Below are positions 1-64,000 of a stretch of 64,000 bases of DNA, piece by piece (the first letter of the stretch is position 1; every line of letters begins with the position of its first letter). Both the position numbers and the translations under genes were made by a program. The notes beneath the pieces are model-generated. The model was not told the origin of the DNA and searched no databases. It worked only from the letters and a program-made list of their open reading frames with translations. The stretch lies in assembly GCA_913778905.1 (NCBI GenBank), contig CAJYYA010000012.1:98233-162232 (forward strand). Reading direction: 5' to 3'. Source of the DNA: an uncultured Naasia sp. (lineage in GTDB: Bacteria > Actinomycetota > Actinomycetes > Actinomycetales > Microbacteriaceae).

Positions 1-413
1 TCGAAGCCATCCGCGTCGGCGCGAGCGGCTTCCTCCTCAAGGATGCGCGCCCGGAGGTCCTGCTCGAAGCCATTCGGACCGTGCACCGCGGCGACTCCGT
101 CATCGCTCCGTCGATGACCAGGCGGCTTCTGGACCATGTCGTCCCCCTCCTCGCCGAGCCGGAGCAACCCGATGACGCCCTCTCGCGGATGATCGCCACC
201 CTCACCGATCGAGAGCACGAGGTGTTCCTCCTTATGGCGACCGCGCGGTCCAACGCGGAGATAGCGACCGCACTGCATCTGTCGGAGGCGACCGTGAAGA
301 CGCACGTCGCACACATCCTGACCAAGCTCGACGCCCGCGACCGTGTGCAGGCCGTCGTCGTGGCCTACGAGGCCGGTGTGGTGGGCCCTCGGGCGTCTCA
401 TCCTCGGGGATGA
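1..413 (+). CDS. Response regulator, NarL/LuxR family (5' end outside window)
   Basis: The reading frame is open from base 3, so the gene starts upstream of the window and the tracked ATG at 81 is internal. The first visible residues (ASGFLLKDA) are the usual end of a receiver domain (beta5 Lys region). After a linker comes a LuxR-type helix-turn-helix, LTDREHEVF through LSEATVKTHVAHILTKL. It is a transcription regulator of a two-component system, whose kinase presumably lies just upstream. The ABC transporter that follows 80 bp downstream on the same strand is the obvious candidate target. Confidence 0.9.
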   Translation, partial: EAIRVGASGFLLKDARPEVLLEAIRTVHRGDSVIAPSMTRRLLDHVVPLLAEPEQPDDALSRMIATLTDREHEVFLLMATARSNAEIATALHLSEATVKTHVAHILTKLDARDRVQAVVVAYEAGVVGPRASHPRG

Positions 414-492
414 GACCCTCGGCGCGGGATCGATGAGGATCTCGCCCGGCGGGACGATTCGCCCCCTCTGACGCCTTCCTAGCGTTGAAGAC

Positions 493-1320
493 ATGAATCA
501 CGCATCCGCTACACCGATGGACCCGCCGCCCGCCGCGGCGCCGACCGCCCCTCCCGTCGCCGCTACCGCACACGCCGCCACCACCCAGCCGGCCGCCGCC
601 GCATACGGGGTCACGAAGACCTTCGGTTCGGGCGAAGGTCTGGTGCACGCCCTTCGCGGCGTCGACCTCGCGGTGGAGCGGTCGAAGATCACCGCGGTCA
701 TGGGGCAGTCCGGATCCGGCAAGTCGACCCTGCTCCAGGTGATGGCCGGGTTGGAGCCCCCGACCACCGGGCGGGTCATGCTGGGCGAGCAGGAGATCGG
801 CGGCCTGCGCGACGAACAGCTCACCCGTCTGCGCCGCACGCGCATGGGCTTCGTGTTCCAATCGTTCAACCTGCTCCCCGCACTCGACGTGATGGAGAAC
901 ATCCGCCTGCCGTTCCTGCTCGCCGGAACCCGCGTCTCGAAGGACACCGAACAGTGGATCCGACTTCTCGTCGACCACCTCGGACTGACCGAGCGGATCT
1001 CGCACCGGCCGCAGCAGTTGTCGGGCGGTCAGCAGCAACGCGTCGCCATCGCTCGCGCGCTGGCCACCCGCCCGGACGTCCTCTTCGCCGACGAACCCAC
1101 GGGCAGCCTGGACAGCGCGTCGAGCCGTGACGTGCTCGAGCTGCTCCGAACGGCATCGACGGAGTTCGGCCAGACCATCGTCCTCGTGACCCACGACGCC
1201 GTCGCCGCGAGCGCAGCCGATCGCGTCGTGCGCATGGCCGACGGACGCATCGTCGACGACTGGGCCGGCGGATCCGCCGAGTCGATCGCCGAGCGCATGC
1301 TCGATGGAGCCGTCCGATGA
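493..1320 (+). CDS. ABC transporter ATP-binding protein, MacB/LolD type
   Basis: 275 aa. Walker A GQSGSGKST (about residues 76-84), signature LSGGQQQRV and Walker B VLFADEPTGSLDS are complete, and the DEPTGSLDS form is typical of the LolD/MacB/FtsE group that partners FtsX-like permeases. An unusual Pro/Ala-rich leader of about 38 residues precedes the ATPase fold. The gene overlaps the permease by 4 bp (ATGA), so the two are translationally coupled. With the response regulator upstream this resembles a stress- or peptide-antibiotic-responsive export or resistance module. The substrate is unknown. Confidence 0.9.
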   Translation: MNHASATPMDPPPAAAPTAPPVAATAHAATTQPAAAAYGVTKTFGSGEGLVHALRGVDLAVERSKITAVMGQSGSGKSTLLQVMAGLEPPTTGRVMLGEQEIGGLRDEQLTRLRRTRMGFVFQSFNLLPALDVMENIRLPFLLAGTRVSKDTEQWIRLLVDHLGLTERISHRPQQLSGGQQQRVAIARALATRPDVLFADEPTGSLDSASSRDVLELLRTASTEFGQTIVLVTHDAVAASAADRVVRMADGRIVDDWAGGSAESIAERMLDGAVR

Positions 1321-2711
1321 GGGCCTGGGCGTTGCGTCAGCTGAAAGAGTCGGCGGGCAGCTACGCGGCGAGCGTCGCGGTCGTGGCCGTCGTCTCCGCC
1401 TTCGCAGTCCTGTTGCTGGAGACCACCGAGGTCTTCAGCGCCGTCCTCAGGGACGCCGGGTTCGACGCGGTCGAGGCGATCCGGACCGGAATGGCCGTCG
1501 TCACGGTGGTGTTCCTCGGCATCGCCGTCGTCGTGGCCGGCATCGTCATCAGCAACACCTTCTCCATGGTCTACGCCGGACGGATCAAGGACATCGCCCT
1601 CCTGCGTCTGGTGGGCGCGACCGGGTCCCAGGTTCGCCGCACCTCGCTCATCGACGGGGTGATCGTGGGAGCCGCCGGCGCCGCCGTGGGAATCCTGGCC
1701 GGAATCGGGCTGAGCTTCCTGGGGCTCGCGTTGATCGAGCAGACGACCGGTGCGGTCCTGCCGTTCGTCATGGTTCCGCAGCTCGTGCTCGTGCCGATGC
1801 TGGGCGGGATGGGCGCGACGACGGCCGCATCCTTCGCCGGGTCACGGTCCGCTTCCCGCGTCGCCCCGATCGAGGCGAGTCGAGATGCTGCGGGTGTTCA
1901 GCGGGTCACGGAGAAGGCGTCGAGGGTCCGCGTGGTCCTCGGGCTCGTGCTGGTCGGCATCGGCGCAGCGCTCCTCGCGCTCGGCCTCCTCGCCGGCGCC
2001 GTCGGCCCGCTCGGTCTGCTCATCGCCTTCCCCGGCGGCGTGGCGTCCATCGTGGGAGTGATCGTGGCCTCCCCCGTGCTGATGCCGCCGGTGCTGAAGC
2101 TCGCGTCTCGCCTGCTTCCATCCGGTGCCCCCGCCCGGCTGGCTGCCGCATCGTCGACATCCGACCCGGTGAGGACCTCGCGCACCCTCATCTCGGTCGT
2201 CATCGGTGTAACCCTGCTGACCATGTTCACGGTCGCCGGCGAGATGTTCCTCGCCGCGACACGGGAATTCCTCGGCGACGACAGCGGGCAGACGGCCGAT
2301 GCGATCAGCGGATTGCTGACGACCGTGTACGTGCTCGTCGGTTTCTCCGTCGTGGTGGCGGGGATCGGTCTCGGCAGCACCCTCTCGATGTCGGTGCTGC
2401 AGCGTCGGCGCGAGTTGGGCGTTCTTCGCGCGGTCGGGTTCACCACCGGCCAGGCCCGGCTCATGCTGATGTGGGAGAGCCTGCTCGTGACGGTCGTGGG
2501 GGTCGTCGTCGGGCTTCTGCTCGGAACGCTTTACGGCTTCGTCGGGGCGAACTCCATCCTCGGGTCGCAATACTTCGGCCCGCCGCTGCTGCCCCTCGGC
2601 TTCGCCTCGGTCGTCGTGGCGGGCGCCATCGTCTTCGGGTTGCTGGCATCGCTGGCCCCGGGGGTGCGTGCCAGCCGGGTGCCTCCGGCGGAGGCGCTCC
2701 GCGTCGCCTGA
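1317..2711 (+). CDS. ABC transporter permease, FtsX family
   Basis: 464 aa membrane protein with two FtsX repeats, each starting with a hydrophobic helix and followed by a short loop, with about eight transmembrane helices overall. RIKDIALLRLVGATGSQVRRT and RRELGVLRAVGFTTGQARLML are the characteristic cytoplasmic coupling-helix segments of the two halves. The large extracytoplasmic domain of MacB is absent, so this is the short duplicated form. It starts at ATG inside the end of the ATPase gene. It is probably the membrane half of an exporter or lipid/peptide-sensing transporter. Confidence 0.9.
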   Translation: MRAWALRQLKESAGSYAASVAVVAVVSAFAVLLLETTEVFSAVLRDAGFDAVEAIRTGMAVVTVVFLGIAVVVAGIVISNTFSMVYAGRIKDIALLRLVGATGSQVRRTSLIDGVIVGAAGAAVGILAGIGLSFLGLALIEQTTGAVLPFVMVPQLVLVPMLGGMGATTAASFAGSRSASRVAPIEASRDAAGVQRVTEKASRVRVVLGLVLVGIGAALLALGLLAGAVGPLGLLIAFPGGVASIVGVIVASPVLMPPVLKLASRLLPSGAPARLAAASSTSDPVRTSRTLISVVIGVTLLTMFTVAGEMFLAATREFLGDDSGQTADAISGLLTTVYVLVGFSVVVAGIGLGSTLSMSVLQRRRELGVLRAVGFTTGQARLMLMWESLLVTVVGVVVGLLLGTLYGFVGANSILGSQYFGPPLLPLGFASVVVAGAIVFGLLASLAPGVRASRVPPAEALRVA

Positions 2712-2734
2712 CGCCGCCCGCATGGGGTGAGCAC

Positions 2735-2822
2735 CTGACCGAATGAAGGAGAAATCCGGCACCGCGGGCTCGGATCCGCATGAGAGTGTGAATCCGACCC
2801 GGTTTCTCCTTCATTCGGTCAG
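2735..2822. terminator. Long inverted repeat between convergent genes
   Basis: Two perfect 20-base arms (2735-2754 and 2803-2822) are separated by 48 bases that hold a shorter nested inversion around 2770-2797. The element fills the gap between the + strand permease and the - strand oxidoreductase and could act as a bidirectional terminator. The arms are less GC-rich than usual for this genome, so a small mobile repeat is an alternative. Confidence 0.6.
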
Positions 2823-2831
2823 TGGTGGCGA

Positions 2832-4397
2832 TTAGGGACGGCGGTGGAAGAGCACCACGGAGTCTTCTATCTGAGCGGGCAGGCCGTCCCGGCCGGTCGT
2901 CTCCCTCGGGCGGAGCTCGGCGGTGATCAGCTCCCAGTCGGCGGGGTCGAGAGCCAGGGCGGTCACCTCCTCCTCCGGGGTCAGGAAGGTCGGCGTCAGA
3001 GCCTCGGGGATGTGGGCCCGGGGCGGGACCGCCGCGTGCGACGTGATCAGCAGGTGACCGCCAGGCGCGACCCGTTCGGCCGCGGCGCGGAGGATCTCAC
3101 TGCGCGGCAGGTCGACGGGCGAGTGCAGGAAGCTGGCCGTGACCAGATCGAACTCCCGCTCTGGCGGAAGGCTGGCCACATCCCCGGTCTCGAACGTCGC
3201 GGTGTCCGACACCCCCAGCCGCGCCGCGGCCCCGCGGGCACGCGCAATGGCCGACGATGCGATGTCGATGCCCATGGCCCGCCAGCCGTGTTGCGCGAGC
3301 CAGACGACGTCGGCGCCTTCGCCGCAGCCCAGGTCCAGCGCGGTACCCGGGTCGAGCGTCGTGGCGACATCGGCGAGCACGGCGTTGACCCGTCCCGACC
3401 ACACGCTGTCGGGCCCCGAGTACCGATGCTCCCAGTAGTCGGAGGGCGCGATCTGCGGCCACGTCTCGCGGCTCGCCATCGCGCGGTCGAAGTCCTCGGC
3501 GATGAGCATCCCGTTGAGAGCCCCGGCGGCCGCGGCCCCCTCTCCGATCGACACCGCCACAGTGGCACCGGGGCCCGCGACGTTGCCGACCGCCCAGATG
3601 CGTGACGAACTGGTACGCCCCGTCGGATCGGTCGCCAAGAACACCCCCGCCGGCGTCTCCGACCGGTCGAGACCGAGGTGGGCGAGGTATCCGTCTCGTG
3701 GTGTCAGGCTCGGAGCGATGAGAAGGGCATCGAGTTCGATCTCTCTCCCGTCCACCGTGACGACCGACGAGAGCGCTCGCCCCTCTCCGCGGATCTCGAC
3801 CACGGGCGGAGCCACCAACCGGATGCCCCGCGATCGGAGGCGGAATTCCGCGGCCATGTCGAGCGATCCGAGACCGGCGGTGAACACGGTGACGTCGTCG
3901 CTCCACTGCCGGATCATCTGCGCCTGATGCATCCCCATCGGCGACGTGGTGAGCACGCCGAGCCGACGACCGCGCACCTCCCACCCGTGGCAGTACGGGC
4001 AGTGGATGACGCTGCTCCCCCATTTCTCAGCGAGGCCGGGGATGGCGGGGAGGACGTCCACGAGACCGCTCGCCGCCACGAGCGCCCGGGCCGAGGCGCG
4101 CGACCCGTCGACGAGGAGCACGTCCACACCGGCTGGGGTCTCATCCACGCGTTCGACTTCGCCCGCCACGACTTCGACGCCGTAGGTCTGCACTTCGGAA
4201 CGGGCCTTCGCCAGGAGGTCCGACGGAGGCAGGTTCTCGTTCCCCAGTAGTCCGTGGACGTGGTCCGCCGGAAGGTTGCGAGGCTCTCCGCCATCGATGA
4301 CGAGCACGCTCCGAAGGGCGCGCCCGAGGAGCAGAGCGGCGCTGAGTCCTGCAGGGCCACCGCCGATGACGACGACGTCGTAACTCTCGTGATTCAT
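2832..4397 (-). CDS. Bifunctional FAD-dependent oxidoreductase / SAM methyltransferase
   Basis: 521 aa from the ATG at 4397, chosen over the tracked 4466 start because a purine-rich GAGAAGG/GGAG stretch precedes it and the longer form would run into the divergent gene. Residues 1-300 form a thioredoxin-reductase-like flavoprotein: VVVIGGGPAGL for FAD, a CPYC redox pair and IWAVGNVAG at the second FAD site. Residues about 325-520 form a class I methyltransferase (LDLGCGEGADVVWLA is the SAM loop). This fusion is a known protein type, but its substrate is not established. It is divergent from an XRE-cupin regulator with 80 bp between starts. Confidence 0.88.
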   Translation of the reverse strand: MNHESYDVVVIGGGPAGLSAALLLGRALRSVLVIDGGEPRNLPADHVHGLLGNENLPPSDLLAKARSEVQTYGVEVVAGEVERVDETPAGVDVLLVDGSRASARALVAASGLVDVLPAIPGLAEKWGSSVIHCPYCHGWEVRGRRLGVLTTSPMGMHQAQMIRQWSDDVTVFTAGLGSLDMAAEFRLRSRGIRLVAPPVVEIRGEGRALSSVVTVDGREIELDALLIAPSLTPRDGYLAHLGLDRSETPAGVFLATDPTGRTSSSRIWAVGNVAGPGATVAVSIGEGAAAAGALNGMLIAEDFDRAMASRETWPQIAPSDYWEHRYSGPDSVWSGRVNAVLADVATTLDPGTALDLGCGEGADVVWLAQHGWRAMGIDIASSAIARARGAAARLGVSDTATFETGDVASLPPEREFDLVTASFLHSPVDLPRSEILRAAAERVAPGGHLLITSHAAVPPRAHIPEALTPTFLTPEEEVTALALDPADWELITAELRPRETTGRDGLPAQIEDSVVLFHRRP

Positions 4398-4477
4398 ACT
4401 CCGACCTTCTCGCCGACTGCTCAGATCCGCAATCCGTCTTGCGGAATCAGCAAGTAGTCTCGACAAGGGAGGTAGGG

Positions 4478-5035
4478 ATGCACGAAGAACTGGCCCTCAT
4501 CGGACCGCGACTGCGCGCTGCACGTCGCGCGAAAGACCTGACCCTCGACGACCTCGCCGCGCGCGCCGGGATGTCGCCCAGCACTCTGTCGCGTCTCGAG
4601 TCGGGCAAACGGCAAGCGTCGCTCGAGCTGATCGTGCCGCTCGCGAGGCAGCTCGATCTTCGACTGGACGACCTGGTGCGGACCGAAACCCGCGACCCGC
4701 GGATCCGGCGGCCCGAGGTGCGCCGGGACGGGATGGTGATCGTGCCGCTGGCTCCGGAGGACTCGGCCGTCGAGACCTACCGGCTCACCTACCCGCCGGT
4801 GGACGAGCTGCCCGCACTGCGGGTGCACGCCGGTTACGAGTGGCTGTACGTGCTCTCGGGACGCCTTCGACTGAGGCTCGGCGCACAAGACCTCGTGCTG
4901 ACCCGGGGCGAGGCGGCGGAGTTCGACACCGGTATCCCCCACGCCATGAACGCCGACGGCCGACGCCCCGCGGCGGTCCTCAGCATCTTCAACGGCGACG
5001 GCGCCCGCATGCACACCCACCTCGCGGACGTCTGA
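4478..5035 (+). CDS. XRE-family regulator with cupin domain
   Basis: 185 aa. I start it at ATG 4478, preceded by GGGAGG at good spacing, rather than at 4439, which lies inside the divergent promoter region. Residues about 10-65 are a lambda-repressor-like HTH (LDDLAARAGMSPSTLSRLESGKRQ). Residues about 110-180 are a small cupin barrel (VHAGYEWLYVLSGRLRLRLG, FDTGIPHAM), the usual ligand-sensing part of this family. The divergent position makes it the likely regulator of the oxidoreductase-methyltransferase and of itself. Confidence 0.9.
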   Translation: MHEELALIGPRLRAARRAKDLTLDDLAARAGMSPSTLSRLESGKRQASLELIVPLARQLDLRLDDLVRTETRDPRIRRPEVRRDGMVIVPLAPEDSAVETYRLTYPPVDELPALRVHAGYEWLYVLSGRLRLRLGAQDLVLTRGEAAEFDTGIPHAMNADGRRPAAVLSIFNGDGARMHTHLADV

Positions 5036-5043
5036 CTCCTTTG

Positions 5044-5116
<73 letters not shown>

Positions 5117-5190
5117 GTCCCGTCGATCCTAGCGAGAGGGTCACCGGGCCGATGTCGCCGAAGCGGGCCTCGATGCACCCGCTCCGAGAT

Positions 5191-5223
5191 GGGGCCTCGA
5201 TACTCTCCGCTACTCGACCTCCG
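5191..5223. repeat. Single copy of palindromic intergenic repeat (family A)
   Basis: The stretch reads GGCCTCGATAC, a short variable centre, then CTACTCGACCTCCG. The same two half-motifs occur several times at 9127-9296. It lies between tRNA-Arg and the end of the ABC permease gene, where such extragenic elements are expected. Confidence 0.5.
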
Positions 5224-5235
5224 AACGCCGGCCCC

Positions 5236-6807
5236 TCAGCGCTGGCGCATGAGCTGCTGCAGCAGGTCCGGAGCTCGGCGGTCGAGGATCTTCCCGCCCC
5301 AGCGGATTCCGATCACCATGAAGAGGGTGCCCAGCACGAGACCGACGAACAGGTTGACGACGCCCAGCACCAGCGATCCGGTGACGACGGCGATGATCCC
5401 CAACACGATCTCCGGGAGCGCGATGACGGCCAGGATCCCCCAGCTCGCGAACGAGGATGCCAGGGTCGCGGCTCCGGCGCCGGGCGGCGACTTGAACGGG
5501 CTGTCGCCCGGAAGCGGCGCCGGGAACACGACCCGAGCCGACACGACGCTCGCGATTCCGAGGCCGGAGAAGAGGATCCCGAACGACAGACCGATGAGCG
5601 CGGGCAGAGTGACCCAGGTGTTCGTCACCGCGACGGTCCCCACTCCGATCAGCACGAGGATCGGCACGGCGAAAGCGAGTACCGCGATGACCCGCCCGCC
5701 ACGATCCGCGACTCCGCTCACGCCCGACGAGACGTGCAGCGCGAACGCGGTGTTGTCCATCGACACGTCCGAGTAGATCGACAGGGACAGCGCGAGCGCC
5801 ACGACGGGTCCGCTCGTCACGAGCAGGGCCTCATTGCCGTTGGTGAGGTAGTAGAAGTAGAAGAGCACGGGCAGCAACGGCGCGATGATCAGCGATCGCA
5901 CGTATCGCGGATCCCGGAACCAGTAGGTCAGGGCGCGAGCCGCGACGGCACCGAGCGGCGTGCCGGGCATCTTCCCGAAGAGCCCCAGCCCCTTCGCCCG
6001 CGGGCCGCCGCCGGACGACACCCGCGGGTTCACCAGCGCGTCGGCGAGGAAGTACCGCCAGGCCGCGACCAGAGCGGCCAGGGTCACCAGAGCGATGGCG
6101 AAACGCAGCGCCGCCACTCCGGGGTTCCCGGCGACGATATCCGCGGGAACGGACCACACCGCTCCGAGAGGAGTCCAGGCCACGATCCCCGCGATGCTCG
6201 GGAGCGACGCGGCGGCATCCGACAGCCCCTGCCCGATACCCGACAGCAGCGGGCCGAGCAGAAGCAGCGGGATGAAGACGATGACACCCATGATCTCGCG
6301 GGTGCGGCGACGGGTTCCGAAGCCGGAGGCGGCCGCCGCCACGGCCCGGGAGCCGACGACGCACGTCAGGACGGCGACCATCGCGCAGACCGCGGCGGCG
6401 ACGGCGGCCACCGGGTTCCGGATCCACGTGCCGATGGTCGCGAGCGACGCGATCAGGGTGACGACGCCCGGGATGCCGACGATGCCGGCGAGGGTGAGTC
6501 CGACCAGCAACTGCGGCATGGGGATCGGATAGACCGCGAGGCGGGCGGGGTCGAGAGTCTCGTCGATACCGTTGAGGATGATCGGCAGGAGCAGCCACCC
6601 GAGCACGACGGTGGCACCGCCGAGGACGATCGTGGTCTGAGCGATCTCGAGTGGAGCGAAGGCCAGCGCGATGAGGCCGATCACGGCGCCGCCCAGGAGA
6701 AGCAATCCGTACAGACCGCCGAACACGAGGCCCACGACCTGCCACGCACTGCGCTTGAGCGAGCTCGCGAGCAGGAGGAGCCTGAGCCTCAGGAGGTGCG
6801 CAACCAT
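5236..6807 (-). CDS. ABC-2 type exporter permease
   Basis: 523 aa, almost entirely hydrophobic, with roughly twelve predicted membrane helices. No recognisable catalytic motif is present. It overlaps the upstream ATPase gene by 19 bp and clearly forms one transporter with it. The family is the large actinobacterial ABC exporter permease with an unknown substrate. The start at ATG 6807 (MVAHLLRLRLLLL) gives a basic N-terminus followed by the first helix. Confidence 0.8.
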   Translation of the reverse strand: MVAHLLRLRLLLLASSLKRSAWQVVGLVFGGLYGLLLLGGAVIGLIALAFAPLEIAQTTIVLGGATVVLGWLLLPIILNGIDETLDPARLAVYPIPMPQLLVGLTLAGIVGIPGVVTLIASLATIGTWIRNPVAAVAAAVCAMVAVLTCVVGSRAVAAAASGFGTRRRTREIMGVIVFIPLLLLGPLLSGIGQGLSDAAASLPSIAGIVAWTPLGAVWSVPADIVAGNPGVAALRFAIALVTLAALVAAWRYFLADALVNPRVSSGGGPRAKGLGLFGKMPGTPLGAVAARALTYWFRDPRYVRSLIIAPLLPVLFYFYYLTNGNEALLVTSGPVVALALSLSIYSDVSMDNTAFALHVSSGVSGVADRGGRVIAVLAFAVPILVLIGVGTVAVTNTWVTLPALIGLSFGILFSGLGIASVVSARVVFPAPLPGDSPFKSPPGAGAATLASSFASWGILAVIALPEIVLGIIAVVTGSLVLGVVNLFVGLVLGTLFMVIGIRWGGKILDRRAPDLLQQLMRQR

Positions 6808-7643
6808 TCGGGTCCGTCACCCCCGTGACGCCCACCGACCAGTTCGACGAAGCGATCTTCGAGGCTCTCCCCGGCGCGCACCTCGTCGACCGTGCCCGCG
6901 ACGAGCACCCGCCCGGCCGCGATGACGGCGACGTGGTCGCACATGCGCTGGACGAGGTCCATCGAGTGGCTGGAGACGATGACGGTCCCGCCGTTGCGGA
7001 CGCACCCGGCGAGGATGTCGCGGATGTTCGCGGCCGACACCGGATCGACGGACTCGAACGGCTCGTCGAGGACCAGGAGGCGGGGAGCGTGCACGAGCGC
7101 GCAGGCCAGCGCGACCTTCTTCGTCATACCGGCCGAGTAGTCGACGACGAGCTTGTCCGCCGACTCGACGAGGTCGAGTAGTCGGAGGAGGTCGTCGACG
7201 CGCTGCTGCACCGTCTCGCGATCCATCCCCGTGAGGAGACCCGCGTAGGTGACGAGCTGACGCCCGGTGAGGCGGTCGAAGAGACGGACCCCGTCGCCGA
7301 GGACTCCGATGAGCCGCTTCGCGGCGAGCAGGTCCCGCCACACGTCGACATCGAGGACACGGACGGTACCCGAGTCGGGGCGCATGAGTCCGGTCGCCAT
7401 CGACAGGGTCGTGGTCTTCCCCGCCCCGTTCGGCCCCACCAGTCCGTAGAAGGAGCCGACGGGGATGTCGAGATCGATGCCGTCGACCGCCACCTTGTCG
7501 CCGAAACGCTTGGTGAGGCCTCGGATGCTGAGCGCGGCTGCAGTCGAGGACGTCCGCGGATACCCCGGGCCTGGCACGGCGACAGGCTGCACGGGCGCCG
7601 ATCCGTCTCCCTGCGGAGCTGCCGCGGCGCCCGGCTGGGTCAT
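6789..7643 (-). CDS. ABC transporter ATP-binding protein (ABC-2 exporter)
   Basis: 284 aa. A Pro/Ala-rich leader of about 38 residues precedes the ATPase fold. Walker A GPNGAGKTT, signature YSAGMTKK and Walker B LLVLDEPFESVD are present; the YSAGM form is common in ABC-2 drug and lipid exporters. It overlaps the preceding small membrane protein gene by 4 bp and the following permease gene by 19 bp, giving one tightly coupled operon of three. The substrate cannot be told from the sequence. Confidence 0.9.
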   Translation of the reverse strand: MTQPGAAAAPQGDGSAPVQPVAVPGPGYPRTSSTAAALSIRGLTKRFGDKVAVDGIDLDIPVGSFYGLVGPNGAGKTTTLSMATGLMRPDSGTVRVLDVDVWRDLLAAKRLIGVLGDGVRLFDRLTGRQLVTYAGLLTGMDRETVQQRVDDLLRLLDLVESADKLVVDYSAGMTKKVALACALVHAPRLLVLDEPFESVDPVSAANIRDILAGCVRNGGTVIVSSHSMDLVQRMCDHVAVIAAGRVLVAGTVDEVRAGESLEDRFVELVGGRHGGDGPEWLRTS

Positions 7644-7861
7644 CGCACGCCGTTCAGCAGGAGGATCCCGAAGACAGCTCCGACGAGGGCCAGCACGAGC
7701 GAGATCGTGACGAGCACGATGTGGACGACGAGGAACTTGGAGACCTTGCCGTTCTGCGACTGCGATCTCGGATCACGGACCACCCGCCTGAGGAATGCCG
7801 GCCAGACGATGAAGTTCCAGACGGCGATGATGATCAGAAGGATTCCCGCGGCAGTGGTCAC
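7640..7861 (-). CDS. SCO4848-like small membrane protein
   Basis: 73 aa with two hydrophobic helices (ILLIIIAVWNFIVWPAFL and VVHIVLVTISLVLALVGAVFGILLL) joined by a basic loop RRVVRDPRSQ. It matches the short actinobacterial SCO4848-like family of unknown function. It begins with GTG and is the first gene of the exporter operon, overlapping the ATPase start. It may be an accessory subunit, but nothing shows this directly. Confidence 0.75.
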   Translation of the reverse strand: MTTAAGILLIIIAVWNFIVWPAFLRRVVRDPRSQSQNGKVSKFLVVHIVLVTISLVLALVGAVFGILLLNGVR

Positions 7862-7920
7862 ACGTGCGAGCCTAGAGGGGCCGTGCGCCCTGTGTCAGGG
7901 GCGCGCTCTAAAGTGATCGG

Positions 7921-8541
7921 GTGGCTACAGCGAACGAACGACTCGTCTGGATCGACTGCGAGATGACGGGACTCGACCTCTCGATCGACGAGATCGTCGA
8001 GGTGGCCGTCGTCATCACCGACTACGACCTCACCCCGGTCGATCCGGGGTTCAGCATCGTGGTGAAGCCGAACGACTCCGCGCTCGAGCACATGAACGAG
8101 TTCGTGACGAACATGCACACCGAGTCGGGACTCATCGACGAACTGTCGAACGGCGTGAGCCTGGCGGATGCCGAGTTCGCGGTGCTCGAATACATCCAGC
8201 GCCATGTCCCGACCAAGGGGCACGCGCCGCTCGCCGGGAACACCATCGGCACGGACCGGTCGTTCCTCGTCAAATACATGCCGCGGGTCGACGACTGGCT
8301 GCACTACCGCAGCGTCGACGTGTCGTCGATCAAGGAACTCGCTCGCCGTTGGTATCCCCGCATCTACTTCAACTCGCCCGAGAAGGCCGGCGGTCACCGC
8401 GCTCTCGCCGACATCCTCGAGTCGATTCGCGAACTGCACTACTACCGCAAAGCCGCCTTCGTCGCGGCTCCGGGGCCCTCGACCGATGAGGTGCAGGCCA
8501 TCTCGGCGGCGGTTGTCGCAGAATTCGCTCCGCGTCTGTAA
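7921..8541 (+). CDS. orn: Oligoribonuclease
   Basis: 206 aa with a GTG start. DEDD-family 3'-5' exonuclease: Exo I WIDCEMTGLDL, Exo II NTIGTDRSFL, Exo III HRALADILESI with the catalytic His of the DEDDh type. It degrades 2-5-nt RNA fragments, including pGpG from c-di-GMP turnover, to mononucleotides in the cytoplasm. Its length and the tRNA-His immediately downstream are usual for this gene in related actinobacteria. Confidence 0.95.
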   Translation: MATANERLVWIDCEMTGLDLSIDEIVEVAVVITDYDLTPVDPGFSIVVKPNDSALEHMNEFVTNMHTESGLIDELSNGVSLADAEFAVLEYIQRHVPTKGHAPLAGNTIGTDRSFLVKYMPRVDDWLHYRSVDVSSIKELARRWYPRIYFNSPEKAGGHRALADILESIRELHYYRKAAFVAAPGPSTDEVQAISAAVVAEFAPRL

Positions 8542-8586
8542 TAGACTGTTCGAGTTGTCACACGCGGGAAGCCGCGTGGGTCGCAT

Positions 8587-8663
8587 GGTGGGCGTAGCTC
8601 AGTTGGTAGAGCGCTGGCTTGTGGTGCCGGATGTCGCGGGTTCGAGTCCCGTCGTTCACCCCA
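8587..8663 (+). tRNA. tRNA-His (anticodon GTG)
   Basis: Acceptor GTGGGCG pairs with CGTTCAC, preceded by a genomic G (position -1, pairing with C73) as expected for tRNA-His. Anticodon loop CTTGTGG contains GTG; the T loop is TTCGAGT. The 3' CCA is encoded. Confidence 0.96.
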
Positions 8664-8708
8664 CTTCTTTCGATGGTCGTGAGACCGCAACATCGGCGGG
8701 AGGCGAAG

Positions 8709-9062
8709 ATGCCCCTGGAAATGAACGCCGATGACTTCGAGTCGCTCGTCACGGACGAGCTCGACGCACTTCCGGACGAGATGATCGACGGCCTCGACAA
8801 CGTCGTATTCGTGTGCGAGGACCGGCCCGAGGACGGATCGCTCGATCTGCTCGGCGTGTACGAGGGCACGGCCCTGACCGAACGCGACACCTACGGGTTC
8901 GGCGAGATGCCCGACCGGATCGTCCTGTTCCGTGAGCCGCTGCTCGCCATCTGCGACGACATCGACCAGCTGCGGGATGAGGTGCACATCACGCTCGTGC
9001 ACGAGATCGCTCACTTCTACGGGATCGACGACGCCCGCCTGCACGAGCTCGGATGGGCGTAG
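8709..9062 (+). CDS. Zincin-like metallopeptidase family protein
   Basis: 117 aa from ATG 8709, which has GGGAGG seven bases upstream; the tracked start at 8619 would lie inside tRNA-His. The zinc motif HEIAHFYGIDD (HExxH followed by a conserved Asp) sits near the C-terminus. Short acidic proteins of this actinobacterial family fold as minimal metalloproteases. The substrate is unknown. DNA just downstream is a dense repeat cluster. Confidence 0.85.
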   Translation: MPLEMNADDFESLVTDELDALPDEMIDGLDNVVFVCEDRPEDGSLDLLGVYEGTALTERDTYGFGEMPDRIVLFREPLLAICDDIDQLRDEVHITLVHEIAHFYGIDDARLHELGWA

Positions 9063-9126
9063 GGGCGCTCTCGGCACCGCTTGACCTGGGCGCTCTCGGT
9101 ACGTGGGTGCGCTCCTACTCGAGCCG

Positions 9127-9296
9127 TCTCGGTACGCGGCGCTTCGCGGCCGCTACTCGACGACCGGAGAGGCTCGGTATGCGGCGCTTCGCGGCCGCTA
9201 CTCGACGTCCGGAGGTCCGGAGGTCCGGAGGTCGAGTAGGCGCCGCGAAGCGCGCCGCACCGAGACCGGCCGAGTAGCCGGAGGCGTATCGAGGCC
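9127..9296. repeat. Cluster of palindromic intergenic repeats (family A)
   Basis: Two direct copies of about 40 bp (from 9128 and from 9173), with the core GCGGCGCTTCGCGGCCGCTACTCGAC, are followed by an inverted copy (about 9226-9267) and a diverged half copy ending GGCGTATCGAGGCC. Between them the 8-mer TCCGGAGG is repeated in tandem three times (about 9209-9232). The block separates a + strand gene from a - strand gene and would fold into large hairpins, so it may also terminate transcription. Confidence 0.75.
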
Positions 9297-9316
9297 CCGC
9301 CCCGACAGGCGGCACC

Positions 9317-9592
9317 TCAGAAGCGGAGCGAGTCGTCTTCCTCGTCGGCCTCGACGGGGTCGCTGTCGCGCGGGTCGAAGGTGTAGGTGACGTGCTGCTC
9401 TCCGCCGATCTCCTTCTCCTCGCCCTTGACGTACCAGTAGAGCGACTCGGCCCCACCGACGGCGGCGATCGAGCTGATCTCCTCATCGACCTGACCGTCG
9501 ACCAGAACGCGCGTCTCAGTGGTGCCGTCGAGAGGCCCACCGGAGAATTCGGCGAGGTACTTGGTGTTCTGCGGCTCGTTCGTGTCAGTCAT
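9317..9592 (-). CDS. Hypothetical acidic protein (about 91 aa)
   Basis: I start it at ATG 9592 (MTDTNEPQ); the tracked start at 9625 would lie close to the divergent gene at 9652. The protein is soluble and acidic, with an antiparallel-beta feel (KYLAEFSGGPLDGTTETRVLVDG, SLYWYVKGEE) and a very acidic tail. The GGPLDG segment occurs in many short uncharacterised actinobacterial proteins. No function can be assigned. Confidence 0.7.
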   Translation of the reverse strand: MTDTNEPQNTKYLAEFSGGPLDGTTETRVLVDGQVDEEISSIAAVGGAESLYWYVKGEEKEIGGEQHVTYTFDPRDSDPVEADEEDDSLRF

Positions 9593-9651
9593 GCGCCACA
9601 CGCTAGCGGGCCTTCGTCGACTCATCCTGGACGTCCCCTAGCCTGAGGCAC

Positions 9652-10902
9652 ATGCCGAAACGGGAACGCAACAGGGTCGTCGTCGGGGCGGTCGCGCTCC
9701 TCATCGTCGGCGCGGCGGTCTACGGGCCGGTCGCTCTGCTGGCCCCGCTCCCCACGGCCACGGCGGTTCCGCTCTCCCCCGTCGCGAGCGGCGATGGGGC
9801 GCCGGCACCCACGCTTCCGGTCGCCGGCTCCAGCGGCCTCTCCCTCGGAGTCGACGCGACCCCCGTGGCTGCCGGGAGCACGACCCCCGTGCCGATGGCC
9901 GCCGCCACCAAGCTGATCACCGCACTCGTGGTGCTCGACGCGAAACCCGTCGGCGCCGCGGACTCCGGCCCGACCATCAGCGCCACGAACGAGGACTTCC
10001 AATCCTTCGTGAACTATCAGGCCGCCGGAGTCCGCGCCGTGCGCGTCCTCGCCGGCGACTCCTGGAGCGAGCGCGAGGCCCTGCAGGCGATGGTGGTGGC
10101 GTCGAGCAACAACCACGCCGAGATGCTCGCCCGCTGGGCGTTCGGATCTATCGATGCCTACCTGGTCGCGGCGAAGTCATGGCTGGCCGCGCACGACCTG
10201 ACAGGCGTCACCGTCGCCGACACGACCGGTCTCGACCCGGCCAGCGTCGGAACCGGCTCGGATCTCGCCCGGCTCGCCGCCCTCGTACGTGCCGATCCGC
10301 TGCTCGCCGAGCTCACGAACGCGCCCCGTGACACGTCTCTGCACGGTGCCCCCGTGGAGAACACCATCGGCTATCGCGCGAGCTCCGGGGTCGTCACACT
10401 GTCGCGCAGCTACACGGACGAGGCGGGGGTCTGCGTCGTCTTCGCCTATCCCGTCGAGGTCGGCGGTACCGCCGTCACCGTCTACGGAGCGATGCTGGGC
10501 GAGCCCTCCTACGACCAGCTCGACGCCGACATGGACGCTCTGATCGCCGGTCTCCCCTCGTCGATCGTCGCGCAGGACGCGGTCGCTTCGGGATCCGCGT
10601 GGGGTCGCTACGACACCGCATGGGGCCAGAGCGCCGAGGCTGTCGCTCAGGATGCACTCTCCGTGGTGGATTGGGCGGGGTCGAGCGCCTCGGGTGCTCA
10701 GGTCGTGCTCGACCCGATCACGACGGGGCGCACCGGTCTCACGGTGGGGTCGTTGAGCGTCGTGTCCCGTGAAGGGCCGCGCACGCTTCCCCTCGTTCTG
10801 AACGGGACCATCTCCGACCCGGGCCCGTTGTGGCGACTGGTGAACCCCTCGGTCGTCGTCCCTGCGTTCATCGACATGGTCGCCGCTCGCACGTCGAAGT
10901 AG
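9652..10902 (+). CDS. D-alanyl-D-alanine carboxypeptidase-like protein, active-site motifs degenerate
   Basis: 416 aa with an N-terminal signal or anchor helix (VVVGAVALLIVGAAVYGPVALL), so exported. The fold resembles peptidase S11 (DacA/DacC type): PMAAATKLITALVVLD, VVASSNNHAEMLA and DTTGLDP align with family landmarks. In the first motif, which should be SxxK, the serine is Ala (AATK). The KTG motif region reads SRSYTDEAG. Only the SxN motif (SNN) is intact. It is therefore probably a catalytically dead cell-wall protein with a binding or scaffolding role. Frame and length look undamaged, so simple decay is less likely. Confidence 0.8.
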   Translation: MPKRERNRVVVGAVALLIVGAAVYGPVALLAPLPTATAVPLSPVASGDGAPAPTLPVAGSSGLSLGVDATPVAAGSTTPVPMAAATKLITALVVLDAKPVGAADSGPTISATNEDFQSFVNYQAAGVRAVRVLAGDSWSEREALQAMVVASSNNHAEMLARWAFGSIDAYLVAAKSWLAAHDLTGVTVADTTGLDPASVGTGSDLARLAALVRADPLLAELTNAPRDTSLHGAPVENTIGYRASSGVVTLSRSYTDEAGVCVVFAYPVEVGGTAVTVYGAMLGEPSYDQLDADMDALIAGLPSSIVAQDAVASGSAWGRYDTAWGQSAEAVAQDALSVVDWAGSSASGAQVVLDPITTGRTGLTVGSLSVVSREGPRTLPLVLNGTISDPGPLWRLVNPSVVVPAFIDMVAARTSK

Positions 10903-10914
10903 TCGAGCCGCCTC

Positions 10915-11442
10915 TCAGAGCGCGACGGTGGACCCGTCGATCACGACATCGGCGAGTTCCCTCGGCCGCTCACGTTCGGAGAACGCCTCCTCCTGGCGCG
11001 CCCAGCGCTCCCAGAACGGGGCATACGTCTCGCCGTCCCTGGTCAACGCGCGGTTTTTGCGCGACGCGTCGTCGAGTTCGAGCCATACACCGTAGGTCGC
11101 GAGGCGACGGGCCGCGCGACTCAACGCACCGCATCCTTCGATGACGAGGGGGCGTGCCGGGTCGACGACGTGACGGGTGGTCCTCTCCCCCGTGTCCCAG
11201 CTCCACCGGTGCCACTGCGAGAGAGGGATGATTTCGGTGTGGACGGCCTCCGACCCCGCTTCGAGCCCGTCCCAACCGGGGTAGACGTCATCGAGTCGAA
11301 CCAGCTCGGCACGCAGCGCCTCGGCCAACGCGGTCGCGAACGTGCTCTTCCCCGCACCGCTTCGGCCGTCGATCAGAACGATCGGGCGTTCTCCCCGAGC
11401 CGATGCCATGACCTCCGCTGCGACCCAGGTGACCGTCGACAC
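10915..11442 (-). CDS. Small P-loop kinase (uridine-kinase-like), last gene of the ECF operon
   Basis: About 175 aa. I chose GTG 11442 (GAAGG seven bases upstream); GTG 11466 overlapping the previous gene and ATG 11406 are alternatives. IVLIDGRSGAGKST is a Walker A P-loop. LVRLDDVYPGWDGL matches the substrate region of uridine/pantothenate-type kinases, and PLVIEGCGAL is the Walker B strand. It sits 13 bp behind the ECF T-component, so it is probably in the TPP-riboswitch operon. Phosphorylation of an imported pyrimidine or thiamine precursor is an attractive but unproved role. Confidence 0.75.
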   Translation of the reverse strand: MSTVTWVAAEVMASARGERPIVLIDGRSGAGKSTFATALAEALRAELVRLDDVYPGWDGLEAGSEAVHTEIIPLSQWHRWSWDTGERTTRHVVDPARPLVIEGCGALSRAARRLATYGVWLELDDASRKNRALTRDGETYAPFWERWARQEEAFSERERPRELADVVIDGSTVAL

Positions 11443-11455
11443 GGGCAGGCCTTCG

Positions 11456-12253
11456 TCAGCGCGCACCGATGAAGTTCCAGCTTCCCGCGGCGACGGCGGC
11501 GACGGTGGCGATGACGGCGATGGCCGCTCCGAGGAGCACGAGCAACCATTCGTCCCGTCCGAAGCGGGCGGGACGCGCCCAGGTGCGGGGTCCGGATCCG
11601 CCGAAGCCGCGCGCCTCCATCGCCAGAGACAGGGTTCCCGCGCGCCGGATGGCCAGCACCAGCAGTGCGAAAGCGACCCCTCCCAGGAACCGCACGCGGC
11701 CCAGCAGCCCACCCGCGTCGGCCACGCCGCGCGCGCGCCTGGCCATCAGCAGGCTCTGCCAGTCCTCGGCGAGCAGACCGAGCAGTCGGAGGCCAGCGAG
11801 AGCGCCGAGCACGAAACGGGCGGGCAGACGCCACGTCTGCGCGAGCCCGTCGGCCAGATCCGTCGAATCGACGGTCGCGACGAGGAGGACCGCCGGCAAC
11901 CCGATCGCGAGCACGCGCAACGCCGCGGACAGCGCGAGCTGCAGCGATCCGTCGCTGACGGTCGCCAGCAGGAAGGTGCCGTAGACCCGGCCCGACACCG
12001 GGCCGTACAGGGCGATCGTGACGGCCGTGAGCGGTGCCGCCACGATCAGCACGGACGTGCGGAGGAGCAGCGAACGCCACGGCACACCCGCGAAGGGCAC
12101 CAGAAGCAGTTCGAGGACGAGGGCGGTGCCCGCCGAAACCGGATCGATGGTGACGAGCAGCGCGAGGCCGATGAGTGCGGACGCGGCGATCTTCGCGACC
12201 GGATTGATGAGATGGATGCGGCGGTCGCCGCGGACGGTCTCCAGGAAACTCAT
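11456..12253 (-). CDS. ykoC: ECF transporter T component (YkoC-like)
   Basis: 265 aa with about six membrane helices. The two cytoplasmic coupling motifs of EcfT proteins are visible: MARRARGV and LAMEARGFGG. It passes energy from the ATPases to the S component. It overlaps the ATPase gene by 4 bp. Order S-A-A-T behind a thiamine riboswitch is the YkoEDC arrangement for thiamine-precursor uptake. Symbol given by context and similarity. Confidence 0.85.
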   Translation of the reverse strand: MSFLETVRGDRRIHLINPVAKIAASALIGLALLVTIDPVSAGTALVLELLLVPFAGVPWRSLLLRTSVLIVAAPLTAVTIALYGPVSGRVYGTFLLATVSDGSLQLALSAALRVLAIGLPAVLLVATVDSTDLADGLAQTWRLPARFVLGALAGLRLLGLLAEDWQSLLMARRARGVADAGGLLGRVRFLGGVAFALLVLAIRRAGTLSLAMEARGFGGSGPRTWARPARFGRDEWLLVLLGAAIAVIATVAAVAAGSWNFIGAR

Positions 12254-13713
12254 CTCTCTCCCCCCGCGTGAGACGACGGGGTGGTGAGCCGGAGCTCGAC
12301 GTCGCAGAGCGCATCGACGACCTCCCGGTCGTGCGTCACCGCCACGATGCTGCGGCCGGCTGTCAGTTGCTCTCGGAGCAGTCGGACGAGCTCGCCCCAG
12401 GTGCGGGCGTCCTGCCCGAATGTGGGCTCGTCGAGGACGATGAGGCTCGGAGACGCGGTCAAGACGGTCGCGACGGACAGTCTCCGCTTCTCTCCTCCGG
12501 AGAGAGAGAACGGATGCGCCCGCAGAAGGTGAGTGAGACCGAGTCGTTCGGCGAATCCCTCGGCGATACGCGCCGCTGCGGTCGTGTCGGCGCCGAGCGC
12601 ACGGGGTCCGAGCTCGAGCTCCTGCCGGACGGACGGCGCGAGGAACTGGTGCTCCGGCGACTGGAACACCGTGCCGATGCGGTCGAGCAGCTGACGTGAA
12701 CGCCAGGCGTGGGGTGAGGGCCCGGCGCCCCGACGCAGGGATTTCCCCGCCACGAGCTCGCCCGCGGCGGGGGGAAGCAATCCCGCGATCGTGAGCGCCG
12801 TGGTGGACTTGCCCGCACCGTTCGGACCCGTGATCGCCATGGCGGACCCGGCGCTCAGCGTGAACCCGAGTCCCGTCGCGGCGAACGGCTTACGGCGTCG
12901 GCCGACGCTCAACGAGCGCGCGGTCATGAGCGGATCGGCCTCGACTCGAGGGGGCGCCGGCATGGTCACGGGAGGGGGCGGGGCCGTCAAGTCCAGCGGC
13001 GGGAGCCAGACACCTGCGGCGGCGAGCCGCTCGCGTTCCGCGCCGAGGACGGTGTCCGGCCGTCCGTCGGCGAGGACTCCGTCGCTTCCGAGCACCACGA
13101 TGCGGTCGACCGCGTGCCACCACGTGGAGACGCGGTGCTCGATGACGACGAGAGTCCGGCCGTCGAGCGATCCGAGAACGGCGTCTCGGAGCTGCACGAC
13201 GCCGTCGGGGTCCAGATTGGCGGTGGGTTCGTCGAGCAGAAGCAGTCCCGGCTGCATGGCGAGGACGCCCGCGAGCGCGAGGCGCTGCTTCTGACCGCCT
13301 GAGAGCGCGGACGTGGAGTGGTCGAGCGGGATGCCACCGAGTCCGACGCGGTCGAGAGCGGCGGGCACGGCCGTCCGTATCTCGCTCGGATCGACGGCGA
13401 GGTTCTCGAGGCCGAAGGCGACGTCGTCCCCCACCCGGGCGAGGACGGCCTGGTTCTCGGGATCTTGCAGGACGAGGCCGATGCGCGCGCGCATGGTGTC
13501 GGACGGGCGTCCGTCGACGAGGATCTCTCCCCTCGACTCCCCCTCCTCACCGCCGCCGAGCAGCCCCGCGATGCCGTGAAGGAGAGTCGACTTCCCCGCC
13601 CCCGACGCGCCAAGGAGGAGGACCCGTTCGCCGGGCTCGATGGCGAGGTCGATCCTTTCCACCGCCCAGGCACGGCGGGAGGCGTGCCGCCACCCCCACC
13701 CGCGGACATCCAC
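12250..13713 (-). CDS. ykoD: ECF transporter dual ATPase (YkoD-like)
   Basis: 487 aa with two ABC ATPase domains in one chain. Domain 1 (about 1-230) has GASGAGKST, LSGGQKQR and LLLLDEPTANLD. Domain 2 (about 255-485) has GPNGAGKST, LSGGEKRR and LIVLDEPTFGQD. Both are complete. The start is GTG 13713; no ATG or TTG lies further upstream in frame before the stop of the S-component gene. A fused EcfA/EcfA' is typical of YkoD. Confidence 0.88.
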   Translation of the reverse strand: MDVRGWGWRHASRRAWAVERIDLAIEPGERVLLLGASGAGKSTLLHGIAGLLGGGEEGESRGEILVDGRPSDTMRARIGLVLQDPENQAVLARVGDDVAFGLENLAVDPSEIRTAVPAALDRVGLGGIPLDHSTSALSGGQKQRLALAGVLAMQPGLLLLDEPTANLDPDGVVQLRDAVLGSLDGRTLVVIEHRVSTWWHAVDRIVVLGSDGVLADGRPDTVLGAERERLAAAGVWLPPLDLTAPPPPVTMPAPPRVEADPLMTARSLSVGRRRKPFAATGLGFTLSAGSAMAITGPNGAGKSTTALTIAGLLPPAAGELVAGKSLRRGAGPSPHAWRSRQLLDRIGTVFQSPEHQFLAPSVRQELELGPRALGADTTAAARIAEGFAERLGLTHLLRAHPFSLSGGEKRRLSVATVLTASPSLIVLDEPTFGQDARTWGELVRLLREQLTAGRSIVAVTHDREVVDALCDVELRLTTPSSHAGGER

Positions 13714-13739
13714 GCGGGCGGGGGTGGGACGCGCGATGC

Positions 13740-14390
13740 TCAGACCAGCTCGCTGTGCTGACGACCGGCCGCGAAGCGCGACAGGGCGCCCGTCTTGGCG
13801 AGCGCTCGGACGAGCAGCCAGGCGATGACGCCGGCTGCCGCGCCGGTGACGATCGAGCTAACCGTGTAGATGACCGCGAACTCGGCGGTGAGAGCGGTGG
13901 CGTACCAGACGACCAGGTCGTTGACGGCCATCGCGACACCGGCGCCGATGCCCGCGAGCACAGCGACGGTCACGTTGAAGCGGCGGTAGAGGAAGAGGGC
14001 GATGACGATCTCGGCTCCGAGGCCCTGCACGAGGCCTGCCTCGATGGTCCACCATCCCCACTCGTTGGGGACGATGAGGACCGAGACGATGGCTGCGATG
14101 GTCTCGGTGTAGAGCGCGGCCCCCGGCTTGCGGATCACCAGCGCACCGAGGACGGCGGGGATGAGCCAGACGCCGGCCATGAGGGCGGACAGTCCGGGCG
14201 CGAGAGCGCCGACCGCATCGCGGAGCGGGGTGCCGGCGGTGTTCCAGAGGATGAAGACGAGTCCGAGGGCGACGCCCAGGACGCTGGCGGTGACGATATC
14301 GACGACGCGCCAACGGAAGGGCGAGGCGGCCGCGACGGCCCCTCCCTCTGCTGACGGTCGGGCGGTTGCAGTCTTGTCGGTTGCGGTCAC
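13740..14390 (-). CDS. ykoE: ECF transporter S component (YkoE-like, thiamine/HMP)
   Basis: 216 aa from GTG 14390, preceded by GAAAGGGG; the tracked start at 14465 lies inside the riboswitch and is not used. After a hydrophilic leader there are about six helices: VVDIVTASVLGVALGLVFILWN is a conserved YkoE first helix, and PNEWGWWTIEAGLVQGLGAEI is typical of this thiamine/hydroxymethylpyrimidine S-component family. It binds the vitamin precursor and determines specificity. First gene of the operon, directly controlled by the TPP riboswitch. Confidence 0.85.
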   Translation of the reverse strand: MTATDKTATARPSAEGGAVAAASPFRWRVVDIVTASVLGVALGLVFILWNTAGTPLRDAVGALAPGLSALMAGVWLIPAVLGALVIRKPGAALYTETIAAIVSVLIVPNEWGWWTIEAGLVQGLGAEIVIALFLYRRFNVTVAVLAGIGAGVAMAVNDLVVWYATALTAEFAVIYTVSSIVTGAAAGVIAWLLVRALAKTGALSRFAAGRQHSELV

Positions 14391-14440
14391 GAAGATCGTG
14401 CCCCTTTCGAAGAGATCGATTGGTAGGGCACGGGATTGAT

Positions 14441-14540
14441 GAAAGTTGCCTCCCTGCGCTGGCATGATCCAGATCAGGTTCGACGGTCGAAGCTTGGAGA
14501 AGCTTCCTCTCAGCCCGGCATACCGGACTCCCGTGTTCGC
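14441..14540 (-). promoter_or_regulatory. TPP riboswitch (THI element)
   Basis: On the minus strand the leader carries the two conserved THI-box parts: CCGGGCTGAGAGGAAGC (pyrimidine-sensor arm) and GAACCTGATCTGGATCATGCCAGCGCAGGGA (pyrophosphate-sensor arm), opened by GGGAGTCCGG. It lies about 50 bases before the YkoE start and should repress the operon when thiamine pyrophosphate is high. The mechanism (termination or RBS masking) is not clear by eye. Confidence 0.95.
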
Positions 14541-14559
14541 GTCCGAGACTACACGGCCG

Positions 14560-15360
14560 TCAATGCCGGGTCTGCTCCGATCCGGAGAGGCGCTGGGCGA
14601 GATAGATGGGCACCACCGAGACGACGACGAGGACGACCGCGATGACGGCCACGATCGGGGCCTGGTTGGGGCGGAACATGTTGTCGAGGATGAAGATGGG
14701 CAGGGTCGTCACGCCCGATCCCGCCGTGAAGGTCGTGACGATGATCTCGTCGAAGCTCAACGCGAATGCGAGCAGTCCGCCGGCGAGGAGCGCCGAGCGC
14801 AGCTGCGGGAACGTGACGAGGCGGAAGGTGGTCCAGACTCCCGCCCCGAGATCCGCCGACGCCTCCTCGAGCGATGTCCCCATGCGACGCAGGCGGGCGA
14901 TCACGTTGTTGAAGACCGTCACGATGCAGAAGGTGGCGTGGGCGATGATGACGGTCCAGATCGACAGCGGGACGCCGGCGATGGTGCGGAAGAAGTTGTT
15001 GAGCGCGATACCGGTGATGATGCCCGGCAGTGCGATGGGCAGGATCACGAGCAACGACACCGTCTCGCGACCGAAGAACGAGAAGCGTTGCAGCGCGAAC
15101 GAGATGAGAGTGCCGAGCAGCAGAGCGACCACCGTCGAGGCGCAGGCGACGAGCACACTCGTGGCGACGGCCTGACGCGCGCCCTCGCTCTCGAACGCCT
15201 TGACCCACCACTCGAGGGTGAACCCGGGAGGCGGCCAGGTCAGCGACGTCGACGTCGAGAAGGAGTTGACCAGTACGACGAGGAGCGGCAGATAGACCAC
15301 CAGCAGGATCGCCCCGGTGACGACCGCGAGAGTCGTGCGCGAAAGAGTCGAGAGGCGCAT
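14560..15360 (-). CDS. Polyamine-type ABC transporter permease (PotC-like)
   Basis: 266 aa. ATG 15360 has AGGAG at good spacing and sits 8 bp after the stop of the preceding permease; the tracked 513-aa form is a frame artefact. Six membrane helices. The loop MGTSLEEASADLGAGVWTTFRLVTFPQL is the EAA motif that contacts the ATPase. Last gene of a potABCD-like operon read leftward. Confidence 0.9.
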   Translation of the reverse strand: MRLSTLSRTTLAVVTGAILLVVYLPLLVVLVNSFSTSTSLTWPPPGFTLEWWVKAFESEGARQAVATSVLVACASTVVALLLGTLISFALQRFSFFGRETVSLLVILPIALPGIITGIALNNFFRTIAGVPLSIWTVIIAHATFCIVTVFNNVIARLRRMGTSLEEASADLGAGVWTTFRLVTFPQLRSALLAGGLLAFALSFDEIIVTTFTAGSGVTTLPIFILDNMFRPNQAPIVAVIAVVLVVVSVVPIYLAQRLSGSEQTRH

Positions 15361-15368
15361 GTCGGCTC

Positions 15369-16292
15369 CTAGAGGTTGTCGAGGGCACCCGTGCGCCGCA
15401 CGAGGGCCAGATAGCCGAAGATGATGACGATCGGGATGAGGGCGATCGCGGCCGCGAGCGGCAGGTTGTTGGCGGCGCCGACGTTCGTGTAGACGAGGTT
15501 GCCGAGCATCTGGTTGGCCCCGCCCACGATGTTGACCGTGATGTAGTCGCCGAGCGACAGCGAGAAGCTGAAGATCGTGCCCGCCACGATCGAGGGGAAG
15601 ATGAGCGGAAGCACCACCGAGCGGAACGTACGGCCCGGTTTGCCACCCAGGTCGGACGACGCCTCGAGGAGCGAATCGGGCACGCGTTCGAGACCCGCGT
15701 AGATCGGCAGGATGACATAGGGCAGCCACAGATAGGACAGCGTCACCACGGTGGCCGCGAGGCCGTAACCGGGGGTGTGCCCACCGAACGGCGACACGAG
15801 CCACTCGAGGATCCCCTCCTGCGACAGGACGGAACGCCACGCGTAGGCCTTCACCAGGTAGCTCGCCCAGAGTGGCATCAATACGGCGATGAGCAGGATG
15901 CGCTGCATCCGTGGAGTCGCCACCTTCGCCATGTAGAAGGCGATGGGGAGCGCGAGCGCGACGTCGATGACCGTGACCGCGAGCGCGATCCCGAGGGTGC
16001 GGAGGGTGACGGTCTGATAGAGCGACCCCGTGACGACCTGGACGATGTTGTCGAAGGTCCACTCGGTGCGGACCTGTCCCGTGAAGCTGTCGACGCTCCA
16101 CAGGGCCGTGACGAGCAGCAGGGCCAGGGCCACGATGTAGACGACGCCCAGCCAGAAGAGCGGAGCGGTGAGCAGCAGCCCGAGACGAACACGGGGGTGA
16201 GTCGCCAGGAAAGCGGATGAGCGGCGTGCGGCCGTGCGTCGCGGCGCCGGAACCGGCCGGGTGACGCCGGGCGGGGTCGTCGTCGTGGTCAT
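15369..16292 (-). CDS. Polyamine-type ABC transporter permease (PotB-like)
   Basis: 307 aa from ATG 16292, with AGAAGGA upstream; the tracked upstream extension overlaps the binding-protein gene and was dropped. After a Thr/Pro/Arg-rich leader there are six helices. The EAA loop reads PDSLLEASSDLGGKPGRTFRSVVLPL. It pairs with the PotC-like permease to form the channel. Confidence 0.9.
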   Translation of the reverse strand: MTTTTTPPGVTRPVPAPRRTAARRSSAFLATHPRVRLGLLLTAPLFWLGVVYIVALALLLVTALWSVDSFTGQVRTEWTFDNIVQVVTGSLYQTVTLRTLGIALAVTVIDVALALPIAFYMAKVATPRMQRILLIAVLMPLWASYLVKAYAWRSVLSQEGILEWLVSPFGGHTPGYGLAATVVTLSYLWLPYVILPIYAGLERVPDSLLEASSDLGGKPGRTFRSVVLPLIFPSIVAGTIFSFSLSLGDYITVNIVGGANQMLGNLVYTNVGAANNLPLAAAIALIPIVIIFGYLALVRRTGALDNL

Positions 16293-16368
16293 GGTGTCCT
16301 TCTGCGGATCGGGAAGCGAAAGCGGAGGGGCGCGGGGCCCGGACTCAAACGCCCGGGCCCCGCTCACG

Positions 16369-17550
16369 TCAGCCCTTGATCTCCTGCCAGGCAGCGGTCC
16401 ACTTCGAGTAGTCGACGCACTGCACGTCCGTGCGACCGTCGACGCAGTCGGCGATGGGGGTCGTCCAGTACCAGATCTTCGACGCGTAGTCGGCGTCACC
16501 GGCGTGGTACGCCTCGCAGTCGTCGCGGAAGTCGCACGCCTTCTGGCTGGACGGGGCCTCTCCGAAGTAGGCGGTCGCCTGCGCGTTGGTCTCGGGGCTC
16601 GCGATCCAGTCGAGCCATGCGTAGGCGCAGTTGGGGCTCTTCGCCTTGGACGAGATCATCCAGGTGTCGGACCACCCCGTGACGCCCTCCTTCGGCAGGG
16701 TGACCGCCGTGGGCGCCCCCTCGCCCGCGAGCGAGTTCTGGATCACCTGCCAGGTCGTCCCGACAACCGAGTCGCCGGAGGTGAACGACTGGATCTCCTT
16801 CAGGTAGTCCGACCAGTACTCGCCGACATTCGCGCGCTGCGCCTTCAGCAGATCGACCGCGGCCTGGAACTGCGTCTCGTCGAGCGCGTAGGGGTTGGTG
16901 ATGCCGAGGTCGGGCTGGTGGGTCATGAGATAGACAGCGGCATCGGCGATGTAGATGGGCGAGTCGTACGCCGTCACCTTCCCTGCGTTCTCGCCGGCCT
17001 TGTCGAAGACGACGTCCCAGGATGTGGGCGCCTGCGGGAACTTCTCGGTGTTGTACATGAGGAGGTTCGCGCCGTAGCCGTGCGGAACGCCGTACGACTT
17101 GCCGTCGACCGAGTTCCACTCTTTGTCCTTGAGGAAGTCGTAGACGCCGGCGTAGTTCGGGATGAGATCGGTGTTGACGGGTGCGACGTCGCCCGACGCG
17201 ATGAGGCGCAGGGTCGCGTCTCCCGACGCCGCCATGACGTCGTACTCCCCCGTCTTCATGAGGTTGACGGCCTCGTCGGAGGTGCCGTAGGTCTTGGCGT
17301 CGACCGTGCAGCCGGTCTTCTCTTCGAAGCCCGATACCCAGTCGACCGTCGGGTCGTTGCTGCCGTCCTCGACGTAGCCGGGCCAGGCGAGGATCGAAAC
17401 GGTCTTCTCCATCTCGCCGAGCTGGGTGGCCTCTTGTGCTGCCCCTCCCCCCGATGCGCCGGCGGTGCCGCAGGCGGAGAGCAGGAGGACGGATCCGACC
17501 GCGACGGACGCGATCATCGCGGCGCGGGCGCCACGGGTGAGGGTGATCAT
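16369..17550 (-). CDS. ABC transporter substrate-binding lipoprotein (PotD-like)
   Basis: 393 aa. N-terminal signal with lipobox LSAC (Cys at about 27), so lipid-anchored outside the membrane. The mature part is a periplasmic-binding-protein fold of the spermidine/putrescine group (SILAWPGYVEDG, YGVPHGYGANLLMYN). Four Cys residues cluster near the C-terminus (KACDFRDDC, ADCVDGRTDVQC) and may form disulfides, unusual for PotD. The ligand may be a polyamine or another small amine. Confidence 0.88.
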   Translation of the reverse strand: MITLTRGARAAMIASVAVGSVLLLSACGTAGASGGGAAQEATQLGEMEKTVSILAWPGYVEDGSNDPTVDWVSGFEEKTGCTVDAKTYGTSDEAVNLMKTGEYDVMAASGDATLRLIASGDVAPVNTDLIPNYAGVYDFLKDKEWNSVDGKSYGVPHGYGANLLMYNTEKFPQAPTSWDVVFDKAGENAGKVTAYDSPIYIADAAVYLMTHQPDLGITNPYALDETQFQAAVDLLKAQRANVGEYWSDYLKEIQSFTSGDSVVGTTWQVIQNSLAGEGAPTAVTLPKEGVTGWSDTWMISSKAKSPNCAYAWLDWIASPETNAQATAYFGEAPSSQKACDFRDDCEAYHAGDADYASKIWYWTTPIADCVDGRTDVQCVDYSKWTAAWQEIKG

Positions 17551-17607
17551 GATGTTCCTCTCGATGTGCTGTGTGATCGATCTGGTGGGGAAGGAAACGG
17601 ATGAGGG

Positions 17608-18639
17608 TCAGGCGCCCGGCGGGATGAGGGCGACCACGTCGTCCTCGTGCCAGCTGACGTGCACGCGCCCGCCGCGCTCCTGGTCGGCGATCCGGGAACG
17701 GTCGTTGCGCTCGAGAACGGTGACGCGGGGTCCGGCATCGAGGTCGATCACCTGGCGGATGCCGCTACCGACGTAGATCGACTCGACGAGGCTCCCGCTG
17801 GCGCTGCGCATCTGCGCGCCGCTCGGCGGCTCGGCGCTGACGGTGAGCTTCTCGGGCCGGATGGAGTGCTCACCCCGCCGTCCGATGAGGGACTCGGACA
17901 GGTCGGCGTCGAACAGGTTCGAGGTGCCGACGAAGTCTGCGACGAACCGTGAGGCGGGGCGCTCGTACAGGTCGCGAGGCGTGCCGAGCTGCTCGATCCG
18001 ACCGTCGTGGAAGACGGCGATCCGGTCGGACATCGTCAGCGCCTCCTCCTGGTCGTGCGTGACGAAGATGAAGGTGATGCCGAGGTCGCGCTGGATCTGC
18101 TTGAGCTCGACCTGCATCTGCTCGCGCAGCTTCAGGTCGAGTGCGCCGAGCGGTTCGTCGAGCAGCAGCACCTTCGGTTCGACGACGGTCGCCCTCGCGA
18201 GCGCCACGCGCTGGCGCTGACCCCCTGACAGCTGGCTCGGCTTCCTCCCGGCGAACTGGTCGAGCCGCACCGCGGCGAGAGCGCGCATGGCGCGGTCGCG
18301 ACGCTCGGTGCGCGGCACGCCTCGCACCCGGAGTCCGTAGGCGACGTTGTCGAGAACGCTCATGTGGGGGAAGAGCGCGTAGTCCTGGAAGACGGTGTTG
18401 ACGTCCCGGTCGAACGGCGCCTTCCCCGTCACGTCCTGCCCGAAGAGCTCGACGGTTCCGCCGGTGGGTTGCTCGAAACCGGCGATGAGTCGTAGGACCG
18501 TGGTCTTGCCCGACCCGGACGGCCCCAGCATCGAGAAGAACTCGCCGGCGGCGATCTCCAGATCGACGTGGTCCACCGCTGTCGTGGACCCGAATTGCTT
18601 GGTGAGACCGGTCACGCGGATGGCGGGGATAACGCTCAT
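17608..18639 (-). CDS. Polyamine-type ABC transporter ATPase (PotA-like)
   Basis: 343 aa. Walker A GPSGSGKTT, signature LSGGQRQRV and Walker B LLLDEPLGALD lie in the first 220 residues, followed by a C-terminal TOBE regulatory region from about residue 260. First gene of the operon ATPase - binding protein - permease - permease. Divergent from a GntR regulator, with a 146-bp shared control region. Confidence 0.92.
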   Translation of the reverse strand: MSVIPAIRVTGLTKQFGSTTAVDHVDLEIAAGEFFSMLGPSGSGKTTVLRLIAGFEQPTGGTVELFGQDVTGKAPFDRDVNTVFQDYALFPHMSVLDNVAYGLRVRGVPRTERRDRAMRALAAVRLDQFAGRKPSQLSGGQRQRVALARATVVEPKVLLLDEPLGALDLKLREQMQVELKQIQRDLGITFIFVTHDQEEALTMSDRIAVFHDGRIEQLGTPRDLYERPASRFVADFVGTSNLFDADLSESLIGRRGEHSIRPEKLTVSAEPPSGAQMRSASGSLVESIYVGSGIRQVIDLDAGPRVTVLERNDRSRIADQERGGRVHVSWHEDDVVALIPPGA

Positions 18640-18672
18640 GTAACGACTCCTTCGACGTCGGGTGAACTAAAT

Positions 18673-18688
18673 CATATGGATCCATATG
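18673..18688. promoter_or_regulatory. Perfect 16-bp palindrome, candidate GntR operator
   Basis: CATATGGATCCATATG is a perfect palindrome, AT-rich against a very GC-rich background. It lies between the divergent starts of the PotA-like gene (18639) and the GntR gene (18786). Position and symmetry fit a dimeric FadR/GntR binding site. Nothing else in the gap stands out. Confidence 0.55.
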
Positions 18689-18785
18689 TCTGCAAGAGGA
18701 CGATCGTGTTACGGTCGTGTCACACGTCGGGACCTCCATCGGAGGCGCTCGCCGAGCGGACTCGTCACTCACCATCCGGAGCCCC

Positions 18786-19613
18786 ATGCCCCACTCGACC
18801 GACGGCGGCGATCACGCCCGCTCGGTCGTCTTCGCCCCGATCGAACCGGCCGGACGGGCCGAACTCGTCGAGCAGCGGCTGACGGATGCGATCGTGAGCG
18901 GGATGCTGCGCGACGGCGAGCGCCTTCCGAGCGAGAGCGAACTCGCGCGCAGCCTGGGCGTGGCTCTGGTCACCGCGCGTGAGGCCCTCGAGGGCATGCG
19001 CAACCGCGGGCTCGTGCGCACTCGGCGCGGTCGCGACGGTGGCAGTTTCGTGACCTACGACCGCGACGCCGCAGGCGCGCTCGCCCGCGAGCGTCTGCGC
19101 AGACAGTCCCGCGTCGCCCTCCGCGACCTCGCCCTGATCGTCTCGGCGGTCACCGGTTTGGCCGCCGAGCTCGCCGCCGACCGTGCCAGCGACGACGATA
19201 TCGAGACCCTCGAGGCGATCCACCACTCCGCCGACCTCTCCTCGGCGGATTCGGCGAGGCGCGCACTCGGCCGTTTCCTGTTCGAACTCGCCGCCGTGAG
19301 CCAGTCCCCGCGGCTGCTCCATGAGGAGGCTCGACTCCAGGCCGAGGCGGGGCCGGTGCTGTGGCTGTGCCTCCGCGAGGAGGAGTACCGTGAGCGCAGT
19401 TCGAGAGTCCGGGCCGACATCATCGACGCGATCCGGGCTGTCGATCCGGACGGGGCTCGCACATCGATGCGGGGCTTCATCGCCGACGCGCTCGATTGGC
19501 TGCTCGAGGAGAAAGCGCGCCTCGACTGCATCCCGGACGACGGAGGCGAGCACGAGGTCGACGCCTCGACCACAGCGGACACGGCGCGCGAGGGGATGGA
19601 AAATGAGCGCTGA
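18786..19613 (+). CDS. GntR-family transcription regulator (FadR-like)
   Basis: 275 aa from ATG 18786 (CGGAG upstream) rather than the tracked 18717. Winged HTH at about residues 20-90 (RLPSESELARSLGVALVTAREALEGMRNRGLVRTRRGRDGGSFV). The helical C-terminal domain (about 110-250) resembles FadR/FCD effector domains, although the metal-binding His residues of FCD are not obvious. It overlaps the Cache gene by 11 bp. Likely controls the divergent Pot-like operon. Confidence 0.88.
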   Translation: MPHSTDGGDHARSVVFAPIEPAGRAELVEQRLTDAIVSGMLRDGERLPSESELARSLGVALVTAREALEGMRNRGLVRTRRGRDGGSFVTYDRDAAGALARERLRRQSRVALRDLALIVSAVTGLAAELAADRASDDDIETLEAIHHSADLSSADSARRALGRFLFELAAVSQSPRLLHEEARLQAEAGPVLWLCLREEEYRERSSRVRADIIDAIRAVDPDGARTSMRGFIADALDWLLEEKARLDCIPDDGGEHEVDASTTADTAREGMENER

Positions 19614-20361
19614 GGCGACCGAGGCGGCGCACACGGTCGCGAGCCGGGTCTCCGCGCGGATCGACCGCATCTTCGCATCGGTCGACGAGCAGGGCCGCGC
19701 GATCGCCCATTGGCTCGCTGCGCACCCCTCTCCTTCGGTCGCGGAACTCGACCGTGTCGTCGGAGACCTGGTGATCGAGCACCTGCAGCCGACATCGCTC
19801 GTCACGGGGGCGGGGTTCGTCGTCGCGCCGGGCCTCCTTCGAGACGCGCACTGGCATCTCGCCTGGTGGCTCGGCGGCCACACCGCGCTCCGGCGGCTCA
19901 CGACGAGCGACGACCCCCAGAGCGAGGACTTCCGCGATTACACGGCGCTCGAGTGGTTCCGCTACCCCGAGCGCACGGGAAGCCGTCACCTGACGGGCCC
20001 CTACGTCGACTACCTGTGCACCGACGACTACACCATCACGGTCACAGCACCGGTCATGGTCGCGGGACGCATGGCCGGCGTCGTCGGAGCGGACGCCCTC
20101 GTCGACCGACTCGAGAACGCCCTCCTGCCCGAGCTGCGAACGATGGCGGGACGCGCGACCCTCGTCGCAGCCTCCGGCCGGGTCCTCGTATCCACCGATG
20201 CCCGGGTGCAGCCCGGCTCCATGCTTCGCATCGCGGGCCTCGGCGACGCACTCCTCCCCTTGCGAGCCGCGGGCTCGGCGGCGGTGGATCACCTGCTGCC
20301 CGACGGTGGCCGCGTCGTCTCGTGCGGTGCGACATCGCTCGCGCTCGTCACCGAGACCTGA
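19603..20361 (+). CDS. Soluble Cache-domain protein
   Basis: 252 aa from ATG 19603, overlapping the end of the regulator gene (ATGAGCGCTGA). No signal peptide or membrane helix. The central part (DYTALEWFRYPERTGSRHLTGPYVDYLCTDDYTITVTAPVMVAGRMAGVVGADALV) is a Cache/PAS-like small-molecule sensor of the sort normally found outside the cell in chemoreceptors. Here it is cytoplasmic and has no output domain. Coupling suggests it senses the transported ligand or assists the GntR protein. Confidence 0.78.
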   Translation: MSAEATEAAHTVASRVSARIDRIFASVDEQGRAIAHWLAAHPSPSVAELDRVVGDLVIEHLQPTSLVTGAGFVVAPGLLRDAHWHLAWWLGGHTALRRLTTSDDPQSEDFRDYTALEWFRYPERTGSRHLTGPYVDYLCTDDYTITVTAPVMVAGRMAGVVGADALVDRLENALLPELRTMAGRATLVAASGRVLVSTDARVQPGSMLRIAGLGDALLPLRAAGSAAVDHLLPDGGRVVSCGATSLALVTET

Positions 20362-20395
20362 GCACGGTGTCGGCCCGTCTGACTAGGGTGCGGCC

Positions 20396-21316
20396 ATGGA
20401 GTTCTGCATCTTCACCGAGCCGCAGCAGGGATACGACTACGAGGAGTTGCTGGCGAGCGCCCGCCTGACGGAAGGGCTGGGCTTCGACGGCTGGTTCCGA
20501 AGCGACCACTACCTGCGCATGGGTGACGGCGATCCAGGTCCGGGCTCGACGGACGCCTGGACGACGCTCGCCGGCCTCGCCCGCGAGACGACGAGGATCC
20601 GCCTGGGCACCCTCGTCTCGTCGGTCACCTACCGCGTGCCGGGGATCCTGGCGATCCAGGTGGCCCAGGTCGATCGGATGTCGGGTGGGCGCGTCGAGTT
20701 GGGTCTCGGCACCGGCTGGTTCGAAGAGGAACATCGCGCCTACGGCATTCCGTTCCCCGCTAAGCGATTCGGATTGTTGGAAGAGCAGCTCGAGATCGTG
20801 ACAGGCCTCTTCGCGACCCCCGAGGGCGGGACCTTCGACTTCCATGGCGAGCACTACCAACTGCACGACTCCCCCGCTCTGCCCAAACCACTCCAGAGCC
20901 GGGTGCCCGTCATCGTCGGCGGTGGCGGCCCGAAGCGCACCCCGGAGCTCGCTGCCCGCTTCGCTACCGAGTTCAATATCGGATTCGTGCCCGACGACGA
21001 GGTGCGAGCTGCGTTCGATCGAGTGCGCGAGGCGTGCGAGCGGCTCGATCGAGACCCTTCGACTCTCAAGCTCTCCGTCGCGCAGCCCACCGTCGTGGGT
21101 GAGACGGAGGCGGAGTTCCTGCGGCGGGCCGATCAGTTCGGTGGCGACCCCGAGCAACTGAGGGCACGCAACCTGGGCGGAACACGGGCGGAGGTCGAGG
21201 ACCGCCTGGACCGCCTGCGCGAGCTCGGCGCCGACCGCGTCTATCTGCAGCAGATGGCTCTCGACGACTCGGATCACCTGGCCCTGATCGCCGACCTGAC
21301 CCGCGCGTTCCGCTGA
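20396..21316 (+). CDS. LLM-class (F420-dependent) flavin oxidoreductase
   Basis: 306 aa luciferase-like TIM barrel. FDGWFRSDHYLRMG near residues 30-45, the GILAIQVAQVDRMSGGRVELGLGTGWFEEEHRAYGIPFP block and PVIVGGGGPKRTPELAARFATEFN are hallmarks of the actinobacterial F420-dependent group. The cofactor (F420 or FMN) cannot be fixed from sequence alone. The substrate is unknown. Separate from the upstream pair by 34 bp and may be co-transcribed. Confidence 0.88.
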   Translation: MEFCIFTEPQQGYDYEELLASARLTEGLGFDGWFRSDHYLRMGDGDPGPGSTDAWTTLAGLARETTRIRLGTLVSSVTYRVPGILAIQVAQVDRMSGGRVELGLGTGWFEEEHRAYGIPFPAKRFGLLEEQLEIVTGLFATPEGGTFDFHGEHYQLHDSPALPKPLQSRVPVIVGGGGPKRTPELAARFATEFNIGFVPDDEVRAAFDRVREACERLDRDPSTLKLSVAQPTVVGETEAEFLRRADQFGGDPEQLRARNLGGTRAEVEDRLDRLRELGADRVYLQQMALDDSDHLALIADLTRAFR

Positions 21317-21502
21317 TTCCTGTCGCCTCACCGTCGTTCCGAGCATTCGTTTTCTGGATATTCACCGGGCTTCTGCCGAATGTCGGCGGTATGGGCCAAT
21401 CTGGACAGGCGGGACAGGACAGCTCCCAGGGTCGCTCTGGGATGCTCACTGCGCCGCACATCGGCACGAACTTTTCTTACGTCCCATCAGCACGGAGGAT
21501 TC

Positions 21503-23704
<2,202 letters not shown>

Positions 23705-23738
23705 CCGACGCAGTCCGAACCCGCAGGAGTTCATCCTC

Positions 23739-26054
23739 ATGAAGACCCCCGTCTCCACCTACCGCATCCAGGTGCGCGAGTCGTTCGATCTCGACGACGT
23801 CGTGCGGACCATCGACTACATCAAGGATCTCGGCGCCGACTGGGTCTATCTCTCCCCCCTGCTGAAGGCGGAGAAGGACTCGGATCACGGCTACGACGTC
23901 GTGGATCACTCGCAGGTCGACCCGGTGCGCGGTGGAGACGAGGGTCTGGCTCGGGCGGCGAAAGCTGCTCACGACGCCGGGCTCGGAGTGCTGATCGACA
24001 TCGTCCCGAACCATGTCGGAGTCGCCACTCCGGCGCTCATGGCGTGGTGGTGGGACGTGCTCGAGAACGGTCGCGACTCGAAGTACGCGGAGGCATTCGA
24101 CATCGACTGGGATTTCGGCGCCGGCAAGCTCCGCGTGCCCGTGCTCGGCAGCGCCGACGATCTCGACGCACTCAAGCTGGTCGACGGCGAGAGCGGCGTC
24201 GAGCTGCACTACTACGACCACAGGTTCCCCGTCGCCGCCGGCACGGGGAAGGTCGGCGATGATCCGGTCGAGGTCCACGCGGCTCAGAACTACGAGCTGA
24301 TGGACTGGCGTCGAGCCGACTACGACCTCAACTACCGTCGCTTCTTCGCGGTCAACACCCTCGCGGCGATCCGCGTCGAGCTGCCGAGCGTCTTCAGCGA
24401 ATCGCATGAGCAGATCGTCCGCTGGATCCGGGATGGTCTCGCCGACGGCCTCCGGGTCGATCACCCGGACGGTCTGCTCGACCCGGGCGCCTACCTGGAC
24501 GATCTCGCCGAGGCGACCGGCGGCACCTACGTGCTGGTCGAGAAGATCCTCGAGGGCGACGAGAAGATGCCGACCGAGTGGAAGACCCAGGGCACCACCG
24601 GGTACGACGCCCTCGCGGATGTCGACCGGGTGCTCATCGACCCGGCCGGTGAGAAGCCCCTCACCGATCTCGACACCGAGATCCGCGGCGGCACCGAGCA
24701 GGGCTGGCACGACCTCATCCACACCACGAAGCGCTCCATCGCCGACGGGATCCTGCACTCCGAGGTTTTGCGGATCGATCGCGTTGCCGCGCACGAGTCG
24801 GCGGCGGGTGCTGAGGCGGTCGCCGACGCGATCGGGGAGTTGCTCACCTGCTTCCCCGTCTATCGCTCCTATCTGCCGTTCGGGCAGAACCACCTCGACG
24901 AGGCGGCCGAGCTCGCCAAGAAGCACCGTCCCGAGCTGGCATCGACCATCGACGAGCTGCTGCCTGTGCTCTCCGACCCCTCGAACGCGGCCGCGCAGCG
25001 TTTCCAGCAGACCTCGGGCATGGTCATGGCGAAGGGCGTGGAAGACACCGCGTTCTACCGCTACACCCGCCTGACGAGCCTCACGGAGGTCGGAGCCGAT
25101 CCGAGCGAGTTCGCGATCTCCGTGGACGAGTTCCACGAACGCGCCGCGCGCCGCCACGCCGACTCCCCGTTCTCGATGACCACCCTTTCGACGCATGACA
25201 CGAAGCGCGGCGAGGACGTGCGCGCCCGCATCGATGCCATCGCCGAGATCCCCGAGGTCTGGGCCGACGGCCTCCGCCGCCTGCGCAAGGCCGCCCCTCT
25301 CGGCGACGGCCCGCTCGAGAACCTCATCTGGCAAGCCGTGGTGGGCTCCTACCCCGCGAGCCGTGATCGTCTGCACGCCTACGTCGAGAAGGCCTCCCGC
25401 GAGGCCGGCGACTCGACGACCTGGACCGAGCCCGACGAGGCGTTCGAAGAGATGATGCACGCCCTGATTGACGCGTCGTTCGACGACGCGGAGGTGAAGG
25501 CGATCGTCGACGAACTCGTCGAAGCCCTCCGCGACGCCGGCTGGTCCAACTCGCTCTCGGCGAAGCTCATCCAGCTCACCGCGCCCGGTGTGCCCGACGT
25601 CTATCAGGGCAGCGAGTTCTGGGAGATGTCGCTGGTCGACCCCGACAACCGCCGCGCCGTCGACTTCGACGAACGTCGCGCAGCCCTGAAGCGTATCGAC
25701 GCCGGCGAGAAGCCCAGCATCGATGAGACCGGTGCGGCCAAGCTGCTCGTCACGGCGACCGCCCTGCGACTCCGCCGCGAGCGCTCGGAGCTGTTCGGCG
25801 GGTACACGCCGTTGCGCGCGACGGGTGAGGCCGCCGACCACGTCGTCGCCTTCGACCGCGGCGGTGCGATCACCGTCGCTACGAGACTCCCCCTCGGTCT
25901 CGACAAGGCCGGCGGGTGGGGCGACACCACGGTCGAGATCGGCCGGGGTTCGGTGCGCGATGCCATCACCGGGCGTCGCTTCGAGGGCGGCTCCCTGCGC
26001 CTCGGAGACGTGCTGTCCGATTACCCCGTCGCGCTGCTCACCGTCGACGCCTGA
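23739..26054 (+). CDS. treY: Malto-oligosyltrehalose synthase
   Basis: 771 aa, AGGAG eight bases before ATG. GH13 family 26-like: N-terminal [37 protein letters not shown], then [34 protein letters not shown] and [10 protein letters not shown], the landmark motifs of TreY. It converts the reducing end of maltodextrin to a trehalosyl unit by internal transglycosylation. Acts between GlgX and TreZ. Confidence 0.96.
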
Positions 26055-26101
26055 TCTCGCTAAGCCCCGCTGCTCTCCGCTTCGCACCCGAAGGAATCCA
26101 C

Positions 26102-27826
26102 GTGACCCGCTTCACCGTCTGGGCGCCCGACGCCGACAAGATGACCCTCCTCGCCGACGGCGAGAAGATCCCGATGAAGCCCGAGCCCGAGGGCTGGTGG
26201 GCGGCCGAGGCCGAGGCCACTGACTACGGCTATCTGATCGGCGACAACACCGACCCGCGCCCCGATCCGCGCTCGCGTCGCCAGCCCGACGGGGTGCACG
26301 GCCTCAGCCGCGTCTACGATCCCTCGTCGTACGAATGGCAGGACTCCGCCTGGACCGGAAAGCAGCTCGCCGGGGCCGTCATATACGAGATGCACATCGG
26401 CACCTACACGCCGGAGGGCACTCTCGACTCCGCGATCGAGAAGCTCGACCACCTCGTGGATCTCGGTATCACCCACGTGGAGGTCCTCCCGGTCAACGGT
26501 TTCAACGGCACGCACAACTGGGGGTACGACGGCGTTCTCTGGTACACCGTCCAGGAGACCTACGGCGGTCCTGAGGCCTATCAGCGCTTCGTCGACGCCT
26601 GTCACCAGCGCGGGCTCGGCGTCATCCAGGACGTCGTCTACAACCACCTCGGCCCCAGCGGCAACTACCTGCCGGAGTACGGCCCGTACATGCACGAGTC
26701 GGGCTCGAACACGTGGGGTGCTTCGGTGAACCTCGACGGCGAACAGTCCGACACGGTCCGCCGGTACATCCTCGACAACGTCAAGATGTGGCTGCACGAC
26801 TACCACGTGGACGGACTGCGCCTCGACGCGGTGCACGCGCTGGTCGACCACCGCGCGGTGCACATCCTCGAGGAGATGTCGGAGGAGACCGCCGCCCTTG
26901 CGGCGCATGTGGGCCGTCCGTTGTTCCTCATCGCGGAGAGCGACATGAACGATCCGCGCATGATCCGCCCGCGCGAGGCGAACGGCACCGGTATCGACGC
27001 GCAGTGGAGCGATGACTTCCACCACGCCCTACACGTGAACCTCACGGGCGAGACGACGGGCTATTACGAGGACTTCGACTCGGTCGGCGCCCTCGCCGCC
27101 GTCCTCGAGCAGGGCTTCTTCCACGCCCGGACGCTGTCGACGTTCCGGGGTCGTACGCACGGCCGCCCCATCGACCTCGAGCGCACGCCTGCGTGGCGTC
27201 TCGTGACGTTCGCACAGGATCACGACCAGATCGGCAACCGTGCGACCGGCGACCGGCTGACCGCGACCCTCGACGAGAACCACCTGGCTCTCGCAGCCCT
27301 CATCATGCTGACCGCCCCGACGACCCCGATGCTCTTCATGGGCGAGGAGTGGGGCGCGAAGACGCCGTGGCAGTTCTTCACCTCGCATCCCGAGAAGGAG
27401 CTCGGCGAGGCGACCGCCAAGGGTCGCATCTCGGAGTTCGCGAAGATGGGCTGGGATCCGGACGTCGTACCCGATCCTCAAGACCCCGAGACCTTCACCC
27501 GGTCGAAGCTCGACTGGTCGGAACTGGACGAGGATGCGCACGCTCGGATGCTGCGTCTCTACACGCGTCTCATCGCGTTGCGCAAGGAACTGCCGGAGCT
27601 GACCGATCCGCGATTCACCGACGTGTTCGTCGACTTCGACGAGGACGCGCGCTGGATCGTCGTCCACCGCTCCGGTCTCGACATCGCGATCAACCTCGGC
27701 GATGCGGATGTCACCCTGCCCATCACCGGCGAGGTCGTGCTGGCGACCGATGCCGCCGCCGACCTCACCGATGCCGAGCTGCTGCTCCCTGCCGCCAGCG
27801 GTGCGATCATCCGCCGGGCAGTCTGA
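26102..27826 (+). CDS. treZ: Malto-oligosyltrehalose trehalohydrolase
   Basis: 574 aa from GTG 26102 (AAGGA upstream; protein begins [16 protein letters not shown]); the tracked 25916 start lies inside treY. N-terminal CBM48-like domain, then a GH13 barrel with [28 protein letters not shown] (nucleophile), [11 protein letters not shown] and [10 protein letters not shown]. It releases free trehalose from the chain end made by TreY. Last gene of the set, 47 bp behind treY. Confidence 0.95.
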
Positions 27827-27886
27827 GCGCGACTCACAAGTCGATCTCGTAACGTCCCGTCAACACCGAATCGGCCGGAGGACACC

Positions 27887-29083
27887 ATGGAATTCGATTA
27901 CCTGATCATCGGCGGCGGCATGGTCGCCGCGGGTGCCGCCACGGCCATCCGCGAGGGTGCGCCCGAGGCGACCATCGGGATCCTGAGCGCCGATATCGAC
28001 CCGCCGTACACGCGGCCGGCGCTGTCGAAGAAGCTATGGACCGATCCGGAGTTCGGCGAGGACAAGGTGCCTCTCGACATCGACGAGGCCAAGGCCGATC
28101 TCCGACTCGGGACCGAGGTCGTCGCGCTCGACGCCGACGCGAAGAAGGTGCGGACCCGGGAGGGTGAGGAGTTCGGCTACGGGCGGCTGCTGCTCGCCAC
28201 CGGAGGGAATCCGAAGCGGCTCCCCGGCCTCGAGCCCGGCGACCGCGTGTCGTACTTCCGGTCGTTCGCCGACTACGAGCAGGTGCGGTCCCTCGCGGAC
28301 CGCAAGCTGTCGTTCGCGGTCATCGGCGGCGGTTACATCGGCGCGGAGATGGCTGCGGCGCTCGTGCAGAACGACTGCGGCGTCGCCCTGGTGACCTCCG
28401 ACGAGGTGCTCGGCGGATCGGTGTTCCCCGCAGGCCTCGCGGCACGGTTCGAGAAATTGTTCACCGACGCCGGTGTGCGCGTCGTCCAGGGCGCCAAGGT
28501 GGCCGAAGGGCGAGCGGACGATGACGGGGTCGCTCTCGACCTCGAAGACGGCACGGTCGTCGAGGCCGATGCTGTCGTCGTTGGCCTCGGAGTGACGCCG
28601 GCGGTCGGTATCGCCGAAGTGGGCGGTATCGAGGTCGACGACGGGATCGTGGTGGACGACCGCCTGCGTACCTCCGTCGCCGATGTCTTCGCCGCTGGGG
28701 ACGTGGCCTCCTATCCCGACGCCATTCTCGGCCGCCGCAGGGTGGAGCACGTCGACAGCGCGAACCAGCAGGGTCCTTTCGTCGGGCGCGTCATGACGGG
28801 CTCGGACGAGACCTACACCCACACGCCGTACTACTACTCCGCCGTCTTCGGCCACCGCTACGAGGCCGTCGGCACCGTCGACAGCTCTCTGGACACCGTC
28901 GAGGTGTGGAGCGACGACCTCGAACGCGGCGTGGTGTACTACCTCGATGGTGACCGCGTCGCGGGCGTGCTCCTCTGGGGCATTTCCGACGACGACTCCC
29001 CCGAGCCCCGCGACGCCGCCCGCGCGGTGCTCCGCGACCAGCCCGGACGCGACGAACTGATCAGCCGCATCGCCGTCGACTGA
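27887..29083 (+). CDS. NAD(P)/FAD-dependent oxidoreductase (AIF/ferredoxin-reductase-like)
   Basis: 398 aa. FAD-binding GGGMVAAGAATAI at the N-terminus, NAD-binding VIGGGYIGAEMAAALV near residue 145, and VFAAGDVASYPD for the second FAD loop. No redox-active Cys pair, so it belongs to the rubredoxin/ferredoxin reductase or AIF-like group rather than the disulfide reductases. The C-terminal domain (from about 315) resembles the AIF C-terminal fold. It is 60 bp behind treZ but unrelated to trehalose metabolism by function. Confidence 0.88.
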   Translation: MEFDYLIIGGGMVAAGAATAIREGAPEATIGILSADIDPPYTRPALSKKLWTDPEFGEDKVPLDIDEAKADLRLGTEVVALDADAKKVRTREGEEFGYGRLLLATGGNPKRLPGLEPGDRVSYFRSFADYEQVRSLADRKLSFAVIGGGYIGAEMAAALVQNDCGVALVTSDEVLGGSVFPAGLAARFEKLFTDAGVRVVQGAKVAEGRADDDGVALDLEDGTVVEADAVVVGLGVTPAVGIAEVGGIEVDDGIVVDDRLRTSVADVFAAGDVASYPDAILGRRRVEHVDSANQQGPFVGRVMTGSDETYTHTPYYYSAVFGHRYEAVGTVDSSLDTVEVWSDDLERGVVYYLDGDRVAGVLLWGISDDDSPEPRDAARAVLRDQPGRDELISRIAVD

Positions 29084-29090
29084 CCTCGTC

Positions 29091-29124
29091 TCCCCCGTGG
29101 TCCGCGACCTTGGACGACGGGGGA
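29091..29124. terminator. Hairpin between convergent genes
   Basis: TCCCCCGT (29091-29098) is matched by ACGGGGGA (29117-29124), an 8-bp GC-rich stem directly after the + strand stop. A second small inversion (GGCCGG/CCGGCC, about 29127-29139) follows. It probably terminates both convergent transcripts; no U tract is present, as is common in actinobacteria. Confidence 0.5.
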
Positions 29125-29168
29125 CGGCCGGACCGGCCGCCGCGGTGCCGAGCACGCTTCATGCCGGT

Positions 29169-29966
29169 TCAGCGGACCGCGGGCCCCGGGACAGCGATGT
29201 GACTGGTCGCCCGCACGGACGGGAGGCGCCGGTGATGTGCGATCAACTCCCGCACAGCGTGGAGTCGGCGGCGCAGGCCCCATCCGGTGACTCGGGTGAG
29301 GGACTCCGTCACGATGGATCGGTCCATCTTCGACTCTCCGCGCACGCGCTCGGTGAACGTGATCGGGTGCTCGACGACGCCCAGCCCGGCCTGCAGGGCC
29401 CGCCAGACGAGGTCGATCTGGAAGCAGTACCCGTGCGACGCGACGCCGTCGAGATCGATGCGCTCCAACGCCCTGCGGGTGAACACCCGGTACCCGCCGG
29501 TCGCGTCGCGCACGTTGATGCCGAGCGCGAGCCTCGCATACAGGTTCCCGCCCCTGCTGAGCAGGCGGCGCGAAAGCGGCCAGTTCTCGATCCGCCCACC
29601 CGGAACCCATCGCGAACCGAGGACGAGATCGTCGTCGCCGGCGAGGGCAAGGAGGGCGGGTAGCTGCTCGGGATGGTGCGAGCCGTCCGCATCCATCTCG
29701 ACCACGCGGTCGTAGCCGGCATCGAGAGCCCACCGGAAGGCGTCGATGTAGGCCTTGCCGAGTCCCTCCTTCACGGTCCGATGGAGGACATGGACTCGGT
29801 CGTCACTCGCCGCGCGGGCATCGGCGAGCTCACCCGTTCCGTCGGGAGACCCGTCGTCGACGATGAGGGCGTGGACGTCGGGCACGGCCGTGTGGAGTCG
29901 GTCGAGGATCTGGGGAAGGTTGTCGGCCTCGTTGTAGGTGGGGATGACGACGACGGTGCGGACCAT
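29169..29966 (-). CDS. Polyprenol-phosphate mannose synthase-like glycosyltransferase (GT2)
   Basis: 265 aa from ATG 29966 (AAAGGAAC upstream); the tracked longer start overlaps the sortase gene. Opens with VRTVVVIPTYNEADNLPQIL and has ALIVDDGSPDGTGELAD and VVEMDADGSHHPEQLP, the DxD region of DPM1-type enzymes. There is no C-terminal membrane domain, so it is the soluble form. It should make polyprenyl-phosphate-hexose, the donor used by GT39-type transferases such as the one in this cluster. Last gene of the surface cluster. Confidence 0.88.
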   Translation of the reverse strand: MVRTVVVIPTYNEADNLPQILDRLHTAVPDVHALIVDDGSPDGTGELADARAASDDRVHVLHRTVKEGLGKAYIDAFRWALDAGYDRVVEMDADGSHHPEQLPALLALAGDDDLVLGSRWVPGGRIENWPLSRRLLSRGGNLYARLALGINVRDATGGYRVFTRRALERIDLDGVASHGYCFQIDLVWRALQAGLGVVEHPITFTERVRGESKMDRSIVTESLTRVTGWGLRRRLHAVRELIAHHRRLPSVRATSHIAVPGPAVR

Positions 29967-30042
29967 GATCGGTTCCTTTCTCGGGGAGGTGAGCAGGAGG
30001 TGGGTTTCGGAGACTGGGGTCGTCCGAGGAGGACGGATGATC

Positions 30043-30666
30043 TCAGGCCGGGACTGCGGTGGCGAAGACCACGACATTGTTGGCGTAGCGGTTCTCCGCG
30101 TCGTCGAACGGTCCGTTGCAGGTGATCAGTCGGAGTTCCGGTCCCACGGTCGGCCCGTAGACCTCGGCGGTGGGGAACTCCTTCTTCGAGACGTCGATCA
30201 TGCGATCCACCGCGAATGCGACGGTGGATCCGTCGGCTCGGTCGACTTCGATGCGGGCACCGGGTTGGAGGGTCTCGAGATCGACGAAGACGGCGACCTG
30301 ATCGAAGGTGTCGACATGGCCAGCGATGACCGCTGGTCCGATCGCGCCCGGACGAACCCCGTCGACATACCAGCCGGCATCCATCCACTCCTTCGGGGGA
30401 AGGAGCACTCCGGCGTCGTCCCGGCGCAGATCTTCGAGTGAGGCGTCGACGCCGATGTCGGGGATCCTGACGCGGACGGGCGGTGCGGCCGCGGCGGCGG
30501 ACGCCTGGGCGGCAGGTGCCTGCGGTCCGTCGGCTGCGAGTGCGGAAGCCGAGGACCCCACCGAAGCGGGTTCTTCCGCCGGCGTGACAGCTGTGCTGCA
30601 CCCCGCGAGGACGGTCGCCGTCAGCGCGGCCGCGAGAGCGGTCGGGAGCACACGGGAGCGGTTCAT
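30043..30666 (-). CDS. Class F sortase
   Basis: 207 aa. N-terminal signal ending in lipobox LAGC, so probably a lipoprotein, then an Ala-rich linker. The sortase core from about residue 65 has the catalytic His in VIAGHVDT, Cys in LRLITCNG and Arg in ENRYANNVVVF, all intact. It joins surface proteins bearing a sorting signal to the cell wall. The likely substrate, an LAHTG protein, is two genes upstream. Its ATG overlaps the GH8 stop (TAATG). Confidence 0.9.
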   Translation of the reverse strand: MNRSRVLPTALAAALTATVLAGCSTAVTPAEEPASVGSSASALAADGPQAPAAQASAAAAAPPVRVRIPDIGVDASLEDLRRDDAGVLLPPKEWMDAGWYVDGVRPGAIGPAVIAGHVDTFDQVAVFVDLETLQPGARIEVDRADGSTVAFAVDRMIDVSKKEFPTAEVYGPTVGPELRLITCNGPFDDAENRYANNVVVFATAVPA

Positions 30667-31880
30667 TATTCGCCTGCCTTCTGCGCGTCCGACCCCGGGG
30701 CCGTCGTGCCGTCGTCATTCGTCGCCTCGTCGGAGGGGAGGATCGCGCAGCCGCCCAGGTCGCTGCGGGTCAGCAGATTCGCCGCCAGGGCGGTCCACGC
30801 CGTGCCGTAGTAGGTGGGCTGCTCCTGCGAGAGGAGGTCGGCGGCGGCGAGGTCGCGGTCGGCGCCTTCGATATCACCGGTGCCGGCCACGGCTCCCGCG
30901 CGGGCGGCGAGAGCGAGTGGGTGGCGCTCCTCGTTCTCGGGACTCCCGCCGAGGTCGAGGACTGCACGTCCGTCGTCCTCGCGAAGCAGAGCGGGGGCGA
31001 GCCGTGCCGCGAGCGCGACGTCGGCCGGGTCGCATGACTCCGCGTAGCGCACCGGGAGTCGCGCCGCGTCGTACGAGTAACGCACGACCGTGTCGGCGTC
31101 GCTCGGCCCTCCCGACACGCTCACTGTTCCGTCACTGCCGACCCGCGCCCAGTCCGAGGGCAGCGGCGCGACGTCGAGGAGGGCCCCGGTGGTCGCGCGA
31201 GATCCTTCGGCGAGAGCGGCCCAACGGGGGTCGCCGGTCCGCTGCCCCAACACCGAGAAAGCGGCGGGCGAGGCGTAGGAGGGGTTGTAGACGGCGGGCT
31301 CCCCCGCCGCCCAGAGACCGGGCAGCAGAATCAGTCCGGAGGGCACCGGCGCGGTCATCCGCTCGATGAGGACGGTCGCGAGACGGTCGGCTTCGAGGCC
31401 CAGGTCCTCTCGCTGCCACTTGTCCGCGGCGAGCGCGAGCGCTCGCGCGGCGTCGAGGTCGGCGTCGGAGGCGGGCTCGTCGTCGACGATCCGTCCCCCT
31501 TCCCAACGCCACGCCAAGAGCGCGTCAGACCGCTGAAGGTTCTCGGCGGTCCACGTCCAGATCTCGTCGAATGCTGCTTCGTCATCGGCCGCAAGCGCGA
31601 CCAGGAGGCCGTACGCCTGCCCTTCGCTCACCGTGTCACCGCCCTGGTCGCGGCGGACGACGCGGCCGCCATCCACCCATTCGTCGAGGAACACTGCGGC
31701 GGCCGACGCGGCCGTTCGACGTTCGGGCTCGGCGTCTCCCGTTTGCGGCGTGATCGGAACGGAGGCGGGTCCGGTCTCACGGGGCGTGAGGGCTCCGGTC
31801 GCGGTCACGGCGATTCCGCCCACGACGAGAAGCGAGGCCGCCACGGCTACCGACACCCACGCCACCGTCCGACGCGTCAT
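30666..31880 (-). CDS. Glycoside hydrolase family 8 protein, membrane anchored
   Basis: 404 aa from ATG 31880, in a 4-bp overlap with the DUF4397 gene; the tracked longer start is rejected. One N-terminal membrane helix (VAWVSVAVAASLLVVGGIAV), then a GH8 (alpha/alpha)6 domain: VSEGQAYGLLVALAADD holds the expected general acid Glu, and EPASDADLDAARALALAADKW matches the family signature. GH8 includes BcsZ, the endoglucanase that accompanies cellulose synthases, which fits the processive glycosyltransferase in this operon. The linkage cleaved is not known. Confidence 0.82.
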   Translation of the reverse strand: MTRRTVAWVSVAVAASLLVVGGIAVTATGALTPRETGPASVPITPQTGDAEPERRTAASAAAVFLDEWVDGGRVVRRDQGGDTVSEGQAYGLLVALAADDEAAFDEIWTWTAENLQRSDALLAWRWEGGRIVDDEPASDADLDAARALALAADKWQREDLGLEADRLATVLIERMTAPVPSGLILLPGLWAAGEPAVYNPSYASPAAFSVLGQRTGDPRWAALAEGSRATTGALLDVAPLPSDWARVGSDGTVSVSGGPSDADTVVRYSYDAARLPVRYAESCDPADVALAARLAPALLREDDGRAVLDLGGSPENEERHPLALAARAGAVAGTGDIEGADRDLAAADLLSQEQPTYYGTAWTALAANLLTRSDLGGCAILPSDEATNDDGTTAPGSDAQKAGE

Positions 31881-32788
31881 CGGACAGCCTTGCCCCGGCG
31901 GCCGCGAGCCGTCGCCGTGACGACAAGTGTCACCGCGGCGAGGGCCATCAGGGTGCCGAGCGAAGCGGCCAGCGTCCATACGGGTGCTCCCTCGGTGCCG
32001 GTATGGGCGAGTGCTCCCCCACCGGTCTCGACGCCGCCGATGGGCGCCATGCCGACCGAGGCACTGTCGACGACCGGCTTGATGGTGAGTGCACCGTTGG
32101 GCTCATCGAGGACGAAAAGGGTCGAGACACTCCCCGCCGCGAGGTCGATGGACGCGGAGGAGTTCTGGGCTGCGTTCGTGCCGCTCACGTCGAGGTCCCA
32201 CGGGCCGGATGCCACCTGGGCGTACCCGGTGGCGGATCCCGCCGCAGCCTTGTCGGCGATGGCGATACCGGTCGTCGTCGCGACGTCGACCTCTGACGCG
32301 GTGGTCGAGGCCTGGATCAGCCGGACCCGCGCATCACCGTCGGCCGGTGCCGTGAGGTCGTCCGCGAAGACCTTCGTCTGCAGGTCGGCGTTCAGACCGA
32401 AGGCTGCGAGGGTCGAGGCGTTGCCGGCCGCGACATCGACGGTCGCAGTGATCGCAGGAGTGGTGCCGTCGGGGCTTCCCGCGCCAACCATCGAGACCGT
32501 GTACGTGCCGACGGGCAGGGACATGTAGTCGGAGACGACTCCGTAACCGATGTCGGACAGCCGGTAGAGGGACTCACCGCCGGACACGGCCGTGAGCTCG
32601 ATGTCGACGGCTTTCGTGTCGGGTGAAAGGTGGGCGACGCGCACCCACCCGGTGTCGGCGGGCGCAGCCTGCGCCGCGGCGGGCACCGCGATACCCGCCG
32701 CGGCGATGAGGACGCCCGCGCCGAAGGCGGCGATGCGCGCGAGTCGAGAGCGGATCGCTGATCCGCGCGAGGAGGTGGAGGAGGTCAT
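31877..32788 (-). CDS. DUF4397 surface protein with LAxTG sorting signal
   Basis: 303 aa from ATG 32788 (AAAGG upstream), choosing the second of two close ATGs. Signal peptide with AQAAPADTG cleavage region; the body is DUF4397 (WVRVAHLSPDTKAVDIELT, VGTYTVSMVGAG), an extracellular beta-sandwich domain. The C-terminus has LAHTG at about residue 261, a hydrophobic helix and a basic tail RGRRGKAVR, a complete cell-wall sorting signal of the LAxTG type. It is likely anchored by a sortase, possibly the class F enzyme two genes downstream. Confidence 0.85.
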   Translation of the reverse strand: MTSSTSSRGSAIRSRLARIAAFGAGVLIAAAGIAVPAAAQAAPADTGWVRVAHLSPDTKAVDIELTAVSGGESLYRLSDIGYGVVSDYMSLPVGTYTVSMVGAGSPDGTTPAITATVDVAAGNASTLAAFGLNADLQTKVFADDLTAPADGDARVRLIQASTTASEVDVATTTGIAIADKAAAGSATGYAQVASGPWDLDVSGTNAAQNSSASIDLAAGSVSTLFVLDEPNGALTIKPVVDSASVGMAPIGGVETGGGALAHTGTEGAPVWTLAASLGTLMALAAVTLVVTATARGRRGKAVR

Positions 32789-32828
32789 GGGATTGCCTTT
32801 CATCAGGGGCTGAGCGGTGGGACTCGAA

Positions 32829-34811
32829 TCAGTCGAGGGGGTAGAGGAGCGTCAATCCGTCGTTGTCCGTCGACGACGAGCGGGGCTCGTAGCCGACCCC
32901 CAGTCGGGCGAATTCGTCGGCGAGCGCGTCGCCGACCGCACCCGTGGCGGGGACCCCGTCGACAGTGTCGATGACGACCTGTCGGCGGAGTGTGCCGTCC
33001 TCTCCATCGACGACAGGGAATGTCGACACGGAGAGTTCGTGCGAGGCCAGGATCCGGCCGAGGGCGACGACCAGGTCGGGATCGACGGTTCCGCCTCGGA
33101 GCGCGTCCGCACCGTCACCGGTGAAGCTCAACCGCGGGTTGGCCAGGAGCTGCGATCCCAACGAGAGGCGGGTGCCGGCCGCTGCGTCCGCCGCCTCGGC
33201 CGCAGCTTCCTGCCCCTCCGGTGCGACACGACGCACGTCGACCTGCTGGTCACCCGACCCGAATGAGGCGACGACCGTCGAGTTGTCGAGGGCCTGGCTC
33301 ACCTGGGGGAAGCCGTCCGGGAAGGTGCGCATGGAATCGGTCGTGATGACCCAGTCGATGTCGCGCCAGCCGTTGGGAAGCTGGGCTCGTACGTCGGAGT
33401 CCGTGTCGACCTTGTAGTACCAGACCACGTTCTCGCGAGGGAAGCCGGCCTGGACGAGGTCGACCCACATCGCGTCGTCGACGACCACGCGGTCCCCGCG
33501 GTCGATGTTCTGCTCGGCCCACACCTGCGCCTGGCGGAGTGGTGCATCGAGGTCGGCCAGCCACAGTCCACGAAGCTGGGTGAACCAGATCGGCCCGGCG
33601 ACGATCGCTCCGATGATCCCGACGGCAGCGCCGGCGAACCCGAGAGCACGGGTTGCCCCGCGCCGGCGCACCCGACGCACGGCGGCCTCGGCCGCCCAGG
33701 CCAGGAGGAGCGCGGCGAACGGCAGCAGCTGGATGACGAACGGGACGGGCGTGTAGCCGCCCGGTCGGAAGACGACGACCAGGAAGGCGAGGTACAGCAC
33801 CGCGAAGGGACGCACCCGCCGGGAGAAGAGGCCTGCGACACCCGCGACAGCACCGGCGACCAGGATCACGGGATCGAGCTGGAACCACTGTGTCAGCGTC
33901 TGGTTGAGGAGCGACCCGGCCTCGAACGCGGACCCGCTCGACTCGCGGGTCGCGAGCTGGAAAGCCACTCCCGTGGCGAGACTGACGCGGTCGGGGCCGG
34001 GAAGGAGTTCGCCCTTGACCGCGGCCAGCAGAAGGTAGGTGGTTCCCACGACGGTCAAGACCATGGCGGCGACCGACAGCGTGTATCGGCGGGTGGCGGG
34101 ATTGGAGTTCCGCCACATCACCCAGGCGAGCACCGGCAGAGCCAGGAGGAACGTCTCCTTCGTCAGTACGGCGATACCGAACGAGAGGGCGCTACCGGCG
34201 AATCCGAGGAGCTGACCCTTCCTGGTGAGGGCGAGGAGGAATGCACCGATCAGCCACGGCACCGCGACGTTGTCGAGGTAGACCGTGCGGTGGAACTGCA
34301 CGGCGAGCGGTGATACCGCGAACGCCAGCGCACCGAACGATGCGGCCAGGCGGGACAGTCCGATGCGGCGGGCGAGCAGCCAGATGAGGGCCGTCGCGAT
34401 GACCATGGCGACGAGCATGGCCTCGCGCATGGCGATCACCGCGATGTCGTAGCGCTCGAACGCGAAGGTCAGCTGGCCGTAGGCCGCCAGCTGGAGCCAG
34501 CCCAGAGGGGGGTGGTCGTACCAGTAGGTGTAGTGAGCGAGCTCGCCGAGCTTGAGCACCGACCAGGCCTGGGCCGTGTAGGTGCCTTCATCGTCGATGC
34601 GCTGCGGGGATCCGGCCATACCGACGCCCTGGACGAGACCGGCGATGAGCAGCACAGAACCGAGCCAGGCGAGGGAGCGACGGTGCACGTCGACGAAGCG
34701 ACGCACGGGATGGGCGGGACGCGTGTTCCTCTCTGCGGCGTGGCGCGCGGCCAGGGCACGCCCGGACGGAGTCGGGCCGGTGACGATCGGACGCTCGAGC
34801 ACTCGGCTCAT
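32829..34811 (-). CDS. GT39-type membrane glycosyltransferase
   Basis: 660 aa. A hydrophilic N-terminal leader of about 45 residues, then about ten or more helices. The first extracellular loop carries RIDDEGTYTAQAW, the acidic motif of the ArnT/PMT superfamily, and HTYWYDHPPLGW follows the usual pattern (here HYTYWYDHPPLGW). A soluble tail of about 150 residues ends the protein. It probably uses a polyprenyl-phosphate sugar, such as the product of the DPM-like enzyme in this cluster, to glycosylate an exported acceptor. Overlaps the GT2 gene by 4 bp. Confidence 0.85.
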   Translation of the reverse strand: MSRVLERPIVTGPTPSGRALAARHAAERNTRPAHPVRRFVDVHRRSLAWLGSVLLIAGLVQGVGMAGSPQRIDDEGTYTAQAWSVLKLGELAHYTYWYDHPPLGWLQLAAYGQLTFAFERYDIAVIAMREAMLVAMVIATALIWLLARRIGLSRLAASFGALAFAVSPLAVQFHRTVYLDNVAVPWLIGAFLLALTRKGQLLGFAGSALSFGIAVLTKETFLLALPVLAWVMWRNSNPATRRYTLSVAAMVLTVVGTTYLLLAAVKGELLPGPDRVSLATGVAFQLATRESSGSAFEAGSLLNQTLTQWFQLDPVILVAGAVAGVAGLFSRRVRPFAVLYLAFLVVVFRPGGYTPVPFVIQLLPFAALLLAWAAEAAVRRVRRRGATRALGFAGAAVGIIGAIVAGPIWFTQLRGLWLADLDAPLRQAQVWAEQNIDRGDRVVVDDAMWVDLVQAGFPRENVVWYYKVDTDSDVRAQLPNGWRDIDWVITTDSMRTFPDGFPQVSQALDNSTVVASFGSGDQQVDVRRVAPEGQEAAAEAADAAAGTRLSLGSQLLANPRLSFTGDGADALRGGTVDPDLVVALGRILASHELSVSTFPVVDGEDGTLRRQVVIDTVDGVPATGAVGDALADEFARLGVGYEPRSSSTDNDGLTLLYPLD

Positions 34812-36307
34812 CGGGCACCTCCGGAGACGAGGACGGGCAGGTCGGCGCTGTCGGGCTCCGACGTAGCAGAGACCGAGGCGGCGGGGGTCGCGTCACGGTG
34901 CAGGTTGGAGTGCTCCGTCTTCTCCCACGAGTTGATTCCGCGGATCTGCCGAACGACGGAGCGCACCGATGCCAGAGCGAGGAACACCTGGTACGGGAAG
35001 GTCCCGAGTACGAGACGGACGTAGTCGCGCGCTCGTGGCTTGATCGAATAAACCCGCCCGAACTCGCCGAGACCTGCGATCTCGACGGCGATGGTGACCA
35101 GCGTCGGCGCCAGCGGCAGGAAGCTCAGCAGGGCGATCGGGGTGGGCACCTTGATGAACAGGATGAGGACGATCGAGAGCGGGATGACGAGACCGGTCGC
35201 CGCCTGCAGGAAAGGCATGGCGAGCAGGTAGCGTGCGAAGAGGCGCTGACGGAGCGTCGGCAGCTTCCGCCACTCGCCCTTGCGGAGAACCTGGAGGAAG
35301 CCCTGGTTCCAGCGGGTGCGCTGCTTGTAGAGAGACTTGAGGGTTCCGGGGGTCTCTTCACGGGTGGCGACCTCGGGGCTGTAGGCCACGACGATCTTCG
35401 CTCCGGCGCTCGAGAAGCGGACGCCCAGCTCGCAGTCCTCAGCGAGGCAGTTCTCGTCCCATCCGTCGGACCAGTCGAGCCATTCGCGCTTCGCGAAGAC
35501 GGTGTTGCCACCGAGCGGGATGAAGCCTGTCTCGGCTTGGAAGTGCAGGCGCGAGCGGAACCAGAAGTAGTACTCGAGCACGTTGCGCAACGACCACCAG
35601 CTGGAGCGGAAGTTCATCAGCTGGACCCCGCCCTGCACGACATCCGCACCGGTGTCGGCGAATTTGGTGTCGACCAGGGACAGCAGACGCGGATGGACCT
35701 CGTCCTCGGCGTCGAATACGCCGACGACATCGCCGCGGGAGACTTTCAACGCGCGATTCAACGCCTTCGGCTTGTTCTTCGGCACACTGTCGTCGACGAC
35801 GACCTTGATGAGGTGCGGGTGGCGTGCCGCAGCGGCTCGGGCCACCGCCTCGGTGCCGGGGTCGTCGTGACCGACGATGGCGATGATCTCGAAGTCGGGG
35901 TGGTCCTGCTGCGCGAGTGTGTCGAGGGTCTGCCCCATGACCTCTTCCTCATGCCGGCCGGGCACGAGAAGCGTGAAGGACAGGTGGGCGGGCTTCGATT
36001 CGGCCGCGAAGGCGGTTCGGGACAGGTGACCGTCGGAGCGCCAGGCGTGGAGCATCCACCACAGCGTCGTCACAGCGATGGCCGTGAGCGCGAGCGACAG
36101 GAGGACGAGGCTCGAGTAGCCGACCCATTCGAGAGGCGTCCAGCTGGGGAGAGCGAAGCCCGTATCGGTCGGGACGACCACCGCAGGCGCCTGTTGCGCG
36201 GGTGATTGCTCGGGCTGGGGTGTCAGGACGGGTCCCGGTTCACCGGGCGCGGGGACGGTGGCGAAGACCGGGGGGAGGGAGCCGATGAGTGCGATGAGGG
36301 TGTTCAC
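34808..36307 (-). CDS. Processive family 2 glycosyltransferase (cellulose/hyaluronan-synthase-like)
   Basis: 499 aa. A Pro-rich exported-looking N-terminus, one helix near residues 60-85, a GT2 catalytic domain and several C-terminal helices. GVFDAEDEVHP is the DxD site, AEDCELGVRF the catalytic ED region and KQRTRWNQG the QxxRW product-binding motif of processive synthases. No PilZ domain is visible. It likely makes and extrudes a beta-linked polysaccharide, which the GH8 enzyme would trim. Overlaps both neighbours by 4 bp. Confidence 0.85.
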   Translation of the reverse strand: MNTLIALIGSLPPVFATVPAPGEPGPVLTPQPEQSPAQQAPAVVVPTDTGFALPSWTPLEWVGYSSLVLLSLALTAIAVTTLWWMLHAWRSDGHLSRTAFAAESKPAHLSFTLLVPGRHEEEVMGQTLDTLAQQDHPDFEIIAIVGHDDPGTEAVARAAAARHPHLIKVVVDDSVPKNKPKALNRALKVSRGDVVGVFDAEDEVHPRLLSLVDTKFADTGADVVQGGVQLMNFRSSWWSLRNVLEYYFWFRSRLHFQAETGFIPLGGNTVFAKREWLDWSDGWDENCLAEDCELGVRFSSAGAKIVVAYSPEVATREETPGTLKSLYKQRTRWNQGFLQVLRKGEWRKLPTLRQRLFARYLLAMPFLQAATGLVIPLSIVLILFIKVPTPIALLSFLPLAPTLVTIAVEIAGLGEFGRVYSIKPRARDYVRLVLGTFPYQVFLALASVRSVVRQIRGINSWEKTEHSNLHRDATPAASVSATSEPDSADLPVLVSGGAR

Positions 36308-36894
36308 GCGGAGACCTTCGAGGGGAGGAGGGACGGGTTATGGGGGGAGGTGCCGGTCGCGTTCGACGCGGACGAGGCGTCTCCCTCTATCGACGGGGGT
36401 TGCGCGACCGCCGGGGTGGGCCGGGTCGTCGAGGAGGGGCGGAAGACGACATGGCGATAGGCGACGTAACGGACCACGGTGCCGAGGGCGAGTCCGATGA
36501 CATTGCCGGAGATGTTGTCGGCGAGGGCGCTCGTGAAGCCGAGCACGTAGTGCGATACGACCAAGCAGAGCGCGGAAGCGCCCAGGCCCAGCAGGTTCGC
36601 TGCCGCGAACAACCCCGCCTCCTGCAGGAGAGGCCGTGTGCGTGCGTCGCGGAAGGTGAGCAGGCGGTTGCCCATCCAGGCCACCACCGTCGCCACCACG
36701 ACCGAGATCACCTTGGCGCCGATCGGCTTGTCGTCGAGCAGGGTGAGCCGCAGCAGGTTGTAGACGCCGACGTCGACGACGAAGGCGATGAGCCCGACCA
36801 GCGCGAAAGAACCGGTTCGGGTGAGAGAAGAGCGAATGGATGCCGCCGCGCCGTCGGGGAGGATCCTCATCAGGGGGGATTTGAGGATTGTCAC
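36304..36894 (-). CDS. GtrA-family membrane protein
   Basis: 196 aa with four helices: FALVGLIAFVVDVGVYNLL, VISVVVATVVAWMGNRLLTF, the third around AANLLGLGASALCLVV, and VIGLALGTVVRYVAYRHVVF. The NRLLTF motif and spacing are typical of GtrA/DPMS-like proteins proposed to flip polyprenyl-linked sugars. Start GTG 36894 has no clear RBS; ATG 36870 is possible. First gene of the surface cluster. The hydrophilic tail of about 40 residues is not conserved in the family. Confidence 0.8.
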   Translation of the reverse strand: MTILKSPLMRILPDGAAASIRSSLTRTGSFALVGLIAFVVDVGVYNLLRLTLLDDKPIGAKVISVVVATVVAWMGNRLLTFRDARTRPLLQEAGLFAAANLLGLGASALCLVVSHYVLGFTSALADNISGNVIGLALGTVVRYVAYRHVVFRPSSTTRPTPAVAQPPSIEGDASSASNATGTSPHNPSLLPSKVSA

Positions 36895-37205
36895 GGGCGA
36901 GGATTCGAAGGCATCGAGTCCCCCGATGGGGGGACACAGGGTTTACGGAGGTTCCCGACAACCGCTGTTTACATGACCTCCGCGCTGATCCACGGCGTGT
37001 CGCCCGCAGGGGCGCGGATCGAACGGCATCGGCCCGGAACCGCTCGACGGTGGCTCTCTCCCGTTGCGCCGCAGCCCCTTTCTCCACCGAGCCCCAGCCT
37101 TCTTTCCGGGTGCACACCGCAACACCTCAGGTGGCGCTCAGGAGCCGGCGAGGAAGCCTCGCGTAGCTTCGATTCGCGTCTCACTTCGGCGCCGAAGGAG
37201 ATCGT
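36895..37205. promoter_or_regulatory. Divergent control region of the surface cluster and the hydrolase operon
   Basis: 311 bp without a gene between two divergent starts. It contains a 7-bp stem with a 4-base loop at 36918-36935 (GTCCCCC/GGGGGAC) just upstream of gtrA and two copies of GTTTAC (about 36939 and 36968). Promoters for both directions must lie here, but I cannot place -10/-35 boxes with confidence. Confidence 0.4.
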
Positions 37206-38591
37206 GTGACCAGCTTCATTCCCGAAAACCCTGTGCCGATCGAGGCGCGCCCCACCGTCTTCTGCCTTCACGCGCTCGGGTCGAGCGCGCGAGAGTTCGA
37301 TGGGATCGCCGCACGGCTCGCCGACGACGTCGACGTCGTCGGCCTCGACCTCCCGGGCTTCGGCGACCTGTCCGCCGCGGACGGCGTCACGGTCGATGAG
37401 ATGGTCGCGTACGTCGTCCGCAGAATCCGCTCTCACGGCGCCACCCGGTGGATGATCCTCGGCCACAGCATGGGCGGCAAGATCGCGTCCATCGTCGCGT
37501 CTCGGGTGCTGAGCGGAGATGCTCCGCTCTTCGGACTCGCCGGGGTCGTCCTCCTCGCCGGCTCCCCGCCGGTGCCCGAGCCCATGGACGAGGAGCGCCG
37601 TGAGCAGATGCTCGCCTGGACCGATGAAGGCGGCCTGGACGATGACGCGGCACGCGAGTTCGTCGACGCGAACACCGGATCCCCGCTTCCCGACGACGAG
37701 CTGCGGGCCGCTCTCACCGATCTCCGCCGCACCTCTCGTGAGGCCTGGCGCGCCTGGCTTCAGCGCGGGAGCCGCGAGGACTGGTCCGAGCAGGTGGGTA
37801 CCCTCGACGTCCCGGTCCTCATCGTGAGCGGCGGCGCCGACGGCGACCTCGGTCCCGAGAACCAACAGCGACTCAACGGGGCCGTCTACACCCGTCCCCG
37901 CTTCCTCACCCTCGACGGTGCCGGGCATCTCCTCCCGCTCGAGAGGACCGATGAGGTCGCCGAGGCTATTCGAGCCTTCTGGTTCGGCGAGGCAGGACGC
38001 TCTCCTGTCATCCCCACCGATTGGTCGCGGCTCGTCGCGTCGCCGCGCGTCCAGCCCCGCACCCGCGGCATCCTCGCCCGTCGCGCCCTCGCCGACAACC
38101 CGCGCTACAAGCCTCGTGTACTCAGCGCCCGCCACATCATCACCCTCCGAGCGGTCGCCGCGCGGGTCGTGCCGCAGCAAGGCGTACCGATCGACCTGGC
38201 GACGCGCATCGACGGGGAACTCGCCGACGGGAAGGGCGACGGCTGGCGCAGCAAGGAGCTCCCATCCGACATCGAGGCGTACCTGATCGCCCTCGACGCG
38301 CTGGACGGCCTCGAGAACCTGGCCGATGCCGAGCAGGACGACGTGCTGGCTTCTCTGGCCGCCGACGACGGTCCGGGGCTCGGCTCGATGACTCAAGCCG
38401 CCGCGAACGCGTGGTTCGAGGACGTCCGGGCTGCGCTGGTCCGCACATGGCTCGCCCACCCCGCCACCATGGCACGCATCGGATTCGACGGCTTCGCGAA
38501 CGGCTCGTCCGGCCGCGACCTGTTCGGGTATCAACTGCTCGCCGCGGGCGAGCGCGAGGCGTGGGAGCCCACGCTCAAGGAGTCGAAGTGA
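37206..38591 (+). CDS. Alpha/beta hydrolase fused to gluconate dehydrogenase subunit 3-like domain
   Basis: 461 aa with GTG start. Residues 1-262 are an alpha/beta hydrolase: GHSMGGK is the nucleophile elbow and DGAGHLLPLE holds the His. Residues about 290-455 (LSARHIITLRAVAARVVPQ, IDLATRIDGEL, FEDVRAALVRTWLAHP) resemble the small subunit of flavin gluconate dehydrogenases. No TAT signal is present, unlike the usual subunit 3. The next gene is a GMC flavoprotein coupled by a 4-bp overlap, so the two should form a cytoplasmic dehydrogenase complex with a built-in hydrolase. Confidence 0.8.
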   Translation: MTSFIPENPVPIEARPTVFCLHALGSSAREFDGIAARLADDVDVVGLDLPGFGDLSAADGVTVDEMVAYVVRRIRSHGATRWMILGHSMGGKIASIVASRVLSGDAPLFGLAGVVLLAGSPPVPEPMDEERREQMLAWTDEGGLDDDAAREFVDANTGSPLPDDELRAALTDLRRTSREAWRAWLQRGSREDWSEQVGTLDVPVLIVSGGADGDLGPENQQRLNGAVYTRPRFLTLDGAGHLLPLERTDEVAEAIRAFWFGEAGRSPVIPTDWSRLVASPRVQPRTRGILARRALADNPRYKPRVLSARHIITLRAVAARVVPQQGVPIDLATRIDGELADGKGDGWRSKELPSDIEAYLIALDALDGLENLADAEQDDVLASLAADDGPGLGSMTQAAANAWFEDVRAALVRTWLAHPATMARIGFDGFANGSSGRDLFGYQLLAAGEREAWEPTLKESK

Positions 38592-40132
38592 ATCTCACCG
38601 GCATGCGCCACTACTCGGACGACGAGGTCGTCGACGTCGTCGTGGTCGGCACGGGCGCCGGAGGTGCCCCGCTCACGGCCACACTCGCGGCGCGCGGCCT
38701 CAGCGTCGTGGCCCTGGAGGCAGGCCCCAACTTCGATCCCGTCGATTACACGGGCGACGAGACCGAGGCTGTCGAGATCAATTGGATGTCCGAGAGGATC
38801 AGTGGCGGCGCCGACCCGACCGCATTCGGGCAGAACAACAGCGGTCGCGGCGTCGGCGGTTCGATGCTCCACTGGGGCGCTTTCGCTCCTCGGCCCGGCG
38901 AGGCGGACATCCGACTCAAGCGCGACTCGGGTCTCGGCGAGGACTGGGACGTGGACTACGAGGAGCTGAAGGGCTACCTGGGGCAGGTGGAGCACTTCAT
39001 CGGTGTCTCGGGCCCGTCGGACTACCCGTGGGATCCGGGACGCAGCTACCGCTATCCGGCCCCCCGCCGCAACGCGTCGTCGGACATGATGATCCGGGGC
39101 TGCCAAGCGGTCGGCATCACGGCGACCGACGCGCCAGCCGCGCTCGTGACCCACGATCACCATCAGGAGGAGTTCGGGCTGCGTCATGCCTGCGCGAACT
39201 GCGGCAACTGCCACCAGGGCTGCCGCAACTCATCCAAGGCGGGCACCGACAACACCTATCTGCCGCTCGCGGTGAAGGCGGGGGCGGAGATCCGGGCGGA
39301 GTCGATGGTGCACGGCATCGAGCTCGACGCACGTGGCCGTGTCTCGGCCGTGGTGTACCGCAAGGACGGGGTCGACCGCCGTCAGCGCTGCGCACAGCTC
39401 GTGCTCTCGGCCGGGGGCGTCGAAACGCCCCGTCTGCTGCTGCACACCGGCATCGCCAACAGCAGCGGACAGGTGGGGCGCAACTTCATGGTGCACGGTG
39501 CGACCCAGGTATGGGGCCGCTTCGACACCGACATGCGCGGCCACCGCGGCTACCCGTCGTCGATCATCTCGGAGGACATGATGCGTCCGAACGATGCCGA
39601 CTTCGCCGGGGGCTACCTCATCCAGAGCCTCGGCGTCATGCCGCTCACCTACGCGACGACCCTCACGCGCGGAGCCGGGCTCTGGGGGCAGGCGCTCGTC
39701 GACGCCATGGACGACTACCGCTACATGGCGGGGGTCGGCATCAACGGCGAATGCCTCCCGGCGGACCGCAACCGGCTCGAACTCTCCGACGAGCTCGACG
39801 AGTTCGGGATCCCCAAGGCCGTCATCTCGTTCACGGCGGGCCCCAACGAGAAGGCGCTCGACAAGCACGCCACCGAACGCATGTCCGCGATCGTCGAAGC
39901 CGCCGGGGGCAAGGATCTCCAGGTGCTCGCCCGCACGGCGCACACGGTCGGGACAGCCCGAATGGGTGCTGACCGCGAGCGCAACGTCGTGGATCCCGAC
40001 GGCCGCAGTCATGACGTGCCGAATCTCTGGATCAGCGACAACTCGACCTTCGCCAGTTCACTCATCGCCAACCCCGCGATCACGATCATGGCGATGTCGC
40101 TCCGCACCGCGGATCGGATGCTCGCCGCCTGA
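38588..40132 (+). CDS. GMC-family oxidoreductase (gluconate dehydrogenase large-subunit-like)
   Basis: 514 aa from GTG 38588, AAGGAG five bases upstream and overlapping the previous stop (GTGA). FAD site VVVVGTGAGGAPLTATLAARG, NNSGRGVGGSMLHWGAF, a Cys-rich loop CANCGNCHQGC and the catalytic His in ARTAHTVGTARMG, with Asn in IANPAITIMAMS. The four-Cys loop is seen in gluconate 2-dehydrogenase relatives. It oxidises a sugar, sugar acid or alcohol; the partner domain is in the preceding gene. Confidence 0.86.
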   Translation: MNLTGMRHYSDDEVVDVVVVGTGAGGAPLTATLAARGLSVVALEAGPNFDPVDYTGDETEAVEINWMSERISGGADPTAFGQNNSGRGVGGSMLHWGAFAPRPGEADIRLKRDSGLGEDWDVDYEELKGYLGQVEHFIGVSGPSDYPWDPGRSYRYPAPRRNASSDMMIRGCQAVGITATDAPAALVTHDHHQEEFGLRHACANCGNCHQGCRNSSKAGTDNTYLPLAVKAGAEIRAESMVHGIELDARGRVSAVVYRKDGVDRRQRCAQLVLSAGGVETPRLLLHTGIANSSGQVGRNFMVHGATQVWGRFDTDMRGHRGYPSSIISEDMMRPNDADFAGGYLIQSLGVMPLTYATTLTRGAGLWGQALVDAMDDYRYMAGVGINGECLPADRNRLELSDELDEFGIPKAVISFTAGPNEKALDKHATERMSAIVEAAGGKDLQVLARTAHTVGTARMGADRERNVVDPDGRSHDVPNLWISDNSTFASSLIANPAITIMAMSLRTADRMLAA

Positions 40133-40244
40133 GACGAGCTCCCGCTTGCAGGTACCGATCAGCGGCAGCGCCCCCGACGTCCAGGCTGACGGCGCAGGGT
40201 GAACGAACGGTGGCGACGACTTCCGCCCCCGAAGAGGAGACGAC

Positions 40245-40403
40245 ATGACGAACGACGAGAAGACCTCCGGATCCGGCGTCCCCGAGAACGGCTCCCCCAC
40301 CGGGGCCGGCGCGGAATCGCAGGAGGAAGGCGCCAAGGCGATGAAGGACGCCGACGACGCGGTCGTCGACGGATCGGCCGAGGGGTCGAACTCCGGCGAC
40401 TGA
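40245..40403 (+). CDS. Small acidic hypothetical protein (52 aa)
   Basis: Too short for the ORF track. ATG 40245 has AGGAG at ideal spacing. The product starts MTNDEKTSGSG and is rich in Asp, Glu, Gly and Ser, with a single short helix-like stretch EEGAKAMKDADDAV. Probably disordered. Followed by a strong palindromic terminator, which supports an expressed transcript. Function unknown. Confidence 0.6.
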   Translation: MTNDEKTSGSGVPENGSPTGAGAESQEEGAKAMKDADDAVVDGSAEGSNSGD

Positions 40404-40455
40404 ACCCGCCTTGCCGGGCTCGACACCGTCGATCCCCGGCCCCTGGAATGTGAAT

Positions 40456-40481
40456 GGGCGGGGCGCCATGGCGCCCCGCCC
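40456..40481. terminator. Perfect 26-bp GC-rich palindrome
   Basis: GGGCGGGGCGCC and its exact complement meet at a central ATG/CAT, so either strand forms a 12-bp GC hairpin. It lies 52 bp after the small acidic gene and most likely ends that transcript. Confidence 0.65.
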
Positions 40482-40897
40482 ACTTGCGTATGCCAAACCC
40501 TCAGCTTCAGCCGGGCGATGCGTCCTAGGCTCGCAATTCCCAGCCCCGCCTCCGCTCCTCCCAGGGATGAGGCGACAGCATCACCGCTTGCAATCGAACA
40601 GAACCCGCGCAACGCCCGGGCGAGAACGAGCCCCAGCTCGGAGCCGCATCGCGCGCCGCTCTTTCAGAGAGCCCACGAATCGAGGCGTCGCGCGAGCGGC
40701 TCCACCTCATCGTCGAGAGCCGTTTCGGGCTGACCCTCGTCTCCCTCGAGCCGATCGTCGGAGGCCTCGACGGGAGCGCCCGCGTCTGGCAGGGCATCTC
40801 CGGCGACGGGCGATGCTGGTGCGTCAAGGCGACCCGTCGGGACAACCGATTCGGCCTCGCGCTTGCCGCCTCTCTCACGGACGAGAGGGTCGAAGGG

Positions 40898-41737
40898 GTG
40901 CTCGACCCCCTGGTCGCCGACACGGGCCTCCCGTGGGTCGAGCAGGACGGCGTCCTCGTCTCGGTCGCGGTCTGGATCGACGGCGACAACGGGATTCTGT
41001 CGCCCGTGCCGCTGTCGTGGGGCGAGTTCGGACAGACGCTCCGGGCCGTTCACGAGCATCCGGCCCCCACAGCCGCGAGACCCGTGCGTGTGGGGATCCG
41101 CCGCTGGTCACTTCCCATGAGCCTCCTCATCGCAGACGTCGATGCCCGTCTGGCTCAGACTTCGCGATCCGCCGACCATGATCACAGCGCTGACGTCGCC
41201 GACCTCTGGCAGGAGCACCGCCCCCGACTCACGTCGCTCGCTCGCGTCGAACGGAGACTCAAGCGCTCCCGCACCTCGGTACCTCGGGTTCCCGTGCATG
41301 GCGACCCGCATCTCGGCAACGTCGTCGTGGACGGCTCCCGCCGCCCCTGGCTCATCGACTTCGACGAAGCGACCGTCGCACCTCGCGAAGTCGACCTGGT
41401 GCTCATCGAGCTCGGCGTGATCTTCTCAGCGCCCATCACGGACGAGCAGCGCGCGGAGTTTCACGACGGTTACGGGCCCGTCGACCTCGACCGCGACCGC
41501 ATCCTCCGCTTCGGCTGCGTCCGCGCCATCGAAGACGCGACCGCGACGATCCAGGGCCTCATCGACGCCGCCCCTGACGACCGCCCCGACCTGCATCTGC
41601 TCCTCGCCGGCCAGTTCGCCCCCGACGGGCTCGTCAGCATCACCGAACGCCGACTCGACGAGTCGGCCCCACTCGTGCAGTCCCCTTCCCACACAGCACC
41701 GATCCATTCGACGGATCTCGGAGGAATGAACCGATGA
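40898..41737 (+). CDS. APH-fold kinase (aminoglycoside phosphotransferase family), 5' end abnormal
   Basis: The tracked ORF (279 aa, GTG 40898) has the catalytic loop VPVHGDPHLGNVVVDG and the metal site LIDFDEA. However, it lacks the N-lobe. In the same frame the sequence is open and family-like back to about 40571 (SLEPIVGGLDGSARVWQGISGDGRCWCVKATRRD, which holds the ATP-binding Lys), yet no ATG, GTG or TTG occurs there. Either a rare start codon is used or the start was lost. The gene overlaps the sugar-binding-protein gene by 4 bp, so it may phosphorylate the imported sugar rather than an antibiotic. Confidence 0.7.
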   Translation: MLDPLVADTGLPWVEQDGVLVSVAVWIDGDNGILSPVPLSWGEFGQTLRAVHEHPAPTAARPVRVGIRRWSLPMSLLIADVDARLAQTSRSADHDHSADVADLWQEHRPRLTSLARVERRLKRSRTSVPRVPVHGDPHLGNVVVDGSRRPWLIDFDEATVAPREVDLVLIELGVIFSAPITDEQRAEFHDGYGPVDLDRDRILRFGCVRAIEDATATIQGLIDAAPDDRPDLHLLLAGQFAPDGLVSITERRLDESAPLVQSPSHTAPIHSTDLGGMNR

Positions 41738-43029
41738 AGATAACCAACAGAGTCCTGCCCCTGGCCGCCATCACGACCGTGGCCCTCGCCGCCACGGGAT
41801 GCGCCGGCTTCGGCGGCGGAGGCGGCGGCGACACCGCGTCCGGCGACTCGATCACGTTCACCACGTGGGCGAGCGAGTCCGAGCAGGCTGCGTTCGAGCA
41901 GCTGATCGGCGAGTTCGAGTCCGCTAATCCGGGCTCGAAGGTCCAGCTCAACGCGGTCCCGTACGACCAGATGTTCACCAACATCGACGCGCAGCTGAGT
42001 TCCGGCGAAGCACCCGACGTGTTCCGCGTCGACTACGGCAACCTGGGCGTCTACTCGAGCCAGGATCAGCTGCTCGACCTGAGCAGCTCCTTCTCCGCCG
42101 ACGAGATCTCGGCCTTCACGCCGGCGTTCTGGGAGGCCGTGTCCTTCGACGGGAAGCCCTACGGTGTGCCCCACCAGACGGACGTGTCGGCGCTGCTCGT
42201 CAACGTCCCCCTGCTGACCGCGGCCGGGATCACCGACATCCCCACGACACTCGACGACGCATGGACGTGGGAGGAGTTCGCCGACGTCTCGGCCAAGCTC
42301 CGAGCATCGCTCCCCGCCGAGAAGTACCCGTTCGTCTACAACTGGCAGCTCGGGGGGACCCCTCGTTGGCTGAGCTGGTTGTTCGAGGCCGACGGCACGC
42401 TGCTCGAGGATGACGGAACCACCCCGGCGATCGACTCGGCCGCCGGAACCAAGGCGCTCGATTTCACCAAGAGCTTCTTCAGTAACAACTGGGTACCCCC
42501 GACGAGCTCGGTCAAGTCGGCCACGTACGCCGACTCGTTCTTCACCGAGGAGACCGCCGCAATGGCTTTCGCCGGGTCGTTCCTCGTGCCGGACATCGAC
42601 AACCTCGCGCAGTTCGAGTGGGCCGCCACGCCGATGCCCGTCGACCAGCGCGGCGCGACCGACCTCGGCGGCAACGCCCTCGTCGCCACCAAGACGACGA
42701 AGAACCCCGAGCTCGCGGTGAAGTTCCTCAAGTTCATGTCGGATGCCGAGAACATGAAGGCGTTCTGCGCCGCGACCAACGAGCTCCCGACCCGCGCCGA
42801 CATCGACCCCGCGGACATCGACTTCGCGGTACGCCCCGACGTGATGCCCGTGTTCGTCGAGCAGGCCGGCACCATCGAGCCCAGTGACGTCAAACAGCTC
42901 ACCTCCCCGTCGCTCGCCGCCATCTCGGTCGTCATGCAGGATCAGCTGGAACAGGCCTTCGTCGGCGGCCAGAGCACGGCCGACACCCTGAAGAACATCA
43001 GCGCCGGTATCGAGACGGCGACCAACTGA
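41734..43029 (+). CDS. Sugar ABC transporter substrate-binding lipoprotein
   Basis: 431 aa, GGAGGAA upstream of the ATG. Signal peptide with a lipobox ending at Cys 23 (ATGC), then a Gly-rich linker. The mature part is a family 1 sugar-binding protein (ITFTTWASESEQAAFEQLIGEFE, DVFRVDYGNLGVYSSQDQLLDL). Followed directly by two permeases and no ATPase, so it probably shares a general MsiK-type ATPase encoded elsewhere. The ligand is unknown. Confidence 0.9.
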   Translation: MKITNRVLPLAAITTVALAATGCAGFGGGGGGDTASGDSITFTTWASESEQAAFEQLIGEFESANPGSKVQLNAVPYDQMFTNIDAQLSSGEAPDVFRVDYGNLGVYSSQDQLLDLSSSFSADEISAFTPAFWEAVSFDGKPYGVPHQTDVSALLVNVPLLTAAGITDIPTTLDDAWTWEEFADVSAKLRASLPAEKYPFVYNWQLGGTPRWLSWLFEADGTLLEDDGTTPAIDSAAGTKALDFTKSFFSNNWVPPTSSVKSATYADSFFTEETAAMAFAGSFLVPDIDNLAQFEWAATPMPVDQRGATDLGGNALVATKTTKNPELAVKFLKFMSDAENMKAFCAATNELPTRADIDPADIDFAVRPDVMPVFVEQAGTIEPSDVKQLTSPSLAAISVVMQDQLEQAFVGGQSTADTLKNISAGIETATN

Positions 43030-43958
43030 TGTCCACCCTGACCGTGCGCGGGCGGACGGGGGCCCCGGCGCCCTTCCGCCCCCGCACGGCCCGGGGGCGC
43101 GAAGCGCTCGCGGGCTACGGCTTCCTCGCCCCGAACCTGCTCCTCATGGCGCTGTTCCTGTTCGTGCCGATCCTGTACGCCATCCAACTCTCCTTCCAGG
43201 CGACGCGGGGGTTCGGAACCCCGGAATGGGTCGGGCTCGACAACTACGCGCGTATGGTCGCGGATCCGGTCTTCTGGCAGAGCCTCGGCAACACCCTGCT
43301 GTTCACGGTCGTCACGGTTCCCATCGAACTCGTCGGCGGGCTCGGGCTCGCGGTGCTCCTCAATTCGGTCCTGCCCGCACGCGGCGTCTTCCGCACGATC
43401 ATCGTCCTGCCGCTCGTCATCTCGGGCGTGGCCTCGGGGATGATCGCGGTGACCATCTTCAGCGAGACCTCCGGCATCGTGAACAAGGTGCTCGTCGCGA
43501 TCGGCGCGAGCCCCGTGTCCTGGCAGTCCGACGGGGCCGCCGCGATGATCTCGGTCATGATGGCCGCCATCTGGCTGCGCATCGGTTTCAACATGGTCAT
43601 CTACATCGCCGGTCTGCAGAGCGTCTCCCCCGAGCTCTACGAGGCGGCGCGCATCGACGGGGCCAATCGGTGGCAGCAGTTCCGGGCCCTCACCGTGCCC
43701 CTCGTGGGCCCGTCCACGTTCTTCCTGCTCATCATGAATGTCATCGCGTCGTTCCAGGTGTTCGACATCGTGTTCGTCATGACCGGCGGCGGTCCGGGAT
43801 TCTCGACGTCCGTCCTCGGCACATACGCCTATCGCAACGGCTTCCAGATCCGCGAGCAGGGCTACGGAGCCGCCCTCGGCGTCGTCATCCTCCTGATCAC
43901 GCTCGTCTTCACCTACGTCCAGTGGCGCACGAGCCGCACCCGCGACCTCGTCGAGTAA
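43029..43958 (+). CDS. Sugar ABC transporter permease (MalF/UgpA type)
   Basis: 309 aa with six helices. The EAA loop is SPELYEAARIDGANRWQQFRALTVPLVGP. Its ATG overlaps the last base of the binding-protein stop codon. A cytoplasmic basic leader of about 35 residues precedes the first helix. Forms the channel with the next gene. Confidence 0.9.
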   Translation: MSTLTVRGRTGAPAPFRPRTARGREALAGYGFLAPNLLLMALFLFVPILYAIQLSFQATRGFGTPEWVGLDNYARMVADPVFWQSLGNTLLFTVVTVPIELVGGLGLAVLLNSVLPARGVFRTIIVLPLVISGVASGMIAVTIFSETSGIVNKVLVAIGASPVSWQSDGAAAMISVMMAAIWLRIGFNMVIYIAGLQSVSPELYEAARIDGANRWQQFRALTVPLVGPSTFFLLIMNVIASFQVFDIVFVMTGGGPGFSTSVLGTYAYRNGFQIREQGYGAALGVVILLITLVFTYVQWRTSRTRDLVE

Positions 43959-43971
43959 GGGATCAAAGACC

Positions 43972-44883
43972 ATGACCACTTCGACACTCGCCCAGGTCGC
44001 TCCGGCTGCCGACCTCGCCCGGACCCGCGACCGCGTCGCCGCACCCCGTCCAGGGCGCCGGATCGGCTCACGGGCCGGGCTCGTCACGCGGCTGGTTCTC
44101 GCCATCCTGGCCGCTGCGATCGTCTTCTTCCCGCTCTACTGGATGCTCGTCGTCGCGTTCTCCCCCCGCGGCGAGGTGTTCGCCCCCGGGGCTCCGCGGT
44201 TCTGGCCGAGCCGCATCTCGTTGGAGAACTTCGAGACCGTCTTCGCCCGCTTCCCGGTCGCGGAGTGGTTCGTCAACTCGCTCGTGATCGGTGCGTTCGT
44301 CACCGCGTTCACCGTGGTGCTCAACCTGCTGGCCGGTTATGCGTTCGCCCGCATGAGCTTCCCCGGCCGCAATCTGCTGTTCCTGCTGGCGCTCGCGACG
44401 ATGATGATTCCCGTGCAGGCGATCATGGTCGCCCAGTTCAAGCTCGTGACCGGCTTGCAGATCTACGGCACCTACTGGTCGGTGATCCTTCCGGGAGCGG
44501 CGGCGGCGTTCGGGATCTTCTTGGCGCGGCAGTTCTTCCTGTCCATCCCGCAGGAGCTCATCGAGGCCGCTCGGATGGACGGGGCCGGGCACGTGCGCGT
44601 GTTCCTGCAGATCGTGCTGCCGCTCAGCAAGCCGCTCATCGCGGTGCTGTCGCTGTTGACCCTGCTCGGCTCGTGGAACGACTTCGCGTGGCCGCTCATC
44701 GCGTTGAAGGACAACGCGCTGTTCACGCTGCCGATCGGGTTGCTGTATCTCAAGGGGCAGTCGACGCCGGACTACAGCGCGAGCATGGCGCTCGCACTCG
44801 TCTCGGTGCTGCCGATGGTGGTGCTGTTCCTGGTCTTTCAGCGCTACTTCGTGCAGGGCTTCGCCCGCAGCGGTATCCGGTAG
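43972..44883 (+). CDS. Sugar ABC transporter permease (MalG/UgpE type)
   Basis: 303 aa with six helices. EAA loop PQELIEAARMDGAGHVRVFLQIVLPLSKP. Starts 13 bp after the other permease. Last gene of the kinase - binding protein - permease - permease operon; a repeat cluster follows the stop codon. Confidence 0.9.
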   Translation: MTTSTLAQVAPAADLARTRDRVAAPRPGRRIGSRAGLVTRLVLAILAAAIVFFPLYWMLVVAFSPRGEVFAPGAPRFWPSRISLENFETVFARFPVAEWFVNSLVIGAFVTAFTVVLNLLAGYAFARMSFPGRNLLFLLALATMMIPVQAIMVAQFKLVTGLQIYGTYWSVILPGAAAAFGIFLARQFFLSIPQELIEAARMDGAGHVRVFLQIVLPLSKPLIAVLSLLTLLGSWNDFAWPLIALKDNALFTLPIGLLYLKGQSTPDYSASMALALVSVLPMVVLFLVFQRYFVQGFARSGIR

Positions 44884-44899
44884 GGGCTGCTGCGGCCTC

Positions 44900-45058
44900 T
44901 TCATTTCGCTTCGCTCAATGGGCGGGCCGCCTCGCCCATCGAGCCTCCCTCGCCCATTGAGCGAAGCGAAATGAAAGAGGCCGGGCCCACCTCGCCCATT
45001 GAGCGAAGCGAAATGAAGAGGCCTCGCCCACCTCGCCCATTGAGCGGAGCGAAATGAA
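44900..45058. repeat. Intergenic repeat cluster, family B (four copies)
   Basis: One copy of TTCATTTCGCTTCGCTCAATGG (44900) is followed by three inverted copies of CGCCCATTGAGCGAAGCGAAATGAA (44951, 44993, 45034), each about 25 bp and spaced about 41 bp. It lies between the ends of two convergent operons. Copies differ at one or two bases. The first and later copies can pair into long hairpins, which may end transcription from both sides. Confidence 0.85.
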
Positions 45059-45110
45059 GGAGGCCGGGCATGTGGAGGCCGGACCCGTCACGACGGCCCG
45101 GACCGCTCCC

Positions 45111-45806
45111 TCAGACCGCGGCGAGGGCTCCCGCATCGATACGGCCGTCCACCACCGTCACCCACTCGTCGACCGATGCCGTCGGCGTCACGTCGTGAGT
45201 CACCAGGAGCGTCGCGGTCGACCGCTCGCGGGTGAGGCGAGCGATGAGCTGCATGATCTCGACCCCGCGCGCTCGATCGAGCGCACTCGTCGGCTCGTCG
45301 ACCAGCAGCACCTCGGGCTGATGCACCAGTGCCCGGGCGATCGCGACGCGCTGACGCTGTCCGCCCGACAGTTGTGCCGGGCGCTTGTGGGCGTGTTCCG
45401 CCAGCCCGACGGCATCGAGCAGTTCGTCCACGCGGGCACGGATCGCCCGGCGACGCGAGGCGACGCCCGCTCCCCCGAGCTCGCCCATCACCTGCAGTTG
45501 CTCCCTCGCGGTCAGCGACGGCAACAGGTTGGACTGCTGGAAGACGATCCCGATCCGCTCGCGACGCAGCACCGCGAGATCCGAACGGGACAGCTCCGCG
45601 ACATCCGTTCCGCCGATGACGACGCGGCCGGAATCCGCGCGGATGAGCGTCGCGGCCAGCGCCAGGATGCTCGACTTGCCGGAGCCCGAGGGCCCCGTGA
45701 TGCCGGTCACGACACCGGGTCGGCCCGTGAGCGTGACGCTGTCGACCGCGACGATCCGCGAGGCGCCGTCGGCGAAGGAGAGGGTGACGTTGTCGAGGGT
45801 GATCAT
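45111..45806 (-). CDS. ABC transporter ATP-binding protein (LolD/MacB type)
   Basis: 231 aa. Walker A GPSGSGKSS, signature LSGGQRQRV, Walker B VLLVDEPTSALDRA. Pairs with the FtsX-like permease encoded 49 bp upstream. Divergent from a two-component kinase/regulator pair that probably controls it. Confidence 0.9.
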   Translation of the reverse strand: MITLDNVTLSFADGASRIVAVDSVTLTGRPGVVTGITGPSGSGKSSILALAATLIRADSGRVVIGGTDVAELSRSDLAVLRRERIGIVFQQSNLLPSLTAREQLQVMGELGGAGVASRRRAIRARVDELLDAVGLAEHAHKRPAQLSGGQRQRVAIARALVHQPEVLLVDEPTSALDRARGVEIMQLIARLTRERSTATLLVTHDVTPTASVDEWVTVVDGRIDAGALAAV

Positions 45807-45855
45807 CGGTTGCTCCTGAGGATGCGAAGGCGGAGGTCGGAAGAGAAGCGAGAGC

Positions 45856-46932
45856 TCATCGGGCGCTCCCGAGAGCCGTGAGCGGATCGGCGGCAGTGAC
45901 GGGGCGAAGGGCGACGGCCGCGCCGACGAGGCCGAGCAGCACCATCGCGAAGGCGGGCACGAGCGTCGTGAGCGGGCTCAGCACGAACGGGAGAGCCGAT
46001 CCGGCGAGCGCTCCCAGCCCGACGACGGCCAGGAGGCCGACCCCGGTCCCGACCAGGAGCACGACGAGGGCTTGGCCGAGAGCATCGCGGACGAGCGATC
46101 GGGTGCTGGCGCCGAGGGCTTTGAGGACGGCGACGTCGCCGGCGCGCTGCATGGTCCAGACGGTGAAGAAGGCGCCCACGACGAGGGCGGAGACGCCGAA
46201 CAGCATCGCGATCATGAGGCCGAGGGAGCCGACCTCGGAGCGGAAGGTCTCGAGGTGCGGAAGGCTCGCCAGCGGGGTGGCGACGCTCGTCCCGGTCGAC
46301 GCGGCGACGGCCGACCAGTCGGCATCCCCGCTGACGGCCAGAACGGTCGGTCGGCCGTCCCCGCCGAGCACCGTGTCGGCCGAGGCCCAGGCGGTCGGAG
46401 TCATCGCGACGATCGGGGTGTGGCTGTACCAGACGTCGGCTCCGACGCTCGCGACGCGATACTCGGCTCCGGCGACGGTGACGCTACCGCCGATGGACAC
46501 CCCGAGCTCCTTCGCGGCTCCTGCCGACAGGCCGATCTCACCGTCTCGTGTCGGCGCGAGCGCGGCCACCTCACTCGCGGCTGCGCCGGCCGGCATCCCG
46601 AAGAGAGCGACCGCGGCGTGCTGTCCGTCCGCTTCGGCGCGCGTCTGCGCGATACCTACCGGCGTGACGGAGGTGACCCCCGGCGCCTCCCGCCAACCGG
46701 TGAGCGCCGCGTCCATGATCTCGGACTGCCCGAAGGTGGGACCCGCCCCGTCCGAGCTCTGCAGCACGAGCCGGTCGCCGGGCAGTGCGAGGACGCCGGA
46801 GACGTTCTGCGAGGCGAGCCCGCCGGTCAGTCCGGCGAGGAACCCGACGAGGAGGGTGATGAGCGCGACGACCGTGCCGATGAGCACGAACCGTCCACGG
46901 GCGAAGCGGAGATCCCGCCAGGCGACGAACAC
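45856..46932 (-). CDS. ABC transporter permease, FtsX family
   Basis: 358 aa from GTG 46932, which has GGAAGG at good spacing; the tracked 625-aa ORF runs antisense through the kinase gene and its first part is not real. One N-terminal helix (FVLIGTVVALITLLVGFLAGL), an extracytoplasmic domain of about 190 residues, then three C-terminal helices with the FtsX loop RAGDVAVLKALGASTRSLVRDAL. This is the classic 4-helix MacB-like layout, suggesting mechanotransmission or export of a cell-envelope-active compound. Confidence 0.85.
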   Translation of the reverse strand: MFVAWRDLRFARGRFVLIGTVVALITLLVGFLAGLTGGLASQNVSGVLALPGDRLVLQSSDGAGPTFGQSEIMDAALTGWREAPGVTSVTPVGIAQTRAEADGQHAAVALFGMPAGAAASEVAALAPTRDGEIGLSAGAAKELGVSIGGSVTVAGAEYRVASVGADVWYSHTPIVAMTPTAWASADTVLGGDGRPTVLAVSGDADWSAVAASTGTSVATPLASLPHLETFRSEVGSLGLMIAMLFGVSALVVGAFFTVWTMQRAGDVAVLKALGASTRSLVRDALGQALVVLLVGTGVGLLAVVGLGALAGSALPFVLSPLTTLVPAFAMVLLGLVGAAVALRPVTAADPLTALGSAR

Positions 46933-47085
46933 GAGAGGCCTTCCTCCCGCCGCGGACCCTCCGAGGCGAGCTGATTCCACGATCCGCGTTCCCGTCCCGC
47001 AGGTCGTCGCCCGCAGGATGAGTCCTCTGATCGAACTTTCGGTTGATCCGCGATGTCGGGTGCCCCTTCTACGCTGGCTACCGGA

Positions 47086-48336
47086 ATGACCCACTCGACC
47101 CTCACCCCCGTCTTCGTCGGCCTGCGCACCGGCCTCCACGTGCTGTTCGCCGCGTTGCTGGCGCTCGTCGGGGTGCGGATCGTCGTGTCGCAGGAGCCGC
47201 TGATGTGGGTCGAGATCCTGCTGGCGGTCCTCTTCGCGGCCGTCTATGTCGTCGGCGGCGCCCGCGCCGCCCCCGCGTCGCGAGAACGCCCCTGGGTGGG
47301 AGCGGCATGGGTTGCCGCGCTGTCCGCCGTGTGGCTCGGGCTGGTGGCGCTCGTTCCTGAAGCGGCGTATCTGGTCTTCCCGCTCTTCTTCCTCTACCTC
47401 CACGTTCTGCCCGGATTCCGCGGCCCGCTCGCCGTGGTCGTCGCCACGGTGCTCGCGATCCTCGCTCTCGGGCTGCACGGCTCGTTCACCCTGGGCGGGG
47501 TCGTCGGTCCCCTCGTCGGGGCCGGTGTGGCCGTCTTGATCGGTCTGGGGTACCGGGCGCTCGCCCGCGAGTCCGCCGAACGCGAGGCACTGCTGGCCGA
47601 ACTCATCGCGACGCGTGACCAGCTGGCCGCGAAGGAACGGGAACAGGGCGTGGCCGATGAGCGCGCCCGGCTCGCCCGCGAGATCCACGACACGGTGGCA
47701 CAGGGCCTGTCGAGCATCCAGATGCTGCTGCACGCCGCAGAACGAGCGGATCCCGGCGGCGCCGGTGTCTCACATGTGCGCCGTGCCCGCGAGACGGCGG
47801 CGGAAGGACTCGGAGAGGCGCGCCGTTTCATCCGAGAGCTCAGCTCGCCGGCGCTCGACCGCGGGCTGCGCGAGGCCCTGCACCGACTGGCCGCCGATCA
47901 GCTACCGCGCGCCGGACTCCTCGTCGAGGTCGACGTTCCCGATCGACTGGACCTGCCCATGGAGCAGCAGACCGCTCTGCTGCGTGTGGCGCAGGGGGCG
48001 CTGGCGAACATCGTGCAGCATGCCGGCGCGACTCGGGCGAGGATCTCGGCCTCGGTGGACGGTGCGGCGGCGCACCTCGTGGTCACCGATGACGGGATCG
48101 GTTTCGATGCTGCGGCGGTGAGGGAGTCGGCCCGGGCGAGCAGAACGGATTCGTTCGGGCTGACCGCGATACGCGAGCGCGTGAGTCAGCTGGCGGGCGA
48201 CGTGGTCATCGATTCGACGCCCGGACGCGGCACGACGTTGCGGGTGTCACTGCCGGTCCCGCCCGCAGCGAGGTCGGATCGGGTGTCGGCGACTGTCTCG
48301 GCGGGCACGAGATGTGAGACGGAGAGGGCGTCGTGA
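47086..48336 (+). CDS. Two-component sensor histidine kinase (NarL/DesK type)
   Basis: 416 aa from ATG 47086 (MTHSTLTPV); an ATG at 47053 is possible. About six N-terminal helices form the sensor. DERARLAREIHDTVAQGLSSIQMLLHAA is the HisKA_3 dimerisation box with the phosphorylated His. ANIVQHAGATRARI and DDGIGFD are the ATPase N and G1 boxes. Coupled by a GTGA overlap to the response regulator. Confidence 0.92.
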   Translation: MTHSTLTPVFVGLRTGLHVLFAALLALVGVRIVVSQEPLMWVEILLAVLFAAVYVVGGARAAPASRERPWVGAAWVAALSAVWLGLVALVPEAAYLVFPLFFLYLHVLPGFRGPLAVVVATVLAILALGLHGSFTLGGVVGPLVGAGVAVLIGLGYRALARESAEREALLAELIATRDQLAAKEREQGVADERARLAREIHDTVAQGLSSIQMLLHAAERADPGGAGVSHVRRARETAAEGLGEARRFIRELSSPALDRGLREALHRLAADQLPRAGLLVEVDVPDRLDLPMEQQTALLRVAQGALANIVQHAGATRARISASVDGAAAHLVVTDDGIGFDAAAVRESARASRTDSFGLTAIRERVSQLAGDVVIDSTPGRGTTLRVSLPVPPAARSDRVSATVSAGTRCETERAS

Positions 48337-48953
48337 TCCGGATCGTCATCGCCGACGACCACCCTGTCGTCCGCGCCGGCTTGCGTGCGCTCCTGGAGGG
48401 CGAGTCCGACCTCGTGGTGGTCGCCGAGGCGAGCACGCCCGACGAAGCCGTCGATCTCGCGGTCGAGCACTCCCCCGAGCTCGTCCTGATGGATCTGCAG
48501 TTCCGATCGACAGCCACCGGGGCCGATGCCACCCGGAGCCTGAGAGCACTCGATGCTCCGCCCTACGTGCTCGTGCTGACCAACTACGACACCGACGGGG
48601 ACATCCTCGGCGCTGTCGAGGCCGGCGCGAGCGGATACCTGCTGAAGGACGCGCCGCCCGGCGACCTCCTCGCTGCGGTCCGAGCGGCGGCTGCCGGCGA
48701 GAGCGCCCTGGCTCCGGCGATCGCGGGCCGGCTCATGGCACGGATGCGGGCACCCCAGGTCGCCCTGTCGGCGCGGGAGATCGAGGTGCTCGGCCTCGTC
48801 GCGGATGGAGCGAGCAACTCCCGGATCGCGGCCGCCCTCCACATCTCCGATGCCACGGTCAAGTCGCACCTCGTCCACGTGTTCTCGAAGCTGGGTGTCT
48901 CATCACGCACCGCCGCCGTCTCTGCGGCTCGCGGTCTCGGCGTCCTCCGCTGA
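48333..48953 (+). CDS. Response regulator, NarL/LuxR family
   Basis: 206 aa with GTG start overlapping the kinase stop. Receiver domain with IADDHPVVRAG, the phosphorylated Asp in ELVLMDLQF and Lys in GYLLKDAPPG; C-terminal LuxR HTH (LSAREIEVLGLVADGASNSRIAAALHISDATVKSHLVHVFSKLGV). Likely regulates the divergent FtsX-type ABC transporter. Confidence 0.94.
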   Translation: MIRIVIADDHPVVRAGLRALLEGESDLVVVAEASTPDEAVDLAVEHSPELVLMDLQFRSTATGADATRSLRALDAPPYVLVLTNYDTDGDILGAVEAGASGYLLKDAPPGDLLAAVRAAAAGESALAPAIAGRLMARMRAPQVALSAREIEVLGLVADGASNSRIAAALHISDATVKSHLVHVFSKLGVSSRTAAVSAARGLGVLR

Positions 48954-48968
48954 CGATCGCTGGTCCCC

Positions 48969-49110
48969 TTCATTTCGCTCCGCTCAATGGGCGGGCCCGC
49001 CTCGCCCGTTGAGCGAAGCGAAACGCAGAGAACCGGGCCCTCGCCCGTTGAGCGAAGCGAAACGCAGAGGACCAGGCCCTCGCCCGTTGAGCGAAGCGAA
49101 ACGCAGAGGA
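48969..49110. repeat. Intergenic repeat cluster, family B (four copies)
   Basis: Same arrangement as at 44.9 kb: one copy of CTTCATTTCGCTCCGCTCAATGGG (48969), then three inverted copies of CGCCCGTTGAGCGAAGCGAAACGCAGA (about 49013, 49052, 49081). These use the variant CGTT and end in CGCAGA. The cluster follows the response regulator stop and precedes the radical SAM gene. Confidence 0.85.
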
Positions 49111-49146
49111 CCGGGCGATGTCGGTCGTCCCCGGTAGACAGGACGC

Positions 49147-50220
49147 ATGACCACCCCACGGACGTCGCCCCTGCTCGACATCCGCCGCATCTATGCCGAA
49201 CCGGCCGCGCTCGAGCTGCCTCGCGGGCAGGACATCGTGGCCCGATGGCCGGGTGCCGAGATCGTCCCGGTCGCATCGCACTGGCAGATCCCCGAGGTCC
49301 ACGGCGACGAGACAAACGTCAAACGGTGGGTGCGGATCAAGACCGAGGCATTGGTCCTGGGCATCAAGAAGTCGCTCGTGACCAGGCCCAACGGGCGGTC
49401 CGCCGATTTCATCGCGCCGTCGACCGCCAACGGCTGCGCGATGGCGTGCGCCTATTGCTACGTGCCGCGCCGGAAGGGGTACAGCAACCCGATCACGGTC
49501 TTCGCCAACATCGATCAGATCGCAGCGCATCTCGCCCGCCACATCAGGAAGCAGGGCCCGAAGACGGAGCCGAATCAGTGTGATCCCGAGGCATGGGTCT
49601 ACGACATCGGGGAGAACAGCGACTGCTCGGCCGACGCGCTGCTCTCCGACAACGTCCGCGAATTGAGCGAGCTGTTCCGCATGTCGCCGACCGCCAAGCT
49701 CTCGTTCGCGACGAAATTCGTCAACCGCGAGCTGCTCGACTGGGATCCTCTCGGTCGATCTCGCATCCGGTTCTCCCTCATGCCGCAGAACACCGCGAAG
49801 GTCACCGACATCCGCACCTCGCCGATCGCAGAGCGCATCGCGGCGATCAACGATTTCGTGGACGCCGGGTGGGAGGTGCACGTCAACTTCTCCCCCGTCA
49901 TCCTCACCTCAAACTGGCGGGCGGAGTGGACGGAGCTGCTCACCGAACTCGACGACACGCTCTCCCCGGCAGCCAAAGAGCAGATCGCTTCCGAGGTCAT
50001 CCTCCTCACCCACAACGAGCAGTTGCACGACGTCAACCTCGGCTGGCATCCGAAGGCGGAGGAGCTGCTGTGGCGCCCTGAGCTGCAGGAGTCGAAGCTG
50101 TCGCAGAACGGGGCGACGAACATCCGCTACCGCCGCGACCTCAAAGCTCAATCGGTCGCCGCGTTCCGCTCCCTCGTCGCCGAGCATTTCCCGGCCTGCC
50201 CCATCCGCTACGCGTTCTGA
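49147..50220 (+). CDS. Rv2578c-like radical SAM protein (spore photoproduct lyase-like family)
   Basis: 357 aa. CAMACAYCYVPR (near residue 97) is a CxxxCxxC iron-sulfur/SAM motif; FIAPSTANGCAM before it and YDIGENSDCSADAL after it fit the SPL-like family widespread in actinobacteria. The non-spore-forming host and missing sequence context make DNA-photoproduct repair only a possibility. It is next to the gene for DNA polymerase IV on the opposite strand, in keeping with a DNA-damage link. Confidence 0.85.
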   Translation: MTTPRTSPLLDIRRIYAEPAALELPRGQDIVARWPGAEIVPVASHWQIPEVHGDETNVKRWVRIKTEALVLGIKKSLVTRPNGRSADFIAPSTANGCAMACAYCYVPRRKGYSNPITVFANIDQIAAHLARHIRKQGPKTEPNQCDPEAWVYDIGENSDCSADALLSDNVRELSELFRMSPTAKLSFATKFVNRELLDWDPLGRSRIRFSLMPQNTAKVTDIRTSPIAERIAAINDFVDAGWEVHVNFSPVILTSNWRAEWTELLTELDDTLSPAAKEQIASEVILLTHNEQLHDVNLGWHPKAEELLWRPELQESKLSQNGATNIRYRRDLKAQSVAAFRSLVAEHFPACPIRYAF

Positions 50221-50231
50221 CCGCGGTCGGG

Positions 50232-50350
50232 CCCTTCATTTCGCTCCGCTCAATGGGCGGCCCCTGGGCCCGTCCCGCCCGTTGAGCGCAGCGAAACGCA
50301 GGGCCATCAGCCCACCCGTCCCGCCCGTTGAGCGCAGCGAAACGCAGGGC
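50232..50350. repeat. Intergenic repeat cluster, family B (three copies)
   Basis: One CTTCATTTCGCTCCGCTCAATGGG copy (about 50233) is followed by two inverted copies of CGCCCGTTGAGCGCAGCGAAACGCAGGG (about 50276 and 50321). It lies between the convergent ends of the radical SAM and polymerase genes. Confidence 0.85.
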
Positions 50351-50357
50351 CGCGCCC

Positions 50358-51632
50358 TCAGGTCTTGTTGGTCTCCCCCAACGACCGCGGCCGGTCTCCG
50401 CGCCGCTTCTCCCGTCCCAGCAACGTCGCCGGGCCCAAGACCCCGGCACCGAACCGAGCGCGCGCCGCATCCATGACGCCCTCGGCTTCGCGCCAGTTGT
50501 CATCGGGACCGCTCTCGTCCCAGAGCGTCAGCGGCCCGTCGTCGTCGCCGTCGGTCAACTGCTCCGCACGCACCCCGATCAGGCGGATGCGCCGTCCCGC
50601 GAGGTCGACCTCCTGCAGCAGCTCGAGGGCCTGCTCGTAGATCCGGCGCCCGGTGTCGGTCGCCTCACCCAGGGTGCGCGAGCGGGTGATGGTCGTGAAG
50701 TCGCCGAAGCGGAGCTTGAGGGCGATGGTCCGCCCCTTGAGCTCGGCACGTCGGAGTCGCACCGCGACTCGCTCGGACTGGTCGAGCAGCTCGCGTCGCA
50801 GCACCACCATGTCGTCGGTGTCGTGCCCGAACGTGTTCTCGTGGCCGACGCTCTTCTCGGTGCCGTGCGGGTTCACGGAGCGCGGATCGCGCGCCCAGGC
50901 CAGATCGTGCAGCTTGTGCCCGGCGGCGACCCCCACCCACTTCTTCAGAACATCGGGCGGGGTGGTCGCCAGATCGCGGACGGTGTGGATACCTCGCGCC
51001 TTGAGGGCCTCCGCCGTCGTCTTCCCCACTCCCCACAGTGCCCCGACCGGGAGGGGGTGCACGAAGTCGATGGTCCTGTCGTGCGGGATCACGAGCAGCC
51101 CGTCGGGCTTGGATTGAGTGGACGCCAGCTTCGCCACGAACTTGGTCGACGCGGCACCGATCGAACAGGTCAGCCCGGTCTCGTTGAAGACGCGGGAGCG
51201 GATCGAACGTGCGATCTGCAGCGGCGATCCGAGGAGTTTGCGGGCGCCGGCGATGTCGAGGAAGGCCTCGTCGATGCTGAGCGGTTCGACGAGCGGGGTG
51301 ACGTCGCGGAACATGCCCATGACGATCCGCGAGTAGTGGGTGTACTTGTGGAAGTGCGGCTGCACCACGACGGCCTTGGGGCACAGCCGCAGTGCCGCCC
51401 CGACCGGCATGGCCGAGCGCACGCCGAACTTGCGCGCCTCGTAGGTCGCCGATGTGACGACGGACCGCCCGGACTCACCGCCGACGATGACGGGCTTGCC
51501 GCGCAGCTCCGGGCGATCGAGCAACTCGACGCTGGCGAAGAACGCATCCATGTCGATGTGGAGGATGGTGGCGGTGTCGCTGTCGAGCTCGCCGGAGCTC
51601 TGCCGCTCGCTCTGCCCGCCCTTCAAACCCAC
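50358..51632 (-). CDS. dinB: DNA polymerase IV
   Basis: About 424 aa from GTG 51632; the start is uncertain, and the tracked 51692 is also open. Y-family palm motifs ILHIDMDAFFASVE and PLSIDEAFLDIAG hold the catalytic acids; VGALWGVGKTTAEAL is a helix-hairpin-helix of the thumb, followed by the little-finger domain. Error-prone translesion polymerase. No obvious LexA box was found upstream. Confidence 0.92.
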   Translation of the reverse strand: MGLKGGQSERQSSGELDSDTATILHIDMDAFFASVELLDRPELRGKPVIVGGESGRSVVTSATYEARKFGVRSAMPVGAALRLCPKAVVVQPHFHKYTHYSRIVMGMFRDVTPLVEPLSIDEAFLDIAGARKLLGSPLQIARSIRSRVFNETGLTCSIGAASTKFVAKLASTQSKPDGLLVIPHDRTIDFVHPLPVGALWGVGKTTAEALKARGIHTVRDLATTPPDVLKKWVGVAAGHKLHDLAWARDPRSVNPHGTEKSVGHENTFGHDTDDMVVLRRELLDQSERVAVRLRRAELKGRTIALKLRFGDFTTITRSRTLGEATDTGRRIYEQALELLQEVDLAGRRIRLIGVRAEQLTDGDDDGPLTLWDESGPDDNWREAEGVMDAARARFGAGVLGPATLLGREKRRGDRPRSLGETNKT

Positions 51633-51710
51633 ACGCCCATCATCCCCCGAACCTCCGACATCGGGGCGATCGGGTGGTCGCGACAGGGGCACTCAAGTCG
51701 CCCAACCCCC

Positions 51711-51810
51711 GGTCGTTGAGGAGGGCCGCCAGGCCCGTCGCGAAACGCCCACGGCTCAACGTCGCATCTGTCACCTGGCCCCTTCATTTCGCTTCGCTCA
51801 ATGGGCGGGC
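51711..51810. repeat. Intergenic repeat, family B single copy plus a related element
   Basis: CTTCATTTCGCTTCGCTCAATGGG at about 51783 is a single copy of family B. About 70 bp before it, GTCGTTGAGGAGGGCC...CGTCGCGAAACG (51711-51747) looks like a diverged relative with a GGGCC insert. The element lies between dinB and the flavoprotein gene. Confidence 0.7.
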
Positions 51811-51847
51811 GGGCGAAATGCTCGGCTAGTGAACGAAGCAGCCGCAC

Positions 51848-52957
51848 TCAGCCCGCAAGGCGGTCGACCGCGGCCGCGAACACCCGCGGCAGGCGGGCGG
51901 CCGCGGGCACGATGGCAGGCCGGAGCGGGGATGTCGCGGCCGCGACCAGAACGCTCGTGAGCCGCCGCACCTCACCCGTCACACGCTCCCAGTCGCGCTC
52001 GTACCGTCCCGGATTCCCCGCGGCGATGGCTGACACCGCCGCCTCGGCCTGGGCGAATCCGACGCGCAATCCCTCGCCGGTCAGAGCATCGACGTATCCC
52101 GATGAGTCCCCGACCAGCAGGACCCGTCCGGCGACCCGACGCGTGGTGCGGTGACCGAACGGGCCGGCTCCGCGAAGGGCCCCGGCCGGCTTGGCTCCGT
52201 CCAGCCGCGCCGCCAAGGCGGGCATTCCGGCGATGGCGGCATCGAAGTCCGTGCCGCGTCGCGCGAGGATCGAGACGCCCACCTCATCAGGCGAGACGGG
52301 CGTGACGTACGCCTCGGCGTCCGGGCCCCAGTACACCTCGACGAGGTCGCTCCACGGGGCGAGCGCATAGTGCTTCCGCAGCCCGAAGCGGCGGGAACCC
52401 GGCCGCGGCGCGGCGTCGAGTCCGAGGCGCTTGCTCACGGTGGAGTGCAGCCCATCGCACGCGAGCAGCCATGAGGCGGTGACCCCACCGGTGGAGACCG
52501 TGTCGCCCAGTTGCACGATCTCACCGGCCCTGCCCGCGATCCGCCGCACACCGATCTCGTCCGCTCGTCGGGACAGGGCGGCGTGCAGGGTCGTCCGGCG
52601 GACGCCACGCCCCGGCCGGGCGAGGCGGTGCTCGGCGGAGTCGGTCTTGTTCACGTACCGAAATCCGGCGATCGGCATACCGTCCGGATCCACCCCGATC
52701 GCATGGAGGGAATCGAGCGCGCGCGGCATCAGGCCTTCGCCGCAGGCCTTGTCGAGCACGCCACCGTGGGGCTCGAGCAGCGCCGTGTCGAATCCTGCGA
52801 GACGCGCGCGGATCGAGGCCACAAGTCCGACGGGGCCGCCTCCGACGACGAGCACATCCGCTCGCTCGTGATCCTCGGCGTCCATCGAGACCGCACGTTC
52901 CGGCGCGACACGCCTGCCGGAACGTGCGGTCTGTGCCGGAACATCCGATCTAGGCAT
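51848..52957 (-). CDS. FAD-dependent oxidoreductase (geranylgeranyl-reductase/aromatic hydroxylase type)
   Basis: 369 aa if it starts at ATG 52957, whose bases overlap the previous stop codon (ATGCCTAG); 345 aa from ATG 52885, which has no RBS. DVLVVGGGPVGLVASI binds FAD, LLACDGLHSTV is the DG-type motif and VLLVGDSSGYVDALTGEGL the second FAD loop. Third gene of an operon with a type III PKS and an ICMT-like methyltransferase. By analogy with SrsC of Streptomyces griseus it may hydroxylate a phenolic lipid. That role is inference. Confidence 0.82.
   Translation of the reverse strand: MPRSDVPAQTARSGRRVAPERAVSMDAEDHERADVLVVGGGPVGLVASIRARLAGFDTALLEPHGGVLDKACGEGLMPRALDSLHAIGVDPDGMPIAGFRYVNKTDSAEHRLARPGRGVRRTTLHAALSRRADEIGVRRIAGRAGEIVQLGDTVSTGGVTASWLLACDGLHSTVSKRLGLDAAPRPGSRRFGLRKHYALAPWSDLVEVYWGPDAEAYVTPVSPDEVGVSILARRGTDFDAAIAGMPALAARLDGAKPAGALRGAGPFGHRTTRRVAGRVLLVGDSSGYVDALTGEGLRVGFAQAEAAVSAIAAGNPGRYERDWERVTGEVRRLTSVLVAAATSPLRPAIVPAAARLPRVFAAAVDRLAG
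52890..52930. repeat. 14-bp inverted repeat near the flavoprotein start
   Basis: ACCGCACGTTCCGG (52890-52903) is matched by CCGGAACGTGCGGT (52917-52930) with a 13-base loop. It falls just upstream of ATG 52885, or inside the coding region if ATG 52957 is used. It may be a leader hairpin, or simply a coding-sequence coincidence. Confidence 0.5.
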
Positions 52958-53501
52958 GGGTGGGCGGAGCCGGGGTCGGGGCGCCGGTGAGCTGCGCGAG
53001 GGCGCGGTTCTCGACCGGGATGCGGAAGCCGAGAAGGAGGATCGCATTGAGAGCCGTGAAGGTGATCGCGGTGATCCAGGCGGTGTGCACGAGCGGAAGG
53101 GCGATGCCCTCGACGACCACGATCCAGTAATTGGGGTGGGACATGAAACGGTAGGGCCCGCCGACCACGCGGCCGGCGCCGGGCACGACGATGACCCGGG
53201 TGTTCCATTGGGGTCCGAGGGCCGTGATGCACCAGTAACGCATGCCCTGACACGCGAGAGCGATGGCAAGCATCGGCCATCCGAGCCACGGGATGAAAGG
53301 CCTGTCCAGAGCGACGACCTCGACGAAGCAGGCCACGATGAACAGCGTGTGCAGTGCGACCATCCACGGGAAGTGCCGCTGACCGTACTCCTTCCCTCCG
53401 CGCGCGAAGGCCCACGCCGCGTTGCGCTTCGAGATGACGAGTTCGACGAGGCGCTCGACGCCCGTCCCGAGCAGGAGGGCAGCGTAGAAGATCACGCTCA
53501 C
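52950..53501 (-). CDS. Isoprenylcysteine carboxyl methyltransferase-like protein
   Basis: 183 aa from GTG 53501 (AGGAG eight bases upstream). About five helices and the ICMT core (MRYWCITALGPQWNTRVIVVPGAGRVVGGPYRFMSHPNYWIVVVEG), whose R-HPNY segment binds SAM. Bacterial members next to type III PKS genes (BpsB of Bacillus, SrsB of Streptomyces) O-methylate alkylpyrones or alkylresorcinols in the membrane. The same role fits here. Confidence 0.85.
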   Translation of the reverse strand: MSVIFYAALLLGTGVERLVELVISKRNAAWAFARGGKEYGQRHFPWMVALHTLFIVACFVEVVALDRPFIPWLGWPMLAIALACQGMRYWCITALGPQWNTRVIVVPGAGRVVGGPYRFMSHPNYWIVVVEGIALPLVHTAWITAITFTALNAILLLGFRIPVENRALAQLTGAPTPAPPTHA

Positions 53502-53607
53502 GGGGTCGGCTCCTGACTGCGGGAGGGGACGGATCGGAACGCGTCGACGCGGCTGCACGGACCCGATGCGGAGCGGAGCAGACCCGCTGCGGAGATGGAT
53601 TGTGCAC

Positions 53608-54798
53608 TCACGCGGCGACGGCTTCGCTGCTCGAGGCGGGGTGGCGGACGTCGCCGTCGGAGCCTCCGTCGACCGGCGACCCGGGTGCCTCGCCCTGTTC
53701 TGCCGCCGCCGATCCGAGGGCCGCCTGCGGCTCCGGCCAGCGCAGCAGGACGAGCTCGGCGCTGAGACCGGGGCCGAGCGCGAAGAGGAGTCCGTCATCC
53801 CCCGGCCGCCGCGTTCCGGCGTCCAGCGAGTCGGCCAGGACATGCAGGATCGACGAGCTCGACAGGTTGCCGACCGCTGCCATCGACCGCCAACTCGCCG
53901 CGAGAGCACTGTCGTCGACATGCAGCGCGCGGGCGAAGGCCTCGAGCACGCGGGGACCGCCCGGATGTGCGAAGAACTCGGCCACGGATTCGAGCTCGAC
54001 CCCGTTGGCGTCGAGGAACTCGGCCACATCGCGTTCGAAGTGGGTGTCCACGACGTCGGCTATGCCCCCGGTCAGGATGATCCGGAACCCGGTGGAGCCG
54101 GGGTTGAAGCCCAGGATGTGGCCGCTGTCGGGGTACAGGTGACTCCGTGCGTCGACGATGTCCGGACCGTTCACGCCGAGTTCCACGGCCCGGCGGGCAC
54201 CGACCGCGACGACCGCCGCAGCGCCGTCGCCGAACAGTCCGCTGGCGACGAGGTTGGCCATCGAATCGTCATCACGCTGCACGGTCAGCGAGCAGAGCTC
54301 CACCGAGACGAGCACGGCGACGTCGTCCGGATGGCCCAGCAGATAATCGTGCAGACGGCCCAGGCCGGCGGCTCCGCCGACGCAGCCCAGCCCGAACATC
54401 GGGACCCTCTTGACGTCACTGCGGAGGCCCAGCAGCGGGACCAGCAACGCGTCGATGGACGGAGCCGAGATCCCGGTGACGGAGGTGAAGAGGACGTGGT
54501 CGACCTGATCCGCTCCGATTCCCGCGGCAGCCAGCGCATCGCGGAGAGCATCGGCCGCCAGTGAGGTCGCAGCCTCGATGAAACGGTCGTTGCTCTCGGT
54601 GAAGGTGACCGCGTTGCGGTAGCTCTCGAGCGGCATCACGAGATGCCGGGTATCGACCTTGCTGCCGGCATGCAGACGTCGCATCACAGCCTGCTTGGCG
54701 GGATCCGGGGTGATCATCGGCGCGAGCATCTCGGTGATCTCGGCCTGCGTGTACCGGTAGGGGGGCAGTGCGGTGGCCACCGCGGCGATCCGGCTCAC
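53608..54798 (-). CDS. Type III polyketide synthase
   Basis: 396 aa from GTG 54798 (VSRIAAVATALPPYRYTQ); no strong RBS. Chalcone-synthase superfamily with an intact triad: Cys in FGLGCVGGAAG, His in FFAHPGGPRVLEAF and Asn in AVGNLSSSSILHVLA. It condenses malonyl-CoA onto a starter, probably a fatty acyl-CoA, to give pyrones or resorcinols. First gene of the PKS - methyltransferase - flavoprotein operon; the next gene begins about 100 bp downstream. Confidence 0.92.
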   Translation of the reverse strand: MSRIAAVATALPPYRYTQAEITEMLAPMITPDPAKQAVMRRLHAGSKVDTRHLVMPLESYRNAVTFTESNDRFIEAATSLAADALRDALAAAGIGADQVDHVLFTSVTGISAPSIDALLVPLLGLRSDVKRVPMFGLGCVGGAAGLGRLHDYLLGHPDDVAVLVSVELCSLTVQRDDDSMANLVASGLFGDGAAAVVAVGARRAVELGVNGPDIVDARSHLYPDSGHILGFNPGSTGFRIILTGGIADVVDTHFERDVAEFLDANGVELESVAEFFAHPGGPRVLEAFARALHVDDSALAASWRSMAAVGNLSSSSILHVLADSLDAGTRRPGDDGLLFALGPGLSAELVLLRWPEPQAALGSAAAEQGEAPGSPVDGGSDGDVRHPASSSEAVAA

Positions 54799-54939
54799 GT
54801 CGGGGACGCTACCACCGAGTTCCGGGGAGACGACCGCACCGGACGACACTCGTCCCAGCGGTGGCCATCGGAAGAATTCTTCGTGCCGTCAGGTCGGACG
54901 ATGAGCGCTCGGTCAGGCGGACGGGGCCATGATTGCCGG

Positions 54940-55599
54940 ATGACACGTATCGCGGTGATCGGCGCCCACGGCCAGGTCGGGCAGCACCTCCTCAATCAGA
55001 TCCACGAAGCAGGCGACGAGGGAGTCGGCGTCATCCGGAACCGCGAACACGGCGAGGATCTCGTCCGACTCGGAGCGGAGACCGCCCTGATCGACATCGA
55101 GACGGCGAGCGCCGACGAACTCGCCGAAGCCCTCCGCGGCGCCGATGCCGTCGTCTTCTCGGCGGGTGCCGGCGCCGGATCGACCAAGGAGCGCAAGCGC
55201 ACCGTCGACTTCGCGGGCTCCGTCCTCTCCGCTCAGGCCGCGAAGCTCGCGGGCGTCCGACGCTTCGTCCAGGTCTCGGCGATGGGTGTCGACGAGCCGC
55301 TCGACGACGACACCGAAGAGGTGTGGGCGGCCTACGTGGAGGCCAAGCGGGACGCCGATGAACGGCTCCGCGAGACCGACCTCGACTGGACGATCGTCCG
55401 CCCCGGCGGGCTCACGTCCGACGAGGCGACCGGCCTCGTCCAGGTGGGCGAGAAGGTCGAGCGCGGCAAGATCTCGCGCGCCGATGTCGCTGCCGTGATC
55501 CTCGCCGTCATCGCCGACACAGGCAGCATCGGTCGGACCTTCGAGGTGGTCTCCGGTTCCGAGTCCGTCGAGGCCGCGGTGGCCTCGCTCGCCCGGTAG
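54940..55599 (+). CDS. NAD(P)-binding SDR-like protein
   Basis: 219 aa from ATG 54940. IAVIGAHGQVGQHLL is the nucleotide-binding loop of atypical (extended-like) SDRs; VRRFVQVSAMGVD and DLDWTIVRPGGLTSDE match the YwnB/Ycf39-like group, which often lacks catalytic Tyr/Lys. NADP-dependent regulator or reductase of unknown substrate. Divergent from the PKS gene by about 140 bp. Confidence 0.85.
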   Translation: MTRIAVIGAHGQVGQHLLNQIHEAGDEGVGVIRNREHGEDLVRLGAETALIDIETASADELAEALRGADAVVFSAGAGAGSTKERKRTVDFAGSVLSAQAAKLAGVRRFVQVSAMGVDEPLDDDTEEVWAAYVEAKRDADERLRETDLDWTIVRPGGLTSDEATGLVQVGEKVERGKISRADVAAVILAVIADTGSIGRTFEVVSGSESVEAAVASLAR

Positions 55600-55607
55600 A
55601 TCGTCGC

Positions 55608-56624
55608 ATGCCGATCGTCGACAACGCCGTCTACAAGGACGGCGTGCGTCTCACCGAGCCCCCGAGCCTGGCGGAGACGTTCGAGACCGCCCGCGCCCAT
55701 GACGCGATGGCGTGGATCGGGCTCTACCGTCCCAGCGAGGATGAGCTCCGCGCGGTGGCGGAGGAGTTCGACCTCCACGGGTTGGCCGTCGAAGACGCCC
55801 TGCTCGGTCACCAGCGATCCAAGCTGGAGAAGTACGGGGACGTGATCTTCGTCGTCCTCCGGCCCGCTCGCTACCTCGACGCCGAGGAGAAGGTCGAATT
55901 CGGCGAGGTCCATCTCTTCATCGGGCCCACCTTCGTCATCACCGTCCGCCATGCCGAGTCCCCCGACCTCGCCGCCGTCCGCTCGCGCATGGAACACACT
56001 CCGGAGCTGCTGAGACTCGGCCCGCTCGCTGTGCTCTACGGGGTGCTCGACCAGGTCGTCGACGAGTACGAGCCCATCGTGGCCGGACTGATGAACGACA
56101 TCGACGAGATCGAGGACCAGCTGTTCAGCGGGCCTGGCGACTCCGCCAGGCGCATCTACGAGCTGTTGCGCGAGGTCATCGCGTTCCAGCGCGCTGTCAG
56201 CCCGCTCCTGCCGATGCTGCGCAGTCTCGACGAGGGATTTCAGAAACAGGAGATCGACGTCGAGCTGCGCCGCAACCTGCGCGACGTGCAGGATCACGCA
56301 CTCCGGGTCGCGGAGCGCGCGGACGCCTTCCGGCAACTGCTGCAGAACGCGCTCACCACGAATTCGACCCTCGTCGGCGAGCAGCAGAACGCCGAGATGC
56401 GCCGACTCAGCGAGGTGAGCCTGCAGCAGGGCGAGCAGGTCAAGCGCATCTCATCGTGGGCGGCGATCCTCTTCGCCCCGAGCATCATCACGGGCGTCTA
56501 CGGCATGAACTTCCAGAACATGCCCGAACTCGCCTGGACCGCGGGCTACCCCTTCGCGCTCGGCCTCATGGTGCTGCTCAGCGGCGGTCTCTATCTCGCC
56601 TTCAGGCGACGCGGCTGGCTCTGA
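55608..56624 (+). CDS. corA: CorA-type magnesium/cobalt transporter
   Basis: 338 aa. Large acidic N-terminal cytoplasmic domain, long helix, then two C-terminal helices. The signature YGMNFQNMPEL at the end of the first helix is the CorA GMN selectivity filter. Forms a pentameric divalent-cation channel. Starts 9 bp after the SDR-like gene and is probably co-transcribed. Confidence 0.95.
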   Translation: MPIVDNAVYKDGVRLTEPPSLAETFETARAHDAMAWIGLYRPSEDELRAVAEEFDLHGLAVEDALLGHQRSKLEKYGDVIFVVLRPARYLDAEEKVEFGEVHLFIGPTFVITVRHAESPDLAAVRSRMEHTPELLRLGPLAVLYGVLDQVVDEYEPIVAGLMNDIDEIEDQLFSGPGDSARRIYELLREVIAFQRAVSPLLPMLRSLDEGFQKQEIDVELRRNLRDVQDHALRVAERADAFRQLLQNALTTNSTLVGEQQNAEMRRLSEVSLQQGEQVKRISSWAAILFAPSIITGVYGMNFQNMPELAWTAGYPFALGLMVLLSGGLYLAFRRRGWL

Positions 56625-56646
56625 TCCCCACCGCCCTGTCGCTCAA

Positions 56647-56714
56647 CAGGAGGAACCGCAGTCCAGCAGGAGGAATCGGCCCGATCAGTACTGCTCAGCG
56701 GCTGTTCCTCCTGC
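56647..56714. terminator. Inverted repeats between corA and arginase-like gene
   Basis: CAGGAGGAAC (56647) and GCAGGAGGAA (56666) both pair with TTCCTCCTG at 56704-56714, giving two alternative 10-bp stems. It may terminate corA transcription. The AGGAGGA cores also mimic ribosome-binding sites, but no ORF follows them. Confidence 0.35.
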
Positions 56715-56743
56715 CGAGCGCGGGGAAGCGGGATACTGAACGG

Positions 56744-57574
56744 ATGGGATGGCGCTTCTTCGTAGTACCCGAGTGGCAGGGGTCGACGTCCAGCCGCGCG
56801 ATGCGGTTGATCGACGGGGCGGAGGCGATCCGCGGGGACCTGCCCTCAGCCCGGACCGTCGAGGTCTCCGTTCCCGCCGGCGCGGGTGACTCCGTGGGCA
56901 CGAGCGTCAACCGCCTGTCGTCCATCGCAGCCGTTCGGGATGCGGTGGTCGAGGCATTCACCTCGCTCGCACCGGACGACATCCCGATGATCGTCGGCGG
57001 AGACTGCGGCGCGGACCTGGCCGGTGTCGCGCGGGCGGTGGCGGAGCATCCCGACGTCTGCGTCGTCTGGTTCGACGCGCATGCCGACCTCAATTCGCCC
57101 GAGAGCTCGCCCAGTCATGCCTTCGGCGGCATGGTTCTGCGTACGATGCTCGGCGACGGCGAAGACGTGCTCGTACCGGAGCCCGCGCTCGCACCGGAGC
57201 GCGCCGTCCTGGTGGGCACCCGGGATCTCGACGATGCGGAGGTCGACTACATCGAAGCCGCCGGTGTCGGCCGCGTCCCCGGCTCGGACGCCGAGGCACT
57301 GGTCGCCGCGGTCGCTGCGACCGGGGCGGGCTCGGTGTATCTGCACATCGATCTCGACGTGCTCGATCCGGATGCCATCGCCGGGGTCGGCGCGCCCGTT
57401 CCGTTCGGCCTCAGTCGTGACCAGGTGGTGGGCGCGATCGCCGCGCTCCGCGACCGCTTCCCGATCGTGGGCGCCGCGGTGACGGGGTTTATGCCGTCGA
57501 CCCCGGCGGCAGCCGACGACGACCTATCCACCATCCTCCGCATCCTCTCAGCGGTCACGGCCCCGCGGAACTGA
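56744..57574 (+). CDS. Arginase-family protein
   Basis: 276 aa from ATG 56744. Ureohydrolase fold with DAHADLN and HIDLDVLDPD supplying Mn ligands. The first motif is GGDCGAD, with Cys where arginases have the Mn-binding His (GGDHS), a variant seen in an uncharacterised actinobacterial branch. Substrate and activity are therefore open: arginine, agmatine or a formimino compound. No amino-acid-catabolism genes are nearby. Confidence 0.82.
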   Translation: MGWRFFVVPEWQGSTSSRAMRLIDGAEAIRGDLPSARTVEVSVPAGAGDSVGTSVNRLSSIAAVRDAVVEAFTSLAPDDIPMIVGGDCGADLAGVARAVAEHPDVCVVWFDAHADLNSPESSPSHAFGGMVLRTMLGDGEDVLVPEPALAPERAVLVGTRDLDDAEVDYIEAAGVGRVPGSDAEALVAAVAATGAGSVYLHIDLDVLDPDAIAGVGAPVPFGLSRDQVVGAIAALRDRFPIVGAAVTGFMPSTPAAADDDLSTILRILSAVTAPRN

Positions 57575-58089
57575 CACATCGGCGGCATGGGAAGGATGTC
57601 GCGCGCGGCCGTGGCCCGTCGTAATCCGGCCGGCGTCCGTCTCGCTGATCGAAATCGGGTGGAACCCGACCGTGCAGTCGGAGAGAATCAACGTGCACAT
57701 CGCAGAACGCGCTCAATTTGATCTCGATTCACTCGCCCCGGTGCCTGCTCAGATCAGCGAAGGCCGCTGCCAATATTTCGCAGGGTGCTCGGGGGCGCGA
57801 TCACCCCTTTGCCCGCAGCCTCGTCGGCTAAGACGCCGTCTGTCGCACTCTCAATGGCGAAGGTCTCATCAAGAGGCCCCTGGGCCGTGTTGATGAATGA
57901 TCGATCGTGGGCACATCACCATGAAAACCGCTCCGCCCCTGGACCTACGTTGATGTATTCGGGTGCCACAACTGAAGGGAAACCCGCAAACTTGCCGACC
58001 CCGTAGCGAGCAGCATGCGAGTGGAGCACCTGAAACCAGGAAGGGCGGGTATACGTCTCAACCCACACCCGCCCGCCCCCACCTGCGGC
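57575..58089. other. Gene-poor stretch at the left edge of the accessory island
   Basis: 515 bp without a supportable gene. The tracked 73-aa ORFs here have no RBS and no protein-like composition. The DNA looks less GC-rich than the flanks. A small hairpin (CGGGTGGAACCCG) occurs near 57657-57669. I see no tRNA or attachment-site duplication. Confidence 0.5.
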
Positions 58090-58278
58090 TTACTTGGTGA
58101 GCGCCACGACCACACCTCCAGCTGCGGCCACGAGGAAGGAAAGAATGATCCAAGGGAAGACCACGTGTTTGTTGCCGGAGAAGATCTCACCTGTCCTCCG
58201 ATAGCCAACCATCGCGTAGACCACGGCGGCGGCGAACGAGACGAACCCGATAGCGAAGAGCACCACTCCTGAGGCCAC
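58090..58278 (-). CDS. Small two-helix membrane protein (62 aa)
   Basis: GTG 58278 has AGAAGGA nine bases upstream; the tracked TTG at 58287 is too close to it. Two hydrophobic helices (ASGVVLFAIGFVSFAAAVVYAMVGY and VVFPWIILSFLVAAAGGVVVALT) are joined by RRTGEIFSGNKH. I do not recognise the family. It directly follows another tiny membrane ORF on the same strand. Confidence 0.6.
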   Translation of the reverse strand: MASGVVLFAIGFVSFAAAVVYAMVGYRRTGEIFSGNKHVVFPWIILSFLVAAAGGVVVALTK

Positions 58279-58301
58279 TGTGATCAATCCTTCTGCCGAG
58301 A

Positions 58302-58403
58302 CTAAGCGATCAGCTTGTACGCAACGAAGGCGGCCAGCGCCGCGAACACGCCCCAGAGCAAAGGGGTGGCATCCGCGTAGTTCTTAGTGTTCTGGTCCGA
58401 CAC
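58302..58403 (-). CDS. Tiny membrane protein (33 aa), not in ORF track
   Basis: GTG 58403 to TAG. The product starts VSDQNTKNYADATP and continues into one helix LLWGVFAALAAFVAYKLIA. No clear RBS, so it may be leaderless. It ends 23 bp before the next small membrane gene, suggesting a two-gene transcript. Function unknown; a small regulatory peptide or a toxin-like peptide is possible. Confidence 0.42.
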   Translation of the reverse strand: MSDQNTKNYADATPLLWGVFAALAAFVAYKLIA

Positions 58404-58676
58404 CAGGATTCAGCTAGTTGAGTCGAACGGTTCCGCCGACATAACCTCCGCAGTATCCGCTTCATGCGCCTGTACCAGCTCTGACCCCATCAGTCCCGAC
58501 GGAAACACTGCCCGGGGCGCACCGGGATTTCCCTAGGACAAAGCATAACCGTCGCAAATGTCATGAATGGGCCCCAGGTGATGGAAGCCGCGCTACCGAA
58601 TTGGGTCTGACGAAGACGAGAGACGGCTTCGTCAGCTGACGCAACCCTCCCTCGCTTAACAACAATCCGCAGGCGT

Positions 58677-58910
58677 CTAGAGCGGCGGACGCCCCTTCTT
58701 TCTCCGCTGAGTGTTGACGAGCACGATAATTACGAAGGCAGAGCAGAACACGAATCCGGCCCCTGCAAGAAACCACATAGGCAGGCCCAGGGCTCCTGAG
58801 AAGCCAGACGTTGCGGTTCCTTGCTGCACGCTCGGGAAGAGCAGGGCGATGAGGCACCCAGCTGCCATGACCCCGAATCCTCCAACGGCTGCTTTTTCTC
58901 CCGTGGTCAT
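58677..58910 (-). CDS. Small two-helix membrane protein (77 aa)
   Basis: GAAGGGA nine bases before ATG 58910. Helices GGFGVMAAGCLIALLF and LGLPMWFLAGAGFVFCSAFVIIVLV flank a polar loop SVQQGTATSGFSG; the C-terminus is very basic (NTQRRKKGRPPL). Not recognised. Codon use and small size are like the other island genes. Confidence 0.6.
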   Translation of the reverse strand: MTTGEKAAVGGFGVMAAGCLIALLFPSVQQGTATSGFSGALGLPMWFLAGAGFVFCSAFVIIVLVNTQRRKKGRPPL

Positions 58911-59779
58911 GGACGGAGTCCCTTCTCGCCACTCGAAACCTACGACGGCATTATTGACGAACTGCTGAACGGCTAGACATCCACACTGTCGTGACCTGAG
59001 TGCTGGTGTTCCTGGGCTCGACCGTCTCGCTGCTGGGGTACGTCAGGTTCTACCGAGGCTTCGTCACACGTGATGCTCCTCCCGTCGACTGTGCCGCAAC
59101 GCTCAAATGGTCCTGGACAGTCGGAAGTCCGGTGATCACAGCTCGAGCGATCGACGTGATGATCCTTCTCCGACATCTGCCCTCAAGACACGCCAGCACC
59201 CGGCCTTGATAGCCGGCAACGCGCCCGACGGGTTCTCACGATCGCTGGCAGCGGGAGAGTGACTAGGGTCTAGGCGTGGCCGCCTGGCAGAGGTGGAGCT
59301 GCGCACGAATCGAGGAGGCTGTGGCATGTCGGACCCCGCCATCTAGACCAACCACCGTCTGAGTGCCGAGCCCGACAAATAGAGGCCTTCTGCCGGGGCG
59401 CCAGCATCGCGATCGCCGGACCAGGGCTCCTCGCACTGATCGGTTCGATCACCTCACTGATCGGGTGCGCCATGTCCTACATAGGGGGCCTCCGATGCGA
59501 TTCCTTGCGATGCCGCCAGACTCGTTCCGCCAGGTCGGGACGATCAGCGAGGGAGATCCGTCGCGACGAATGCCGCCACAACGCAGCGAGACAATCCCAC
59601 CGCGCATGGAGACCCCTCGTCGCACAACCCTTGGGATACGAGACGTCTCGCTCCTGAACCTGAGCCGCGGCTTACGCAGCCTAGATTCCGCGACATTCGC
59701 AGTCTCGCATCTATGTATCGCAACCAGGCCGGTAGATTGCCGATCGCACCGTTGGTTACGAGACACATCGAGGTCACAA
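58911..59779. other. Non-coding stretch upstream of the recombinase
   Basis: About 870 bp with only weak ORFs. Two segments (near 59000 and 59400) translate to similar short hydrophobic strings (LGSTVSLLGYVRFYRGF, IGSITSLIGCAMSYIGG), perhaps remnants of a duplicated small membrane gene. The last 200 bp carry an ordered set of CGAGAC/GTCTCG hexamers described in the findings. Confidence 0.45.
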
Positions 59780-60373
59780 ATGGCGAAGCTCATCGGTTAT
59801 GCGCGAGTCTCGACCCGCAACCAGTCGACGGACCGTCAAGAGGCTGACCTGCTCGCCGCCGGCATCCGACGCGATGATCTCTACATCGACCACGGCGTCT
59901 CGGGAGCTCGAGCATCGCGACCACAATTCGATCGAGCACTCGCCGCACTCCACGATGGCGACACCCTCGTCATCACCACCCTCGACCGACTCGGGCGCTC
60001 AACACAGAACATGCTCGCCTTCGCCGACGAGCTCCGCGCTCGCGGCGCTGGCCTCCGCGTACTCAATCTCGGCGGGGGCGACGTCGACACTTCCACCCCG
60101 ATGGGGTCGATGCTGTTCACGATCATGGCCGCGCTGGCTCAGATGGAGTACGAGATCAAGCGGGAGCGAGTTACCGACTCGGTGACCAAGCGGCGCGAGG
60201 ATGGCAAGGATCTCGGCGGCCGCCCGCAACGCATCACCGACAGCCAGATCCGCAGCGCCATCCGACTCGTCGAAAGCGGCGAGCCTGCCGCCCAGGTGGC
60301 ACGCGATCTCGGGATGTCCCGAGCTTCGTTTTACCGGCGCTCCCGTCTATTGGATGCACCGACCGCGCCGTAG
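59780..60373 (+). CDS. Serine recombinase (resolvase/invertase family)
   Basis: 197 aa from ATG 59780 (GAGGT upstream). The N-terminal catalytic domain has the nucleophile Ser in LIGYARVSTRNQS, then VITTLDRLGRSTQNML and GSMLFTIMAALAQMEYEIKRERV. The C-terminal HTH (ITDSQIRSAIRLVESGEPAAQVARDLGMSRASFYRR) is the Hin/Pin type. Complete, so potentially active. No partner transposase is present. It marks the island as mobile or invertible. Confidence 0.92.
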   Translation: MAKLIGYARVSTRNQSTDRQEADLLAAGIRRDDLYIDHGVSGARASRPQFDRALAALHDGDTLVITTLDRLGRSTQNMLAFADELRARGAGLRVLNLGGGDVDTSTPMGSMLFTIMAALAQMEYEIKRERVTDSVTKRREDGKDLGGRPQRITDSQIRSAIRLVESGEPAAQVARDLGMSRASFYRRSRLLDAPTAP

Positions 60374-60600
60374 CAGATAGGGACCCCTCCGCGGGACTGC
60401 TTGCGGACGGGCCTTACGGTACGACCGACCGCCGACGTCTACTGGGGCGCTCCCGAAGCTGAGGACGTCCCGTTTCAGGATCCCTATACGGACAGATTGC
60501 TCGCGCGACGTGGGAACAGAATTCGGGCTCGAGAGCCATGGACACGCTGCAGTCGTCTCACCTCTCCTTCCCCCGGAGGCGCAGCACGCGATCTAAAGAC

Positions 60601-60638
60601 AGCGGAGACGCGCCGCTCTCAAGCTGCACGTCTCCGCT
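60601..60638 (-). terminator. Terminator of the RHS/immunity transcript
   Basis: AGCGGAGACG (60601-60610) pairs perfectly with CGTCTCCGCT (60629-60638) around an 18-base loop. Read leftward, it comes 16 bp after the stop of the small membrane gene and is followed by GTCTTTAG, a modest U-rich tail. Confidence 0.6.
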
Positions 60639-60653
60639 GATTACTCGAGCTAT

Positions 60654-60827
60654 TCACTCACGGTTACGCAGCAGCTTCCGCCAGCTCACCACCACCAATG
60701 CCACGCTCACAGCGGCAAGTAGCAAACCAGCTATGCGCACTCCGTCACTTGGTGCCGTCGCTGCCATTACTGCTCCAAGAACGGCTAGAACCGCACTAAG
60801 GACGAGGAGAAACCTTGAAGAGGCCAT
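60654..60827 (-). CDS. Small membrane protein after RHS, candidate immunity protein (57 aa), not in ORF track
   Basis: ATG 60827 with TTAGGA six bases upstream; ATG 60833 would give 59 aa. Begins MASSRFLLVLSAV. Two helices (RFLLVLSAVLAVLGAVMAATA and IAGLLLAAVSVALVVVSW) and a basic end WRKLLRNRE. With the upstream ATG the gap to the RHS stop is 2 bp, so translation is coupled. A small membrane gene directly behind an RHS toxin tip is the standard place for its immunity protein. No family recognised. Confidence 0.6.
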   Translation of the reverse strand: MASSRFLLVLSAVLAVLGAVMAATAPSDGVRIAGLLLAAVSVALVVVSWRKLLRNRE

Positions 60828-60835
60828 AGCCATTC

Positions 60836-62131
60836 CTAACAGTCACCGCTCGCAGATGCCTCGACTGCTGAATATGTGGACAGTGCATACCCAGCGGCGG
60901 CGAGAGCGAGCGTGGCTCCTCGACTGGGCAGGGCCGCCAACAAGCCGACCGTAGCTAATACGCCACTCGCGAGTGCGACGTAGCAACTGGCCGGCAGGTC
61001 GGCATCGAGTCCTGTCGAGTCGGACTTGTTGACAGGATTGCAAGACGCGTAGCCATACGCACTCGCCTCTTGGCCTGACGGGTCTGCTTGGGTGAAGCGT
61101 CCGAGCGCGGGGTCGTAGTAGCGGGCCCCGAGCCGGTACCGATTCACGGTGGTGTCGTAGTAGCCGCTGATGTATCGGATGGGGTTGTCGTTGGTGAAGA
61201 CGCCGTTGAAGGTGGAGCGGGTTTCACCGTAGGGGCTGTAGGAGTAGCCGCCCTGCCAGGCCCCGTTGCGGTTGAAGGCTCCGACGACGCTGCCGAGGGA
61301 GTCCTTCACGAACGAGTAGCGCTCCTCGAAGTAGCGCACCGTGGTGAGCTCCCCGTCCGGGGTGCGGGTGTATGCCCGGCGCTGGCTCGCGCCGGTACTT
61401 CCCGACATCACCAGGCCCGTCGGCGAGACCAGGAACCCGTTGGTGGTTCCCCCGTTGGTGCGGGTGAGGGTGTTGGTGTTGCCCGCCTTCCAGGCCGTGT
61501 AGGTGCTTGACCCAATCGCGGTCACCGCGCCTCGGTCATTGAAGGTGGAGGTGACACCGGTGAGGGCGTTGCGGGTCTGGTTGCCGGCGGCGTCGTAGGT
61601 CCAGGACCCGTTGCTGCCGGTGGCGCCAGTGATCTGGTTGGCGGCGTTGTAAGTGGTGTCGATGGTCCCTGCGGCTGCGCCGGTGTTGCCGGTGCGGATC
61701 TGCTTGGTGCGGTTGCCGGCGTTGTCGTAGCTGTACGCCCACGACGCGTTCGCCGTCGACCCGACCTTCTCATCCGCCAACTTGAGCCGGTTCAGGCTGT
61801 CGTATGAATAGGTCGTGACCGCTCCTGCGGTGATGCCCTGCTCGAGGTACGCGGTGCGGGTCTGGATAGTGCCCCGATCCGCGCTGGCACCGCTCTGGCC
61901 AGGGGCGGTGTAGCTGTACCCGATGTCGACCTTGGTCGCTCCGGAGCCGTCCTTGGCGGTGATGCGGGTGGCGCGGCCGGAGTTGTCGCGGGTGGTTGCG
62001 ACGGTGGCGTTGCCCTGGAAGGTGCGGAGGGTTTCGGCTCCGTTGGCGTTGTAGGCGAAGCGGGTGCAGCCGCTGGCTGCGGGTGCGCTCGTGCCGGCGG
62101 GGCAGGACTGGTCAGGATCGGCCAGGGTCAC
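60836..62131 (-). CDS. RHS-repeat protein, C-terminal part with core domain and hydrophobic tip
   Basis: 431 aa as tracked; the frame continues a little further upstream. YD repeats (for example YAYDNAGNRT-like, YSYDNAGNRTKQI; WTYDAAGNQTRN) lead to the RHS core RLGARYYDPALGRFTQADPSGQEASAYGYASCNPVNKSDSTGLD. Beyond the DSTGL boundary only about 55 residues remain, with two hydrophobic stretches and flanking Cys (SCYVALASGVL, ASASGDC). This tip would be the toxin-like variable part. The 5' end is missing, so it is an orphan cassette rather than a full secreted RHS protein. Confidence 0.75.
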   Translation of the reverse strand: MTLADPDQSCPAGTSAPAASGCTRFAYNANGAETLRTFQGNATVATTRDNSGRATRITAKDGSGATKVDIGYSYTAPGQSGASADRGTIQTRTAYLEQGITAGAVTTYSYDSLNRLKLADEKVGSTANASWAYSYDNAGNRTKQIRTGNTGAAAGTIDTTYNAANQITGATGSNGSWTYDAAGNQTRNALTGVTSTFNDRGAVTAIGSSTYTAWKAGNTNTLTRTNGGTTNGFLVSPTGLVMSGSTGASQRRAYTRTPDGELTTVRYFEERYSFVKDSLGSVVGAFNRNGAWQGGYSYSPYGETRSTFNGVFTNDNPIRYISGYYDTTVNRYRLGARYYDPALGRFTQADPSGQEASAYGYASCNPVNKSDSTGLDADLPASCYVALASGVLATVGLLAALPSRGATLALAAAGYALSTYSAVEASASGDC

Positions 62132-62375
62132 GAGACGGTTCGCGTCGTCGTAGCCGTAGGTGATCTTGCCGTTGTTGGTCTCTTCGGCGCTGAGCGTTTT
62201 CGTACTGCACCGAGTAGCTGCGCCCGGAGGCCTGGGTCACGCCCGAGAGCTGACCGTTGGTGTAGTTGCAGATCGCCCCGACGCTGTTGCGGTCGGTGTG
62301 GTTGGTGATCCAGATTCGATTGCAGTCTCTCTGGTCACAGTGAACGGCTGGGCGTCGGGCTTCTCGCCCAGTCAT
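62112..62375 (-). pseudogene. RHS fragment upstream of a frameshift
   Basis: Residues ITNHTDRNSVGAICNYTNGQLSGVTQASGRSYSVQYENA are RHS-like, then the frame turns to nonsense. The natural continuation EETNNGKITYGYDDANRLVTLADPDQ is in the frame of the following ORF. The shift is around 62186-62200, next to a TTTT run. Homology stops at about 62340, where crotonase upstream DNA begins, so the long N-terminal part of the gene has been deleted or was never acquired. Confidence 0.75.
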
Positions 62376-62433
62376 CCCCCACCCTCAGCCGACGCCCGGC
62401 GGGCTCCCACCCCGCCCGCGGTAGCCTCAGGGC

Positions 62434-63249
62434 ATGAGCGACCCCGAGGACGAGCGCCGCATCACCGTCGAACGCTGTGCAGTCCCCGGCGGACACGGAT
62501 TCATCGCCCTCCTCGGACTGAATCGGGTCGCTAAGCGCAACGCTGCCGACCTCCGCATGCTGCACGAGCTGGCGCTCGCCTTCGGCGAAGCGGACCGTGA
62601 CGAGGACGTCCGCGCCATCGTCGTCCACGCGCACGGCGACCACTTCTCCGGCGGCCTCGATCTCGCCGACATCGGCCCGCGGATGGTCTCACCCGAGGGT
62701 ATCGACCTCCTCCCCGAGGGCGGCATCGACCCCTGGGGAGTCGCCGGCGAATCGCGCTCCACCCCGGTCGTCACGGCCGTCCAGGGCACCTGTCTGACCC
62801 TGGGCGTCGAGCTCGTCCTGGCGAGCGACATCTCCGTGGCGGCGGACTCGACGCGTTTCGGCCAGATCGAGGTGTCCCGCGCGATCCTCCCCTTCGGCGG
62901 AGCGACCCTCCGCTTCCCGGCCGCGGTCGGCTGGGGCAACGCAATGCGCTGGATGCTGACGGGCGACCTCTTCGACGTTGCCGAGGCGCACCGGATGGGA
63001 CTTGTTCAAGAGGTCGTCGCGCATGGCACCCAACTCGACCGTGCCGTGGAGCTCGCAGAGAGCATCGCCCGCCAGGCCCCGCTCGCCGTCGCCGCGGTGC
63101 TCACCAACTCCCGACTCGCTCAGCACGACCCGTCGGCCGCCGCAGCCGCGCTGCCGACCGAACTGTCGCGCCTCGCGGCGACGAACGACTCCCGACGGGG
63201 GCTCGAAGCCTTCATGAACCGCACAGCCCCGGTCTTCCAGGGCGACTGA
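62434..63249 (+). CDS. Crotonase/enoyl-CoA hydratase family protein
   Basis: 271 aa. HGDHFSGGLDLADIG is the oxyanion-hole segment and VVTAVQGTCLTLGVELVLASDISVAADSTRFGQIEVSRAILPFGGATLRF the core of the active site. The usual catalytic Glu pair is not both obvious, so the exact reaction is uncertain. Followed 48 bp later by an FAD oxidoreductase gene. Confidence 0.88.
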   Translation: MSDPEDERRITVERCAVPGGHGFIALLGLNRVAKRNAADLRMLHELALAFGEADRDEDVRAIVVHAHGDHFSGGLDLADIGPRMVSPEGIDLLPEGGIDPWGVAGESRSTPVVTAVQGTCLTLGVELVLASDISVAADSTRFGQIEVSRAILPFGGATLRFPAAVGWGNAMRWMLTGDLFDVAEAHRMGLVQEVVAHGTQLDRAVELAESIARQAPLAVAAVLTNSRLAQHDPSAAAAALPTELSRLAATNDSRRGLEAFMNRTAPVFQGD

Positions 63250-63297
63250 TCCACCCACGTCCGACACCGCACCTCGACGACCGCTAGGAGCATCCCC

Positions 63298-64000
63298 ATG
63301 ACCGAGCACTACGACCTCATCGTGATCGGCGCCGGTCCCGTCGGCGAGAACGTCGCCGACTACGCCACCAAGCGCGGTCTGAAGGTCGCCATCGTCGAGA
63401 GCGAGCTGGTCGGGGGCGAATGCTCCTACTGGGCGTGCATGCCGTCGAAGGCGCTGCTGCGTTCCGGACTGGCGCTCGAGAGCGCGAAACGTGTCGCGGG
63501 CGCGACCGAGGCGGTCACCGGCGACCTCGACGTCGCGGCCGTGCTGAAGCGGCGCGACTCGTTCGTGAGCGACTACGAGGACAAGGGCCAGGTCGAGTGG
63601 CTCGAGTCGGCAGGGATCGATCTCGTCCGCGGACACGGTCGGATCACGGGCGTTCGTCGCGTGACCGTCACGTCGCCCGACGGCGACGACATCGAGCTCG
63701 AGGCTCGGGCCGCGGTCGCCGTCGCGACCGGCAGCGCAGCCCTCCTGCCCGACATCGACGGGCTGGCGGACATCGAACCCTGGACGAGCCGCGAGGCCAC
63801 GGGCGTCACGGAGGTTCCCGCGTCTCTCGCCATCATCGGCGGCGGCGTCGTGGCGGCCGAGATGGCCACGGCCTTCACGGCGCTCGGCAGCGACGTCACG
63901 ATCATCGCCCGCAGCGGGCTGCTCTCCCCCATGGAGCCGTTCGCCGGCGAGCTCGTCGTCGCGCAGCTCGAGAAGACCGGCGCGACCGTCAAGCTCGGCG
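63298..64000 (+). CDS. Pyridine nucleotide-disulfide oxidoreductase (3' end outside window)
   Basis: Begins at ATG 63298 with TAGGAG upstream and runs off the window in frame after 234 codons; the ORF track omits it. FAD site DLIVIGAGPVGENVADYA, active-site Cys pair in GGECSYWACMPSKALLR and NAD site LAIIGGGVVAAEMATAF. Related to dihydrolipoamide dehydrogenase, mercuric reductase and mycothione reductase, but the substrate cannot be named without the C-terminus. Confidence 0.9.
   Translation, partial: MTEHYDLIVIGAGPVGENVADYATKRGLKVAIVESELVGGECSYWACMPSKALLRSGLALESAKRVAGATEAVTGDLDVAAVLKRRDSFVSDYEDKGQVEWLESAGIDLVRGHGRITGVRRVTVTSPDGDDIELEARAAVAVATGSAALLPDIDGLADIEPWTSREATGVTEVPASLAIIGGGVVAAEMATAFTALGSDVTIIARSGLLSPMEPFAGELVVAQLEKTGATVKLG

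Follow-up and report, generated by a model that had tools for sequence, protein, structure and literature searches.

The minus-strand end of an RHS gene in the stretch of DNA analysed here (the window, 64,000 nucleotides, corresponding to C12:98233-162232 of the 3.2-Mb genome G000, which is split into 23 contigs) appears from sequence comparison to be an orphan polymorphic toxin unit, comprising the C-terminal end of an RHS protein, a membrane-acting tip, and a putative two-helix membrane immunity protein. We estimate the probability of this reading at roughly 70%.

Architecture of the RHS end and its partner

The locus comprises the following features, all on the minus strand:

62112..62375, minus strand: upstream RHS piece in another frame, truncated at its 5' end (three-frame translation; RHS_repeat E 0.015)
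60836..62131, minus strand: main open frame of the RHS core fragment (431 aa, tip included, read from a GTG), aligning with about the last third of full-length relatives
61007..61039, minus strand: core/tip junction NPVNKSDSTG-L (from the translation; the motif is seen again in relatives)
60839..61009, minus strand: 57-aa hydrophobic tip, putative membrane toxin, with cysteines at tip positions 9 and 57
60834..60839, minus strand: TTAGGA, a Shine-Dalgarno-like (AGGA-like) sequence for the small ORF, overlapping the RHS stop (from the sequence)
60654..60833, minus strand: 59-aa two-TM ORF, putative immunity protein (57 aa if the second ATG, at 60827, is used)
60600..60639, minus strand: hairpin 3' of the small ORF (14-bp stem, z = -3.96, no T-run)
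58677-58910 and 58090-58287, minus strand: two-TM ORFs of 77 and 65 aa, 1.7-2.6 kb downstream

The fragment possesses both the repeats and the associated core that define RHS proteins: in a profile scan NCBIfam TIGR03696 (Rhs_assc_core) scored 66.7 bits against a cut-off of 32.5, YD_repeat_2x exceeded its cut-off, and PF05593 was also matched. The RHS-associated core ends with ...GRFTQADPSGQEASAYGYASCNPVNKSDSTG and is followed by the 57-residue tip LDADLPASCYVALASGVLATVGLLAALPSRGATLALAAAGYALSTYSAVEASASGDC and by the stop codon TAG at 60836-60838, in agreement with the first-pass annotation of this DNA, which had described a hydrophobic end of about 55 residues. The same annotation had placed a two-helix protein of 57-59 aa at 2-8 bases past the stop, and the ORF indeed starts 2 nt past it, or 8 nt if the second ATG is used. 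The "clean terminator" that it had reported beyond this ORF is a strong hairpin, as claimed, but one devoid of a T-run and not called by the terminator scan. The junction resembles the PxxxxDPxGL cleavage motif of Rhs proteins, with the P of DP replaced by S; by analogy with Rhs proteins, it would be cut there.

In full-length relatives the open frame extends over 1090-1208 aa; several of these proteins have signal-peptide-like starts, and the three that were scanned contain DUF6531 and RHS repeats. Only about the last third of them is matched by the window sequence (residues 707-1117 of the protein in locus L103, for instance, align to positions 62170-60923); through truncation the window copy is devoid of the full-length shell, of the N-terminal domains and of the export signal. 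Near 62195-62210 the RHS-like reading passes from one frame upstream to another downstream in the three-frame translation, and hence both the 5' truncation and the frameshift noted earlier are borne out. No second RHS core was found in the window's genome. Since the sole core is the truncated one, the locus is an orphan end, for which the earlier term "displaced orphan" is apt, and like the known orphan rhs-CT/rhsI modules it combines a truncated core with an intact tip and a putative immunity gene, apart from any main RHS gene. Because the shell is both truncated and frameshifted, and the genome offers no further RHS core, the tip is probably not delivered here, and the pair is probably kept for its immunity gene or survives as a relic.

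A stronger version of the latter idea, namely that the unit descends from a toxin-immunity pair but is now dead debris, with the tip and the partner neither made nor used in this strain, has a substantial chance of being right, albeit one clearly below even. The truncation with frameshift and the solitary state of the core agree with it, as does the result of the promoter scan, which found no sigma-70-type match at the locus. It is countered by the intact tip frame and partner ORF with their ribosome-binding sequence, by the protein-level conservation of both (described below), and by the observation that orphan immunity genes in CDI/Rhs systems can be expressed and functional (PMC3150448).

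Co-inheritance, exchange and recurrence in relatives

The closest relative of the 59-aa ORF is located in genome G187 (locus L098), where it starts 4 bases upstream of the end of the RHS stop codon (offset -4), and the same RHS protein carries the closest relative of the window tip. The comparison of the window with G187 yielded z scores of 6.1 for the tips and 7.5 for the partners, with 0 of 5000 shuffles reaching either value. The partners align in the coding frame only (z 8.0, versus at most 2.3 in the remaining five frames); their differences are distributed over the three codon positions as 23/16/33, with a bias to the third, and 14 of the 17 identical residues use different codons. The corresponding values for the tips are 25/17/37 and 16 of 22. 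Judged from these alignments, tip and partner are both conserved as proteins and are inherited together. Over all pairs collected in this work the similarities of tips and partners are uncorrelated (Spearman 0.08), because most pairs lie beyond detectable homology, and the co-inheritance thus rests on the one clear case of G187.

The 59-aa ORF is predicted to form two helices (residues 2-25 and 30-58, mean pLDDT 76), with charges of +1/-1/+3 in the N-terminus, loop and C-terminus, respectively. A search for its homologs in 40 relatives returned only low-complexity membrane matches, Pfam and NCBIfam contain no family matching either the window tip or the partner, and nothing similar was found in the E. 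coli genomes searched. We also considered the 77-aa and 65-aa two-TM ORFs farther downstream as additional immunity genes and rejected them, as their homologs are found beside ordinary genes without RHS; the 77-aa ORF has a 52% identical paralogue in the window's genome (contig C18).

Our survey covered the family, the order and the phylum, mostly with a core-only profile, as well as named contigs and plasmids; part of it started from a query that included the window tip, which introduces a mild selection bias. It provided 31 distinct short tips on related RHS cores, with all pairwise identities below 50%, and the named relatives are mostly Microbacteriaceae and other Micrococcales. Partners were sought on the same strand with a start between -40 and +125 bases from the stop, and TM segments were assigned by a simple hydropathy rule. 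A small membrane ORF directly follows 27 of the 31 short tips (two-TM in 23 cases, single-TM in 4), and for most of these partners the charges imply an N-in/C-in topology. The other 4 tips have no membrane ORF by the search rule, and L075 has a soluble-looking ORF instead. The tip in G398 is accompanied by a one-TM ORF of 33 aa, which is under the length limit of the rule, and a homologous tip on a Clavibacter plasmid has a one-TM ORF of 39 aa alongside; these two partners give z 2.5 and are too short for a proof of homology. The partners in the plasmid loci L095, L097 and L119, as well as the 62-aa ORF of L096, have no listed gene in a gene table that is itself incomplete.

With a uniform rule applied to the same stretches, a two-TM ORF was found after 19 of 27 short tips, as compared to 14 of 165 other gene ends (Fisher p = 1e-11), and on the antisense strand after 0 of 27. 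The background of 14 in 165 gene ends indicates that single cases can be chance or unrelated genes, and the GC3 of the 59-aa ORF is not raised. Nonetheless, this recurrence across relatives and the conservation with G187 as a protein, confined to the coding frame, led us to reject the explanation that the ORF is open only by chance in DNA of high GC content, which we consider extremely improbable. The first-pass annotation had named an unrelated or missing gene after the same RHS end in relatives as evidence against a toxin-immunity pair; nearly all short hydrophobic tips turned out to be followed by a small membrane ORF, and the clearly homologous tip in G187 has a homologous partner. The recurrence of the layout with dozens of sequences points to a large, mostly unannotated set of candidate very small membrane toxins and their protectors.

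Tips and partners are exchanged as units between RHS genes. Relative to the window sequence the cores are 41-60% identical and the tips 16-39%. Two RHS copies of G164 carry unrelated tips and partners on cores that are 91.6-92.5% identical at the DNA level, the similarity being lost abruptly 24-31 bp before the tip. The same genome has a full-length RHS of 1127 aa, behind which lie two-TM ORFs, a displaced piece of core that has a different tip and partner, and a third remnant accompanied by a two-TM ORF. Two successive tip/partner units are present in G002, from the same genus, and a run of two-TM ORFs resembling an immunity array was found on an Arthrobacter plasmid. Two of these arrangements are:

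L101 (G164 C9:815000-831000), about 7129-12302: full-length RHS, then displaced core/tip/partner remnants (at least two) as well as extra two-TM ORFs
L096 (Arthrobacter plasmid pYA7-1b), 7593-11331: RHS fragments, three in tandem, ahead of the run of two-TM ORFs (10414, 10660, 11128)

A variable tip past a conserved core, exchanged together with the following gene, is the hallmark of polymorphic toxins, and the toxin/immunity reading proposed earlier for the window is therefore supported, on comparative grounds, by the swapping and the displaced arrays.

The same observations bear on two other explanations of the pair. According to the first, the tip is a hydrophobic C-terminal membrane anchor of the RHS protein, with the small membrane protein serving as a partner for docking or assembly. 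The tips are hydrophobic and helical and the partners are membrane proteins, as required, yet an anchor should be conserved together with the core, whereas the identities given above are far lower for the tips; moreover, tip and partner move as whole units, by swapping and by displacement into arrays, in the manner of toxin-immunity modules, and the core type GGVTNAYDYP has long tips at the same place. We regard this explanation as unlikely. The second, in which the tip and the small protein would together form a two-component membrane toxin, is accorded even less credence, although both proteins are small, hydrophobic, helical and co-encoded: the small ORF shows no pattern of a signal peptide plus cleavage site and is encoded separately from the exported shell, the charges put both ends of most partners in the producer's cytoplasm, and arrays contain solitary additional two-TM ORFs that have no tip, as is the case for orphan immunity genes.

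A gene for a serine recombinase (resolvase) is located at 59780-60373 on the plus strand, about 280 bp beyond the small ORF and facing it. In G002 a copy with 95% identity occupies L099:10053-10622, about 0.8 kb downstream of that genome's two tip/partner units, and in L103, L104, L116 and L095 related recombinases are found within several kb of RHS. The recombinase may help to move tip/partner cassettes.

Tip cysteines and proposed mode of action

Exactly two cysteines are present in 26 of the 31 tips (rough binomial p = 7e-11 against the largest Poisson rate), as compared to 3 of 27 partners. The core ends with YAxC-NPVN in 16 of the 31 loci, with its cysteine about 10-20 residues before the tip, and in most tips on such cores one cysteine falls within tip residues 3-9 and the second close to the tip's end. 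The core cysteine is paired with an early tip cysteine in 15 of 16 loci, versus 4 of the 15 remaining ones (p = 2e-4, uncorrected for relatedness), and it may tie the tip to the shell across the cleavage site. For the window tip, structure prediction gave two helices, albeit with low confidence (pLDDT 50-66). One cysteine falls close to the beginning of the first helix and the other lies past the end of the second, so that a disulfide could close the hairpin. Glycine-zipper toxins are defined by repeats of the (G/A/S)xxxGxxxG type in the toxin helix; some tips are rich in GxxxG, and a Pfam search with 17 tips matched two Gly-zipper models weakly, with one member each. A second core type in the same family, GGVTNAYDYPxDPIN (L043, L044, L047, L049), has long tips (165-190 aa), which suggests a link between core type and tip class.

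For the polymorphic toxin unit we propose the following mode of action. In intact relatives the carrier of the tip would be an RHS shell that is about 1100-1200 aa long, has a signal-peptide-like N-terminus and is presumably cut near the DPxGL-like junction, freeing a tip of about 55-80 residues. The freed tip would be a hydrophobic helical hairpin, rich in Gly and Ala and probably held shut by a disulfide that links the two cysteines, and would insert into the cell membrane of a competitor bacterium and permeabilise it. The two-helix partner, residing in the producer's membrane with both ends inside, would block the insertion or assembly of the matching tip. Delivery and toxicity, the membrane target, and immunity are all putative elements of this scheme, as are the cleavage and the disulfide. 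A broader generalization, to which we give somewhat less than even odds, is that actinobacterial RHS proteins carry hyperdiverse minimal toxins, i.e. bacteriocin-like hydrophobic disulfide hairpins of 53-80 residues with two cysteines, often terminal ones, each accompanied by a tiny, usually uncalled membrane-hairpin immunity protein.

Relation to known membrane toxins

A close parallel is provided by the alpha-helical CDI ionophores (PMC11630599), in which a polymorphic membrane-acting end is likewise followed by a very small hydrophobic two-helix immunity protein (putative in our case), and the cognate pairs are extremely diversified in sequence. Their CdiI proteins are two-helix hairpins of 72-100 aa with both ends inside (PMC11630599); the 59-aa partner agrees with them in architecture and charge pattern, but is shorter and shows no sequence family match. 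The CDI toxins comprise an entry domain and a five-helix bundle on a Gram-negative CdiA with a VENN motif, whereas the tips described here have 53-80 aa (up to about 100), approximately two helices and two cysteines, and are fused to an actinobacterial RHS core without an entry domain; with its 57-aa tip of about two helices on an RHS core, the window protein does not possess the CDI ionophore domain.

Among RHS proteins, Tse5 is a pore-forming toxin with a membrane-bound immunity protein, Tsi5 (PMC10684867, PMC12744356). It resembles the scheme proposed here in that the C-terminus of an RHS shell acts on membranes and is freed by cleavage at the core end (PMC10684867). However, Tse5-CT has 149 residues and is delivered by a Gram-negative T6SS (PMC10684867), while the tips reported here are less than half as long, have two cysteines, and in intact relatives belong to proteins with signal-peptide-like N-termini. 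The glycine-zipper LXG toxins EsxX and TspA (PMC12744356) share the Gram-positive background, depolarise the membrane from outside and are neutralised by membrane proteins, but they have T7SS LXG carriers, larger toxin domains, and polytopic or soluble immunity proteins (PMC12744356).

The W-TIP toxin domain, Imm17 and Imm-CdiI (PMC3482391) offer a small hydrophobic two-helix toxin and two-TM immunity proteins. W-TIP, reported from proteobacteria only, has RxxR in helix 1 and W with TIP in helix 2, and Imm17 has two TM helices, WxW, and an R in the region between (PMC3482391); the window tip lacks W and the RxxR and TIP motifs, and the 59-aa protein lacks WxW. Displaced toxin ends with immunity genes and leftover core, resembling the putative ones in the window and in the arrays behind full-length genes of its relatives, are known from the orphan rhs-CT/rhsI and cdiA-CT/cdiI modules, in which the toxins are mostly without start signals and an orphan immunity gene was found to be expressed (PMC3150448). 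Those modules were described in Gram-negatives, unlike the present ones from a Gram-positive lineage, and the window's genome has no full-length parent.

A polymorphic membrane toxin with two-TM immunity is thus of a known kind; what looks new is the pairing of two-cysteine tips of very small size, borne by RHS proteins of actinobacteria, with minute partners that often lack annotation, a pairing of which we found no description in the open-access literature (most subscription journals were outside the scope of the search). To our knowledge, the way in which RHS cargo enters Gram-positive neighbours is unsettled; if our proposal is true, a disulfide-closed tip attacking the membrane from outside would need no crossing. 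The two-cysteine tip and its tiny two-helix partner would make it simple to search for many toxin-immunity pairs, the immunity genes of which frequently seem to have escaped annotation, and such pairs would be very small systems for testing how membrane immunity proteins recognize membrane toxins.
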